NCBI GenBank assembly: GCA_902787555.1
Contig: CADAGO010000030.1
Location: 1-49,248, forward strand
Direction of reading: 5' to 3'
Length of the DNA stretch: 49,248 nucleotides
From: an uncultured Bacteroidales bacterium
Lineage (GTDB): Bacteria; Bacteroidota; Bacteroidia; Bacteroidales; Bacteroidaceae
Positions 1 through 49,248 of the stretch are shown piece by piece; positions within the stretch are counted from its first letter, which is position 1, and every line of letters starts with the position of its first letter. The notes under the pieces were generated by a model. The model ran no database searches and was not told the origin of the DNA. It saw only the letters and a list, made by a program, of their open reading frames with translations. Made by a program: the position numbers and the translations under genes.

Positions 1-96
1 GAGCATGGGAAGAGGTGGACGTTCGAGCGTGATGAGACGTTGGAGGATGCAGGCGAGCCTGGGCAGTGGAACGAGGGTAAGACCCTGAGCTATTAA
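1..96 (+). CDS. C-terminal end of an unidentified protein (partial)
   Basis: An open frame enters from the left edge and ends at TAA 94-96, leaving 31 codons. The fragment is rich in charged residues and Trp (ends EGKTLSY). No family can be recognised from so short a piece. A strong hairpin begins 2 nt after the stop, which supports this as a real gene end. Confidence 0.6.
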   Translation, partial: EHGKRWTFERDETLEDAGEPGQWNEGKTLSY

Positions 97-97
97 A

Positions 98-132
98 CAA
101 GAGATGCGAACCGTTTCAGTTCGCATCTCTTG
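98..132 (+). terminator. Hairpin terminator after the first gene
   Basis: A perfect 14-bp inverted repeat (98-111 pairs with 119-132) with a 7-nt loop sits directly after the stop at 96. The T-tract is weak, so it may act as an intrinsic terminator or an mRNA 3' stabiliser. Confidence 0.7.
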
Positions 133-439
133 CTTGTAAATTGGTATTATCCATAAGTCCTTCCATGTTCCCTCCCTCGGGAGGGTTAGTGTGGGTGCTT
201 TTATCCTTAACCATTATCAATTAACCTACTAAGCCATTAACCTATAACCGATAACCATTACCCCCTATTAAGCTATTAAGCTTTGTCATTTTGGCAGAGA
301 CGCAATATTGGCATGGTGTTTGCAAAATACCCCCATAAAGGAAAACCTCCCCCCACCCCTCCCAAGGAGGGGAGAAAGGAGGGCGGTATCCTCTCCCCTT
401 GGGGGAGATAAGAGAGAGGTTTAATAAAACGACATAATT
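133..439. repeat. Gene-free spacer with GC-rich hairpin repeats upstream of htpG
   Basis: No gene is supported here. CCCTCCC/GGGAGGG at 170-185 and the C/G-rich hairpins at 345-408 (for example TCTCCCC 92-98 of the 300s line pairing with GGGGGAGA at 401-408) belong to a family seen again at 3321-3416 and 33148-33190. Between them lies low-complexity CCATTAACC / CTATTAAGC repeat sequence at about 210-285. No convincing TAnnTTTG element for htpG was found, so its promoter is unassigned. Confidence 0.6.
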
Positions 440-2485
440 ATGAAAGGAAACATTGGGGTTACAACCGAGAACATATTCCCCGTTATCAAAAAGTTCTTGT
501 ATAGTGATCATGACATCTTTATCCGTGAAATCGTCAGCAATGCAGTTGATGCTACTCAGAAGCTTCGTACGATTGCCCAGAAGGGTGAGCTGAAGGGTGA
601 AGCCGGCGACCTGACCGTCCGTGTGAGCATTGACAAAGCGGCAGGCACGCTGACGGTGAGCGACCGTGGTATCGGTATGACCGAGGAGGAGATTGACAAG
701 TATATCAACCAGATTGCTTTCTCATCGGCAAACGACTTCCTGGACAAATACAAGGAGGATGCGAATGCCATTATCGGTCATTTCGGACTGGGATTCTACA
801 GTGCCTTTATGGTGAGCAAGAAGGTGGAGATTGTGACAAAGAGTTGGCAGGAAGGCAGCAAGGCTGTCAAATGGTCATGTGACGGCAGTCCCGAATACAC
901 CATCGAGGATGCAGACAAAGAAGACCGCGGAACAGATATCATCATGTATATCGATGATGACTGCAAGGAATTTCTTGAGGACAGCCGTATCGAGACTCTG
1001 CTGAAGAAGTACTGCCACTTCCTGCCTATCAGCATCGCTTTCGGCAAAAAGAAAGACTGGAAGGACGGAAAGCAGGTGGATACCGACGAGGACAATATCA
1101 TCAACGATACTACCCCACTCTGGACAAAGAAGCCTGCCGACTTGAAGGACGAGGACTACAAGGCGTTCTATCGTGAGCTGTACCCGATGAGCGACGAACC
1201 GCTGTTCTGGATTCACCTGAATGTGGACTTCCCATTCAACTTGACTGGTGTGCTCTACTTCCCAAAGGTGAAGAACAGCATAGAGCTGCAGAAGAACAAA
1301 ATACAGTTGTATTGTAATCAGGTATTTGTCACAGACAGCGTGGAGGGTATCGTGCCTCAGTTCCTGACGCTGCTGCATGGTGTGATTGACTCGCCCGACA
1401 TCCCATTGAACGTGAGCCGTAGTTACCTGCAGAGCGACAGCAACGTGAAGAAGATTTCATCGTACATCACCAAGAAGGTGAGTGACCGTCTGCAAAGCAT
1501 CTTCAAGAGCGACCGCAAGGAATTTGAGCAGAAATGGGATGACCTGAAGATTTTCATCAGCTATGGTATGCTGACCGAACAAGACTATTTCGACAAGGCA
1601 AAAGCATACGCTCTGCTGAAAGATACTGAAGGCAAATACTTCACATACGACGAATACCAGACCCTCATCAAGGACAATCAGACCGACAAGGACGGCACAC
1701 TCGTCTATCTCTATGCACAGAACACGGAAGCACAATACGCATATATCGAAGCAGCAAAGAAAAAAGGATATAGTGTGCTCGTGATGGACGGCGAACTCGA
1801 TGCTGCCATGCTCGGACTCCTTGAAGAGAAGATGGAGAAAAGCCGTTTCGTGCGCGTTGACTCAGACGTCATAGACCGTCTCATCAATAAGAATGCTGAC
1901 GACAAGTACAACGACAACGACGAAACGCTGCTCTGCGACATGTTCAAGACCCAGCTGCCAAAACTCGATAAGATAGAGTTTAACGTACAAGAACAGGCTA
2001 TGGGTGCAGAGGCATCACCAATCGTTATCACACAGAGTGAATATATGCGTCGTATGAAAGACATGGCACGTTTCCAGCAAGGCATGAACTTCTATGGCGA
2101 GATGCCCGACATGATGAACGTTGTGGTCAATACCGATCATCCACTCATCAAGCGAGTTACGGAAGACGGTGAGGCTGCAACCGCAGAGGCCATCAAGCCT
2201 ATCGAAGCAGAAATCAAGGGACTGACAGCTCGCAAAGATGCCATCAACCAAAGCAATAAGGATAAGAAATACGACGAGATAACGCAGGAAAGCAAGGACG
2301 AACTGCAGAAGGTGAACAAAGACATCGAAGCAGAGCGCCAGAAGAAGACAGGAGTGATTGGCGACTACGCCAAAGACAACCCAATCGTTCACCAGCTCAT
2401 AGACCTCGCCCTGTTGCAGAACGGACTCCTGCGTGGTGAAGCCCTCACAAACTTTGTTCGCCGTAGCTTGGAGTTGATAAAGTAA
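440..2485 (+). CDS. htpG: HtpG, Hsp90-family molecular chaperone
   Basis: This is a cytosolic ATP-dependent dimeric chaperone of 681 aa, somewhat longer than the roughly 620-aa proteobacterial HtpG. The GHKL ATP-binding fold is at the N-terminus: the Asn-bearing helix reads REIVSNAVDAT near residue 30, followed by DRGIGMT and the glycine-rich lid GHFGLGFYSAF near residue 115. The middle domain carries IPLNVSRSYLQSD near residue 325, a variant of the usual LPLNVSRExLQ. The C-terminal dimerisation region contains a charged stretch of about 50 residues (about 585-640) rich in Lys and Glu that accounts for some of the extra length. The ATG at 440 gives the expected family start. It is a single-gene unit whose last 41 bases overlap the end of the convergent capA-like gene. 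Confidence 0.97.
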   Translation: MKGNIGVTTENIFPVIKKFLYSDHDIFIREIVSNAVDATQKLRTIAQKGELKGEAGDLTVRVSIDKAAGTLTVSDRGIGMTEEEIDKYINQIAFSSANDFLDKYKEDANAIIGHFGLGFYSAFMVSKKVEIVTKSWQEGSKAVKWSCDGSPEYTIEDADKEDRGTDIIMYIDDDCKEFLEDSRIETLLKKYCHFLPISIAFGKKKDWKDGKQVDTDEDNIINDTTPLWTKKPADLKDEDYKAFYRELYPMSDEPLFWIHLNVDFPFNLTGVLYFPKVKNSIELQKNKIQLYCNQVFVTDSVEGIVPQFLTLLHGVIDSPDIPLNVSRSYLQSDSNVKKISSYITKKVSDRLQSIFKSDRKEFEQKWDDLKIFISYGMLTEQDYFDKAKAYALLKDTEGKYFTYDEYQTLIKDNQTDKDGTLVYLYAQNTEAQYAYIEAAKKKGYSVLVMDGELDAAMLGLLEEKMEKSRFVRVDSDVIDRLINKNADDKYNDNDETLLCDMFKTQLPKLDKIEFNVQEQAMGAEASPIVITQSEYMRRMKDMARFQQGMNFYGEMPDMMNVVVNTDHPLIKRVTEDGEAATAEAIKPIEAEIKGLTARKDAINQSNKDKKYDEITQESKDELQKVNKDIEAERQKKTGVIGDYAKDNPIVHQLIDLALLQNGLLRGEALTNFVRRSLELIK

Positions 2486-3491
2486 TCGGTCGACATCCCA
2501 CGATCTTAGCAGGTATGACATCCATTGCGATGCTCGTACCTGTTTTTATGTTCAGCCGCACCATCATGCATTGACGCGTCTGCGGTGGATGCTGGTCGAA
2601 CACGAAATTGCCCAAGCTATAACATACAAGTGAATGACCAATGGTGTCGATGGGTTGAACGACATGCGGATGATGCCCTATAATCGCATCCGCTCCTGCA
2701 TCTGCTAACTGACGTGCCAGAAAACGCTGGTTCATCGACGGGAATGTATTGAATTCGACACCCCAATGCAAAACCGTCACGATACGAGTATCGGGATGCT
2801 GCTGGTGATAATCGGCAATGGTGCTCACAAGGCTATCGGAGGCAGGTTGACACACCCCAGGCTTCCCATCAAGATAATGCCAGTTCTCCAATGCCATCAT
2901 CACTGCGTTGAACACCGCAACACGTACATGCCCCTTAGAAATAATGACGGGTGAAGACTGCTGCTCATAGTCAGAACCGTAACCGAGAGGGATGATGCCC
3001 GCATCGGTAAGATGCTGATATGTTGCCTGTAAGCCTCGACGACCTTGGTCGTTGGTATGATTGTTCGCTAGTGCCGCATGTGTGATGCCGACCTTCTGCA
3101 AATCCATCGCCCACTCAGCATTCGCACGGAAGATGTAGCGCTTATTGACCGGTGAAACGGTATCGGTCAACGGACATTCGAGATTGATAATCACTGCATC
3201 TGACTGCCGGAACTCCGTCTGCACACTATCGAAGAGGTAAGCCACCCCTCGACGTTCGGCAATCGGTCGCACTCCCCTATCCAGCAACACATCTCCAGTG
3301 AAGAGAATAGAAAGTTGTTCCTCCTCTCCCTCTCCATTGGAGAAGTGAGAGGAGGAGCGACTGCGTTTTTGTCCCCCCTCAGCCCCTAAAGTGGCTCTGT
3401 CCCCCGTTGGGGGATGACTGGAACTCGGAGAAGAGGAACACGCATAAATCATCGAAAGACTAACAGCCAGTACTATAGTAAATTTCTTCAT
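2445..3491 (-). CDS. CapA-like (PGA_cap) metallophosphatase-fold lipoprotein
   Basis: The 348-aa protein belongs to the CapA/PgsA family named for poly-gamma-glutamate capsule synthesis, a calcineurin-like fold. It has LSILFTGDVLLDRGV, the family ANNHTNDQG motif, and IIGHHPHVVQ followed by SLGNFVFDQ, which are the usual metal-site signatures. A lipoprotein signal (MKKFTIVLAVSLSMIYAC) predicts envelope anchoring. Between the lipobox and the domain lies about 40 residues of Ser/Gly/Glu-rich low-complexity sequence encoded by GC-rich hairpin repeats (3321-3416). It overlaps the upstream DUF3160 gene by 32 nt on the same strand and the end of htpG by 41 nt on the other strand. Family membership is clear. 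The substrate is unknown and a capsule role is not implied by this context. Confidence 0.9.
   Translation of the reverse strand: MKKFTIVLAVSLSMIYACSSSPSSSHPPTGDRATLGAEGGQKRSRSSSHFSNGEGEEEQLSILFTGDVLLDRGVRPIAERRGVAYLFDSVQTEFRQSDAVIINLECPLTDTVSPVNKRYIFRANAEWAMDLQKVGITHAALANNHTNDQGRRGLQATYQHLTDAGIIPLGYGSDYEQQSSPVIISKGHVRVAVFNAVMMALENWHYLDGKPGVCQPASDSLVSTIADYHQQHPDTRIVTVLHWGVEFNTFPSMNQRFLARQLADAGADAIIGHHPHVVQPIDTIGHSLVCYSLGNFVFDQHPPQTRQCMMVRLNIKTGTSIAMDVIPAKIVGCRPITLSTPSYGEQSL
3321..3416. repeat. GC-rich hairpin repeat inside the capA-like gene
   Basis: CCTCCTCTC near 3321 pairs with GAGAGGAGG near 3350, and a second hairpin (CCCCC, GTT, GGGGG) lies around 3401-3413. The same style of element lies in intergenic DNA at 345-408. 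Here it is translated as a low-complexity linker just after the lipoprotein signal. Confidence 0.6.
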
Positions 3492-5904
3492 TGACCGTCA
3501 GCTTTTTCTCGCTGTCGAGGATAAGCGGCAACATCCACTTTGGACGTCCGGGTACATCGCCCTTTTCTAGGCGCTCCTGCCAATCCTCATCGGTGAGACG
3601 CTTATCCAGTTCGTTAACGAACTCATAGTAGCTGTATGTAGCTCCACGAGTGAGATAAGTCTTACCGTCAATCTCGACAATCACATAGAGAGCATCGGCA
3701 TTACCTGTTGCCTCGTAGAGGATTCCACACTTGTCGCAACCCAGTACTACACGTGTGAACACATCGGCAACCTGAGCAATAGAGCGGTCAGCACCTTCTA
3801 CTTCGCCCCACGAAGAAGGAGAGAGGTCTGGATCGATAACACTGAGCGTAAACCATTCGAGCGAACTGCCGAGGTATTCTATCTCACGATACTCAGACTC
3901 GTCGAGCGGTTTGTGGTTCAACTCCTTCTTCGTAATAGCGATGCAGAAGTCGATATAATCCTCCAACTGCTCGGTCTTTTCACGCAGGTCATCGTTCATC
4001 AACTGATTCTTGTCAAGCAACTTGTGTGTCATGGAGAGCATTTCGCGCATCTTGTTCCAAAACTTCAGATTGGGTTCGACATAGCCTACGAGAAGCGGTT
4101 CAGGCATCTCTTCTCCACCACCACATTCTGCACAAATAGGCTGCTCAGCATACAGGATTGCATCGTGCTTCAGTTCTGCCCACGAAGCCAGCGCTGTGTT
4201 CAGGTTCTTGCGAGCCCATGCATTTGTGTTCATATAGTCAGGATAGCTCTTGTCGCTGTTCTGCAGCGTAACCAGACACTCGAACCACTTGTTGTACATC
4301 GACAAGTCCCATTCGTCGAACTTCGAGAACTTTTCCTTCATCTCTTTCGACTGCTTGTCATAGTCGCTCCATAATGAAGGATAATCATATACATCTTTTA
4401 TAATATTGTCAGCTTCTTCTGCACCGAAAGCAGAGAACACATCCAGTCCTGATGGGAATGGTTTGTCGCTGTTTGGAGTAGAATCGAACATACATGAGAG
4501 CACCTCTCCGTCAGGTGTATAGCGCTGTGGCATGAAGTTGATCTTATCTTCACAACCATCTTCGGAAATCTTCGACTTCACATGGTTACGCTCCTTGAAC
4601 AGGTTCACCAGGAATGTATCAAGTGATTTCAACTTGCCAGCATCTACAAGGTCATTCAAAGAACTATATTTCTGCTTTGTGAAATATTCAGCCATATCGA
4701 ATACAGAAACATTGTCCACTTCACCCATTAAGAAATTCAGCATTTCGTAGACATCCTGTCCAGGCAGCTTGTCGCCTTTCTTCAGGGAATTCAGCAGGTA
4801 AGCCATCATCGAAGCATACTTCACAGATGCCTGATTCTCACGACAGAAGACACAAGTCTGCAACCACATCATCGCACGGAAATATCTCTTCTGTGCCTCC
4901 GTGCGGGTGTAATGACCACGAGGCGTGAAGAGGTCGTAGGCAAAGCTCAGTTCCCTATAGTCCATCATCGGCGACTGTGTCTCCTGCAAAGCATCAATGT
5001 TTGCAATCTCAGCCTCGACCTTCGACTGGTATGAAGCCGGCACAACAAGATCAGATTTGCCCATGAGCAAACGGTCCCCAATTGCAAAGAATGCTGCGTT
5101 ATATTCTGCCATATCCTTGATTTCAGCATTAGTAGTCTGGGCAACAACCTCCATCGCACGCTTGTTCATATTCACACATACATTATGAATACGGTCGACA
5201 AATTCCTGTCGCTCAACCATCTTCAGCACGTAGCTGAAATACATGTGGAATGCTTGCAGATACACATCCGTCGTCACATAGTTCGGAATGCGGTTATAGT
5301 CGTTCTGCTCATAGACATTGAACAATTGCTGGTTTTCTGTCGGAACGATGACGAAGTTGTTCTGATTCAATTTTGCATAGAACTGCTGGTCAAACTCGTC
5401 AAGCACAAACATATTCACCGTCAAGGCAGGATTCAGCAGTTTCAGCCCGCTGCGATCCATCTCACGATGCTTCTCCATCTCAGCCATCCGCTCATCAATT
5501 TTCTTCACAAATGCCGTTTCCTCCTGTGTCAACTTCGCATTGCTGAAATCGGTCACATAGGATTCACTCCAGTCGTGCTGCTCCAAAACGTCATAACAGC
5601 GGCTAAAATACCAGTCGCACTTCGTACAGAAGAAAGAATTGATTTCTGCCTCCATAAACCACACACCCTTCGTGGCGTATACATAGTTCTTCAGCAAACG
5701 CAGTTCCTGATAGGTCATGTTCGAGATATCCACACTAAGATCTACCTTATCAGGCAGCGAGTCTGCAGTCATTAGAAACGAATGAGGATTGAACTCCTCA
5801 CACTCCACATTCTCTTCAGCGAGTGTATCGCCTGTCGGCTTACCAGTGTTGTTACATGCGCACAACACCAGCAACATCGACAATGATAAAAGTACTTTTT
5901 TCAT
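3460..5904 (-). CDS. DUF3160 lipoprotein with YARHG-like N-terminal domain
   Basis: This protein of about 814 aa starts at the ATG at 5904, chosen because it directly precedes a lipoprotein signal (MKKVLLSLSMLLVLCAC); an in-frame Met 15 nt upstream is the alternative. Near residues 60-110 it has a YARHG-like segment (LRLLKNYVYATKG, with YATKG in place of YARHG). The remainder matches DUF3160, for example VTTDVYLQAFHMYF near residue 210. A CxxC pair (CAECGGG) lies around residue 600, and a C-terminal segment reads YVIVEIDGKTYLTRGA. The function of DUF3160 is unknown. It lies 51 nt downstream of a small lipoprotein gene and overlaps the capA-like gene, so it is probably cotranscribed with both. 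Confidence 0.88.
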   Translation of the reverse strand: MKKVLLSLSMLLVLCACNNTGKPTGDTLAEENVECEEFNPHSFLMTADSLPDKVDLSVDISNMTYQELRLLKNYVYATKGVWFMEAEINSFFCTKCDWYFSRCYDVLEQHDWSESYVTDFSNAKLTQEETAFVKKIDERMAEMEKHREMDRSGLKLLNPALTVNMFVLDEFDQQFYAKLNQNNFVIVPTENQQLFNVYEQNDYNRIPNYVTTDVYLQAFHMYFSYVLKMVERQEFVDRIHNVCVNMNKRAMEVVAQTTNAEIKDMAEYNAAFFAIGDRLLMGKSDLVVPASYQSKVEAEIANIDALQETQSPMMDYRELSFAYDLFTPRGHYTRTEAQKRYFRAMMWLQTCVFCRENQASVKYASMMAYLLNSLKKGDKLPGQDVYEMLNFLMGEVDNVSVFDMAEYFTKQKYSSLNDLVDAGKLKSLDTFLVNLFKERNHVKSKISEDGCEDKINFMPQRYTPDGEVLSCMFDSTPNSDKPFPSGLDVFSAFGAEEADNIIKDVYDYPSLWSDYDKQSKEMKEKFSKFDEWDLSMYNKWFECLVTLQNSDKSYPDYMNTNAWARKNLNTALASWAELKHDAILYAEQPICAECGGGEEMPEPLLVGYVEPNLKFWNKMREMLSMTHKLLDKNQLMNDDLREKTEQLEDYIDFCIAITKKELNHKPLDESEYREIEYLGSSLEWFTLSVIDPDLSPSSWGEVEGADRSIAQVADVFTRVVLGCDKCGILYEATGNADALYVIVEIDGKTYLTRGATYSYYEFVNELDKRLTDEDWQERLEKGDVPGRPKWMLPLILDSEKKLTVNEEIYYSTGC

Positions 5905-5955
5905 AATCTCATTTACCATTAGACTATTTACTACTTATTATTTCGATCTATTGAA

Positions 5956-6513
5956 TTATTTTCTATTGTGAAATTCCGAAACGTATTTCAGTCCGAATCC
6001 CTGTTGCCAATAAACACGTTCCACCGTTGTTCCGTCTGTGTCACGCTCCCACGTATGTATCATCGCAGGCACAGAATCTCGCTCTACTTTGAAGTCCTTC
6101 AGCGGTAATCCCAAGCGAGAGCCTAGCCATAGTGGGCGTATCTTTCTACCCTTGTAGAGATGGAAGATGAACAATCGTTTATCCTGTTCATGCCGATAGC
6201 GTGTTGCCTTGATGACTCCCACCAGTATCTCGGGAATTCCGTCACCTGTCAGGTCTCCACAGTCGAACTGATAGACAGGATGGAGCAAGGTCCACACATC
6301 GAGCAGTTTCTCTTCCGAATAGTGTCGTATCTCCCATGTAGAATCAACTGCAACCAGTTCTATGCGCCCTTTGTTTCCTTTCGACTGATAGGCGAACGAT
6401 GAGGGCGAGGTCTCGGTAATCACACACCCCTGTTTCCTCTCCTCGTCGCATCCGACCACCGTCAGACACACCGCAAGTATTATCAGCGCTTTTCTCACTT
6501 GATTTGCAAGCAA
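5956..6513 (-). CDS. Small VCBS/FG-GAP-like lipoprotein
   Basis: The 185-aa protein has a lipoprotein signal ending VVGC near residue 22. Its central segment FDCGDLTGDGIPEILVGV has the D-x-T-x-D-G-x-x-E/D pattern of VCBS/FG-GAP calcium-binding repeats. The rest is beta-rich with many aromatic residues. Its first codons overlap the end of the GH51 gene by 19 nt, so translational coupling is likely. Relatives in Bacteroidales are often annotated only as hypothetical proteins. The function is unknown; an accessory envelope role is a guess from its neighbours. Confidence 0.8.
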   Translation of the reverse strand: MLANQVRKALIILAVCLTVVGCDEERKQGCVITETSPSSFAYQSKGNKGRIELVAVDSTWEIRHYSEEKLLDVWTLLHPVYQFDCGDLTGDGIPEILVGVIKATRYRHEQDKRLFIFHLYKGRKIRPLWLGSRLGLPLKDFKVERDSVPAMIHTWERDTDGTTVERVYWQQGFGLKYVSEFHNRK

Positions 6514-8051
6514 ACAATCGATGCTTTAGGCATATCCACTACCAATTGACCGTTCGCAATCTTTGCACCGTTGAATGAAGTTGGCTTCACGAGGTTAGGA
6601 TTCTCAAACGTGTTGTGGTCGGCAATGTTCTTCGAAGTCAGAATCTGTGCATTCTGCACCCTACCCCTGATGTTTCCGAGATCTATCGTTACCTTCGTTG
6701 TATTCTTTAAGTCGGCATTTGCAAGGTTGATATTTACTGTTCCGTCTGCCATCTTAGAAGCAGAGCAGCTCACATAAGGAGCCACACGGCGGGCGCTGTT
6801 CTTCTGTTCGTTCTCAGCATCGAAATAGTCACACTTCACAGTCAGCGGAATATTTACAGCTTCCATATTGGGCACATACATCTTGAAGACATGATAAGTT
6901 GGTGTGAGCAACATCTTGTCGTCCTTTGTTAAAACCATACTCTGCAGCACATTCGCAATCTGAGCGATGTTACACATCTTCAGACGCTTCGTGTACTGAT
7001 GGAAAGTGTTGAGCGACACAGCTGCTACCATCGCGTCACGCATTGAGTTCTGCTGACGTAGGTGTCCTTCGATACTACCTGGCTCCTTATCCCACCATGT
7101 ACCCCACTCGTCGAGCAACAGGTCCACCTTCCCTTGTGGATCGTACTGGTCCATTACTGCAATCTGCTTTCTCAGCACCTCTTCCACACCGACTCCACAC
7201 TTAGCGATTGTCCAGTAATACTGGTCGTCATTAAACTCCGTCGCACTACCCTTGCTGCCACTCCAAGTGTAGCACGTATAGTAGTGGAGCGACAGACCCT
7301 TCATGTGGTCGGCACAGCGATCCATCAAGGTAGCAGTCCAGTCGTAGTCGTAGTCGGTAGCACCCGAAGCAACTTTGTAGAGTTTGTTTCCGCTATATTC
7401 GCGGCAATAAGTCTGATAGCGACGATATAGGTCACTATAGTATTCTGGACGCATGTTACCACCACATCCCCAACTTTCGTTACCTACACCTATATAATAA
7501 ACTTTCCAAGGCTTCTCACGTCCGTTCTGCTTTCTCAGTTTGGCCATCGGACCGTCAGCAGCAGTCATATATTCCACCCACTTTGCAGCCTCTTCTACTG
7601 AACCGCTACCTACATTCATGCTCACGTAAGGCTCGCAGCCCAGCAGCTCGCAGAGATTCAGAAACTCATGGGTGCCGAAGCTGTTGTCTTCAACCGTTCC
7701 TCCCCAGTTGTTGTTTACCATACGAGGACGAGATTCCTTTGGACCAATTCCGTCCATCCAGTGATACTCGTCGGCAAAGCAGCCACCTGGCCAGCGCATC
7801 ACCGGCACCTTGATATCTTTCAACGCCTGCAACACATCGTTGCGATAACCCTGCGTGTTTGGGATTTTCGACTCAGGACCTACCCACAGACCGCCATAGA
7901 TACAAGTACCCAGATGCTCGGCAAACTGGCCGTAGATTTCCTTATTGATTTTCTCCTTTGCATCATTCACCTTCAAGGTTACTGATGCCTCTTTCTGTGC
8001 AGCTACAGGCAACGCAAGTGCCATAGCTAATGCTAATACTGATTTCTTCAT
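6495..8051 (-). CDS. GH51 alpha-L-arabinofuranosidase, secreted
   Basis: The 518-aa enzyme is predicted to release terminal alpha-L-arabinofuranosyl groups from arabinoxylan or arabinan. The signal peptide is MKKSVLALAMALALPVAAQ without a lipobox, so it should be periplasmic or exported. The GH51 signatures are present: NKEIYGQFAEHLG at the N-terminus, the acid/base Glu192 in GVGNESWGCGG, and the nucleophile Glu315 in LLLDEWGTWWD. The C-terminal beta-domain ends in the normal way (MPKASIVCLQIK), so the enzyme looks complete. It starts 18 nt after a small lipoprotein gene on the same strand. Together with the two GH10 xylanases 7 kb away it suggests arabinoxylan use, although no SusC/SusD pair is present here. 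Confidence 0.95.
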   Translation of the reverse strand: MKKSVLALAMALALPVAAQKEASVTLKVNDAKEKINKEIYGQFAEHLGTCIYGGLWVGPESKIPNTQGYRNDVLQALKDIKVPVMRWPGGCFADEYHWMDGIGPKESRPRMVNNNWGGTVEDNSFGTHEFLNLCELLGCEPYVSMNVGSGSVEEAAKWVEYMTAADGPMAKLRKQNGREKPWKVYYIGVGNESWGCGGNMRPEYYSDLYRRYQTYCREYSGNKLYKVASGATDYDYDWTATLMDRCADHMKGLSLHYYTCYTWSGSKGSATEFNDDQYYWTIAKCGVGVEEVLRKQIAVMDQYDPQGKVDLLLDEWGTWWDKEPGSIEGHLRQQNSMRDAMVAAVSLNTFHQYTKRLKMCNIAQIANVLQSMVLTKDDKMLLTPTYHVFKMYVPNMEAVNIPLTVKCDYFDAENEQKNSARRVAPYVSCSASKMADGTVNINLANADLKNTTKVTIDLGNIRGRVQNAQILTSKNIADHNTFENPNLVKPTSFNGAKIANGQLVVDMPKASIVCLQIK

Positions 8052-8069
8052 GATTTGATTGGTATTTTT

Positions 8070-8546
8070 TTATTCTTCCTTTATAAATGTCAAGTCATTT
8101 TCCGGCCAATAGACGGATTTACCGCCATCACGTATCTTCAGTCGCGACTCTGATTCGTCACCCCAAGTGATGATAATCTCGTCACCGTCAACAAAGTAGT
8201 CGAACGAAGTGAAGTTCAGGCTCCCAATGCGGCCGCTCGAACCTGTGCCGTCCTCATCGAAGCAAAGGCGGTCGTTGTCGTCCGTATCGTAGATACCAGC
8301 CATAGACTCTCTTGTGTAGCTTTCAGGTTCAGTAACCACTTCTGTTTCTACGACAGTCTCATCCGTTTCATCCTCCAAAGGGGTAGAAACAGCATCTATT
8401 GTTCCCTTGATTTTGATTGAGCTACTATCTGCAGATGTTTCCTTCGTCACCGTTCCGTTCACAGTGATATCACAAGAAACCATCAATGCACATCCCAACA
8501 GCAAACCAGCTGCCATATATAGTTGGAAAAAAGGTTTGGTTCTCAT
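8070..8546 (-). CDS. Hypothetical lipoprotein, acidic
   Basis: The 158-aa protein has a lipoprotein signal ending MVSC near residue 25. It continues with an acidic Thr/Glu-rich linker (about 50-80) and a C-terminal beta-rich domain containing the acidic stretch DTDDNDRLCFDEDG and ending DLTFIKEE. I do not recognise a family. It is the first gene of the minus-strand group that continues with the GH51 enzyme 18 nt downstream. A TACTTTTG element lies 42-49 nt upstream of the start. Confidence 0.75.
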   Translation of the reverse strand: MRTKPFFQLYMAAGLLLGCALMVSCDITVNGTVTKETSADSSSIKIKGTIDAVSTPLEDETDETVVETEVVTEPESYTRESMAGIYDTDDNDRLCFDEDGTGSSGRIGSLNFTSFDYFVDGDEIIITWGDESESRLKIRDGGKSVYWPENDLTFIKEE

Positions 8547-8587
8547 AATTCTTATTGGTAAAATACTGTTGTTTATAGATAACGTTG

Positions 8588-8614
8588 CAAAAGTAGCAAA
8601 ATTTTACCATTCAA
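8588..8614 (-). promoter_or_regulatory. Probable promoter of the lipoprotein-GH51 group
   Basis: On the minus strand TACTTTTG (8595-8588) matches TAnnTTTG. The nearest upstream TTG (8614-8612) is only 16 nt away, shorter than the 19-21 nt seen elsewhere in the window, so the -33 assignment is weak. Confidence 0.5.
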
Positions 8615-8653
8615 CCATTATCTTTTATTTTTTTTCTTGTTTTCCCCTTTATT

Positions 8654-8683
8654 TTTCACTTTTCACTTTTCACTTTTCACTTT
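8654..8683. repeat. 7-bp tandem repeat (CACTTTT x4)
   Basis: Four copies of CACTTTT lie head to tail in the divergent spacer upstream of mltG. Similar short tandem repeats occur in several other spacers of the window. Confidence 0.8.
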
Positions 8684-8698
8684 ATTATCCATTTTACA

Positions 8699-8728
8699 TT
8701 GTACTTTTTATATTATTTCTTACCTTTG
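8699..8728 (+). promoter_or_regulatory. Promoter of mltG, possibly giving a leaderless mRNA
   Basis: TTG at 8699-8701, a 19-nt spacer and TACCTTTG at 8721-8728 match the Bacteroidetes sigma-ABfr consensus. The mltG ATG begins 5 nt after the -7 element, at about the expected transcription start. Confidence 0.75.
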
Positions 8729-8732
8729 CACC

Positions 8733-9761
8733 ATGACAACAAAAAAACGAACCATTATTATCATTATTGCGGCCCTGCTCGCCATCTGCGCAGTCGCCAC
8801 TCTCATCGTGGTCAATATGTTCAACCACAAGCTCTCCCCCAAGGAGACAACCTATATCTATATTGATGCTGACGACGATATCGACAGCGTACGTACAAAA
8901 ATCATTGCGACAGATGCTGACGTATCGATGACTGCCTTCAACTGGCTCGTTGCATGGAAGCACTATAACGAACATATTCGTGTGGGCCGCTACGAAGTGT
9001 CTGCAAACAAGTCCACGCTCAGTCTCTTCCGCGACCTGCGCAACCACAACTCCCAACCCATCCGTCTCGTCGTGCCCAGTGTGCGCACCATCGACATCAT
9101 GGCTGGACGGCTCGCACGTCAGCTCATGATTGACTCCATTACCATCGCAGCCAAGTTTCACGATCCATCCACGTGGCAGTCACTCGGTCATACGCAAGAG
9201 ACCTTCCCTGCCCTCTTCATCCCCAACACCTACGAAATATACTGGGAAACCTCCGTCGATAAACTTGTAGAGCGTCTGCAAAAAGAGAATGATGCCTTCT
9301 GGAATGACCAACGCACCGCACTTGCCTCCCAGATTGGCCTCACAAAGAACGAAGTCGTAACCCTCGCCAGCATCGTAGATAGCGAGACAGCTAACGATGG
9401 CGAGAAAGCTCGCATTGCAGGACTCTACATGAACCGCTTGCATCGTGGCATCCTCTTGCAGAGCGACCCAACAGTCATCTTTGCTGTGGGCGACTTTAGT
9501 ATCCGCAGGGTACTCAATGTACACCTGCAGACACCCTCGCCCTACAACACCTACCGCGTAGCCGGACTACCTCCTGGTCCTATACGCATCCCATCCATCG
9601 CAGGAATCGATGCCGTACTCCACTACGAGCAGAACGACTACATCTATATGTGTGCCAAGGAAGATTTCTCCGGCACCCACAATTTCGCTGTCAGCTATAG
9701 CGAACATCTCGCCAACGCTCGTCGCTACATTAATGCCCTCAATCAGCGAGGAATCAAATAG
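8733..9761 (+). CDS. mltG: MltG, endolytic peptidoglycan transglycosylase (YceG-like)
   Basis: The 342-aa inner-membrane enzyme is expected to cleave nascent glycan strands and so set their length. One N-terminal membrane helix (about residues 7-29, very Ile/Ala-rich) is followed by the periplasmic YceG domain. C-terminal signatures are LASIVDSETAND, LLQSDPTVIFAVG, SPYNTYRVAGLPPGPI and FSGTHNFAVSYSEH. The usual ASIVEKET reads ASIVDSET, so the first Glu is Asp and the second is kept. The start at 8733 is preferred over an open frame from 8637 because the promoter -7 box lies at 8721-8728 and the upstream codons are low-complexity repeat. Confidence 0.93.
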   Translation: MTTKKRTIIIIIAALLAICAVATLIVVNMFNHKLSPKETTYIYIDADDDIDSVRTKIIATDADVSMTAFNWLVAWKHYNEHIRVGRYEVSANKSTLSLFRDLRNHNSQPIRLVVPSVRTIDIMAGRLARQLMIDSITIAAKFHDPSTWQSLGHTQETFPALFIPNTYEIYWETSVDKLVERLQKENDAFWNDQRTALASQIGLTKNEVVTLASIVDSETANDGEKARIAGLYMNRLHRGILLQSDPTVIFAVGDFSIRRVLNVHLQTPSPYNTYRVAGLPPGPIRIPSIAGIDAVLHYEQNDYIYMCAKEDFSGTHNFAVSYSEHLANARRYINALNQRGIK

Positions 9762-9800
9762 AGATTGGTTCGTAGTATAAGTTCATACATATAGAAAAAA

Positions 9801-9833
9801 ATAAGAGGTACACCACCATGATGTACCTCTTAT
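9801..9833. terminator. Bidirectional terminator between mltG and the wHTH gene
   Basis: A perfect 12-bp stem (9801-9812 with 9822-9833) and 9-nt loop are flanked by A-rich sequence on the left and T-rich sequence on the right. It can therefore end both converging transcripts. Confidence 0.85.
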
Positions 9834-9854
9834 TAACTTTTTGATGCTTACCTA

Positions 9855-10064
9855 TTACTTGAGAGAGTAAGTGTAAGGATCCTTCTCGTCACCTGTTTCA
9901 GCAACAGCGACCTTGTCTTCGCGGAGCAACCAGCCAAGTCCAAGGTTGAAATCCTTTTCAGCCAACTTGGTAGACTTCTTAATCTGCTTGTAAGTCTGAC
10001 CATTGTTCTCTGCAAGTGCATTCCAAATTGTACCTGCGATGTTTCCTGCTTTTTCCTGTAACAT
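9855..10064 (-). CDS. Small winged-helix protein (DUF2582 type)
   Basis: The 69-aa protein consists of one winged-helix domain: AGTIWNALAENNGQTYKQIK forms the first helices, LAEKDFNLGLGWLLREDK the recognition region, and AVAETG..YTYSLK the wing. It matches the small wHTH family PF10771/DUF2582 common in Bacteroidales. No effector domain is present, so DNA binding is inferred from fold alone. It is monocistronic, with its own promoter upstream and a bidirectional terminator downstream. Confidence 0.85.
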   Translation of the reverse strand: MLQEKAGNIAGTIWNALAENNGQTYKQIKKSTKLAEKDFNLGLGWLLREDKVAVAETGDEKDPYTYSLK

Positions 10065-10103
10065 AATCTTTTCTTTTTACCAAATTAATACATCAAAACC
10101 TAA

Positions 10104-10155
10104 GTGAAAATCTTTTTTCACGCTGCAAAGTTACGTGTTTTTTTTGAATTAACAA
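10104..10155 (-). promoter_or_regulatory. Promoter and leader hairpin of the wHTH gene
   Basis: On the minus strand TTG (10155-10153), a 19-nt spacer and TAACTTTG (10133-10126) form a good promoter. A short hairpin, GTGAAAA/TTTTCAC (10104-10121), follows in the leader. Confidence 0.75.
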
Positions 10156-10234
10156 TCTTTTTCTTAGGAAAACGTGTTATTATTCTCACTTTTTGTGTGC
10201 GAACACAGAAAAAGTTGAGGTGTAAATGACAATA

Positions 10235-10374
10235 TGCTATTGCGGAAGGAGGGGGATTGGCTTTTGGCCTATCCCCCTTCCAAGCACTCTCGTGCTATTG
10301 CGGAAGGAGGGGGATTGGCTTTTGGCCTATCCCCCTTCTAAGCACTTTCGTGCTATTGCGGAAGGAGGGGGATT
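10235..10374. repeat. 58-bp tandem repeat derived from the tRNA-Ser 3' end
   Basis: Two near-identical 58-bp units (10235-10292 and 10293-10350) are followed by a 24-bp partial unit (10351-10374) that includes the 3' end of the tRNA-Ser gene. Each unit contains GGAAGGAGGGGGATT, the acceptor and T-stem 3' strand of the tRNA. That segment folds as a GGAAGG..CCTTCC hairpin and is followed by a small AGCAC/GTGCT hairpin. In the tRNA's direction the units lie immediately downstream. Confidence 0.85.
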
Positions 10375-10445
10375 CGAACCCCCGAAACGGTCACCCGTTT
10401 ACCGGTTTTCGAGACCAGCGCGATCGTCCACTCTGCCATCCTTCC
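10359..10445 (-). tRNA. tRNA-Ser (anticodon CGA)
   Basis: An 87-nt class II tRNA on the minus strand. The acceptor strands GGAAGGA (5', 10445-10439) and TCCTTCC (3') pair. The anticodon loop CTCGAAA has anticodon CGA at plus positions 10409-10411. The long variable arm is ACGG..CCGT-like, and the T-arm reads GGGGGTTCGAATCCCCC. The discriminator is G and CCA is not encoded. Its 5' half is overlapped by the end of the upstream C_GCAxxG_C_C ORF. Confidence 0.95.
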
Positions 10446-10887
10446 AGTCTTCATATATTGCTACCGCGGATTCTATCATCCGCAAGCATGGACGTTTCTT
10501 ATAATATTCGGTTGTGCGTTCATCGGGCACAGGCACAATTGGTGCATCTTTTCGCAGTCCGAGCAGTTCCGAACACTTGATGCTGCCGTGCTGCTCTCTG
10601 AACCGTGCCGCCAATTCCTGCACGATGCGGTAGTTTTTCTGCTTCTGCTGAGGGTCATTTGGTTGGGTCTGCCCTTCCTCCATCCCTACAAGCATCGCCA
10701 TAGCACATACTGAACCACATGTTTCGCGCATCCGCGCAATGCCTCCTCCAAATGAGGCAGAGAGACGGAGAGCTTGCTTGAATGGGATTCCGTAATCGTC
10801 AGCATAGGCACAAAACACAGATTGTGAACAATTGTAACCTTGCAGAAACAGCTCTCGCGCACGGAGTATGCGTTGCTCCTTCGTCAT
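10399..10887 (-). CDS. C_GCAxxG_C_C family (putative redox) protein reading into tRNA-Ser
   Basis: The 162-aa protein has the Cys-rich pattern of the C_GCAxxG_C_C family: GYNCSQSVF near residue 18, FGGGIARMRETCGSVCAMAML near 47-67, and a later Cys near residue 104. The family is probably a metal- or redox-active protein of unknown substrate. The start overlaps the previous stop by 1 nt (TGATG), indicating translational coupling. The frame has no stop before the tRNA gene: the last 15 or so residues (from about EDWKDGR) are encoded by the 5' half of tRNA-Ser and the TAA lies in its variable arm. The conserved domain seems to finish before this tail. Confidence 0.85.
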   Translation of the reverse strand: MTKEQRILRARELFLQGYNCSQSVFCAYADDYGIPFKQALRLSASFGGGIARMRETCGSVCAMAMLVGMEEGQTQPNDPQQKQKNYRIVQELAARFREQHGSIKCSELLGLRKDAPIVPVPDERTTEYYKKRPCLRMIESAVAIYEDWKDGRVDDRAGLENR

Positions 10888-11288
10888 CAGTTGTAGTCTT
10901 CAGGTTTGAAAGTAAACGATGTTATCTCCTCCCCTGTCTTGGAGTCGTAGTAGGAGTAAACAATGTCCAATCCTTCAGCCTTTACGTGACGCAGATCGAC
11001 GGAGTTACGTACGGCACCCAACAATGCGTTATATAGGTCATCGTATTTGTTGACCATTTCAGCCATTGATGTCGAGTCGCCGTGTATGGAATAATAATAG
11101 GTGAGAGCATTGCTACCGTCATTAGGACATGCCACACTGTCGAGGATGATAAGGTCTTCCCACTCCACACGTGGACAGTTCTTCTGTGTGAACTCACGAG
11201 CTTCACGTTCAAATCGCTCTCGTTTGCTTTCCTGACAGGCAGTCAGCATGAGCAGTGCAGTCATCAACAACAGGGCTGTTCGTTTCAT
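10887..11288 (-). CDS. Hypothetical lipoprotein
   Basis: The 133-aa protein has a clear lipoprotein signal (MKRTALLLMTALLMLTAC) followed by a charged helix (KRERFEREAREFTQ) and a small mixed domain ending GEEITSFTFKPEDYN. No family is recognised. It overlaps the TSCPD gene by 4 nt upstream and the C_GCAxxG_C_C gene by 1 nt downstream, so it sits within a translationally coupled run behind pheT and yebC. Confidence 0.8.
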   Translation of the reverse strand: MKRTALLLMTALLMLTACQESKRERFEREAREFTQKNCPRVEWEDLIILDSVACPNDGSNALTYYYSIHGDSTSMAEMVNKYDDLYNALLGAVRNSVDLRHVKAEGLDIVYSYYDSKTGEEITSFTFKPEDYN

Positions 11289-11560
11289 CCGTTCGCTTTG
11301 TTTTGGTCAATTCGACGTACAGCTTCAGCAAGCGCAATGGACAACTGGTCTGGGCATGAAGTGTTTTTCATGCCACAGCGGATTCCCTGCAGACGATTGA
11401 TGACATCTTCGGCTTTTTGTCCGCGCACCAACATGGAGATACCCTGGGTGTTGCCTGAGCATCCTCCAACGAAATTGACATGCTGAACAATGTGATTGTC
11501 GTCAACTTCCAGTTCGATGGCTTGCGAACAAGTGCCGTGTGTATGATAGACTGCTTTCAC
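11285..11560 (-). CDS. TIGR03905 family TSCPD domain protein
   Basis: The 91-aa protein matches the small four-cysteine TIGR03905/TSCPD family: HGTCSQAIELEV at the N-terminus, VGGCSGNTQGI in the middle, and IRCGMKNTSCPDQLS carrying the TSCPD motif. The Cys pattern resembles the C-terminal metal site of class II ribonucleotide reductases, from which the domain takes its name. The biochemical role of the free-standing form is not established. It lies 11 nt after yebC and overlaps the next lipoprotein gene by 4 nt. Confidence 0.93.
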   Translation of the reverse strand: MKAVYHTHGTCSQAIELEVDDNHIVQHVNFVGGCSGNTQGISMLVRGQKAEDVINRLQGIRCGMKNTSCPDQLSIALAEAVRRIDQNKANG

Positions 11561-11571
11561 CTTATTATATA

Positions 11572-12303
11572 TTATTTCATATTGGTATATACGTTCTGCA
11601 CGTCGTCGAATTCCTCAAGACGCTCTACCATCTTGTCGATAGTTTCGCGTTGCTCGTCAGTCACTTCCTTCAGGTCGTTAGGTACGTAAGTAAACTCGGC
11701 AGCTGTGATTTCGTACTGATGATCTTCGAGATACTTCTGGATCAGCGAGAAACTCTTTGGGTCACCATAGATGGTGATGAGAGTCTCGTCCTTATCCTCG
11801 TCGTACTCTTCATCAAACTCATCATTGACACCCAGGTCGATGAGGTCGAGAATCATCTCATCCATATCAAGGCCTTCGGGCTTCTTGAATGAAAACATAG
11901 CATAATGGTCGAACAGATATGCCAGTGAACCCATCGTACCCAGCGTGCCGCTGAACTTATTAAAGATACTACGCACGTCGGCTACGGTACGGGTGGTGTT
12001 GTCTGTCAGTGTATCAACGAATACTGCTACACCATGAGGGCCGTATCCTTCATAAGTCATCGACTTCCATGCAGACTTGTCCTTACCGATTGCGTTCTTG
12101 ATAGCACGGTCGATATTGTCTTTTGGCATGTTTTCGTGGCGACAAGTGGCGATAATAGCACGCAAGTGCGCATTGTTATCTGGATCTGGACCACCTTCTG
12201 CTACTGCAATTGCGATTTGCTTACCAAGACGTGTGAATGTCTTTGCCATGTTGCCCCATCTTTTCAGTTTGCGGGCTTTTCTGAATTCAAATGCGCGTCC
12301 CAT
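11572..12303 (-). CDS. YebC/PmpR family protein
   Basis: The 243-aa protein has the characteristic N-terminus MGRAFEFRKARKLKRW, the block EGGPDPDNNAHLRAII, and MPKDNIDRAIKNAIG. These are followed by YEGYGPHGVAVFVDTLTDN and an acidic C-terminal domain. The family was described as DNA-binding regulators, and some members have been shown to help ribosomes translate difficult motifs. Either role is possible here. It follows pheT by 74 nt and precedes the TSCPD gene by 11 nt on the same strand. Confidence 0.95.
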   Translation of the reverse strand: MGRAFEFRKARKLKRWGNMAKTFTRLGKQIAIAVAEGGPDPDNNAHLRAIIATCRHENMPKDNIDRAIKNAIGKDKSAWKSMTYEGYGPHGVAVFVDTLTDNTTRTVADVRSIFNKFSGTLGTMGSLAYLFDHYAMFSFKKPEGLDMDEMILDLIDLGVNDEFDEEYDEDKDETLITIYGDPKSFSLIQKYLEDHQYEITAAEFTYVPNDLKEVTDEQRETIDKMVERLEEFDDVQNVYTNMK

Positions 12304-12377
12304 ATTCTAATAAACTATTGACAATTAACGTTTTACGGTTGATTCTGATTGTTCTATTCTGATATTTGTTGGTTTCA

Positions 12378-14882
12378 TTACTTACCTCTCACGGTTGCAC
12401 CAGTAGCCTTGACGATAGCCTGTTCTATCTTGTTCATCACAGCCTCGATTGCCTTATCGTTGAGGGTTTTCTCTTCGCTTTGGAGGGTAAAATTGACTGC
12501 ATACGACTTCTTGCCTTCCTCAAGGTTCTTGCCTTCATAGACGTCAAACAGACGAACGTCTTTGAGCAGTTTACGTTCTGCACTATAGGCAGCCGACTCA
12601 ATTGCAGCAAACTCCACGTTCTTGTCGAGCAGAAGTGCGAGGTCACGGCTCACTGCCGGGAACTTAGGAATGTCGTGGAAGCTGACGGTCTTGCCCTTAA
12701 TGAGCTTCGTGAGGTTATTCCAGTTGATGTCGGCATAGTAAACAGGTGCTTCGATGTCGAACTTCACCAGTTGTTTCTTGCTGACAATACCAAACTGCGC
12801 GATGAGTTTACCGCCATGATTCGTAATCTTTGTCGATTTTGCCCATACATCGTTCGACTCTTCAGCAAATACAAGCGAACCGAATGGGGTTCCGAGACGG
12901 CGAAGCACGTTGAGTACGTAAGCTTTCATCTCATATACGCTGCTATCTTCATCGGCATGTGCCCAACTGCCTGCAACTCGCTTACCCGTCAGCCATAATC
13001 CGAGGTGATAGTCCTCTGAATATGGAGCCAATACAGCCTTCGACGTCTCTGCATTGCTCACAGCAATCTTCTCTTCCGACTTACGTGCAGCGTTGAAATA
13101 GTAGCAATTGCCAAACTCGAAAAGACGGAGGTCCGACATACGACGATTGGTGTTGTGACTGATGGTTTCCAGTCCGCCAAAGAGAAGGGTCTGACGCATT
13201 ACGCCAAGATCCTGACTCAGCGGATTCATCAGCCGAACGAGGTTCTCTGCCTTGAATGCCTCCAAGTCATCATAATAGGATGTCTTGGTGAGCGAGTTGT
13301 TGAGGATTTCATTGAATCCACTTCCCACCAACTGTTCAGCTACTAGGTTCTGAAGCTTGTATGATTTATCGAGTTCACCCTTTGTCGTCAGCGATGACTT
13401 CAACTGGGTAGGAATCTCCATGTTATTGTAGCCATAGATACGCAACACCTCTTCTACTACGTCGCAAGGACGAGTGACATCCACGCGGTAGGCAGGTATG
13501 TCAAGGGTAACGGTCTCAGCCGTCTCGTCCAACACCTTCATTCCCAAATCCACACAGATGGACTTGACGGTCTCTGCAGGAATTTCCTTGCCTGCAAGGT
13601 CCCACAGATACTTGTATTCGAGTTTTACAGTTGCGTTCTTAGGCAATGTGTCGTTCTTCACATCCACGATATCCATCGCAATCTCACCACCTGCGAGTTC
13701 CTTCGTCATCAGGGCAGCCATCTTCACAGCGTAAATCTGACCTTCAGGGTCGATTCCACGTTCGAAACGGAAGCTGGCATCAGTCTGCAATCCATGACGG
13801 CGGGCACTCTTGCGAATCCATGTTGGATGGAAATAAGCCGATTCAAACAACACATCCTTGGTCGTTTCGTACGTACCACTACCCTTTCCGCCAAATACAC
13901 CGGCAATACACATCGGCTCCTCAGCGTTACAGATAGCAAGGTCACGGTCTGACAACTTGTGCTCTACCCCATCAAGGGTCACAAACGGAGTACCTTCGGG
14001 CATCGTCTTCACAACCACCTTCTGACCCTTGATCATGTCGGCATCGAAACAATGCAGCGGCTGTCCATAGGCCATCATGATGTAGTTTGTGATATCGACG
14101 ATATTATTGATTGGGCGCAGGCCGATAACCGTCAGGCGGTCCTGCAGCCACTTAGGCGATTCCTTTACTTCACAACCCTTCACCGATACAGCCACATAAC
14201 GGGGACAGGCTTCCTGCTGCTCCACCTCGATAGCAATAGGTAGGTTGTTCGAGTCAACCTTGAAACCATCCACATCAGGACGATGGAGAGCCGTCTGATA
14301 ACCGTTCTGGCGGAGATATGCATAGAGGTCGCGAGCCACACCCCAATGACTGCATGCGTCAGAGTGGTTGGGGGTGATACCGATTCCTATCACGTAATCG
14401 CTCTCCAGATTGTAATACTTCGCTGCCGGAGTACCTACTACGGCATCCTCAGGCAGTTCGATGATACCTGCATGACTGTGTCCGATACCGATTTCGTCTT
14501 CTGCACACAACATACCGTTCGACTCCACACCACGCAGTTTCGACTTCTTGATGACAAACTCCTTGTCGCCATCATACAGCTTAGTGCCCAATGTAGCAGC
14601 GATGGTCTTCAATCCCTGACGGCAGTTAGGTGCGCCACACACAATCTGCTCCACACGTCCTTCACCTAGGTCAACCGTACATACGTGCATGTGGTCGCTA
14701 TCAGGATGAGGTTCGCAAGTCAGCACCTGTGCTACGACAAGTCCTGCTAATCCGCCTTTCACCGACTGCACTTCTTCAAGGCTTTCTACTTCCAAACCTA
14801 CACTGGTCAGTGCTTTCGATACTTCATCAGGAGTCAAGTCGAAATCGACATAATCCTTCAGCCACTTGTAACTTACGTTCAT
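12378..14882 (-). CDS. pheT: Phenylalanine--tRNA ligase, beta subunit
   Basis: This is the 834-aa beta subunit of the alpha2-beta2 synthetase that charges tRNA-Phe. The start at 14882 (MNVSYKWLKDYVDFDL) is the family start; the open frame running upstream to 14984 passes through the promoter and is rejected. Domains in order: EMAP-like tRNA-binding OB fold (about 40-150, PHPDSDHMHVC, GVESNGMLCAEDEIG); B3/B4 editing region (about 210-370, INNIVDITNYIMM, FDADMIKG); B5 region and catalytic-like core (about 400-690, GLQTDASFRFERGIDP); and C-terminal anticodon-binding FDX-ACB domain (HDIPKFPAVSRDLALL to the end). It heads the minus-strand group leading to tRNA-Ser. The alpha subunit is not in the window. 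Confidence 0.97.
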   Translation of the reverse strand: MNVSYKWLKDYVDFDLTPDEVSKALTSVGLEVESLEEVQSVKGGLAGLVVAQVLTCEPHPDSDHMHVCTVDLGEGRVEQIVCGAPNCRQGLKTIAATLGTKLYDGDKEFVIKKSKLRGVESNGMLCAEDEIGIGHSHAGIIELPEDAVVGTPAAKYYNLESDYVIGIGITPNHSDACSHWGVARDLYAYLRQNGYQTALHRPDVDGFKVDSNNLPIAIEVEQQEACPRYVAVSVKGCEVKESPKWLQDRLTVIGLRPINNIVDITNYIMMAYGQPLHCFDADMIKGQKVVVKTMPEGTPFVTLDGVEHKLSDRDLAICNAEEPMCIAGVFGGKGSGTYETTKDVLFESAYFHPTWIRKSARRHGLQTDASFRFERGIDPEGQIYAVKMAALMTKELAGGEIAMDIVDVKNDTLPKNATVKLEYKYLWDLAGKEIPAETVKSICVDLGMKVLDETAETVTLDIPAYRVDVTRPCDVVEEVLRIYGYNNMEIPTQLKSSLTTKGELDKSYKLQNLVAEQLVGSGFNEILNNSLTKTSYYDDLEAFKAENLVRLMNPLSQDLGVMRQTLLFGGLETISHNTNRRMSDLRLFEFGNCYYFNAARKSEEKIAVSNAETSKAVLAPYSEDYHLGLWLTGKRVAGSWAHADEDSSVYEMKAYVLNVLRRLGTPFGSLVFAEESNDVWAKSTKITNHGGKLIAQFGIVSKKQLVKFDIEAPVYYADINWNNLTKLIKGKTVSFHDIPKFPAVSRDLALLLDKNVEFAAIESAAYSAERKLLKDVRLFDVYEGKNLEEGKKSYAVNFTLQSEEKTLNDKAIEAVMNKIEQAIVKATGATVRGK

Positions 14883-14919
14883 TTTATAAAAAAATAGTCT
14901 TGTTTTCGTTTTCGGGATG

Positions 14920-14927
14920 CAAAGGTA
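14920..14927 (-). promoter_or_regulatory. Probable -7 element of the pheT operon
   Basis: The minus strand reads TACCTTTG (14927-14920), 38 nt upstream of the pheT ATG. No good TTG/TTTG was found at the expected distance, where short CATTGAA repeats lie. Confidence 0.55.
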
Positions 14928-15041
14928 CAAAAAAAATGGACATCGGGCATTGAACATTGAACATTTTTTGCAAAAAAAAGTCATTGTCCATTATCCATAG
15001 TCCTTTTTTCAATTCTCATAGTGCTTTTTTACCTAATTTTT

Positions 15042-15072
15042 TTGTTCAAAAGAAAATAAATCTCTACCTTTG
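15042..15072 (+). promoter_or_regulatory. Promoter of the first GH10 xylanase
   Basis: TTTG ending at 15044, a 20-nt spacer and TACCTTTG at 15065-15072 form a strong Bacteroidetes promoter. The second xylanase has the same spacing and similar sequence after the box (GCA then AGAAA). Confidence 0.8.
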
Positions 15073-15120
15073 CATGCAAGAAACAACAAAACTTTTTACA
15101 ACTTTTAAAACTTTATGCTT

Positions 15121-17781
15121 ATGAAGCGTTTTCTACCTATTAAGACCATGATGAGCGTATTGCTATTATCGCTCGTTTCTGTGGCAGCACATGCACAGTT
15201 GTCAAGCAACCCCGACAAATTCCTTGGTAACATCACTACGCGTTATCAGATAGATGTTCAGGGGATAGAACCGTATTGGAAGATGTGGAACCAGATTACC
15301 TGCGAAAACGAATCAAAGTGGGGTTCGGTCGAAGGCAATCGCGGTAGCTTCAACTGGGGATGCGACAATGCAGTCAACTATGCACGAAACCACAATTTCC
15401 TATTCAAGTTCCACGCCCTCATCTGGGGTTCGCAGTATCCTAACTGGCTGTCCAACCTCTCCGCATCTGAACGTTTCCAGGCTATCACCAAGTGGATGGA
15501 TGCCGTCAAGAAGAAGTACCCGAACCTCGAAATGATTGACGTTGTCAACGAGGCTATAGGTATGCACCAGCAGGGTAACCCAATGATGCGTGAGTCATTG
15601 GGCGGTAGTGGTAAGACAGGCTACGACTGGCTCATCAAAGCCTTCGAAATGGCATACGAACGCTGGCCGAATGCCATCCTCATCTACAACGACTACAACT
15701 CATTAAATCCTAATAATGGAGACGTAGATAATTACATCGATTTGGTAAAGACTTTGCGTGACGCTGGTGCTCCTATTGATGCCTACGGAAATCAGGCACA
15801 CGATGTGAACAACATCAGTGCTAGCACCTTAAAGACAGTCATGAATAAGCAACAAGATGCACTCAAGATGCCGATGTACATCACAGAGCTTGATATCGAC
15901 ATCGAGGACGACAACCAACAGAAGGCTCAATACCAGAGCATCTTCCCTGTCATGTGGGAGGCTGAATACTGTGCAGGTGTCACCATCTGGGGCTACATTC
16001 ACGGAGCCACATGGGTCAGCAACTCAGGTATCATCAAGAACAACAAGGACCGTCCGGCTATGACCTGGCTGCGCGATTACATGACGACCGAAAAAGCTAA
16101 GACAGCCAAGAGTCCGCTCCCAGGCATGAAGAAGGAAGCATCAGTTTACATCAAACCTCAATCCATCAGTGCTACCCAGGGTGACCCAATGCCAATCACC
16201 GTACGTGCAAAACTGAAAACGAAGACCATCGACCATATCGACTTCTACGTAAAGGGCCAGCTCTACAAGACCCTAACTGAAGCTCCATACGAACTGGAAT
16301 ATACTCCAGATGCAATTGGTACGTATGACCTGAAGGCTGTAGTCGTAGCTACCGATGGTAATGAATACGAGCGTTATGGTGCCTTCACTGTTTACAAGCC
16401 CCGTGCTCCTTACAAAGAAATGGAACTCCCAGGTATCATTCAGGCAGAAGACTATGACTCAGGTGCCGACGGAATTGCCTTCCACGACAGCGATAACAAC
16501 AACGAAGGCGATGTGAAGAACTACCGTACCGACGGAGGTGGTGTGGACCTCGTGAAAGGTAATGGCGGAACAGCTATCGGCTACACATCATCAGGAGAAT
16601 GGCTCGAATACACCGTCAACGTACTCGAAGCAGGAGTTTATATCTATGAGGCAACCGTATCATCTGGAACAACGGGCTCATCATTCAAACTGTCACTCGT
16701 TAATGGCGACAAGTACGAAGACCTTACCGATGTTATCTCTGTTCCACAGACTGGTAGTAACGACTGGGGTACCTACCGCACACTCAGCGGGCGTCTGCTC
16801 CTACCACTCCCCGAGGGTAAGCAAGTCATCCACCTCGACATCACTGGCAGCAGCTGCAACATCGACAAGATCAACTTTCGTCATGTCGAAATCAACGACG
16901 ACATCCAGCTCGACATCACAGCCGACCCAGCACCCGCAACCGTAGGCGAACAGACCCTCATCAAGGTGAATGCATCGGCACCCAACAGCACGATTGCATC
17001 CATCAAGCTTTCGCTCAACGACAAGGTAGTCAAGACCTTCACTACAGCGCCCTACGAGTACACCTACAAACCGACGTCAACAGGCTCCTACGAGTTCACA
17101 GCCGTAGCAGTCGATAGCGAAGGAAAGGAATCCAGCATCGCATCCTACGTGCTTAAGGTCAACAACAAGCGCACCCCGTTCAAGACCGTCAACATCCCAG
17201 GCATCATCGAGGCAGAAGACTTCGATAAGGGCGGAGAAGGGTTTACTTTCCACGACTCCGATGAAGAGAAAGAAGGCGACGGAGCATCCTACCGTAGCGA
17301 CGGAGGTATCGACGTAGTGACAGGTAATGGAGGCTATGCACTCGGCTACACCACATCCGACGAATGGATGGAATACACCGTCAATGTTACCGAGGCAGGC
17401 ACCTATGCCTACAAGGCAACCGTATCGTCAGGCAACAACTCTTCTGCATTCAGCCTCAGTTTGTCCGATGGTGACAAACTGACCGAACTGGCTCGAATAA
17501 GCGTACCACAGACAGGCGACAACAACTGGGACACCTACCGGGTCGTAGAAGGCAAGCTCTCAAAAGAATTGGCTGCAGGCAAGCAGACCTTCCGCATCAC
17601 CATCACAGGAGCCTACTGTAACATCGACAAGATAGAGCTCATCTGCACATCTACAGGCATTAACGACATCACCAATGTCAGCAACCTACCACGACAGATG
17701 TACAACATCGCAGGTCAGCGATTGGGAGGCATGCAGCGAGGCATCAATATCGTCGAAGGTCAAAAGATTCTGGTCAAATAA
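15121..17781 (+). CDS. Secreted GH10 endo-beta-1,4-xylanase with Ig-like and CBM6 modules
   Basis: The enzyme of about 886 aa should cleave internal xylan linkages. The start at 15121 is preferred over the ATG 6 nt earlier because the paralogue downstream begins the same way (MKRxLPI). A signal peptide (about residues 1-26, ending AHAQ) is followed by a GH10 barrel to about residue 330, with acid/base Glu144 in DVVNEAIG and nucleophile Glu256 in ITELDID. Next come an Ig-like domain (about 340-430), a CBM6 (about 434-585, PGIIQAEDYD), a second Ig-like domain (about 590-680) and a second CBM6 (about 690-840, PGIIEAEDFD). The C-terminal tail YNIAGQRLGG..GINIVEGQKILVK resembles tails found on many Prevotella secreted proteins and may be a sorting or anchoring signal. 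It has its own promoter and terminator. Confidence 0.95.
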   Translation: MKRFLPIKTMMSVLLLSLVSVAAHAQLSSNPDKFLGNITTRYQIDVQGIEPYWKMWNQITCENESKWGSVEGNRGSFNWGCDNAVNYARNHNFLFKFHALIWGSQYPNWLSNLSASERFQAITKWMDAVKKKYPNLEMIDVVNEAIGMHQQGNPMMRESLGGSGKTGYDWLIKAFEMAYERWPNAILIYNDYNSLNPNNGDVDNYIDLVKTLRDAGAPIDAYGNQAHDVNNISASTLKTVMNKQQDALKMPMYITELDIDIEDDNQQKAQYQSIFPVMWEAEYCAGVTIWGYIHGATWVSNSGIIKNNKDRPAMTWLRDYMTTEKAKTAKSPLPGMKKEASVYIKPQSISATQGDPMPITVRAKLKTKTIDHIDFYVKGQLYKTLTEAPYELEYTPDAIGTYDLKAVVVATDGNEYERYGAFTVYKPRAPYKEMELPGIIQAEDYDSGADGIAFHDSDNNNEGDVKNYRTDGGGVDLVKGNGGTAIGYTSSGEWLEYTVNVLEAGVYIYEATVSSGTTGSSFKLSLVNGDKYEDLTDVISVPQTGSNDWGTYRTLSGRLLLPLPEGKQVIHLDITGSSCNIDKINFRHVEINDDIQLDITADPAPATVGEQTLIKVNASAPNSTIASIKLSLNDKVVKTFTTAPYEYTYKPTSTGSYEFTAVAVDSEGKESSIASYVLKVNNKRTPFKTVNIPGIIEAEDFDKGGEGFTFHDSDEEKEGDGASYRSDGGIDVVTGNGGYALGYTTSDEWMEYTVNVTEAGTYAYKATVSSGNNSSAFSLSLSDGDKLTELARISVPQTGDNNWDTYRVVEGKLSKELAAGKQTFRITITGAYCNIDKIELICTSTGINDITNVSNLPRQMYNIAGQRLGGMQRGINIVEGQKILVK

Positions 17782-17811
17782 AACTGCCACACAATCCCAG
17801 ACAACCACAAC

Positions 17812-17845
17812 AGCCCCTGAAACAATGCTTTCGGGGGCTTTCTTC
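17812..17845 (+). terminator. Intrinsic terminator after the first xylanase
   Basis: An 11-bp stem (17812-17822 with 17829-17839, one G-T pair) with a 6-nt loop is followed by a T-rich stretch (TTTCTTCTT), 30 nt after the stop codon. Confidence 0.85.
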
Positions 17846-17988
17846 TTAAGCTCTGTTGCCAAGTATTTTGAGCGCAGCACCCATGTACTTTTCCACTCTG
17901 TAAGTGTTCAAAACACATATTTTACCTACTTATTTCTGCTTTTTTTGCCTTTTTCCTAAAAAAAATCACTTTTTTCATTAACATTTTG

Positions 17989-17996
17989 TACCTTTG
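17989..17996 (+). promoter_or_regulatory. Isolated TACCTTTG element before the 24-bp repeat array
   Basis: A perfect -7 box lies 36 nt upstream of the 24-bp array. An AAGGAAAAG stretch and an ATG (18015) opening a frame through the array follow it. No -33 element at the expected distance was found. Confidence 0.4.
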
Positions 17997-18031
17997 TGCG
18001 TATAAAGGAAAAGAATGTATAAAACGGAGTG

Positions 18032-18223
18032 GTACACGGTGAGCCTGTCGAATCTGTACACGGTGAGCCTGTCGAATCCGTACACGGTGAGCCTGTCGAA
18101 TCTGTACACGGTGAGCCTGTCGAATCTGTACACGGTGAGCCTGTCGAATCTGTACACGGTGAGCCTGTCGAATCCGTACACGGTGAGCCTGTCGAATCTG
18201 TACACGGTGAGCCTGTCGAATCC
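18032..18223. repeat. Eight tandem copies of a 24-bp repeat (core TGAGCCTGTCGAA)
   Basis: Units of exactly 24 bp start at 18032 and every 24 bp to 18223. They differ only at one position (AATCT or AATCC end). The core is the reverse complement of TTCGACAGGCTCA, which recurs in the corrin operon. Because 24 is a multiple of 3 and the unit has no stop in these frames, several frames stay open across the array. The units are contiguous with no spacers, so this is not CRISPR. Confidence 0.95.
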
Positions 18224-18245
18224 GTACCCGACAACAAGCCTAAAG

Positions 18246-18359
18246 TCGCTCCGTAGGTGCTCCGTAGGTGCTCCGTAGATGCTCCTTAGGTGCTCGGTAG
18301 GTGCTCGTTAGGTGCTCGGTAGGTGCTCGGCACTCTGCGGGATTTACGGCTGTTTTGAC
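18246..18359. repeat. Eight 11-bp tandem repeats with a fixed 3' tail
   Basis: Units like GTGCTCGGTAG run from 18246 to 18333, the last being GTGCTCGGCAC. Exactly 15 nt later comes GCTGTTTTGAC (18349-18359). The same last unit, the same 15-nt gap and the same tail occur at 37320-37356. This is a dispersed element of unknown function. Confidence 0.85.
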
Positions 18360-18616
18360 GATGTAAAATATGATTATGTCTCTAAAACACAACTAACCAT
18401 TAAGGGTACACTTTGCAACCATTAAGGGTAACAAAAATTCCCCTTAAGGGGAACAACAGCTCTCTCGAAATCCCCAAGCCACAAATCCTTCAAACTCCTA
18501 TTCCATTCCTAATCCTCCTCTAACGGTGCAGACTGAGGAAGTTTGGGAAGTGAATGTGCAAAGTTCGTAGGGGAAGGAAAGAAATGGGTGTTTTTTATGT
18601 TAAATACATGAGTTTT
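18360..18616. other. Repeat-rich spacer with palindrome before the second xylanase
   Basis: No gene is supported. It contains two CCATTAAGGGTA copies near 18397-18430 and a perfect 16-bp palindrome TTCCCCTTAAGGGGAA at 18438-18453. The palindrome could be an operator or a small hairpin; nothing else is recognised. Confidence 0.5.
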
Positions 18617-18648
18617 TTTGTTGATAACAAAATAATTCCTTAACTTTG
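18617..18648 (+). promoter_or_regulatory. Promoter of the second xylanase, perhaps of the corrin operon
   Basis: TTTG ending at 18620, a 20-nt spacer and TAACTTTG at 18641-18648 lie 46 nt before the ATG. It is the last clear promoter before the TonB receptor and the corrin genes. Confidence 0.8.
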
Positions 18649-18694
18649 CAAGAAATTAAGCAAATCCAAATACAATTTATAAACTACTTTTAGT

Positions 18695-21334
18695 ATGAAA
18701 CGATTATTACCTATCCGAATCATGATGAGCGGTCTGCTACTTTCCCTCATCGCCTTGGCAGCCAATGCACAGCTGTCGAAAAATCCAGACAAGTTTTTAG
18801 GAAACATCACGACACGTTACAACGTAGATTACGGTAACGAGAAGTACTACACCTTGTGGAATCAGATTACCTGTGAAAACGAATCGAAGTGGGGTTCGGT
18901 CGAAGGAAACCGCGGCAGCTTCAACTGGGGATGCGACAATGCCTTCAACTATGCGAAGAACCACAATTTCCCATTCAAGTTCCACGCCCTTATCTGGGGT
19001 GCCCAGTATCCTAACTGGCTTCCTAACCTCTCCCCCTCTGAGCGTTACCAAGCCATCATCAAGTGGCTGGATGCCATCAAGAAGAAGTATCCGAAGTTGG
19101 AACTGATTGATGTGGTGAACGAGGCTGTAGGTATGCACCAGCAGGGTAACCCGATGATGAGAGAATCGTTGGGCGGAGAGGGTGTGACTGGCTACGACTG
19201 GCTCATCCGCGCCTTCGAGTTGGCTTATGAGCGCTGGCCAGATGCCATCCTCATCTACAACGACTACAACACTTTCCAGTGGGATACGGACAACTATATC
19301 AAACTTGTGCAGACCCTGCGTAATGCCGGAGCACCTATCGATGCTTACGGATGTCAGTCGCACGACGTGACGGATATCAGCGCCAGCGGACTAAGGAACG
19401 CTATGTCGAAGATTCAGAATGCGCTGAAGATGCCGATGTATATCACAGAGCTGGATATCGACAAGGCTGACGACAACCAGCAGAAGACTCAATACCAAAA
19501 TATATTCCCGATGATGTGGGAGGCAGACTACTGCGCAGGTGTCACCCTATGGGGGTACATTCACGGAGCCACATGGGTTGACAACTCGGGTCTGATCAAG
19601 AACAATCAGGACCGCCCTGCTATGACCTGGCTGCGTGACTATATGAAGACTGAAAAGGCCATCAATGCCAAGAGTCCGTTCCCAGGCATGAAGAAGGAAG
19701 CATCGCTCTACGTGAAAGCTGCTGGATGGAACGTGGCACGCAACGACTCCATACCTATTACTATACGCCTGAAGATGCGCACTAAGACGGTTGACCACGT
19801 GGACCTCTACGTAAAGAACAAGCTCTATGCCACCCTGACCGAAGAACCTTACGTAGTTTACTACAAACCAACTACTCAGGGCGCATACGACCTCAAGGCT
19901 GTCGTTACGACAACTGACAGCTGCACCTACGAGCGTCTGGCACTCTTCAACACGCTGAGCAACACACGCAACCCATACAACAAGAACTTGGTATTGCCAG
20001 GCATCATCGAGGCAGAAGACTTCGACATCGGTGCTGATGGACTGACCTATCACGACTCCGACACCCGCAACGATGGTGTTCGCACCTATCGTACCAATGG
20101 TGGTGGTGTGGATCTTCTGAAAGTCGATACCGCCTATGTGGTAGGCCATACGGTAGCAGGCGAATGGGTGGAATATACGGTTAATGTAGAAGAGGAAGGT
20201 CTTTACAACTTCGACGCCACCGTATCGGCAGGAGCTTTCGGAGCATCGTTCCAGCTGGCACTCAGCAACTACGATCTCCAGACTCCGCTCTCGAACGTCA
20301 TCCCTGTTCCTTGCTATGAGCTGGGTGACTGGGACACCTTTACCACCGTACGCGGACGTATGCTCCTTCCGCTCGCTGCCGGCAAGCAGAAGATACGTCT
20401 TAACATCACAGGCGGACAGTGTCACATCGACAAGATTGCCTTTCACCGTGTTGACGTGAACGAGCAGATAAAGTTCACCGTACGTGCTACTCCTACCAGC
20501 CCGACGGTTGACAACAAGGTCACCATCAAGGCATCAACCACCTATACTGGCACTATCGCAGCCGTACACTTCTACGACAACGGTGAGCTGATTCAGACCT
20601 GCACAGAGGCACCCTACGACATTGAACTCTATCCTTCCTACCGCGGTTCGCACATCATCACTGCCATCGCTGTAGATGAAGCTGGGCTCGAATCGAAAGA
20701 GGCAACTGTCACCATCAACGTCAAAGCCAAGCGAGTACCGTTCAAGGAGGTCAGCGTGCCAGGCATCATCGAGGCAGAAGACTTCGATAAGGGCGGCGAA
20801 GGATTCACATTCCATGACTCCGACGATAAAGACCAAGGCTCACATAGGTATCGCCTCGACAACGAGGGTCTCGACATCATCACAGGCAACAAGGGTTATG
20901 TGGTAGGTAACACAGCTGAAGGAGAATGGATGGACTATAGCGTCACCGTGACCGAAACCGCAAGATTCTCTTTCAAGGCTACCGTAGCATCAGCCGTCGA
21001 AACCGCCAAGTTCACCATCAGCATGGTCCGCGGAACGACTTCTTACTTATTGGCAACCGTTACGGTACCAAAGACAGGCAGCACCACCTACAAAGAAATC
21101 GAAGGCACCTTCCAGCGTACACTCGCAGCTGGTAACAGCATTCTTCGCATCAGCATCACAGGTGCACAATGCAACATCGACCGCTTCGAGATTATCGGCT
21201 CTGATACAGCCATCAATGGTGTAGAAAACGACGATGCAGCCAACCATCAGATATTCAACATCAGAGGTCAGCGTCAGCAGAATCTGCAGCGTGGCATCAA
21301 TATTGTAAACGGTAAGAAAGTATTTGTAAGATAA
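18695..21334 (+). CDS. Second secreted GH10 xylanase, tandem paralogue
   Basis: This 879-aa protein has the same architecture as its neighbour upstream: signal peptide ending ANAQ, GH10 domain with acid/base Glu143 (DVVNEAVG) and nucleophile Glu252 (ITELDID), Ig-like domain, CBM6, Ig-like domain, CBM6 (PGIIEAEDFDKGGEG), and a C-terminal tail FNIRGQR..RGINIVNGKKVFVR. The catalytic domain is highly similar to the first copy, while the CBM6 and Ig-like modules have diverged more, suggesting an older duplication with different binding specificities. Its stop codon is only 2 nt before the ATG of a TonB-dependent receptor and no terminator lies between, so the downstream corrin genes may share its transcript. 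Confidence 0.95.
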   Translation: MKRLLPIRIMMSGLLLSLIALAANAQLSKNPDKFLGNITTRYNVDYGNEKYYTLWNQITCENESKWGSVEGNRGSFNWGCDNAFNYAKNHNFPFKFHALIWGAQYPNWLPNLSPSERYQAIIKWLDAIKKKYPKLELIDVVNEAVGMHQQGNPMMRESLGGEGVTGYDWLIRAFELAYERWPDAILIYNDYNTFQWDTDNYIKLVQTLRNAGAPIDAYGCQSHDVTDISASGLRNAMSKIQNALKMPMYITELDIDKADDNQQKTQYQNIFPMMWEADYCAGVTLWGYIHGATWVDNSGLIKNNQDRPAMTWLRDYMKTEKAINAKSPFPGMKKEASLYVKAAGWNVARNDSIPITIRLKMRTKTVDHVDLYVKNKLYATLTEEPYVVYYKPTTQGAYDLKAVVTTTDSCTYERLALFNTLSNTRNPYNKNLVLPGIIEAEDFDIGADGLTYHDSDTRNDGVRTYRTNGGGVDLLKVDTAYVVGHTVAGEWVEYTVNVEEEGLYNFDATVSAGAFGASFQLALSNYDLQTPLSNVIPVPCYELGDWDTFTTVRGRMLLPLAAGKQKIRLNITGGQCHIDKIAFHRVDVNEQIKFTVRATPTSPTVDNKVTIKASTTYTGTIAAVHFYDNGELIQTCTEAPYDIELYPSYRGSHIITAIAVDEAGLESKEATVTINVKAKRVPFKEVSVPGIIEAEDFDKGGEGFTFHDSDDKDQGSHRYRLDNEGLDIITGNKGYVVGNTAEGEWMDYSVTVTETARFSFKATVASAVETAKFTISMVRGTTSYLLATVTVPKTGSTTYKEIEGTFQRTLAAGNSILRISITGAQCNIDRFEIIGSDTAINGVENDDAANHQIFNIRGQRQQNLQRGINIVNGKKVFVR

Positions 21335-21336
21335 TC

Positions 21337-23409
21337 ATGCGACTGTTTCACACTTTCATCCTTGGAGCCATAGGTGTCGTGACTGCAAACGCACAGGGAG
21401 ACCAGCAGCTGAAAACGATAGACCTGAACCCTGTTGTCATTACTGGTACCGGCACCTACCACAAGAGCAACAATTCGCCTGTAGCAGTACAGGTAGTCAG
21501 CGCAAAGGAACTAAGAGATGCAAAAGTGAGCAACCTGCAGGAAGCCCTCTCGCGACTCACACCCAACATCACCACCCAGACCAACGGTATGGGTACATTT
21601 GTCAACTTCAACGGAGTGAGCGACGACTACGTGCTCATCATGGTGAACGGTAAGCGTGTGAGTGGAGATGACCGCTGGGACCGCATCAGCATCGACAACA
21701 TCAAGCGTGTGGAAATCCTTCCCGGAGCAGCAAGTGCCCTGTATGGCAGCGATGCAATCGCAGGGGTGGTAAATATCATCACAGACGACTCGAAAGAGGG
21801 CGTGAGCCTGACTAACACGACTCGCTTGACCAGCAAAGGCCGCCTGACTGAGGACATTAACATAGATGTGGCAGCAGGACGGCTGTCGAGCCTCACTTCG
21901 TACAGCTACAAGCAAGCCGACAACTGGCAGGTGAACCACTATCAGGCATTTGACGAGGACGGCACAGAGGTGCTGAAACTCACAGGACGCCCCATGTCGA
22001 TGGGATTCAAAAGTCATAATGTCACTGAAAAGGTAGGTTGGACGTTCTCTGACAAGTTCGACATCTATGCCGACGGAGACTATTACACGAATGCGACCTG
22101 CCGTCCTCAAGATGCTACCTACTTCACCCAGAAGTCGGCAAAAGACGCAAACGGAGCAAAGACGTTCAGCTACACCAGCAAGAAGGCATATACGTATGAC
22201 ATCCTGCATGAGTCGTACCACTATGGGGCAGGTGCCCGATGGGTGCCGAACTCCAAAACGCACATCTACCTCGACCTCTATAGCGACAACTTCACCTCGA
22301 AGTACGACTATTGGCAGACAGCCGACAAGGAAAGCTATGAGGAAGTGCGAAAACGTACACATTATTTTAACGAATCGCTGAAGGGCATCTTCCGCCTGAC
22401 CGACTGGAACAAGCTGTCAGCAGGCATCGAGATGGAACAATCATCGCTCGACAGTCACAGCGACAACATCGACGGCCGACACACCTCCACCTATAACCTC
22501 TTCGCACAAGATGAGATACAGATGGTGAAGGGACTGGAAGGTGTCGTAGGACTTCGCTACACATACAATACGAACTTCCACAGCAATGCAACTCCCAGCT
22601 TTGCGCTGTTCTACCACACAGGCGGTCTGCGCATCCGTGCCAGCTATGCGGCAGGATACCGCACCCCTACCCTCTCGCAACTATATGCGAGCGACCAGGC
22701 AAAGACCACTTCGAGGTATACCGTTCCCAATCCAGGACTGAAACCCGAGAAGAACCACTTCTGGAACGCAAACGCAGAGTACAGCAACTCATGGGTGAAT
22801 ATCAGCGTAAATGCGTATGTGAACAACATCCGCAACATGATCAACTACCGTACGATGACTGCCGCGGAAATCAGCAGCGACCCACAACTGACAGCCTATT
22901 ATAACGAAGGATGGACCACTATTCGCCAACGTGACAATATCGACAAGGCGAAAATCAAAGGTATCAACGCTAATGTAAAGTTCATCCTGCCTCTCGGGTT
23001 CTCACTCTCGGCAGGCTACACCTATACCGACTCACGGGCAACCTCCGTGACACTCGATACAAAGACACAGCAATACGTCGAGAAAGAGACCCCAGTGGAT
23101 AAAAGCGTGAGAAATGTAGCCAATGTATCTGCTACTTGGGACCGTATATGGGGCAGCTATCACCTGAATATCAATCTCAACGGACACATCCAGGGTCGCC
23201 GCTACAGCAGCACATACGGCTATGCTCCACGCTATCAGCAATGGAACCTCAACACCAGCCACGCTTTCATCATGAGCAGCTATGTGCTGGAACCAAGCAT
23301 CGGCATCGAGAATATCTTCAACGAAAGAGATACAAGTCCCTGGAATTCCAACTTCTCGACCATCAATCCGGGCAGAGCACTTTATGTGAGCATGAAGGCA
23401 AAGTTCTGA
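21337..23409 (+). CDS. TonB-dependent outer-membrane receptor, probably corrinoid (BtuB-like)
   Basis: The 690-aa protein has a signal peptide ending ANAQ, a plug domain starting NPVVITGTGTYHKSNNSPVA and containing VLIMVNGKRVSGD and VEILPGAASALYGSDAIAGV, and a 22-stranded-type barrel with a TonB-receptor C-terminus (NPGRALYVSMKAKF). It lacks the N-terminal carboxypeptidase-like domain of SusC proteins, so a small ligand is expected. It lies 18 nt before cobJ-cbiC in the same direction, which suggests corrinoid or a precursor as substrate. Unlike the receptor at 34558-36780 it has no riboswitch. Its position 2 nt after a xylanase leaves a different ligand possible. Confidence 0.88.
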   Translation: MRLFHTFILGAIGVVTANAQGDQQLKTIDLNPVVITGTGTYHKSNNSPVAVQVVSAKELRDAKVSNLQEALSRLTPNITTQTNGMGTFVNFNGVSDDYVLIMVNGKRVSGDDRWDRISIDNIKRVEILPGAASALYGSDAIAGVVNIITDDSKEGVSLTNTTRLTSKGRLTEDINIDVAAGRLSSLTSYSYKQADNWQVNHYQAFDEDGTEVLKLTGRPMSMGFKSHNVTEKVGWTFSDKFDIYADGDYYTNATCRPQDATYFTQKSAKDANGAKTFSYTSKKAYTYDILHESYHYGAGARWVPNSKTHIYLDLYSDNFTSKYDYWQTADKESYEEVRKRTHYFNESLKGIFRLTDWNKLSAGIEMEQSSLDSHSDNIDGRHTSTYNLFAQDEIQMVKGLEGVVGLRYTYNTNFHSNATPSFALFYHTGGLRIRASYAAGYRTPTLSQLYASDQAKTTSRYTVPNPGLKPEKNHFWNANAEYSNSWVNISVNAYVNNIRNMINYRTMTAAEISSDPQLTAYYNEGWTTIRQRDNIDKAKIKGINANVKFILPLGFSLSAGYTYTDSRATSVTLDTKTQQYVEKETPVDKSVRNVANVSATWDRIWGSYHLNINLNGHIQGRRYSSTYGYAPRYQQWNLNTSHAFIMSSYVLEPSIGIENIFNERDTSPWNSNFSTINPGRALYVSMKAKF

Positions 23410-23427
23410 AAACAAAAACAAGAATCA

Positions 23428-24903
23428 TTGAAAAGAATCATTTCGACAGGCTCAAGACGTATCATCGTAGCAGGCATAGGACCTGGCAGCCAAGAAGACA
23501 TCACTCCCGCAGTGATACAAGCCATCAGTGAAAGCGACGTGGTAGTGGGCTATAAGTACTACTTCCAGTTCATTACGCCCCATCTTCGCCCTGATGCAGA
23601 ATGTATCGACACAGGTATGAAGCATGAACGCGAGCGTGCCGAGCAGGCATTCCAGCTGGCGGAGCAAGACAAAACCGTATGTGTCATTTCGAGTGGTGAT
23701 GCAGGTATCTACGGAATGGCTCCACTCATCTACGAGATGAAGCAGGAACGAAACTGCGATGTTGAGATAGAGGTGCTCCCAGGAATTTCTGCCTTTCAAA
23801 AAGCTGCGTCATTACTTGGTGCGCCTATAGGTCACGACTTATGTGTCATCTCACTCAGCGACCTGATGACTCCTTGGGAGCGAATCGAACGGCGTATCAG
23901 GGCAGCTGCCGAAGCCGATTTCGTGACCGCCATCTACAATCCCAAGTCGCACGGTCGCTATTGGCAGCTCTACCGTTTGCAAGAGTTGTTCTTAAAGGAA
24001 CGTGCAACAGACACACCTGTGGGCTATGTTCGTCAGGCAGGACGTGAGGAGCAGGAAATAACAATCACAACTCTTGGCGCTTTCGATCCTGAAGACGTAG
24101 ACATGTTTACCGTTATCCTTATAGGCAATTCCTGGTCGTATGTGGCTGATGGTAAGATAATCACACCTCGAGGGTATTATAGAGGTGAGAAACCAGAAGT
24201 ATCATTTCGACAGGCTCAAGATGTATCATTTCGACAGGCTCAAGATGCAAGAGGTGAGAAGATAGGTCAAGATATCATGATGGAATCGTTCCGCACGATT
24301 ACATCGGAATTGAAGCGCGACTATCCCCTCGACCACAAGTGGGCATTGCTCCATGCTATTCACACTACCGCAGACTTTGAAATGGAGGATATTCTCATTA
24401 CGGACAAAGGTGCCGTAGAGACCATATATAATAAGGTAAAGAACGGCGAGCTGAAAACCATCATTACTGATGTAACGATGGTGACGAGCGGTATTCGTAA
24501 GGGAGCATTGCAGCGACTGGGCATTGAGGCAAAGTGCTACCTCAGCGACCCTCGTGTAGCAGAGATGGCAGCCTCGATGGGGATTACGAGGACACAAGCA
24601 GGCATTCGTCTTGCCGCAGAGGAGCACCCCGATGCGCTATTCGCCTTTGGTAATGCCCCCACAGCCCTGATGGAACTATGCGACCTCATTCGCAAAGACA
24701 AAGCCCACCCTGCAGGTATTATCGCCGCACCAGTAGGCTTCGTCCATGTAAAGGAGTCGAAACACATGGTGAAACCTTTCAAGTCTATTCCAAAGATTAT
24801 CGTCGAGGGGCGTAAGGGCGGCAGTAACCTCGCTGCGACGCTATGTAATGCCATCCTCACCTTCGACGATGCTGAACAACTGAAACCTGGACGCGACCTG
24901 TAG
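23428..24903 (+). CDS. CobJ/CbiH-CbiC fusion: precorrin-3B C17-methyltransferase and precorrin-8X methylmutase
   Basis: The 491-aa protein has two corrin-pathway enzymes. Residues about 11-250 are the SAM-dependent C17-methyltransferase that contracts the ring (IVAGIGPGSQEDI, SSGDAGIYGMA, LPGISAFQKAASLLGAPIGHD). Residues about 284-491 are CbiC/CobH, which moves the C11 methyl to C12 (HAIHTTADFEMEDIL, ITDVTMVTSGIRKG, GNAPTALMEL, APVGFVHVKESK). The linker (about 255-283) contains two in-frame copies of the 24-bp repeat, read as SFRQAQD. A third copy at the N-terminus (ISTGSRR, residues 5-11) separates MKRI from IVAGIG. The start is a TTG at 23428 with no clear ribosome-binding site. It follows the TonB receptor by 18 nt. 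Confidence 0.92.
   Translation: MKRIISTGSRRIIVAGIGPGSQEDITPAVIQAISESDVVVGYKYYFQFITPHLRPDAECIDTGMKHERERAEQAFQLAEQDKTVCVISSGDAGIYGMAPLIYEMKQERNCDVEIEVLPGISAFQKAASLLGAPIGHDLCVISLSDLMTPWERIERRIRAAAEADFVTAIYNPKSHGRYWQLYRLQELFLKERATDTPVGYVRQAGREEQEITITTLGAFDPEDVDMFTVILIGNSWSYVADGKIITPRGYYRGEKPEVSFRQAQDVSFRQAQDARGEKIGQDIMMESFRTITSELKRDYPLDHKWALLHAIHTTADFEMEDILITDKGAVETIYNKVKNGELKTIITDVTMVTSGIRKGALQRLGIEAKCYLSDPRVAEMAASMGITRTQAGIRLAAEEHPDALFAFGNAPTALMELCDLIRKDKAHPAGIIAAPVGFVHVKESKHMVKPFKSIPKIIVEGRKGGSNLAATLCNAILTFDDAEQLKPGRDL
23439..23462. repeat. Single 24-bp repeat copy at the cobJ N-terminus
   Basis: Core TTCGACAGGCTCA at 23442-23454, bounded on both sides by ATCAT. Removing one 24-bp unit would restore MKRIIVAGIG. 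Confidence 0.8.
24201..24248. repeat. Two tandem 24-bp repeats in the cobJ-cbiC linker
   Basis: Cores at 24206-24218 and 24230-24242 are exactly 24 bp apart. The pair is flanked by AGAGGTGAGA (24181-24190) and AAGAGGTGAGA (24249-24259) direct repeats, themselves typical intergenic repeat sequence. Confidence 0.9.
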
Positions 24904-24947
24904 AAAATGTAAAAATTATAAAATGATAAAATGTAAAAATTAAAGAA
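24904..24947. repeat. AT-rich AAAATGTAAAAATTA repeat spacer
   Basis: Short degenerate AAAATG(T)AAAAATT repeats fill the gap between cobJ-cbiC and the cbiE-cbiT gene. A comparable sequence splits cbiA at 31503-31543. Confidence 0.6.
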
Positions 24948-26192
24948 TTGAAGTTCATCGTTATAGGCATCACAGACCATCCGCAACCGTTCTTTTCACC
25001 CGAGGTCCTGTCGATTATCACGAGTGGGCGGTTCTTCTCAGGCGGCAAACGTCATCATGAGATAATGGCACCGCTCCTGCCTCTTGATGCGGAGTGGATA
25101 GATATCACCGTTCCGCTCGACGCCGTCTTCACGCAGTATTCGCTCACCTTTCAACAGTCGCCTATCACCACTATTGTGGTTTTCGCGTCTGGTGATCCAC
25201 TATTCTATGGTTTTGCAAATACGATTCAGCGCAAGATGCCCGATGCCGAAGTAATCGTCTACCCTACCTTCAACTCACTACAGATGTTAGCCCATCGACT
25301 TGTGATGCCCTATCACGACATGCGGATCGTATCACTGACGGGGCGACCTTGGGCAGATTTCGACAAAGCCCTTATCGAACGAGCCTCAAAGATAGGCATC
25401 CTCACCGATAAGGAACATACGCCTTCTACTATTGCCCAAAGAATGCAGGAATATGGATACTGCGACTATACGATGCACGTAGGCGAGCATTTAGGCAATC
25501 CTGCCAAGGAGAAAGTGACAAGCCTCTCCCTTACTGATGCTGCCATTTCGACTGGCTCAAGATGTACCCAACACACATTCGAGCATCCCAACTGCATCAT
25601 ACTCTCAACCACAAAATCACAACTCCCCCCAAGAGAATACGGTATTCCCGACTCCGACTTTGCCCTGTTGGACGGTCGTGAAAAGATGATTACCAAGATG
25701 CCCATCCGGCTATTGACTCTCCAGGCACTAGACCTGCCTCGTCGTCATGTGCTATGGGATATAGGCTTTTGCACAGGCAGCATATCCATCGAAGCCCGAT
25801 TACATTTCCCCCATCTACAGATTGAAGCATTTGAGATTCGTCCTGAGTGCGAAAGCATCATCAAGCAGAATGCCCGCCGTTTTGGTACTCCAGGCATCAG
25901 TATCCATATAGGCGATTTCCTGAAAGCGGATTTATCGCGTCTGCCCCAACCCGATGCTGTATTCATCGGAGGACATGGGGGACAACTCAAAGAAATGATG
26001 ACGAAGGTGCTTTCCGTTCTTGCACCCTACGGAGTAATTGTGATGAACAGCGTTAAGGCACCACTCGTCAAGACCGACAGCCTTCAGCTATGGAATAAAG
26101 CCTGCGAAGAATTAGGACTCAAGCAAGACACCCCAACAAGAATACAACTCAACGAACATCACCCCATAACAATATTGAAATGCAGAAGATAG
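24948..26192 (+). CDS. CbiE-CbiT (CobL-type): precorrin C5- and C15-methyltransferase/decarboxylase
   Basis: The 414-aa bifunctional enzyme methylates C5 and C15 and decarboxylates the ring side chain in late corrin synthesis. Residues 1 to about 215 are CbiE (FIVIGITDHPQPFF, FASGDPLFYGFA, YPTFNSLQMLAHRL, LTDKEHTPSTIAQRM). Residues about 230-414 are CbiT, with a Rossmann SAM motif (VLWDIGFCTGSISIEA), EAFEIRPE and DAVFIGGHGGQLKEMM. A 24-bp repeat copy (core 25547-25559, one mismatch) is read as AISTGSRC near residue 200, in the loop before the last CbiE strand. The start is TTG at 24948. The end overlaps cbiG-cobM by 13 nt. Confidence 0.93.
   Translation: MKFIVIGITDHPQPFFSPEVLSIITSGRFFSGGKRHHEIMAPLLPLDAEWIDITVPLDAVFTQYSLTFQQSPITTIVVFASGDPLFYGFANTIQRKMPDAEVIVYPTFNSLQMLAHRLVMPYHDMRIVSLTGRPWADFDKALIERASKIGILTDKEHTPSTIAQRMQEYGYCDYTMHVGEHLGNPAKEKVTSLSLTDAAISTGSRCTQHTFEHPNCIILSTTKSQLPPREYGIPDSDFALLDGREKMITKMPIRLLTLQALDLPRRHVLWDIGFCTGSISIEARLHFPHLQIEAFEIRPECESIIKQNARRFGTPGISIHIGDFLKADLSRLPQPDAVFIGGHGGQLKEMMTKVLSVLAPYGVIVMNSVKAPLVKTDSLQLWNKACEELGLKQDTPTRIQLNEHHPITILKCRR
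25546..25569. repeat. Single 24-bp repeat copy inside cbiE
   Basis: TTCGACTGGCTCA (25547-25559) followed by AGATGTA matches the dispersed repeat with one core mismatch. It is read in the same frame as the copy at the cobJ N-terminus. Confidence 0.75.
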
Positions 26193-27976
26193 CCATTATA
26201 CAAATCGGCGATACAGGCAGCGAGATTACCTCGATACTGAAAAGACAATTAGGCGCTAAAGCCATTCAGCGTACAGAGATTGGCAAACAATGGAAGAAAT
26301 ACGATGCGTTTATCTTCATTGGCGCTATGGGCATCTGTGTGCGAACCATCGCTCCGTATATCAAGGACAAGCATGAAGACCCCGCGGTAGTTTGCATCGA
26401 CAGTTTGGGCAAGAATGTCATCTCAGTACTCTCAGGTCATATTGGAGGAGCCAACGATTTGACTCTCGAGATAGCCGGACTTATGGGTGCACGTGAGGTG
26501 ATCACCACTCAAAGTGATAATGCAGGACTATGGGCTCTCGACACATTTGAGAAGCGTTTCGACTGGCCTATAGCAAGTGACATCTACGAAATGAACGAAT
26601 GCATTTTTGCATTCGTCAACCGTCAGCCAACCGCCCTACTCCTTGAGGCACGTGACGAAGGCACAGACTACCTAGAGGCCACAAAGCCCGATCATGTCAC
26701 CATCATCAACGATATCCGTGAAGCTGACCCACAAAAATATAAGCTGCTGATAATGGTTACTCCCTATAGCCGTCGGGCACCTGACGGCATGCTTGAACTG
26801 CATTTCGTACCGATGGTGGGAACAATCGGTTTCGGATTGGCTCATCATCCCGATGACTATGAAGCCATCTACGACGAAATCGACGAGGCTTTTGCCCAAA
26901 GAGGCATTCTGCCTTGTGCCCATCGCTACTGCACGATTGACGTCAAAGAGGACGAGGAATTCTGCTCAATGCTCGAATATGATTACGAAGAAGAGGTAGT
27001 GTTCTTCACGGCAGAGCAGTTGGCACAAGTCGAGGTACCCAATCCCAGCGCTACCGTTCAGAAACATGTGGGTACACCTAGCGTCTGCGAGGCAGCAGCC
27101 ATCCTGGGTTCCAATCATGGCAAACTGATTATTCCAAAGGTAAAAGGCAAAAACTGGACGGCAGCACTTGCAATCGACTATCAACACCTTCGCAATTCCT
27201 CTGGACGCCAGATAGATGCAGGACACATTGAGATAGTGGGTGCAGGACCTGGCGACCCCGACTTGGTAAGTGTTCGAGGCAGAAAGATGTTGGAACAAGC
27301 CGACCTCATTCTCTATGCTGGTTCGCTGGTACCCAAAGCATTGACAGAGTGCCATAAGCCTGGTGCCATTGTACGCTCCTCCGCAAACATGAACCTTGAA
27401 GAACAGTGTGCGCTAATGAAGGAACATTACGATAAGGGCCACTTCATCGTCCGTCTGCATACAGGCGATCCTTGCATTTTTGGCGCCATTCAGGAACAAA
27501 TGGCATTCTTCGACCAGAACGGAATGAACTATCACATCACGCCAGGTATCTCATCGTTTCTAGCCGCAGCAGCCGAACTCAGAAGCCAATTTACCATCCC
27601 AGAGCGTTGTCAGACTATCATCCTGACACGGGGTGAAGGCCGCACACCGATGCCCGAGAAGGAGCAGTTACACCTATTAGCCAAGAGTCAGAGCACGATG
27701 TGCATCTTCCTCTCCGCCTCTATCGTTGATGATGTACAACGAGAACTGCTACAGGAATACCCCGAAGACACTCCCGTTGCAGCCTGCTACCATCTCACCT
27801 GGCCCGATCAGAAAATCTATCGTGGCACGTTGAAAGATCTGGCGAAAATTGTTCACGACAACAACCTGACACTCACCACCATGCTCGTTGTAGGCGAGGC
27901 TATCGACAATCGACAAGGCTTCTCTGAGTTATACAACAAAAACTTCACGCATCTGTTTAGGAAAAGCGAGCAATGA
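26180..27976 (+). CDS. CbiG-CobM/CbiF fusion: cobalt-precorrin-5A hydrolase and precorrin-4 C11-methyltransferase
   Basis: The 598-aa protein carries CbiG at the N-terminus (about 1-340): FIFIGAMGICVRTIAPYI, VISVLSGHIGGANDL and the C-terminal CbiG part around CEAAAILGSNHGKLIIPK. This enzyme opens the delta-lactone in the anaerobic route. CobM/CbiF occupies about 350-598 (IEIVGAGPGDPDLVSVRG, YAGSLVPKALTECH, LHTGDPCIFGAIQEQM, TPGISSFLAAAAEL), which methylates C11. This order makes sense because C11 methylation precedes lactone opening. The gene overlaps its upstream neighbour by 13 nt and its downstream one by 4 nt (ATGA), so translation is probably coupled. No repeat copy was found in it. Confidence 0.94.
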   Translation: MQKIAIIQIGDTGSEITSILKRQLGAKAIQRTEIGKQWKKYDAFIFIGAMGICVRTIAPYIKDKHEDPAVVCIDSLGKNVISVLSGHIGGANDLTLEIAGLMGAREVITTQSDNAGLWALDTFEKRFDWPIASDIYEMNECIFAFVNRQPTALLLEARDEGTDYLEATKPDHVTIINDIREADPQKYKLLIMVTPYSRRAPDGMLELHFVPMVGTIGFGLAHHPDDYEAIYDEIDEAFAQRGILPCAHRYCTIDVKEDEEFCSMLEYDYEEEVVFFTAEQLAQVEVPNPSATVQKHVGTPSVCEAAAILGSNHGKLIIPKVKGKNWTAALAIDYQHLRNSSGRQIDAGHIEIVGAGPGDPDLVSVRGRKMLEQADLILYAGSLVPKALTECHKPGAIVRSSANMNLEEQCALMKEHYDKGHFIVRLHTGDPCIFGAIQEQMAFFDQNGMNYHITPGISSFLAAAAELRSQFTIPERCQTIILTRGEGRTPMPEKEQLHLLAKSQSTMCIFLSASIVDDVQRELLQEYPEDTPVAACYHLTWPDQKIYRGTLKDLAKIVHDNNLTLTTMLVVGEAIDNRQGFSELYNKNFTHLFRKSEQ

Positions 27977-29709
27977 TTCTTATATTCGGAGGGACTACGG
28001 AAGGACGACGAGCTACAGAGGTGCTAGAGGAGGCAGGCAAACCCTACTGCTACAGCACGAAGACAGGCGAACAAGACATCAGCCTGCATCACGGCCTACG
28101 CATCGATGGTGCTATGGATGGCGAGGAAATGTGTGCCTTTTGCCGTAAGCACCAGATATGTCTGATTGTCGATGCTGCCCATCCGTTTGCCTCAAAGCTT
28201 CACCAGACAATAGCCAGAGTTGGTACTTTGTTGCAAATGCCCATCATCCGATATGAGCGCATCTATCCACCTCGCGACCCTGACATCGAATGGATTGACG
28301 ACTATTTGCAGGTTCCTACTAACATTCATACGTTACTTGCCACTACGGGCGTACAGAGCATCAGCATATTAAAGTGGTTGGAGGAAAAAGGTATCAAAGT
28401 AATCTATAGAATCCTGAACAGAGAAAGCAGTATTGAGTTGGCTCATCAACAGGGAGCAAGCGACGAACAGTTGTGCTTCTATGAGGATGGAAATACCATC
28501 GATGTAGATGCCGATGCTATCTTGCTGAAGGAGAGCGGCATTTCAGGCGGATTTGTGGAGAAAGTGGAGGCTGCAAAAAAACGAGGCATGCGTATCATCG
28601 CCCTGAAACGGCCTAGCCTCACCTCTACCCCCTCACCTCTCACCTCTTATACCGTGAATGGTCCTTACGGATTACGGCGCATGGTGGAGAAACTATTGCC
28701 CGACTTCTTCCCTATGAAAACGGGACTGACGACGGGTGCATGTGCTACAGCTGCAGTGAAAGCTGCGCTGCTGTCACTAATGGATGAGGAATCCGACGAA
28801 GTGACTTTTGCGCTACCCGACGGGGAGACGTTGAGTGTACCAGTCCACGTGGAGCAGATGGGAGTGGCAAGCGTAGTAAAGGACTTCAGTGACGACCCCG
28901 ACGTGACTCGAGGTTGTACGATTATTGCCAAAGTACGGCTCACAGACACACCCGACATTCACTTTCTTCAAGGCGAGGGTGTAGGTGTCGTCACACTGCC
29001 AGGATTGGGATTGCCTGTGGGCGAACCTGCCATCAATCCTACCCCACGCAAGATGATTGAGACAACGATTCGCGAACTGACCGAACGTGGTTGCGACATC
29101 ACCATCTCAGTAGTGAACGGTGAAGAACTGGCACGAAAGACTTTCAACTCGAGGGTAGGTGTCGTAGGTGGTATTTCGATTATCGGCACATCGGGCATCG
29201 TATCTCCTCTGAGCAACGAGGCTTTCATCGAAAGCATACGCCGCGAAATGGAGGTAGCGCGTGCTATCGGATGTATGGAGATAGGATTGGTGTCAGGAAA
29301 GACAAGTGAGGATGCACTTCATTTCGATAGGCTCAAGATGTATCGCCGGGAACGTGACATCCGCTGTATTCATTACGGAAACTTCATTGGTGAAGCGCTG
29401 AAATCGGCCGCAGAATTGGGATTCCAACATGTCATCGTTGCCATCATGATAGGAAAGGCAGTAAAACTAGCGGAAGGACATCTTGACACCCACAGTCATA
29501 AGGTGACGATGAACAAGGAGTTTCTAAAACAGATAGCAGGTCCCGATGCCGACAAGATTGACCATATAACCCTCGCCCGCGAACTATGGGACACGATGCC
29601 CCCTACATTCTTTGAGGCGATACAAGACTTATGTTACAAACATTGCCGAAAGGTGTTCCCTGAAGGCGACCTAACAATACGACTCGTATGCGACAAACAA
29701 CCATCATGA
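27973..29709 (+). CDS. CobK/CbiJ-CbiD fusion: precorrin-6A reductase and cobalt-precorrin-5B C1-methyltransferase
   Basis: In this 578-aa protein residues 1 to about 245 are the NADPH-dependent CobK/CbiJ reductase (MILIFGGTTEGRRATEVLEE, VDAAHPFASKLHQ, RYERIYPP). From Met248 (MKTGLTTGACATAA) it is CbiD, the C1-methyltransferase of the anaerobic pathway (VVTLPGLGLPVGEPAINPTPRKMI, GISIIGTSGIVSPLS, EGHLDTHSHKV). A Thr/Ser/Pro loop (about 217-225) near the end of CobK is encoded by CACCTCT-type repeats. A 24-bp repeat copy is read as HFDRLKM at residues 450-456 within CbiD, between KTSEDA and the conserved YGNFIGEALK segment. It overlaps cbiG-cobM by 4 nt and the permease gene by 22 nt. Confidence 0.93.
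   Translation: MILIFGGTTEGRRATEVLEEAGKPYCYSTKTGEQDISLHHGLRIDGAMDGEEMCAFCRKHQICLIVDAAHPFASKLHQTIARVGTLLQMPIIRYERIYPPRDPDIEWIDDYLQVPTNIHTLLATTGVQSISILKWLEEKGIKVIYRILNRESSIELAHQQGASDEQLCFYEDGNTIDVDADAILLKESGISGGFVEKVEAAKKRGMRIIALKRPSLTSTPSPLTSYTVNGPYGLRRMVEKLLPDFFPMKTGLTTGACATAAVKAALLSLMDEESDEVTFALPDGETLSVPVHVEQMGVASVVKDFSDDPDVTRGCTIIAKVRLTDTPDIHFLQGEGVGVVTLPGLGLPVGEPAINPTPRKMIETTIRELTERGCDITISVVNGEELARKTFNSRVGVVGGISIIGTSGIVSPLSNEAFIESIRREMEVARAIGCMEIGLVSGKTSEDALHFDRLKMYRRERDIRCIHYGNFIGEALKSAAELGFQHVIVAIMIGKAVKLAEGHLDTHSHKVTMNKEFLKQIAGPDADKIDHITLARELWDTMPPTFFEAIQDLCYKHCRKVFPEGDLTIRLVCDKQPS
28620..28650. repeat. CACCTCT repeat encoding a loop in CobK
   Basis: CCTCACCTCT-type tandem units are read as SLTSTPSPLTS. 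The reverse complement (AGAGGTGAGA) flanks the repeat pair in the cobJ-cbiC linker. Confidence 0.55.
29317..29340. repeat. Single 24-bp repeat copy inside cbiD
   Basis: TTCGATAGGCTCA (29323-29335) plus AGATGTATC matches the repeat with one core mismatch. It is read in the third frame, different from the cobJ and cbiE copies and from the linker pair. Confidence 0.8.
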
Positions 29710-30707
29710 CATTGCTCGTGCTGAGCATCCCTGTGTTTGCACTGCTCAACATTACAATGGGTTCGGTTCCCATCCCAATCCGTGAGGTAGCCAACATCCT
29801 GCTGCATCCCGACAGCTACGACCCCTCTGACGTGAATATGCTCATTGTAATGAATACCCGTCTGCCCCAGACACTCACAGCACTAGCTTGTGGAGCAGGA
29901 CTGGCTGTTGCCGGATTGGAGATGCAGACCGTGTTTCACAACCCACTTGCCGGTCCGTCAGTACTGGGTATCAGTAGCGCTGCCAGTCTCGGCGTAGCAT
30001 TCGTTGTGTTGCTCTCTGGCACTATTGGAGGAGGCATCATGTCGCGCTTCGGCATCTTCGGCAACACAGCACTCACACTGGCCGCTATCGCTGGAGCATT
30101 AGCCGTGATGATGCTGATTGTATGGCTTTCACAAAAAGTGCAGGGAAATGTCACATTGCTGATTATCGGTGTAATGATTGGGTATATCGCTTCGGCCATC
30201 ATCGGTGTGCTGAAGTATTTCTCATCAGAAGAGGACATCCGTGCGTATGTCATTTGGGGACTGGGCAGCTTTGCCCGTGTGACAGGCGGTCAGGTCTATG
30301 TATTCACAGGTTTGATGGCCCTGCTCCTCCCCTTCTGCATGTTGTTGGCCAAGCCGCTCAACATGCTCCTGTTGGGCGAACAGTATGCTATCAGCCTAGG
30401 ACTGAATATCCGTCGTGCTCGCCTGCTCATCATTACGTCGTCAGGCGTGCTCATCGCTATCGTCACAGCCTACTGCGGTCCCATCATGTTCTTGGGATTA
30501 GCTGTTCCGCACATTTGTCGCGGACTATTCCGCACAGACGACCACCGTCTGCTTCTGCCTGCCACCCTGCTGTGTGGAGCATCCATCGCACTTGTATGCA
30601 ACCTCATCGCCCGACTGCCTGGCTTCGAGGGTGCATTGCCTATCAATTCCGTAACGGCACTGATTGGAGCACCTGTAGCGCTTTGGGTGTTGCTAAGGAG
30701 GAAATAA
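29688..30707 (+). CDS. BtuC/FecCD-type ABC transporter permease
   Basis: The 339-aa polytopic inner-membrane permease belongs to the BtuC/FhuB/FecCD family, which typically has ten helices. Signatures are RLPQTLTALACGAGLAVAGL, the QTVFHNPLAGPSVLGISSAA motif near residues 84-103, and the coupling-helix region GPIMFLGLAVPHICRGLF near residue 270. It should transport corrinoid or siderophore-type ligands; corrinoid is inferred from the operon. It overlaps the cobK-cbiD gene by 22 nt. A BtuF-like binding protein is encoded at 32256-33416 on the other strand. The matching ATPase gene is absent from the window. Confidence 0.92.
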   Translation: MRQTTIMTLLVLSIPVFALLNITMGSVPIPIREVANILLHPDSYDPSDVNMLIVMNTRLPQTLTALACGAGLAVAGLEMQTVFHNPLAGPSVLGISSAASLGVAFVVLLSGTIGGGIMSRFGIFGNTALTLAAIAGALAVMMLIVWLSQKVQGNVTLLIIGVMIGYIASAIIGVLKYFSSEEDIRAYVIWGLGSFARVTGGQVYVFTGLMALLLPFCMLLAKPLNMLLLGEQYAISLGLNIRRARLLIITSSGVLIAIVTAYCGPIMFLGLAVPHICRGLFRTDDHRLLLPATLLCGASIALVCNLIARLPGFEGALPINSVTALIGAPVALWVLLRRK

Positions 30708-30822
30708 GAATTGTGAAGAGTTAAGTCCTCCCTCTTTCATCTCCAAGGGGATCATTTCGACAGGCTCAAGATGGATGAAGGGAGAAGTTCAAGAAGTTTA
30801 AGGAGTATTTAGTATAAAGCGA
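30708..30822. repeat. Spacer before cbiA with a hairpin-type and a 24-bp repeat
   Basis: This 115-bp gap contains a CCTCCCTC..CCAAGGGG element (30727-30750), then a 24-bp repeat copy (core 30756-30768), then AAG-rich sequence. No promoter or terminator was recognised. Confidence 0.65.
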
Positions 30823-31506
30823 ATGGATAGAGTATTAATTGGTGCTGCTACGTCGAACAGTGGGAAGACAACCTTCACCATTGGTCTGCTCCGTGCTTTG
30901 CGCGACCGTGGAATGAATGTACAGCCTTATAAGTGTGGACCCGATTATATCGATACAATGTTTCATGCTATTGCTTCGGGACACGAATCGGTAAATTTGG
31001 ACACGTTTCTCGCATCGCCCCAGCATGTGGAGGAGATATTTCAGCACTACGGAACTGATGCCGATGTGCGAGTGGTGGAAGGTGTGATGGGTCTCTACGA
31101 CGGATATGACCGTTGGCGGGGATCGAGTGCAGAGATGGCAGAACTGCTCCACTTGCCCGTCGTTCTCGTTGTCAATGCAAAGTCGGCTGCCTACAGCGTT
31201 GCACCGCTCATCTACGGCTTCCGACACTTCAGGTCGCCTGGCATCGCGGCTGTGGTATTCAACCAAGTAGCTTCACCCTTGCATTTCGAGTACCTGAAGG
31301 AAGCCTGTGAGGATGCCGGTGTGACGTGCCTTGGTTATATGGCACGTAACGAACGCCTCGTGATTCCTGAACGTCACCTTGGGCTCACCATTTCTGCACG
31401 TGAGGAGATGGAACGACTCATCGCCCTTGCAGCCGAAGAGGTAAACCTACATGTAGACATAGATAACCTGTTGCGGTTAAGTAATGCAAAAATGCAAAAA
31501 TCGTAA
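30823..31506 (+). CDS. CbiA N-terminal half: cobyrinate a,c-diamide synthase ATP-binding domain
   Basis: The 227-aa protein corresponds to the N-terminal dethiobiotin-synthetase-like domain of CbiA/CobB: ATSNSGKTTFTIGLLRAL (P-loop), PYKCGPDYIDTMFH, VVEGVMGLYDGYDRW and VVFNQVASPLHFEYL. This domain activates the a and c carboxylates with ATP. In most bacteria it is continuous with a glutaminase domain of about 220 aa. Here it ends at TAA 31504-31506 within AT-rich repeat sequence, and the glutaminase domain follows as a separate ORF in another frame. All core motifs of this half are intact. It lies 115 nt after the permease gene. Confidence 0.9.
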   Translation: MDRVLIGAATSNSGKTTFTIGLLRALRDRGMNVQPYKCGPDYIDTMFHAIASGHESVNLDTFLASPQHVEEIFQHYGTDADVRVVEGVMGLYDGYDRWRGSSAEMAELLHLPVVLVVNAKSAAYSVAPLIYGFRHFRSPGIAAVVFNQVASPLHFEYLKEACEDAGVTCLGYMARNERLVIPERHLGLTISAREEMERLIALAAEEVNLHVDIDNLLRLSNAKMQKS

Positions 31507-31543
31507 ATGGTAAATGGTAAATAGTAAAATGGTAAATGACCCT
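31503..31543. repeat. TAAATGG repeats splitting cbiA
   Basis: About five degenerate units of (A)GTAAATGG/TAAATAG lie exactly at the CbiA interdomain junction and introduce stop codons. The sequence resembles the AT-rich spacer at 24904-24947. Confidence 0.75.
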
Positions 31544-32170
31544 ATGAACATCCTCATTGCACACGACGAAGCGTTCAACTTCACCTACAGAGCCAACATC
31601 GATGCTCTGCGTCGAATGGGTAAAGTGTCGTTCTTCTCACCGCTTCACGACACAACTCCGTTCTCCAACCTCTTACCCGGCGCTCAACGCACAACACAAG
31701 ACTCTCAACTCCTCATCTACCTTCCTGGCGGCTATCCCGAACTCTTTGCTGAACAACTTTCGGCTAACCGCTCGATGCGCGAAAGCATCAGGGAGTTTGC
31801 AGAACAAGGCGGACGAATCTATGCCGAATGTGGCGGATTCATGTATCTCACCCACGACATCGACGGCATGCCTATGTGTGATGTCTTTCCTATCGAAGCT
31901 ACGATGCACAATGCTCATCTCCATTTAGGCTATCGGCAGATGACTATCGGCAATATGACGGTTCGTGGCCATGAGTTCCATTACTCAGATATCGTACCGC
32001 CACAAAAAATGCCCGACGAAATCATCGTCGAGCAAAATCAATGCTCTGCGCGTGGCACCCATGTACCTACCGCCATCTATCGTTACAAGAATGTCGTGGC
32101 AGGCTATACCCATTGGTATTGGGCGGAACATCCCTCAACATTCGGGTACATCTTGAGCCCGTCGAAATGA
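31514..32170 (+). CDS. CbiA C-terminal half: glutamine amidotransferase domain
   Basis: The 218-aa ORF is the class I glutaminase domain of CbiA, which supplies ammonia for amidation. It contains MNILIAHDEAFNFTYRANID, LIYLPGGYPELFAEQL, the nucleophile Cys in IYAECGGFMYL, and the C-terminal His in VVAGYTHWYWAEHP. The start may be 31514 (7 nt after the previous stop, with about ten repeat-encoded residues) or the ATG at 31544, which gives the natural domain start. It is in a different frame from the N-terminal half, so readthrough alone cannot join them. The last residues (YILSPSK) and the TGA come from the first unit of a 24-bp repeat array. Confidence 0.88.
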   Translation: MVNSKMVNDPMNILIAHDEAFNFTYRANIDALRRMGKVSFFSPLHDTTPFSNLLPGAQRTTQDSQLLIYLPGGYPELFAEQLSANRSMRESIREFAEQGGRIYAECGGFMYLTHDIDGMPMCDVFPIEATMHNAHLHLGYRQMTIGNMTVRGHEFHYSDIVPPQKMPDEIIVEQNQCSARGTHVPTAIYRYKNVVAGYTHWYWAEHPSTFGYILSPSK

Positions 32171-32242
32171 TACATCTTGAGCCTGTCGAAATGATACATC
32201 TTGAGCCCGTCGAAATGATACATCTTGAGCCTGTCGAAATGA
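32147..32242. repeat. Four tandem 24-bp repeats at the operon junction
   Basis: Units TACATCTTGAGCC(C/T)GTCGAAATGA start at 32147, 32171, 32195 and 32219, alternating C and T at one position. They lie in the opposite orientation to the copies within the corrin genes. The first unit encodes the end of cbiA-C including its stop; the last ends 14 nt before the stop of the convergent btuF-like gene. Confidence 0.95.
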
Positions 32243-32255
32243 TACATCCTCATCG

Positions 32256-33416
32256 CTAACCCCTAACCGCTATCCGGTAATACTTCGGCGTGTAGTGCGG
32301 CAGCAGTTCGGGATGAAAGGCCTTCACAAAGTCTGCCAGCAGGATATGAGGCTCGACTGGTGAGAGTTCACGATAAGGTGTGCGACTCAGATTGCAGAAC
32401 AGCACTTGCTGCTGCTTGAAGGCTTTCATATGTGCATATCGAGGGTCTTCATTCTCCAACGTGGCAAGTGTATAGTCGCCATCGTAAGCTCCGTCAATCT
32501 GCCAGAAGTCAGCATTCACACTCTTGGCAAATACTTCCTCAAAATCGAGCGTCGTACCGCCTGAGTCGTCGTTATCAGCCATCACATAGTCGGCTCCTGC
32601 ATCTTTGAACAGTTGTGCCAGATAGCTCTGACCGCCTACCACATACCATCCGTCACGCATCTGCCGTCCGCTTGCCACGGTTGGTTTCGCTTTCGCACCC
32701 ATCATCTCCTTCACCTCTTCCCTCAGCTTCAGATACTTCTTCTCGATATCGGCAAACACCGCATTTGCCCTACGGGTCTCGCCCGTGAGGAGTCCTATCA
32801 GCTTGATCCATTCTGCCTGTCCCAGCGGATTGGTTTCCTTGTATCCGTGATGGGTGATGATGGGGATGCCGCATTCAAGCAAGGCTTCGAAACCGCCATG
32901 CTTGCTTGCCGACACGAAGATGTATTCTGGACGGGTAGCGATAACGGTCTCAAGGTCGAAGTTTCCCTCCTTGCCTATCTTGACAGTCTTCCCCTCGTCC
33001 ATCTGCTGACGCATCTTACGGTCGAAGATGTTCTTCAGCGAGTTCATGCCCACGATACGGTCTTCCAGTCCCAGCACCTCGAAATTGCCTAGTTGCAGGG
33101 CTGTCGTACAGATGAAGCGCGATGAGGGCTGTGTGATGACCAGTTCCTCAAGCCCCCCTCCGGCTCCCCCTCTATGGGGAGAGAGCGACGGATCGGGATT
33201 CGTAATCTGCACATGAACGCCGTCGTTCTGATAGTCCACCTTCAGTCCTTTCGCGTATTTGATGACAATCGTATCGGAGTAGTTGTCAGCCAGCGCAAAA
33301 AGCGAATCATGACGCATAAAGAGCGAGTCGGCTGAAATATCAGCCGACTGCTTCATGCTATTCCCACACGACAGCAACATCAGTGGGAGCAGTAAGAGTG
33401 ATAGTCGTTTTATCAC
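32256..33416 (-). CDS. BtuF-like periplasmic-binding lipoprotein (corrinoid/iron-complex type)
   Basis: The 386-aa protein has a lipoprotein signal (MIKRLSLLLLPLMLLSC) and a cluster-A/type III binding-protein domain: SSRFICTTALQLGNFEVLGL, IGKEGNFDLETVIATRPEYI, the long backbone helix around residue 220, and GQSYLAQLFKDAGADYV. It should deliver a corrinoid to an ABC importer; the riboswitch upstream of the operon supports corrinoid. A Gly/Pro-rich insert (DPSLSPHRGGAGGG, about residues 74-88) is encoded by a GC-rich hairpin repeat and is probably a surface loop. It follows cbiK by 15 nt and is the last gene of the riboswitch operon. Confidence 0.9.
   Translation of the reverse strand: MIKRLSLLLLPLMLLSCGNSMKQSADISADSLFMRHDSLFALADNYSDTIVIKYAKGLKVDYQNDGVHVQITNPDPSLSPHRGGAGGGLEELVITQPSSRFICTTALQLGNFEVLGLEDRIVGMNSLKNIFDRKMRQQMDEGKTVKIGKEGNFDLETVIATRPEYIFVSASKHGGFEALLECGIPIITHHGYKETNPLGQAEWIKLIGLLTGETRRANAVFADIEKKYLKLREEVKEMMGAKAKPTVASGRQMRDGWYVVGGQSYLAQLFKDAGADYVMADNDDSGGTTLDFEEVFAKSVNADFWQIDGAYDGDYTLATLENEDPRYAHMKAFKQQQVLFCNLSRTPYRELSPVEPHILLADFVKAFHPELLPHYTPKYYRIAVRG
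33148..33190. repeat. GC-rich hairpin repeat inside the btuF-like gene
   Basis: AGCCCCCCTCCGG..CCCCCTC and GGGGAGAGAG match the style of the elements at 345-408 and 3321-3416. It is translated as a Gly/Pro/Ser-rich insert. Confidence 0.6.
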
Positions 33417-33431
33417 GTTACCTTCCGTTTA

Positions 33432-34571
33432 TTACTCCTCCGGATACATTGAGTGGTAGGCATCCTCCAGGAACTCAGCATTCTTGGTGTGCTGAATCCA
33501 TACGTTCAGAACGCCTGGAAGCTCCAGCAGACCCTGTGGGTGGTTCTTGACAACAGGTACAACAGGAGTATAATCCTTGTGGCCGAAGAACTCAAACCAG
33601 CTGACGTCCTCGCTCTCTGGAGCCATTGGGTTCCAGTACTCGTCGCCTTCACCTGCCATATCGTTGTGAGCGTGGTCGCCTGCAATCGACATCAGGGCGT
33701 GCAGGAATACCTTACCGTTGGTGATACCCTTTTCTTCCATACGTTCCATCACATTCTCCTTGTAGTTGTCGGGCATATCAACAGTACCTACGAAATAGTT
33801 AGGACTATACTTTTGCAAAGCCTGCTCCAGCTGGGTGTAACGGACGTTAGCCTTGAAGGTGTCGTAGTTGTCGGGGTTACCGTGACCCATGAAAGCAACA
33901 GCACCCTCCTTTACCTCATTGGCATAAAGTGCATTCAGCTGCTTGGCAACCTCAGGTACGTCCTCTTCTGGATTGTTAAGCAGAGGCATACCCAGGAAGA
34001 TAGCTTCATCCTCAGCCAGCTTAGCCAGATATGCGTCGTCCAGGTGAGCAGAAGTAATATAACCGTTGTTCATGAACTTCTTGACAGAAGCCACTACAGC
34101 AGCAAATTCCTCGCCAGGGATAACCTGCAGCGACTGCACATAGATCTTGCTGTACTTAGCAGCACCGATAGCATGCAGCAGGTAACGAGGCTCATAGTAG
34201 TCGCGCTTCACAATCTTACCATTATCATCCACATTCTCTCCTGCACTTGCACGGTTGATACAGATGTCGCTTGAGAAGCAGATATACACGTCTGCCTCTG
34301 GGAAAGCCTTCTCATAAGCTGCCTTGGTGGCATCAAATGCCAGGAATGCATTGTTCCATGTAGAGCCGAATGCAACCAGCAAAACGGCTACGTCTTTCTT
34401 CGAAGTAGCCTTCTGCTTTGCTACGATTGAGTCGTTGAAACTGTACTCTGAGACGATGTTGTTAATCGTATTCTGAACGATTGTCTCGTCTTTGTCGTCA
34501 CATGAAGTGAACACAGGGGCTACCAGACAAACTGCCAGGATAGCCAGCATAAAAGAATTAATCTTCTTCAT
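33432..34571 (-). CDS. CbiK-type sirohydrochlorin cobaltochelatase, predicted lipoprotein
   Basis: The 379-aa protein contains the CbiK chelatase fold from about residue 60: VAVLLVAFGSTWNNAFLAFD, YVQSLQVIPGEEF, the metal-site His230 in FMGHGNPDNYD and His300 in ALMSIAGDHAHNDMAGE, matching the two active His of CbiK. It is longer than the roughly 265-aa cytoplasmic CbiK because of an N-terminal lipoprotein signal (ending FTSC) and a C-terminal extension. It is therefore predicted outside the cytoplasm, as reported for the periplasmic CbiK of Desulfovibrio. It lies between a riboswitch-controlled TonB receptor (14-nt overlap) and a binding protein. Cobalt insertion or removal, or tetrapyrrole handling during uptake, are possible roles. 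Confidence 0.9.
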   Translation of the reverse strand: MKKINSFMLAILAVCLVAPVFTSCDDKDETIVQNTINNIVSEYSFNDSIVAKQKATSKKDVAVLLVAFGSTWNNAFLAFDATKAAYEKAFPEADVYICFSSDICINRASAGENVDDNGKIVKRDYYEPRYLLHAIGAAKYSKIYVQSLQVIPGEEFAAVVASVKKFMNNGYITSAHLDDAYLAKLAEDEAIFLGMPLLNNPEEDVPEVAKQLNALYANEVKEGAVAFMGHGNPDNYDTFKANVRYTQLEQALQKYSPNYFVGTVDMPDNYKENVMERMEEKGITNGKVFLHALMSIAGDHAHNDMAGEGDEYWNPMAPESEDVSWFEFFGHKDYTPVVPVVKNHPQGLLELPGVLNVWIQHTKNAEFLEDAYHSMYPEE

Positions 34572-36780
34572 CGCTTGAATTTTGTTTAGTTGATACTATA
34601 TTGTTTTTAACACTCTTGCCTCGATTGAATCGTATGCTGAACGATGCATACACCGTCGTGCCTGGCGTATTGTTGCCCAAGTGATAGGGATGCATCGTAC
34701 GGTCCACATAGTTGAACAGGTTATCTACCCCCAGCTCCACCTTGTAAGCCCATTGTTTCCCCGCCTTGCTGAAGTCGTGCGTGGTATTGATGCGCCATAT
34801 CTGATAGTGCCTGCCGTTTCGGTTGTTCTGATAGAAACGTGTACTGCTACCACGTGTCGAGAGGTTGACACCCAGTTTATAGCGCGAGCTGAACGCATGA
34901 CTGAAAATGGCAGATGCACTCCACTTATGGTGAGCCGTACCGTCGATCGTCACTGTGTTCATCCGGTCCTTGCTGGCATCATACAGGTTTGCCTCAGTAT
35001 CAAGGTAACTATAAGCAGCGTTCAGTGTCAGTTCCTTCATCACCTTGTACGTGAGCGTCACATCCAGCCCACTGGTGCGAGCATCCTCCATATTCTTATA
35101 CATACGCGCCTGCACGTTACTGCTCCCGTCGCCCAGATAAGCCGTCGTGATACCCGCAGGTATCTCTCCTACAGGCACGTTCACCAGCGCAATCATATTA
35201 TCCAGCTGATTCAGATAGCCAGTTAGCGATACGGTGAGATTCCTGCCCCTGTATTCTATGTTGGCAGACCAATAGTTGTTGGTTTGAGGATTCAGGCTGC
35301 GATTACCGATATTGAAGAACGTACTGCTGCCCATCACGTGCAGGTATCGATAGCTCAGTTCCTTCGTCGTAGGCGATTTGAATCCCTGGCTCCATCCTGC
35401 ACGCAGTCGCCAGTCGCCTATCGACACCATCGTACTCAACTTAGGTGTGACATGCACCCCGAAGGCATCGTTGTCGATGAGTCGCACACCAGCCGTGATG
35501 TTCAACCATCGGAGCGGGTCGAACTCGTCCTGCGCATATAAGGCAGCCGTCCAGTCGTCAGCCGTTCCAGTCTCTGTGCGGTCGGGTGCTTTCAGATAGT
35601 CGTAGCGATATTCCGCACCTGCATTCAGCGTGTGTCCCTTAGGCAGGTAGAACACCCCCTTCAACTGTCCCATCATGCGTTGCTGATCGCTTTGCAATTT
35701 GCTCTGACCGGGACGCATCAGCACAGGATACCACTCACCGTTCAGGTCGCCATATTCCTCACCCTTCAGCAACACCGTCTCGTAAGTACCAGCCGTATAG
35801 TCGTAATAATAGGCATGCCTGTTCCAGTCGATATCGAGCGTCACGACGTCCTTCCCTCGCTTCTCACCGTTCACCTCTGAATTCTTGCTACCTACATACC
35901 ATTTCCCACCAACCGATGCAGAAGCATTATTGTAGCGCAAATCGTACGTGTACACGTCGCAGCTGGGATGCCTCCCGTTCTGCGGACGAAGGATGTTCTT
36001 CTTGTAGTACGACCCGTCGGCATAGAGTTCCAAGCCCTCCGTGGGTGTCCATGTGAGACGTTCCGACAACTGCCAGTTGCGGAACTTGTTCACCGTCTTG
36101 TTCCTGCTGTCGGTCAGCACCATACCCTCAGCCCATTCCTCGGCAGTATTCTGCCATCCGTCGTTCTTCTGCAGTTGAAAATTAGTCTGGCTGACAAGCC
36201 GTCCGATGTTGAACACCAATGCATCGTGCTGACGCAAGTCGTTGTGCGAGCCATAGCGGGTAGTGTTCTCAACGAGCCACCCCTGAGTGTCGTGCCGGCG
36301 AGTGATGATGTTAATCACACCCGCCATCGCATCGCTCCCGTAGAGCGCACTTTGGGCACCCTTTACGATTTCTATGCGTTCGATGTTTTGAGGATCAATC
36401 AGTCCCAAGTCGTTCTCACCGCCCACATCGCCATGAATGCGCTTGCCGTCAATCAGAATCAGGATATAGTTGTTGCCCAGCCCGTTCAACTGTGTCTGGC
36501 TGCCCATATCCCCCTCGCTGAAAGCAAACGAAGCCGTCAGTCCGCTCAGGATGTCCTCCAGACTCTTGCCGCCATAGCTCTCCAGCATCTTTCGCGAAAT
36601 CACCTCCGTCTGCACAGGCGCATCCTTCAACAAGTGCTGCGTACCAGTACTGGTAATCACCACCTCCTGCAGCAGCCCGCCCACCACATCATCGTTAGCT
36701 GACGTCTTGCTGTCAGTCTGAGCCATCAAACCGACACATGCACCCATCACCATGATGAGCATACACACCAATCTCTTCAT
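34558..36780 (-). CDS. BtuB-like TonB-dependent receptor under a B12 riboswitch
   Basis: This outer-membrane receptor of about 740 aa starts at the ATG at 36780 (MKRLVCMLIMVMGACVGLMAQ), a signal peptide; an in-frame Met 15 nt upstream is less likely. The plug begins LQEVVITSTGTQHLLKDAPV and includes YILILIDGKRIHGD and IEIVKGAQSALYGSDAMAGV. The barrel ends TTVYASFSIRFNRG, and about 15 further residues run into the cbiK start. The plug is similar to that of the receptor at 21337-23409, so they are distant paralogues. The cobalamin riboswitch directly upstream makes corrinoid the most probable ligand. Confidence 0.93.
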   Translation of the reverse strand: MKRLVCMLIMVMGACVGLMAQTDSKTSANDDVVGGLLQEVVITSTGTQHLLKDAPVQTEVISRKMLESYGGKSLEDILSGLTASFAFSEGDMGSQTQLNGLGNNYILILIDGKRIHGDVGGENDLGLIDPQNIERIEIVKGAQSALYGSDAMAGVINIITRRHDTQGWLVENTTRYGSHNDLRQHDALVFNIGRLVSQTNFQLQKNDGWQNTAEEWAEGMVLTDSRNKTVNKFRNWQLSERLTWTPTEGLELYADGSYYKKNILRPQNGRHPSCDVYTYDLRYNNASASVGGKWYVGSKNSEVNGEKRGKDVVTLDIDWNRHAYYYDYTAGTYETVLLKGEEYGDLNGEWYPVLMRPGQSKLQSDQQRMMGQLKGVFYLPKGHTLNAGAEYRYDYLKAPDRTETGTADDWTAALYAQDEFDPLRWLNITAGVRLIDNDAFGVHVTPKLSTMVSIGDWRLRAGWSQGFKSPTTKELSYRYLHVMGSSTFFNIGNRSLNPQTNNYWSANIEYRGRNLTVSLTGYLNQLDNMIALVNVPVGEIPAGITTAYLGDGSSNVQARMYKNMEDARTSGLDVTLTYKVMKELTLNAAYSYLDTEANLYDASKDRMNTVTIDGTAHHKWSASAIFSHAFSSRYKLGVNLSTRGSSTRFYQNNRNGRHYQIWRINTTHDFSKAGKQWAYKVELGVDNLFNYVDRTMHPYHLGNNTPGTTVYASFSIRFNRGKSVKNNIVSTKQNSSDEED

Positions 36781-36840
36781 TACTTGCGGATTCATACTAC
36801 AATCAAACCCCTAACCTGAGAGTCTTAATAGTTTCATTTT

Positions 36841-36990
36841 GCCTCGTTGGTAGGTCTTCTGGCTCACCGGCAAAAGCATGAACGGTCTTCCCAATTTTCT
36901 CAGTGACTCGAATGTTCAGCTTTTAGAATGCGGTTTACAGCTGCAGGTACAGCTCAGGATTTTCACCTGATTCCCTTGGCACCAAACGAT
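36841..36990 (-). ncRNA. Cobalamin (B12) riboswitch
   Basis: Read on the minus strand, the leader contains GGGAATCAGGTGAAAATCC, then GTCACTGAG (a GCCACTG-like block) and the B12 box AGCCAGAAGACCTACC. A P1-like pairing of TCGTTTGG with CCAACGA closes the aptamer (about 36989 to 36844). It sits between the promoter at 37026-37057 and the TonB receptor start, about 60 nt upstream of the ATG. Binding of adenosylcobalamin is expected to reduce expression of receptor, CbiK and BtuF. Confidence 0.93.
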
Positions 36991-37025
36991 GCTACGATTC
37001 GTAAGCTTTTCGCTTAATCGCGATA

Positions 37026-37057
37026 CAAAGGTAGTCACTTTTTCCGAAACCACCAAA
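37026..37057 (-). promoter_or_regulatory. Promoter of the riboswitch operon
   Basis: On the minus strand TTTG (37057-37054), a 20-nt spacer and TACCTTTG (37033-37026) put the transcription start near 37020, just upstream of the aptamer. Confidence 0.85.
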
Positions 37058-37286
37058 CAAAAATGGAAATAATGCAGAAATCATCCCCATTCTTTTCACA
37101 ACCCCTCTCATTTGTACCTTCCCACTTACCACCTCGCAAAAGTTTTCCGCTTAGTCGCTTAGCGGAGCAGATCCTCTCTGCCCTATGGACATCTCCCCCT
37201 CTTCTTCCCTCTGCTACCAAAGTAGTACCGCTCAGCTAACCCAATATTAATGAGGTATCATCGAAGACCCTATTACGCCTCGCCAG
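37058..37286. other. Spacer with no recognised gene
   Basis: Nothing coding is supported between the riboswitch promoter and the 11-bp repeat element. A short inverted repeat CCGCTTAG/CTTAGCGG lies near 37147-37163. Confidence 0.4.
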
Positions 37287-37356
37287 GTGCTCGGTGTGTG
37301 CTCGGTATGTGCTCGGTGAATGCTCGGCACCCGGACCCTTTTCCCGCTGTTTTGAC
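37287..37356. repeat. Second copy of the 11-bp repeat element with fixed tail
   Basis: Four 11-bp units (GTGCTCGGTGT, GTGCTCGGTAT, GTGCTCGGTGA, ATGCTCGGCAC) at 37287-37330 are followed by 15 nt and then GCTGTTTTGAC at 37346-37356. Last unit, gap and tail agree with 18323-18359. Confidence 0.85.
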
Positions 37357-37471
37357 ACTACAAAGGTACGAAATATAAATGAAATATGCAAACATTTTAG
37401 CAACTATTTTACATATAAAACAAAAATAATTATATAATCATATCATTTGCAATATTGATATTACAATTATA

Positions 37472-37684
37472 CACTTTAGACATTTTGGACATTTGACATT
37501 TGACATTTGACATTTGACATCTTGGTTTTTTATAAAAAATCGAAGGAAGAAAAATTAATATATAATATATATTATAATATATATTATATATTAAAAATAA
37601 TTATATTACAGCACTCTCTCCTTCTCCATTCCTTACAGAAAAACTGCGAAATTGTAAATGTCAAATGTCAAAATGTCCAAAGTG
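37472..37684. repeat. Imperfect 29-30-bp inverted repeat around AT-rich core
   Basis: CACTTTAGACATTTTGGACA.. (37472-37501) is nearly the reverse complement of ..GACAAAATGTCCAAAGTG-like sequence at 37656-37684. The left arm continues into TTTGACAT tandem repeats and the core contains TATAATATAT repeats (37560-37592). ATTATAC tandem repeats follow at about 37705-37730. No gene is supported from 37357 to 37980. Confidence 0.65.
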
Positions 37685-37981
37685 TCAAAACTGCACCTTT
37701 TTTCATTATACATTATACATTATACATTAACAAAATACGCCTCGGAATTGCGCCATCATTCAGCGTTATCCTAAGATGCCAGGTCACCTTAGAACACACA
37801 AGGAAATTGCATTTTTTTTCGTTTCTTTTAGCTTTTTATTTTATTAAGGCTGATTTGCCAAGTAGAGTTTACAATAGGCGGGAATTATTGTGTACACGAA
37901 ATCATACACTTTTGTAGGACTATAATCGATATTCATTATTGTGCAAATGGCCAAAAGAGGACCAGTCCGTTCATAACCAAA

Positions 37982-38015
37982 AAGGTGCTGTACATATTGC
38001 TTTGTACAACACCTT
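37982..38015 (-). terminator. Terminator of the DUF805 gene
   Basis: A 13-bp stem with one mismatch (37982-37994 with 38003-38015) lies 22 nt past the stop. On the minus strand it is followed by a T-run (complement of AAAAA before 37982); T-rich sequence on the other side could allow bidirectional use. Confidence 0.75.
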
Positions 38016-38037
38016 CTCTTTTTGTTCTGTTTTCAAA

Positions 38038-38316
38038 TTAGTCTACTGGCTGAGGACCCCACTTGTTGTCACCTTCCTGCGATTTCATGAACATGAAGAT
38101 AATTGGTACGATTGGGCAAAGAACCCACCATCCTGAGCGACCTGTGTCGTGAAGACGACGAATGGTAACAAAGAACGAAGGAATTGAACCTATGCAGAAA
38201 CATCCACATGTAATAAGGTTGAACAGTGCAAACCACCAAAACTCTGAACGTGATGCACGTCCCTGATAAGTTACGAACTTGTTGAAACAAGACTTGACTG
38301 ACTGACCAAATGTCAT
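38038..38316 (-). CDS. DUF805 small membrane protein
   Basis: The 92-aa protein matches DUF805: YQGRASRSEFWWFALFN near the N-terminus, a hydrophobic helix (about 28-48), the conserved TIRRLHDTGRSGWWVL, a second hydrophobic helix, and the terminal GDNKWGPQP. It is an integral inner-membrane protein of unknown function. It is short for the family, with two rather than three or four helices. It is monocistronic, with its own promoter and terminator. Confidence 0.92.
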   Translation of the reverse strand: MTFGQSVKSCFNKFVTYQGRASRSEFWWFALFNLITCGCFCIGSIPSFFVTIRRLHDTGRSGWWVLCPIVPIIFMFMKSQEGDNKWGPQPVD

Positions 38317-38369
38317 GATAATAAAAGTTTTAAATGTTAATAATACAATAATAAACTATAATTCGATGG

Positions 38370-38400
38370 CAAAGATATAACAAATTGTTAACAATGCCAA
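38370..38400 (-). promoter_or_regulatory. Promoter of the DUF805 gene
   Basis: The minus strand shows TTG (38400-38398), a 20-nt spacer and TATCTTTG (38377-38370), 54 nt before the ATG. Confidence 0.75.
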
Positions 38401-38417
38401 ACATTTTCTTTAAAAAA

Positions 38418-38448
38418 TTGGCGTTTTCATCTTTTTTCCTTACATTTG
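38418..38448 (+). promoter_or_regulatory. Promoter of the small membrane protein gene
   Basis: TTG 38418-38420, a 20-nt spacer and TACATTTG 38441-38448 lie 47 nt before the ATG at 38496. Confidence 0.75.
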
Positions 38449-38495
38449 TGCTCAAATATCGATGTGTGTTTGACATATAACACTATTCCGTCAGT

Positions 38496-38762
38496 ATGAA
38501 GTGGTTCAAGAGCGATAACGAAATCCTGCAGTTTCTCATCAACTTTTTCTTGATTGAGACCATCGGTCAATTGGCGCTCTTCTTCGTGTGCTTCATCTTC
38601 AGGTTTTTCGGTATGCCGCAGATCTATTTCTTCATACGCTCCACTCCCCTCGTCCATCACATCGTATTCACCGTGCTTCTTCTCATCGCTATCGGCGTGA
38701 GTGTCTATGGCATCATTCGCAAGCAGAAGAAGCAGAAAGGGAGCGAATCGGACGCGCATTAA
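38496..38762 (+). CDS. Small two-helix membrane protein, unknown
   Basis: The 88-aa protein has two strongly hydrophobic segments (about 12-36 and 53-73) joined by a short loop, and a basic C-terminus (IIRKQKKQKGSESDAH) that should face the cytoplasm. No family is recognised. A well-placed promoter upstream and a normal start support a real gene. It converges on lrp with 20 nt between the stop codons. Confidence 0.75.
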   Translation: MKWFKSDNEILQFLINFFLIETIGQLALFFVCFIFRFFGMPQIYFFIRSTPLVHHIVFTVLLLIAIGVSVYGIIRKQKKQKGSESDAH

Positions 38763-38782
38763 TCGCAAATGACAGATTTGGA

Positions 38783-39244
38783 TTAAATCCGAATGCCGTA
38801 TTCGTTTTTCACTTCCGACATCACAAAGGTACTCTCCCACGAAGCAAGGCACTCGATGGTGCCGAGGGTGTTGAACACAAAATCCTGATAGCTTTTCATA
38901 TCGTGCACCTGTATCTTCAGCAGATAGTCGAAACTACCTGAGATATTATAGCACTCGGTGACTTGAGGAATGGCTTCGATCTGGGTGATGAAATCGTTGA
39001 CGATATCACGGTTGATACGTTTCAACTTCACGTTGCAATAAACGATAAAGCCTTGATTGAGCTTATCGACATCGAGCACGGCGGTGTATTTCTTGATATA
39101 CCCTTCGCGTTCAAGCCGCTTCATGCGCTCGTAAACGGGCGATGAAGAAAGATGTACTTCGCTGGCCAATTCCTTGATGGTCAGCCTGGCATTCCTTTGC
39201 AATACTCGCATGATCTGCAAATCGGTTTCGTCTAATCCAGTCAT
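38783..39244 (-). CDS. Lrp/AsnC family transcriptional regulator
   Basis: The 153-aa protein starts at 39244 (MTGLDETDLQIMRVLQRNAR), the family start; the frame open to 39310 runs into the promoter and is rejected. An N-terminal HTH (LTIKELASEVHLSSSPVYERMKRLEREGYI is the AsnC-type helix-turn-helix and following helix) is followed by a RAM/ligand-binding domain (IPQVTECYNISGSFDYLLKI). It diverges from metY-cysK with overlapping promoters, which makes control of sulfur amino-acid synthesis likely, with an amino acid as effector. Confidence 0.94.
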   Translation of the reverse strand: MTGLDETDLQIMRVLQRNARLTIKELASEVHLSSSPVYERMKRLEREGYIKKYTAVLDVDKLNQGFIVYCNVKLKRINRDIVNDFITQIEAIPQVTECYNISGSFDYLLKIQVHDMKSYQDFVFNTLGTIECLASWESTFVMSEVKNEYGIRI

Positions 39245-39309
39245 AATGTTCGTTCTGTCAAATGGGTTATTTTCGGTTGTCGGCAGAAATGTCTTCTGCA
39301 ATTCGGGCA

Positions 39310-39377
39310 CAAAATTAGTTATTTTTTCTGAACTTTCAAAATTGTTTGGAAAATATCTTCAAACAATCGTAACTTTG
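39310..39377. promoter_or_regulatory. Divergent lrp / metY promoters with a palindromic operator candidate
   Basis: For lrp (minus) TTTG 39340-39337, 19 nt, TAATTTTG 39317-39310. For metY (plus) TTTG 39345-39348, 21 nt, TAACTTTG 39370-39377. The two -33 boxes are only 4 nt apart. ATTGTTTG (39341-39348) and CAAACAAT (39360-39367) form a perfect 8-bp inverted repeat spaced by 11 nt that covers the metY -33 box. Confidence 0.7.
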
Positions 39378-39442
39378 CAGCGCAATTAAGAAAAAATCGA
39401 ATAAAAATAATCAAACAAATTAAAAGAAAGGAGAAACAAATT

Positions 39443-40729
39443 ATGGCAACTAACAATCTACATCTCGAGACCATTGCACTTCATGCAGGACAAGAACAGG
39501 CCGACCCGACCACCGATTCACGCGCGGTTCCTATTTATCAGACTACGTCGTATGTGTTCCACAACTCGCAGCATGCAGCCGACCGCTTCGGCCTTCGCGA
39601 TGCCGGTAATATCTACGGACGTCTGACCAACACGACACAGGATGTGTTCGAACAGCGCATTGCGGCTCTTGAAGGAGGCGTAGCTGCTTTGGCTGTCGCT
39701 TCGGGCGCTGCTGCTATCACCTATGCCCTGCAAAACGTATTGCAGAACGGCGATCACCTCATCGCTGCAGACAACCTCTACGGTGGCTCATACAACCTGA
39801 TTACCCACACACTCTCTACCCAGGGCATCAGTCACACCATTCTGGACGTGAACGACGCAAAGGCGCTTGAGGCTGCGATTCGCCCAAACACTAAGGTGAT
39901 CTATGCCGAGACATTCGGCAACCCGAACTCTGACGTAGCCGACTTCGACACCATCGCTGAGATTGCTCACCGTCATAACATTCTGTTCATTGTGGACAAC
40001 ACTTTCGCTCCGCTGCTGATTCGTCCAATCGAACATGGAGCCGACATCGTGGTACATTCCGCCACAAAGTTCATCGGCGGACACGGGAGCAGTCTTGGAG
40101 GCGTGATTGTAGATGCCGGTAAGTTCGACTTCAAGGCTAATGCCGACAAGTATCCTACCCTTGCAAAGCCCGATCCATCGTATCACGGTGCTGTATTTGC
40201 TGACGTAGCCGGAGCTGCTGCTTTCGTTACCCGCATACGTGCCGTCATCTTGAGAGACACGGGTGCTACCATCTCACCCTTCAACGCATGGATACTACTG
40301 CAAGGCGTGGAGTCGCTTCCGCTGAGAATCGAACGCCATGTGGAAAATGCGCAGAAAGTCATTGATTACCTGACACTCCACCCAAAGGTTAAGAGCGTCA
40401 GCCACCCGACGCTCATCACCCACCGCTCGCACGAGCTGTACAAGAAGTACTTCCCACAGGGCGGAGGGTCAATCTTCACCTTCGAAATCAACGGCACTCA
40501 GGAGGACGCATGGCGTTTCATCGACTCGCTCAAGATATTCTCACTGCTGGCTAATGTAGCCGACGTGAAGAGCCTGGTGATTCACCCCTACACCACCACC
40601 CACTCACAGCTCAGCGAAGAGGAATTGGCGGAACAGCACATCACCCCATCAACGGTACGCCTGTCTATCGGTGTGGAACATATAGACGACATCATTGCCG
40701 ACCTCGACCAGGCACTGCAAAAGGTATAA
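39443..40729 (+). CDS. O-acetylhomoserine sulfhydrylase / aminocarboxypropyltransferase (MetY)
   Basis: The 428-aa PLP enzyme of the Cys/Met metabolism family makes homocysteine from O-acetylhomoserine and sulfide. It has the N-terminus [70 protein letters not shown], and the PLP lysine in [17 protein letters not shown]. The C-terminal SRLSIGVEH-type motif appears as [14 protein letters not shown]. The length of about 430 aa fits MetY better than the shorter MetB/MetC. It is followed 59 nt later by cysK, forming a sulfur-assimilation pair. Confidence 0.94.
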
Positions 40730-40788
40730 ATCCAACAAAACTTAAACCATTCAAACAACCAAACGTCAAATAAGAAATATTGTGTATT

Positions 40789-41718
40789 ATGGGAAAAATT
40801 CATAAAAGTCTTGCCGAACTGATCGGCAATACACCTCTGCTCGAGGTATCAAACATAGAAAAGGAAGAAGGCCTGAAAGCCCACTTAGTCGTTAAACCCG
40901 AACTGTTCAATCCCGGCGGCAGCGTGAAAGACCGTATCGCCTTGTCGATGATAACCGTTGCTGAGAAGGAGGGCAAACTCACTCCAGGCGCAACCATCAT
41001 CGAACCTACGAGCGGCAACACAGGTGTAGGCCTGGCATGGGTAAGCGCCATTAAAGGCTACCACCTCATCCTCACAATGCCCGAAACCATGAGTATCGAA
41101 CGCAGAAAGCTGCTGAAAGCATATGGTGCCGAACTGGTGCTCACTCCAGGAACGGAGGGCATGAAGGGCGCCATCGCAAAAGCTAACGAACTCAATACCA
41201 ACATACCAGGATCAATCATCCTGCAACAGTTCGACAATCCTGCAAATCCAGCCATCCACCTCTTCTCAACCGCTCAGGAGATATGGGAAGGAACTGACGG
41301 AAAGGTCGACATCTTCGTTGCAGGCGTTGGTACAGGAGGTACGGTAAGCGGTACGGGACAAGGACTGAAAGAGCATAACCCGGAAATACAGATCGTGGCT
41401 GTCGAACCCGACTCATCACCGGTCCTCTCTGGTGGAAATCCTGGTCCTCATAAGATTCAAGGTATCGGCGCAGGCTTTGTACCCCAAAACTTCCGCAAGG
41501 AATATGTCGACAGCATCGTACGTGTAACAAACGAAGATGCCTTCGCAGCTTCACGCCTGCTGGCACAAAAGGAAGGTCTGCTCGTGGGTATCTCATCAGG
41601 TGCATCGTTCCATGCAGCGCTCGAGCTGGCTCGCAAGCCTGAGAACGCAGGAAAGACCATCGTTGCCCTGCTACCCGACACAGGCGAACGATACCTCTCA
41701 ACGCCTCTTTTTGAATAA
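40789..41718 (+). CDS. cysK: Cysteine synthase A (O-acetylserine sulfhydrylase)
   Basis: The 309-aa PLP enzyme makes cysteine from O-acetylserine and sulfide. Start [20 protein letters not shown] at 40789. The PLP lysine lies in [12 protein letters not shown] (about residue 46), the substrate loop is [13 protein letters not shown], the phosphate-binding loop is [12 protein letters not shown], and the family C-terminus reads [15 protein letters not shown]. It follows metY by 59 nt and is followed by a terminator, so the two probably form one operon. Confidence 0.95.
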
Positions 41719-41760
41719 ACCACATAACGATTCCAACACATTGTTCTGACAATGCTGCAG

Positions 41761-41798
41761 ACGGCTCTTCTCCTGCGATAGGGGGAGGGCCGTTTTGC
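41761..41798 (+). terminator. Terminator after cysK
   Basis: ACGGCTCTTCTCC pairs with GGGGGAGGGCCGT (with G-T pairs) and is followed by TTTTGC, about 42 nt after the cysK stop. Confidence 0.75.
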
Positions 41799-41814
41799 AT
41801 AAGAGCATAAAAAA

Positions 41815-41848
41815 ACTTGGCAATTTCGAGATCTCGATTTTGCCAAGT
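41815..41848 (-). terminator. Hairpin downstream of the XRE gene
   Basis: ACTTGGCAA (41815-41823) pairs with TTGCCAAGT (41840-41848), with an inner TCGAGATCTCGA palindrome. The A-run at 41809-41814 becomes a T-run on the minus strand, so it may end the XRE transcript about 250 nt after its stop. Confidence 0.6.
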
Positions 41849-41981
41849 CTTCCGTACTCATACGTTAAAAAATTAACATTTTCGTACTTTGTTAAAAATT
41901 GTTTAAATTGAGTTAATAATCCTCGTACGCATCACGCGCACATCTTGTTTCTTTTTGGCATTTCATTCAATTCACAATTCA

Positions 41982-42091
41982 CACATCTTAATTACTTCTT
42001 GATTGAATTCATTCACCTTTGATTGCACATCTTAATTCCTTCTTGATATATGAATCAGCTTTTGATTGCACATCTTAATTCCTTCTTGGAC
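41982..42091. repeat. Three approximately 43-bp repeats downstream of the XRE gene
   Basis: CACATCTTAATTxCTTCTTG occurs at 41982, 42026 and 42069, spaced 44 and 43 nt. The second and third copies also share TTTGATTG just before. They lie in the 3' untranslated region of the XRE gene, with no gene of their own. Confidence 0.75.
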
Positions 42092-42093
42092 GA

Positions 42094-42591
42094 TTATGGT
42101 TTTGGCTTCGGCGTGCTGAACGCTTCATAGGTTCCATCGTCGAAGAAGATTCTCACCTCGGTAATCTGGCGTTTCTGCTGGCTCATCACTGCAGTCATCG
42201 ATTCTTTGATAGCATCACGCAACTCGTACCCAAGCATTCGCGGCGAAATATGATTATAACGTCCATTTGCCGAATTGGAACTGTCATCTGACTGAAGACC
42301 CGAAAAGAGATCTGGTGTATCACTCGAACTTTGAGCAGCTGACTCTCCAGCTTCGCCATTCACCTTATTATTTTTATACATCGGACCTGTTCCCAGGAAA
42401 ACCCATTCTGAATTCAAATCAGGGAAACCGTTCAGTATTCCTTTGAAAACTTGAAGGGTAGGTTTGCTTCGCCCACTGGTGATATGCGATATTGTCGCAG
42501 GTGCAACTCCTGTGAGAGCTGAGAACTCTACGTTGGTCAGTCCTTTCTCGTGGATCAGGAATATTATTCGATCTTTATCGTCAAGTACCAT
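42094..42591 (-). CDS. XRE-type helix-turn-helix regulator
   Basis: The 165-aa protein starts at the ATG at 42591 (MVLDDKDRIIFLIHEKG); the frame could extend 15 nt to a TTG. Residues about 5-60 form a Cro/C1-type HTH (LTNVEFSALTGVAPATISHI, SGRSKPTLQVFKGIL). A Ser/Asp/Gly-rich linker follows (about 78-105) and the C-terminal part (about 110-165) ends EVRIFFDDGTYEAFSTPKPKP. Similar single-copy regulators occur in many Bacteroidales and are not tied to prophages. No phage genes are nearby. It is monocistronic with a good promoter; its targets are unknown. Confidence 0.88.
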   Translation of the reverse strand: MVLDDKDRIIFLIHEKGLTNVEFSALTGVAPATISHITSGRSKPTLQVFKGILNGFPDLNSEWVFLGTGPMYKNNKVNGEAGESAAQSSSDTPDLFSGLQSDDSSNSANGRYNHISPRMLGYELRDAIKESMTAVMSQQKRQITEVRIFFDDGTYEAFSTPKPKP

Positions 42592-42668
42592 AATTTTAGT
42601 TATCAATTCTTACTATTCAATGATGATTTACAAAATTGGCGTGAAAAGCTCCATTTTGAAATCGTTTA

Positions 42669-42700
42669 CAAAAGTAGACATTATTTTTGAATCCACCAAA
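42669..42700 (-). promoter_or_regulatory. Promoter of the XRE gene
   Basis: The minus strand shows TTTG (42700-42697), a 20-nt spacer and TACTTTTG (42676-42669), placing the start about 70 nt before the ATG. Confidence 0.8.
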
Positions 42701-43513
42701 TTTTTATACAATAAAATTATAAAAATCAATTAATTTTTGTATTTTGCATCATTTTACAACTATCATTGAGGACAATGAGGCAAAATATTATGTTATACGA
42801 GACCTTGAAATATCTGTTTATGTTACATTCTAAAACAAAAGGGGTAATTAGCTGAGATACAATAGCTACATGTGGCTGTGAATTGAATAATTTACATTTG
42901 TTCGGTGCTTTATAAAGAAATGCATATATTTATTCATTTTACACTTTAACAACAAAAGTATATTTAGCTGATATTTAGTTAGTTAACAAAACGATTTATG
43001 ATATGCATATTCTTTTGTTTACAATCCTATTATCGTGATTTTACGAATATCTTTGGCATTGATTCCGTTTGTAATCATCTTTCTATTCTTTAGAACGGTA
43101 TATCAAAAAGTACCCGGTTTTACAAATATTGTGCGATTTGCTGTTGTATACTCTTTTACGATAGTATTTAAAAATGTATGCTGATGTCGTAACAGTACAA
43201 AAAATCCCGGAAAAACCTCATTTTTCGGACAATCGACTGATGGAACATGTATGAGAGCTCCAATTTTGGGGAAAAAGTGCTTTGTAGATATTCTCAGTGG
43301 CGGTTATTGACAAAAAATCTTGTATGGGAAAAAGAAGCTAAAAAATCAGCAGCGACCTATATTTACAGTTTTTTGCCATGAAAAAAGGGTAATTTGGAGT
43401 TTTTTTCCCTCTCAAACCACCCAGTTTTCACGGTTTTTACATTTTTTAGCCACTTTTTCCCATACAAAAAATTAGCGTTATTAGCTCCTAAATACTAAGA
43501 TATGGACAGAAAA
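42701..43513. other. 0.8-kb AT-rich stretch without a recognised gene
   Basis: No ORF with credible coding character was found on either strand. It contains a TACATTTG box (42893-42900, plus) without a good -33 partner and an inverted repeat at 43320-43467. It may hold an untranslated RNA or control region, but nothing specific is supported. Confidence 0.4.
43320..43467. repeat. 27-bp inverted repeat around a 94-nt core
   Basis: TTGTATGGGAAAAAGaaGCT.. (43320-43346) is the reverse complement of 43441-43467 except for two positions. A related GGGAAAAAGTGC copy lies at about 43269. It ends about 45 nt downstream of the holA stop codon. Confidence 0.75.
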
Positions 43514-44536
43514 TCAGTGGAGAATAAAGAAAAGCAACTCTCGCATAATCTCTCCATCAGTTGCATTCCCCTTCTCTATTCCCTTTAGTTTTGCATCCGT
43601 TTCTCTGATTTTGGCGATGATATCCATCGTCTTTCTTGCAGAATAAAGCTTCATTGTTGCAAGGAGCTCTCTCGCCTGGTACGGACTGATTCCAAGATGG
43701 TTCGCCAGTCCGAACTCTGTTTTTTCGGGGGCGTAATATCCTTGCATCATCGAAGCAAACAAACTGAATAAAACAGCCAAAGTCGGAATGGCAGGATTGG
43801 CTTTCGGATTCGATTCGAAGTAACTCAGTATTCTATTTGCCTTGAACACATCTTTCACCATGAGGGCATTTCTCAGTTCCCAGTTGTTGAACTCCTTGCT
43901 GATACCAACATTCTCTTCTACGAGATCTGCAGTTATCTTGCTCTCCCCTTTCGGCAGCGCAATGACCAATTTGTCGAGTTCGCTTGCCAGTCGGTTAAGG
44001 TCTGCTCCAATATGGTCGGCCATCATCATGCTGGCGTTCGTATCGATGGTCTTTTGTTTCGCCTTCAGGTAGTCACTGATAAATATCGGTAATGCTCTTT
44101 CATTCAGCTTCTGACTCTCGTACACTACCCCGTTTTTCTGGATGGCAGCTACCAGTTTTTTGCGTTTATCGACAGTTCCATTTTTGTAACAAATCACCAA
44201 AATAGTAGAACGTAATGGATTTAACACATAATCTGTCAGTTCATCGATTCTTAACAGATTCTGTGCTTCTTTAACAATTACGACTTGATACTCTGCCATC
44301 ATCGGATAGCGTTTCGCTGCCGTGATGATATTTGTTACATCTGTTTCGCGCGTACAATACATCACCATCTGATTGAAGCCCTGTTCCTCCTCTGTAAGCA
44401 CGGTCGCGGCAATCGTATCTGATATCATATCAATGTAATACGACTCCTCTCCCATCAACAGGTAGACAGGAACAAACCGTCGCTGCTCCACCTCTTTGAT
44501 GATATCCTGATAATTAGGTCCTACTGATTTTGCCAT
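43514..44536 (-). CDS. holA: DNA polymerase III subunit delta (HolA)
   Basis: The 340-aa clamp-loader subunit opens the sliding clamp for replication. It has the delta-family N-terminus (YQDIIKEVEQRRFVPVYLLMGEESYYIDMI), the AAA-like domain I-II region (MMAEYQVVIVKEAQNLLRID, LNPLRSTILVICYKNG), the NRLASELDKL segment near residue 185, and the C-terminal collar (MKDVFKANRILSYFE, YSARKTMDIIAKIRETDAKLKGI). Sequence identity within the family is low, but motif order and length fit. It is transcribed divergently from the thioesterase gene. Confidence 0.93.
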   Translation of the reverse strand: MAKSVGPNYQDIIKEVEQRRFVPVYLLMGEESYYIDMISDTIAATVLTEEEQGFNQMVMYCTRETDVTNIITAAKRYPMMAEYQVVIVKEAQNLLRIDELTDYVLNPLRSTILVICYKNGTVDKRKKLVAAIQKNGVVYESQKLNERALPIFISDYLKAKQKTIDTNASMMMADHIGADLNRLASELDKLVIALPKGESKITADLVEENVGISKEFNNWELRNALMVKDVFKANRILSYFESNPKANPAIPTLAVLFSLFASMMQGYYAPEKTEFGLANHLGISPYQARELLATMKLYSARKTMDIIAKIRETDAKLKGIEKGNATDGEIMRELLFFILH

Positions 44537-44577
44537 AATCTATTGCGTGGAAATGACATGTTATAAGTTATCGGGCA

Positions 44578-44609
44578 CAAAATTACTGCTTTTCTTTTAA
44601 ACGACCAAA
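44578..44609 (-). promoter_or_regulatory. Promoter of holA
   Basis: The minus strand shows TTTG (44609-44606), a 20-nt spacer and TAATTTTG (44585-44578), 42 nt before the ATG. Confidence 0.8.
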
Positions 44610-44658
44610 TAAAAAAAGGAAAAAGTTATTTGAAAAATACGCTGATCGAGAAGATTTA

Positions 44659-44690
44659 TTTGGTGGATTCTGCAACTTTTTGTACTTTTG
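44659..44690 (+). promoter_or_regulatory. Promoter of the thioesterase gene
   Basis: TTTG 44659-44662, a 20-nt spacer and TACTTTTG 44683-44690. This places the start after 44690 and rules out a coding start at 44680. Confidence 0.8.
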
Positions 44691-44721
44691 CGGTCGGAAA
44701 AAGCAAACAAACAAAAAAGCA

Positions 44722-45192
44722 ATGATGAAGAGAATAATAAATCCTTGGCGCAACCACGCAGGATATAACTGCTTCGGCTGCTGCCCCGACAACCCCATCG
44801 GGCTTCATATGGAATTCTATGAGGATGGCGACTCGATCGTTAGCACCTGGCATCCAGAAAAGAACTATCAGGGCTGGATAGACACCATGCATGGCGGCAT
44901 ACTGAGTACACTGATTGATGAAGTGTGCGGATGGGTGGTTACCCGCAAGTTGCAAACGAGCGGCTACACTGTTCAACTGAACGTGAAGTTTAGAAAGGCT
45001 GTCCCAACGACCGAACCCCAACTGACCATACGGGCAAAAGTAACAAAGCAAGTTCGAAACCTGGTGTATATCAGTGCAGAAATAACCAATTCCAAGGGAG
45101 AAGTCTGCAACGAGGGCGAAGCAATCTATTTCCTGATGAATCAAGAGAAAGCCAAGGAAATGGGGTTCTTACATTGCGAGGTTGAAGAATAA
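44722..45192 (+). CDS. PaaI-like hotdog thioesterase
   Basis: The protein of about 156 aa starts at the paired ATGs 44722/44725. It has a single hotdog domain of the PaaI/4HBT superfamily: YNCFGCCPDNPIGLHMEF at the N-terminus, the helix motif MHGGILSTLIDEVCGW that contains the catalytic acidic residue, and TVQLNVKFRKAVP as the following strand. It probably hydrolyses an acyl-CoA, but the substrate cannot be told from sequence. The AlkZ-like gene follows 37 nt later and may be cotranscribed. Confidence 0.9.
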   Translation: MMKRIINPWRNHAGYNCFGCCPDNPIGLHMEFYEDGDSIVSTWHPEKNYQGWIDTMHGGILSTLIDEVCGWVVTRKLQTSGYTVQLNVKFRKAVPTTEPQLTIRAKVTKQVRNLVYISAEITNSKGEVCNEGEAIYFLMNQEKAKEMGFLHCEVEE

Positions 45193-45229
45193 TATATAAT
45201 AAATAAGGTGTAATAGCAACTGCCAACAG

Positions 45230-46285
45230 ATGAACAACCCGGCAACCATCAGATTACTTAACCAACAGCTTGTGGCTCCTCAGTTCAGCGACCCAGCTGA
45301 GTTGGTTGGCTATATGGGTGCTATGCAGGCACAAGAATACCGCATGATGCGCTGGGCTGTTGCTATGCGGACACAGAAACCTTCTGCAAAGGCTTTCAAA
45401 CAAGCTTTTGACAACGGACGTATCATCCGTCTGCACCTGATGCGTGGTACTTGGCAGTTAGTGGCGGCAGAGGACTACTGGATGATGATTGATCTCTGTG
45501 CAAACAAAGCCATTGCTGTCACGAAGGGATGGATGAGCAGCAACAAGATATCCATCCCCGACGAAGAACTGACGAAAGTGAGGGACATCCTCGCCCAGAC
45601 AGCAGCTGACTTAGGAAGCGCGACAAAGGAGGATTTTGTAAGTGCGTTGGCTGAAAAGGATATCAGGATGGACGACCATCGATTGTCGTACCATATTCGC
45701 ATGGCAGAGATGTCTGGCACACTCTGTAGCGGAAATTTGCTGCCTATGAAAGCCACCTATGCACTTACAGCCAACAAAGTAAAAACAAAAGAGAAGACAG
45801 ACAGAGATGAAGCCTTGATGCTTTTCACACGCAAATACTTCCAAAGCCGCCAACCTGCCACATTGGAGGATTTCCTGTGGTGGTCGGGATTGAACATCAG
45901 CGACTGCCGTAAGGGTATTGCACTTCTGGGCAACAGCATCCGTGTAGAAAGATGGCGCGGCAGGGACTTCTATCTGACAGAAACATGCCGCATACGAGGT
46001 TTCAGAAAGGGTAAGTTTCTCTTGATTCCTCCCTACGACGAATACCTCATCAGCTACAAGTCACGCGACATCGTGCTCCCTCCAGAACACAAGCATCACG
46101 CCCACAATAACAGCGGAATTTTTCAACCTGTTATTGCTTACGGCGGCACGATCTGCGGCAATTGGTCACCCTTTAAGGATGACTGCCAGACTTCGTTCTT
46201 CTCTGATGATTTTCATACCGAAGACATCAAGGATGCATGGCAAGCATACAAGTCTTTTCGAAACAACCCAGATGATGCACTATAA
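45230..46285 (+). CDS. AlkZ/YcaQ-like winged-helix DNA glycosylase family protein
   Basis: The 351-aa protein matches the winged-helix family (HTH_42) that includes AlkZ and YcaQ, glycosylases that remove alkylated or crosslinked bases. The catalytic QxQ motif appears as Gln33-Ala-Gln35 in YMGAMQAQEYRMMRWA, followed by LMRGTWQLVAAEDYWMM. Later parts contain RKYFQSRQPATLEDFLWWSG and LLIPPYDEYLISYKSRD, also typical. The activity is inferred from the motif. It lies 37 nt downstream of the thioesterase gene, with a terminator after it. Confidence 0.9.
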   Translation: MNNPATIRLLNQQLVAPQFSDPAELVGYMGAMQAQEYRMMRWAVAMRTQKPSAKAFKQAFDNGRIIRLHLMRGTWQLVAAEDYWMMIDLCANKAIAVTKGWMSSNKISIPDEELTKVRDILAQTAADLGSATKEDFVSALAEKDIRMDDHRLSYHIRMAEMSGTLCSGNLLPMKATYALTANKVKTKEKTDRDEALMLFTRKYFQSRQPATLEDFLWWSGLNISDCRKGIALLGNSIRVERWRGRDFYLTETCRIRGFRKGKFLLIPPYDEYLISYKSRDIVLPPEHKHHAHNNSGIFQPVIAYGGTICGNWSPFKDDCQTSFFSDDFHTEDIKDAWQAYKSFRNNPDDAL

Positions 46286-46337
46286 CTCGAGCCTTTCTCG
46301 CAGATGTTATAATGTGTAGTTTGGTAAAAAAAACACT

Positions 46338-46374
46338 GAAGGAGGACGCTAAAATGTTAGTTTCCTCCTTTTTG
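46338..46374 (+). terminator. Terminator after the AlkZ-like gene
   Basis: GAAGGAGGA (from 46338) pairs with TTTCCTCCTT (to 46370) around an A-rich loop and is followed by TTTT. It lies about 50 nt after the stop. Confidence 0.75.
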
Positions 46375-46375
46375 C

Positions 46376-46406
46376 TTTGTCATTACAAATAATAATTGTA
46401 TCTTTG
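46376..46406 (+). promoter_or_regulatory. Promoter of the M24 peptidase gene
   Basis: TTTG 46376-46379, a 19-nt spacer and TATCTTTG 46399-46406, with the ATG 26 nt later. It abuts the preceding terminator. Confidence 0.85.
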
Positions 46407-46431
46407 TGCTTGAAAACTAACTAACATAAAA

Positions 46432-47829
46432 ATGATTGCATTCAACAAAACCACCTACATCAGCCGTCGAGCCGAACTCAAGCAGCGAATCGGCAACGGA
46501 CTGATTCTTATCTTCGGGCACAACCAAGCGCCCGCAAACTATCCGGCAAATGCTTATACATTCCGTCAGGACAGCTCGTTTCTCTACTACTTCGGACAGC
46601 AACAAGAAGGACTGGTTGGAGTTATCGACGTAGATAACGATCAAGAATACCTGCTTGGTAACGATATCGACATTGAGGACATCATCTGGACAGGATTTGT
46701 CCCCTCCATTCACGACTTAGCAGAAGAAGTGGGTATCACCAACTCAGCACCACTTGCACAACTCCAGCAGATGGTGAACACAGCCAAGGCAAAAGGCCAG
46801 GAAATTCTTTTCCTCCCCCCTTGCCGTCACGACTTGATGATTCAGATAGGCGACCTGCTCGGCATCCATCCGCTTAAGGTACGCGAAGCTGCTTCCGTAA
46901 GGCTCATCAAAGCAGTTGTCGACATGCGGGCAGTAAAGACAGACGAGGAAATTGCAGAAATCCAGCGTGCAATGGCTATCGGCTACGAAATGCATACCGC
47001 AGCCATGAAAGCCTGCCGTCCTGGCGTTACAGAAAAAGAGATTGCCGGCATCATGGAAGGTATCGTAGCCAGCAAAGGCAGCAAGGTGTCGTTCCTCTCC
47101 ATCGTCACCATGCATGGAGAAATATTCCACGGCGACCCATCGCTCCGTCCACTTGAAGCAGGCCGGCTGTTACTTTGCGACGCAGGTGCCGAGACCATCA
47201 ATAACTATTGTTCCGACAACACACGTGTGACCCCCATCAACGGAAAGTTCACACAGAAACAGCGCGACATCTACAGTATCGTTGAAGCATGTCACGACCT
47301 CGTCATCGAGAAAGCACGCCCAGGCATCAAGTGGATGGACATGCATCTCGACGTATGCCGACTCATGACCGATCGCCTTAAAGACCTCGGACTGATGAAA
47401 GGTAACACCGAAGATGCCGTACAGGCAGGAGCACATGCAATGTTCCTCCAACATGGACTTGGTCACATGATGGGTATGGATGTTCACGATATGGAAGGAC
47501 TGGGACAAGTTTACGTAGGTTTCGATGACGAAGTACGTCCTTCTACCCAGTTCGGTACCAACTGCCTTCGTTGCGGACGTCGCATCCAACCTGGATGGGT
47601 ACTTACCGATGAACCAGGCATCTACTTCATCCCTGCCCTCATCGACAAATGGAAGGCAGAAGGACTCCATCGCGACTTCATCAACTACGACCTTCTCGAT
47701 ACCTACCGCGACTTCGGAGGCATTCGTCTTGAGGACGATATCCTCATCACAGAAACCGGCTGTAAGGTACTCGGTGAGAAAACGATTCCATATCACATCG
47801 ACGATGTCGAGGCATTCATCAATAGCTAA
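46432..47829 (+). CDS. Xaa-Pro aminopeptidase (M24B, PepP-like)
   Basis: The 465-aa dimetal aminopeptidase removes N-terminal residues that precede proline. The N-terminal creatinase-like domain (about 1-165, FRQDSSFLYYFG) is followed by the pita-bread domain with the metal-binding residues in LLCDAGAETINNYCSDNTRV, the His in FLQHGLGHMMGMDVHDME, and the Glu residues in DEPGIYFIP and GIRLEDDILIT. A CLRCGRR insert (about residues 378-384) is present before the second Glu motif. No signal peptide is seen, so it is cytosolic. It precedes the C1 peptidase gene by 23 nt, suggesting a joint role in peptide breakdown. Confidence 0.94.
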   Translation: MIAFNKTTYISRRAELKQRIGNGLILIFGHNQAPANYPANAYTFRQDSSFLYYFGQQQEGLVGVIDVDNDQEYLLGNDIDIEDIIWTGFVPSIHDLAEEVGITNSAPLAQLQQMVNTAKAKGQEILFLPPCRHDLMIQIGDLLGIHPLKVREAASVRLIKAVVDMRAVKTDEEIAEIQRAMAIGYEMHTAAMKACRPGVTEKEIAGIMEGIVASKGSKVSFLSIVTMHGEIFHGDPSLRPLEAGRLLLCDAGAETINNYCSDNTRVTPINGKFTQKQRDIYSIVEACHDLVIEKARPGIKWMDMHLDVCRLMTDRLKDLGLMKGNTEDAVQAGAHAMFLQHGLGHMMGMDVHDMEGLGQVYVGFDDEVRPSTQFGTNCLRCGRRIQPGWVLTDEPGIYFIPALIDKWKAEGLHRDFINYDLLDTYRDFGGIRLEDDILITETGCKVLGEKTIPYHIDDVEAFINS

Positions 47830-47852
47830 ACCCTAAAACAAATAACATAACA

Positions 47853-49055
47853 ATGAGAAAAATCATTCTTTTTGGAGCATTCGTTGCTCTCAGCTCATCG
47901 CTCTTCGCACAGATTGCAGAGCGTCAAGCACCCAAGAAACCCGAGTTCACCGTCATCAAGGAGATTCCAATCACCAGCGTGAAGAACCAAGCACGTTCTG
48001 GTACCTGTTGGAACTACTCTACCCTCTCGTTCTTCGAGTCAGAAATCCTGAAGAAATCAGGCAAGACTTACGACCTTTGCGAGATGTTTGTCTGCAACAA
48101 GAACTACATGGATCGTGCCATCTGTAAGGTTCGTATGCATGGAGATGCACAGTTCTCACAAGGCGGATCAGCCTACGACGTACTCTATGTTCTCAAATAC
48201 TACGGCATCTGTCCAGAAGAAGCTATGCCTCTTCCAGGCACTCTCTATGGAGATACACTTAACAACTTCAATGAATTTTTCGAAGTGATGGAACCATACG
48301 TTGATGCTGTAGCAAAATCAAAAGCTAAAACGATTGGCACCACATGGAGGAACGGTCTGCAAGGTATCCTTGATGCCTATCTCGGCAAGTGTCCAGAGGA
48401 GTTCACCTACGAAGGAAAGAAGTACACACCAAAAACATTCGCAGCAAGCCTCGGACTGAATTGGGATGACTACGTATCCATCACCTCATATACTCATCAT
48501 CCATTCTATGAGGAATTCCCTGTAGAAGTACAGGACAACTGGCGCCAGCCAGGTTCATGGAACCTTCCTATCGACGAAATGGCTCGTGTTATTGAGAACG
48601 CCATTATGAACGGCTACACCGTAGCTTGGGGTGGAGATGTCTCTGAAGATGGATTTACTCGCAACGGCCTAGCAATCCTCTACGACGAAAACCCAGAGCA
48701 AGGACTCGAAGGTTCCGATATGGCACGTTGGTTAGGACTCTCAACTGCTCAGCGCCGTAGCGAAGTAATCGGAAAAGGCTTTGAAGCACCCGAGATGACC
48801 CCAACACAGGAACAGCGTCAGAAAGAGTTCGACAACTGGGAACTCACAGATGACCACGGAATGCTCATCTATGGAATCGCAAAAGATCAGAACGGACGCA
48901 AGTGGTATATGGTAAAGAACTCATGGGGTGTAACTGGCGAATACAAAGGAACATGGTACATGACCGAAAACTTCATCGTTGCCAAATGTATGGACTTCCT
49001 CGTCAACAAGAATGCCATTCCTAAAGACATCCTCAAGAAACTCAATATAAAATAA
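47853..49055 (+). CDS. Secreted C1 family cysteine peptidase (bleomycin-hydrolase / PepC type)
   Basis: The 400-aa protein has a signal peptide (MRKIILFGAFVALSSSLFAQ) and a papain-like C1B domain. The catalytic Cys52 lies in NQARSGTCWNYSTLSFFE, His335 in TDDHGMLIYGIAKD and Asn356 in YMVKNSWGVTG, so the triad is complete. It resembles the PepC/bleomycin hydrolase family, whose cytosolic members act as aminopeptidases; the signal peptide predicts export here. It lies 23 nt after the M24 peptidase gene and is followed by a strong terminator. Confidence 0.93.
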   Translation: MRKIILFGAFVALSSSLFAQIAERQAPKKPEFTVIKEIPITSVKNQARSGTCWNYSTLSFFESEILKKSGKTYDLCEMFVCNKNYMDRAICKVRMHGDAQFSQGGSAYDVLYVLKYYGICPEEAMPLPGTLYGDTLNNFNEFFEVMEPYVDAVAKSKAKTIGTTWRNGLQGILDAYLGKCPEEFTYEGKKYTPKTFAASLGLNWDDYVSITSYTHHPFYEEFPVEVQDNWRQPGSWNLPIDEMARVIENAIMNGYTVAWGGDVSEDGFTRNGLAILYDENPEQGLEGSDMARWLGLSTAQRRSEVIGKGFEAPEMTPTQEQRQKEFDNWELTDDHGMLIYGIAKDQNGRKWYMVKNSWGVTGEYKGTWYMTENFIVAKCMDFLVNKNAIPKDILKKLNIK

Positions 49056-49073
49056 CTGCAATACATATGAACC

Positions 49074-49105
49074 AAAAAGGCTAGCTTCATTGCTAGCCTT
49101 TTTTC
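49074..49105 (+). terminator. Intrinsic terminator after the C1 peptidase gene
   Basis: A perfect 12-bp stem (49074-49085 with 49092-49103) with a 6-nt loop and a T-run lies 19 nt after the stop codon. Confidence 0.92.
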
Positions 49106-49132
49106 TTTGTCCTCTTAAATACTCACATTACT

Positions 49133-49248
49133 ACTGTCCGCTAAAACCATTTAACCCAAATCGGTCATTAGCGTTATGAGATAATAGTTTTTAATTTTTG
49201 AATAGATGTTTTGCTGATTTGAGGGCGCAATGGGGTTCCATTGTAACC
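49133..49248. other. Right edge, possible start of a mobile element
   Basis: No gene is visible. ACTGTCCGCTAAAACC at 49133 resembles terminal repeats of some Bacteroidetes IS4-like elements, but the window ends before a transposase could be seen. Confidence 0.2.

Follow-up and report, generated by a model that had tools for sequence, protein, structure and literature searches.

How can one short sequence lie within several genes of a single cobalamin operon, in different reading frames, while those genes stay open? The locus that raises this question is part of the window, the whole stretch of 49,248 nucleotides from an uncultured Bacteroidales bacterium that was analyzed here. An earlier note had reported a core at positions 23442, 24206, 24230, 25547, 29323 and 30756, followed by four inverted copies. 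All of these were recovered, the cores at 25547 and 29323 with one mismatch and the inverted ones between 32154 and 32238, and the codon positions assigned to the first T of the core were also correct. Counted at no more than one mismatch, the 13-base core had 18 copies in the whole window, while 100 dinucleotide shuffles gave a mean of 0.08 and a largest count of 1. An array at 18035-18220, in which the core is as elsewhere and the arms are different, had been overlooked. The three coding hosts in the window are fusions (CobJ-CbiC, CbiE-CbiT and CbiJ-CbiD), and the hosts and copies are as follows.

18035..18220, minus strand: eight tandem 24-bp units of the sister subfamily C (core + CCGTGTAC)
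23428..24903, plus strand: cobJ-cbiC fusion host gene (Pfam TP_methylase and CbiC)
23439..23462, plus strand: 24-bp unit at the cobJ N-terminus, read as ISTGSR with the core T third in its codon; by our reading, empty site in G004/G013
24203..24250, plus strand: two tandem 24-bp units in the CobJ-CbiC linker; read as SFRQAQDV SFRQAQDA with the core T second in its codon
24948..26192, plus strand: cbiE-cbiT fusion host gene (Pfam TP_methylase; CbiT structure matches)
25544..25567, plus strand: 24-bp unit (2 mismatches) in the CbiE-CbiT linker, read as ISTGSR with the core T third in its codon
27973..29709, plus strand: cbiJ-cbiD fusion host gene (Pfam CbiJ and CbiD)
29320..29343, plus strand: 24-bp unit (1 mismatch) inside CbiD; read as HFDRLKMY with the core T first in its codon
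30753..30776, plus strand: 24-bp unit with 1 mismatch, in the spacer ahead of cbiA
32146..32241, minus strand: four tandem 24-bp units between the cbiA 3' half and a btuF-like gene; the upstream ORF terminates within the first unit of this array

The 24-mer CATTTCGACAGGCTCAAGATGTAT was also present elsewhere in the genome: at three mismatches or fewer we found 27 sites spread over 11 contigs of the own genome (82% complete) and none in 16 same-genus drafts (51-94% complete), so that one of 17 genomes of the genus carries it. Similarly, TTCGACARGCTCANNRTGTAY had 27 sites in the own genome vs a single site in the other 392 genomes drawn from the order. The boundaries of the unit were mostly fixed at unrelated sites, T^[CAT-TTCGACAGGCTCA-AGATGTAT]^C, which can equally be described as a 22-bp element flanked by duplicated TC (CC in cbiE). 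With tandem members left out, 13 copies were tabulated and 11 had identical ends, although 8 of the 13 sit in heptamer arrays and are not independent. The exceptions were the spacer copy, which lacks the right C, and the cbiE copy, which has a left C; in addition, both ends differ in a variant copy on contig C21 (L008). In the heptamer context the unit reads GT^[24]^CTAAA inside GTCTAAA arrays, and the same arrays are present in G006, G007 and G010, all of which lack the 24-mer. Since the heptamer-embedded copies have longer flanks in common, some of them may have spread as composite repeats.

No copy was seen to be polymorphic within a species; mobility of the unit is what we infer from comparison between species, in which relatives carry empty sites. 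In cbiD an exact 8-residue, 24-bp gap was found in G004 and G012 after a conserved SEDAL. In cobJ, where the window has TTGAAAAGAAT[24]CATCGTAG, our reading of the alignment gives ATGAAGCGAATCATCATAG for G004/G013, a difference that would be exactly 24 bp; the MAFFT alignment as printed sets the gap further left, across the start codon. The CobJ-CbiC linker units are missing from G004, G012, G013, G014 and G015, where the linker is variable, and the edges of the cbiE unit cannot be proven because the CbiE-CbiT linker is variable too. Both the entire stretch of the pre-cbiA spacer and the four-unit array are missing from G004/G013. A third gene (L007) has the unit in reverse, with 24 bp net and an 8-residue gap in G006, G007 and G012; the gap in G013 is 5 residues, not 8. 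A PG_1098-like gene carries 48 bp, i.e. two units of a sister subfamily, and is empty in relatives, with a 16-residue gap in G001, G004, G005, G007 and G013 that in G007 is exactly 48 bp at the codon level. The G006 and G004 orthologue rows contain internal stops. In-frame insertion of the unit into conserved protein genes is seen at the sequence level, with translation predicted. Neither of the observations that the earlier note gave as refuting it was made: within the genus, orthologues do not have the peptide segments, and the 24-mer has further sites in the genome.

The earlier note had held that no frame of the repeat contains a stop. This was correct for the three forward frames, but two of the three reverse frames have a stop in the tandem context. 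Across the genome sites, every forward frame and one reverse frame are used to read a unit, which bears out the earlier note's picture of a small dispersing repeat able to enter coding DNA whatever the forward frame. The proposal that the repeat settles in loops and linkers also held in part. The N-terminus of cobJ matches a domain boundary, as do the two linkers: in CobJ-CbiC, one set of solved-structure matches ends at 251 and the next starts at 274-280, with the two units in between, and the cbiE-cbiT unit falls between Pfam TP_methylase (75-197) and CbiT structure matches from 221/231. The cbiD copy, on the other hand, is located within the Pfam CbiD match. Eight added residues at termini and linkers seem to be tolerated. 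The suggested enrichment inside ORFs was not borne out, since only 5 of 20 events were coding against an assumed (not measured) coding fraction of 87%.

The copies probably arose when a very small, non-autonomous dispersed repeat of the SDR/REP-like kind, frame-neutral by virtue of its length, underwent a recent burst of amplification specific to this species. Units of 24 bp, or tandem pairs of 48 bp, occupy positions that are empty in sister species, and their ends agree between unrelated sites. With a length divisible by three and no stop in any forward frame, an inserted unit adds eight residues and leaves the gene open. The donor copy is presumably retained (copy-and-insert), because this genome has many copies and the sister genomes searched have none. 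The ends may be recognised by a trans-acting enzyme other than Y1/RAYT, as far as the known part of the genome goes. A local bias in movement could give rise to clusters such as the cobalamin operon, tandem arrays could arise by insertion adjoining a unit or by unit slippage, and selection may have purged most copies from genes.

Six of the 20 events lie within 9 kb in the cobalamin operon, and 19 event pairs are less than 10 kb apart vs 1.4 expected (0 of 20,000 simulations). Such clustering within kilobases would also follow if a replicating polymerase switched template and copied a nearby 24 nt via a 1-2 nt match (TC), with no dedicated enzyme; the TC or CC flanks could be the microhomology, tandem arrays exist, and a Y1 transposase was found in neither the own genome nor G088. 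We nevertheless regard template switching as unlikely, since random switching should vary the ends, which are nearly always identical at unrelated sites, and the net length was 24 or 48 wherever measurable, with copies on 11 contigs. A linked REP-type Y1 transposase, which the earlier note had given as an example to look for, fared worse. PF01797 (Y1/RAYT) was not found in the own genome at 82% completeness, nor in G088, which is 99% complete and has 37 exact cores. One Y1 gene is present in the same-genus G004, but that genome lacks the 24-mer. Among the matches listed, the core does occur within REP-like palindromes whose arms are complementary, in many phyla, and at L339, one of the 30 Y1 loci, an inverted core-like pair lies near the gene, on one side by coordinate reading; however, a core-like site was found in the fetched flanks of only 3 of the 30. 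Mobilisation by a Y1 HUH transposase of the RAYT type is therefore very improbable. Slippage of an old minisatellite inside genes, without insertion, could account for the period-24 arrays at 24203, 32146 and 18035, but it cannot relocate a unit, and with single copies in unrelated genes and contigs and empty sites in relatives we give it hardly any credence. That the segments are functional peptides under selection in corrin enzymes, as four coding events in one pathway might suggest, can be dismissed almost entirely, since different frames give different peptides, same-genus orthologues do without the segments and 15 of 20 events lie outside long ORFs.

A pan-bacterial scan with a 16-mer found at least 117 stretches at at least 80 loci, a count that by itself is no evidence, as equal-base arithmetic gives a chance expectation of ~120 in 257 Gb. 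The evidence for a wider core family consists of extra cores beside the scan matches and of complementary arms, among the matches listed. With shuffles that ignore relatedness, arm complementarity was 50/108 vs 29.8 in the own copies and 124/138 vs 62.7 in contigs of other phyla (among the matches listed), and it exceeded the shuffles weakly in G088 and not in G187 and G148 combined. Two proteobacterial copies folded well (z -3.9 and -4.4) and a G088 copy weakly (z -1.5), while the own A, C and E strings folded no better than shuffles. As single-stranded DNA the unit gave no stable fold, which is a counterpoint to the element model. It is conceivable, and we offer it tentatively, that minimal mobile elements form a pan-bacterial superfamily recognisable by TTCGACARGCTCA, with a conserved 11-nt loop, a variable co-varying stem and a non-RAYT mover, of which a weakly structured, frame-neutral 24-bp member colonises conserved genes here. 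Rfam gave two unrelated matches in the window (a cobalamin riboswitch and a tRNA) and nothing at gathering score at ten repeat-bearing loci. Plasmid and phage collections had no match to a 66-bp query with the tandem pair, and a single match of an 18-mer in viral contigs, whose arms were unrelated, was taken as chance. Inverted copies on contig C20 were considered as transposon boundaries and dropped; the enclosed gene reads as RuvA. Open-access full text, figures not covered, returned no paper for the core 13-mers and an unrelated match for the peptides of the core's frames.

The 24-bp unit is a candidate for one of the smallest mobile DNA elements. If the burst reading is true, a mobile DNA among the smallest can enter protein-coding genes and leave them intact, since it is a whole number of codons long and can be read through in each forward frame. 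Nature would then also have supplied a series of vitamin B12 enzymes with eight-residue insertions, for which the empty sites of sister species serve as controls, and the question of how REP-like and SDR-like repeats are moved in genomes without a RAYT match could be put to the test.

Among known systems, the SDRs of Nostoc, as reported by Elhai et al. in 2008, are said to be 21-27 nt long, to lie in many cases inside arrays of tandem heptamers and to be restricted to one lineage. Our unit resembles them in being dispersed at unrelated loci, at a length within that range, and in being embedded in heptamer arrays that exist in relatives without it. Compared by description, it differs in host phylum and in having units within genes, predicted to be translated, with empty sites shown. 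SDR5 is described as inserted between bases 3 and 4 of HIP1 (PMC4390886, PMC2884548, PMC3116915). The GTAG and CGTC REPs, according to Di Nocera et al. 2013 (PMC3733652), are short palindromic repeats found across phyla, some of them in genes; the CGTC repeats have no dedicated transposase there, and TGTC is allowed as a variant of CGTC. The 24-mer differs in lacking their terminal tag: it has neither GTAG nor CGTC on either strand, and the TGTC within its reverse strand is not terminal. Own subfamily A also gave no stable hairpin, and no RAYT accompanies it in the known 82% of the genome, unlike GTAG REPs/REPINs. The RPEs of Rickettsia occur within conserved protein-coding genes, in frame and tolerated, and are 105-146 bp in length with long stem-loops (PMC2229807). 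Our unit is like them in its in-frame insertion into conserved genes (translation predicted) and unlike them in being 24 bp long and read in several frames. Finally, the BrickBuilt MITE of Porphyromonas gingivalis has 23-nt minisatellite units at many places in the genome and is described as intergenic with a leader, a tail and terminal inverted repeats (PMC4596501). Short tandem units at many places are common to both, and on that description our repeat is set apart by single 24-bp units in genes.

We searched the window for the 13-base core TTCGACAGGCTCA of the 24-bp repeat and found 18 matches at up to one mismatch, where shuffled sequence gives 0.08 expected. The core search and a frame check confirmed the core coordinates and reading frames in the earlier note, and an eight-unit array at 18035-18220, overlooked there, was also found. 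The claim that no frame contains a stop held for the three forward frames and failed, in tandem context, for two of the three reverse frames. Imperfect repeats of the type GTAGGTGCTC adjoin the eight-unit array at 18240-18330.

The source genome (2.69 Mb in 55 contigs, 82% complete) contained 36 exact cores. In the fetched loci, cores with no more than one mismatch fell into 63 different sequence contexts once identical array members were collapsed. Allowing two mismatches yielded 146 core matches against 46 for a reversed control, so the weakest matches are partly due to chance. The flanks of the core distinguished the following subfamilies.

Subfamilies of the repeat in the source genome
Subfamily A: flank form CATTTCGACAGGCTCAAGATGTAT; also occurs within GTCTAAA heptamers
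Subfamily C: flanks GTACGGA and CCGTGTAC
Subfamily E: flanks GTACCCA and GGGTGTAC
Subfamily D: core plus a CGACAAG-type tail

The A 24-mer, at up to three mismatches, occurred at 27 sites in the source genome, which were merged by hand into 20 events, and at none in 16 genomes of the same genus (51-94% complete). The A/C/E form TTCGACARGCTCANNRTGTAY had 27 sites in the source genome and a single site across 392 further genomes sampled from the order. Heptamer arrays were present in 4 of 17 genomes of the genus, namely the source genome, G006, G007 and G010, the last three of which lack the 24-mer. The exact core was present in 54 of 251 family genomes (source genome counted) and abundant in a few scattered ones (37 copies in G088, 11 in G187, 7 in G152 and 6 in G148), while the remaining listed genomes of the genus designated g6 had none or one each. 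In these four genomes, 8 of the 39 exact-core copies examined (15 of the 37 in G088 and all those listed in the other three) lay within ORFs of 150 codons or more. At the G187 and G148 loci (L175-L188) the core was found in 21-bp tandem units, a length again divisible by three; most of these copies lie outside long ORFs.

Comparison with sister species gives good support to a frame-neutral 24-bp repeat inserted into genes. In cbiD, G004 and G012 had an exact gap of eight residues (24 bp) after SEDAL. For cobJ we read an exact 24-bp difference from G004 and G013 at AAT^CAT, by our own reading, the MAFFT alignment placing the gap elsewhere. A gene at locus L007, with no Pfam match, carried a reversed unit and showed a net eight-residue gap relative to G006, G007 and G012, and one of five residues relative to G013. 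The PG_1098-like gene (Pfam PG_1098_Fer and Thump_like) carried three E units; two, in tandem, correspond to 16 residues missing from G001, G004, G005, G007 and G013 (48 bp at the codon level versus G007, the other compared fragments not covering the site), and the third lay in a variable stretch. The D copy of the CN_hydrolase gene was shared by the source genome and G012 and absent from G004 and G006, indicating that D is older. The cobJ-linker and cbiE copies occupied variable linkers. Elsewhere in the source genome, in-frame D and E copies were noted in GH43, CN_hydrolase, Peptidase M15 and PG_1098-like genes (L042, L048, L064, L066 and L028; the L066 host was assigned by likeness to L064).

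Thirteen A copies were tabulated, of which eight lie within heptamer arrays and the remaining five in unique surroundings. T preceded and C followed the 24 bases in 11 of them; the cbiE copy was preceded by C and the spacer copy before cbiA lacked the following C. A variant on contig C21 deviated at both ends. Either of two events would fit these boundaries: insertion of 24 bp at T^C, or of 22 bp with a 2-bp target duplication.

Enrichment within ORFs, which the earlier note had proposed to test for, was not borne out, since only 5 of the 20 events (cobJ N-terminus, cobJ linker, cbiE, cbiD and L007) fell in ORFs, far below the assumed 87% coding share. The events were clustered, with 19 pairs within 10 kb versus 1.4 expected; the cobalamin operon had six inside 9 kb, five of them in the operon's sense. 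Domain matches place the N-terminal cobJ copy ahead of both domains of that protein and the linker copies between them; in cbiE, too, the copy lies between the two domains. The cbiD copy falls inside the CbiD Pfam match, and the alignment to a solved relative stops short of it.

Other irregularities were seen in this region. The cbiA gene (30823-32170) consists of two ORFs, as in G004 and G013, where they are joined at ATGA, and the split thus predates this species; in the window the junction is additionally filled by TAAATGG-type repeats. The CbiJ-CbiD linker (about 28610-28660) reads SLTSTPSPLTS in the window and DNGSLSSDNGSLS in G012, with a different insert in G004; it varies between species and looks repeat-derived. 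The btuF-like protein (32256-33416) has NPDPSLSPHRGGAGGGLEE at the place of NPDPSVTQSKPEE in G004, perhaps another translated repeat.

Among the matches listed, a scan with TTCGACAGGCTCAGGG returned records titled with many phyla, and TTCGACNNGCTCA had 146 sites in 81 loci. When the base triplets flanking the core to the left and right were compared, 124/138 positions were complementary versus 62.7 with randomly dealt arms, counted over the 46 distinct sites among the matches listed that did not fit the scan pattern. The copies of the source genome gave 50/108 versus 29.8. Complementarity is weak or absent in G088 (38/42 versus 32.4, attained by 69 of 2000 shuffles) and in G187 and G148 together (37/66 versus 33.8, attained by 343 of 2000). 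Two proteobacterial copies folded well; the A, C and E strings of the source genome did not.

PF01797, the Y1 (REP-type) transposase family, was present in 14 of the 31 genomes searched, including one gene in the same-genus G004, and was not found among them in the source genome, G088, G187, G148, G152 or G249. Of 30 Y1 loci, 3 had a core-like site in their flanks; at one of these, L339, two such sites in opposite orientations lie close to the gene.

The comparison between species suggests that the repeat is a mobile element. Overall, the observations are probably best explained by a recent, species-specific amplification of a non-autonomous small dispersed repeat; our confidence is slightly reduced because the cobJ edge is our own reading and two tabulated ends deviate. 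Neither the core nor its peptides turned up in a relevant paper in the open full text searched. Among known small repeats, Di Nocera et al. (PMC3733652) describe REPs that lie within genes, as well as one class that has no transposase dedicated to it. RPEs measure 105-146 bp and lie in frame (PMC2229807), and BrickBuilt repeats are intergenic (PMC4596501).
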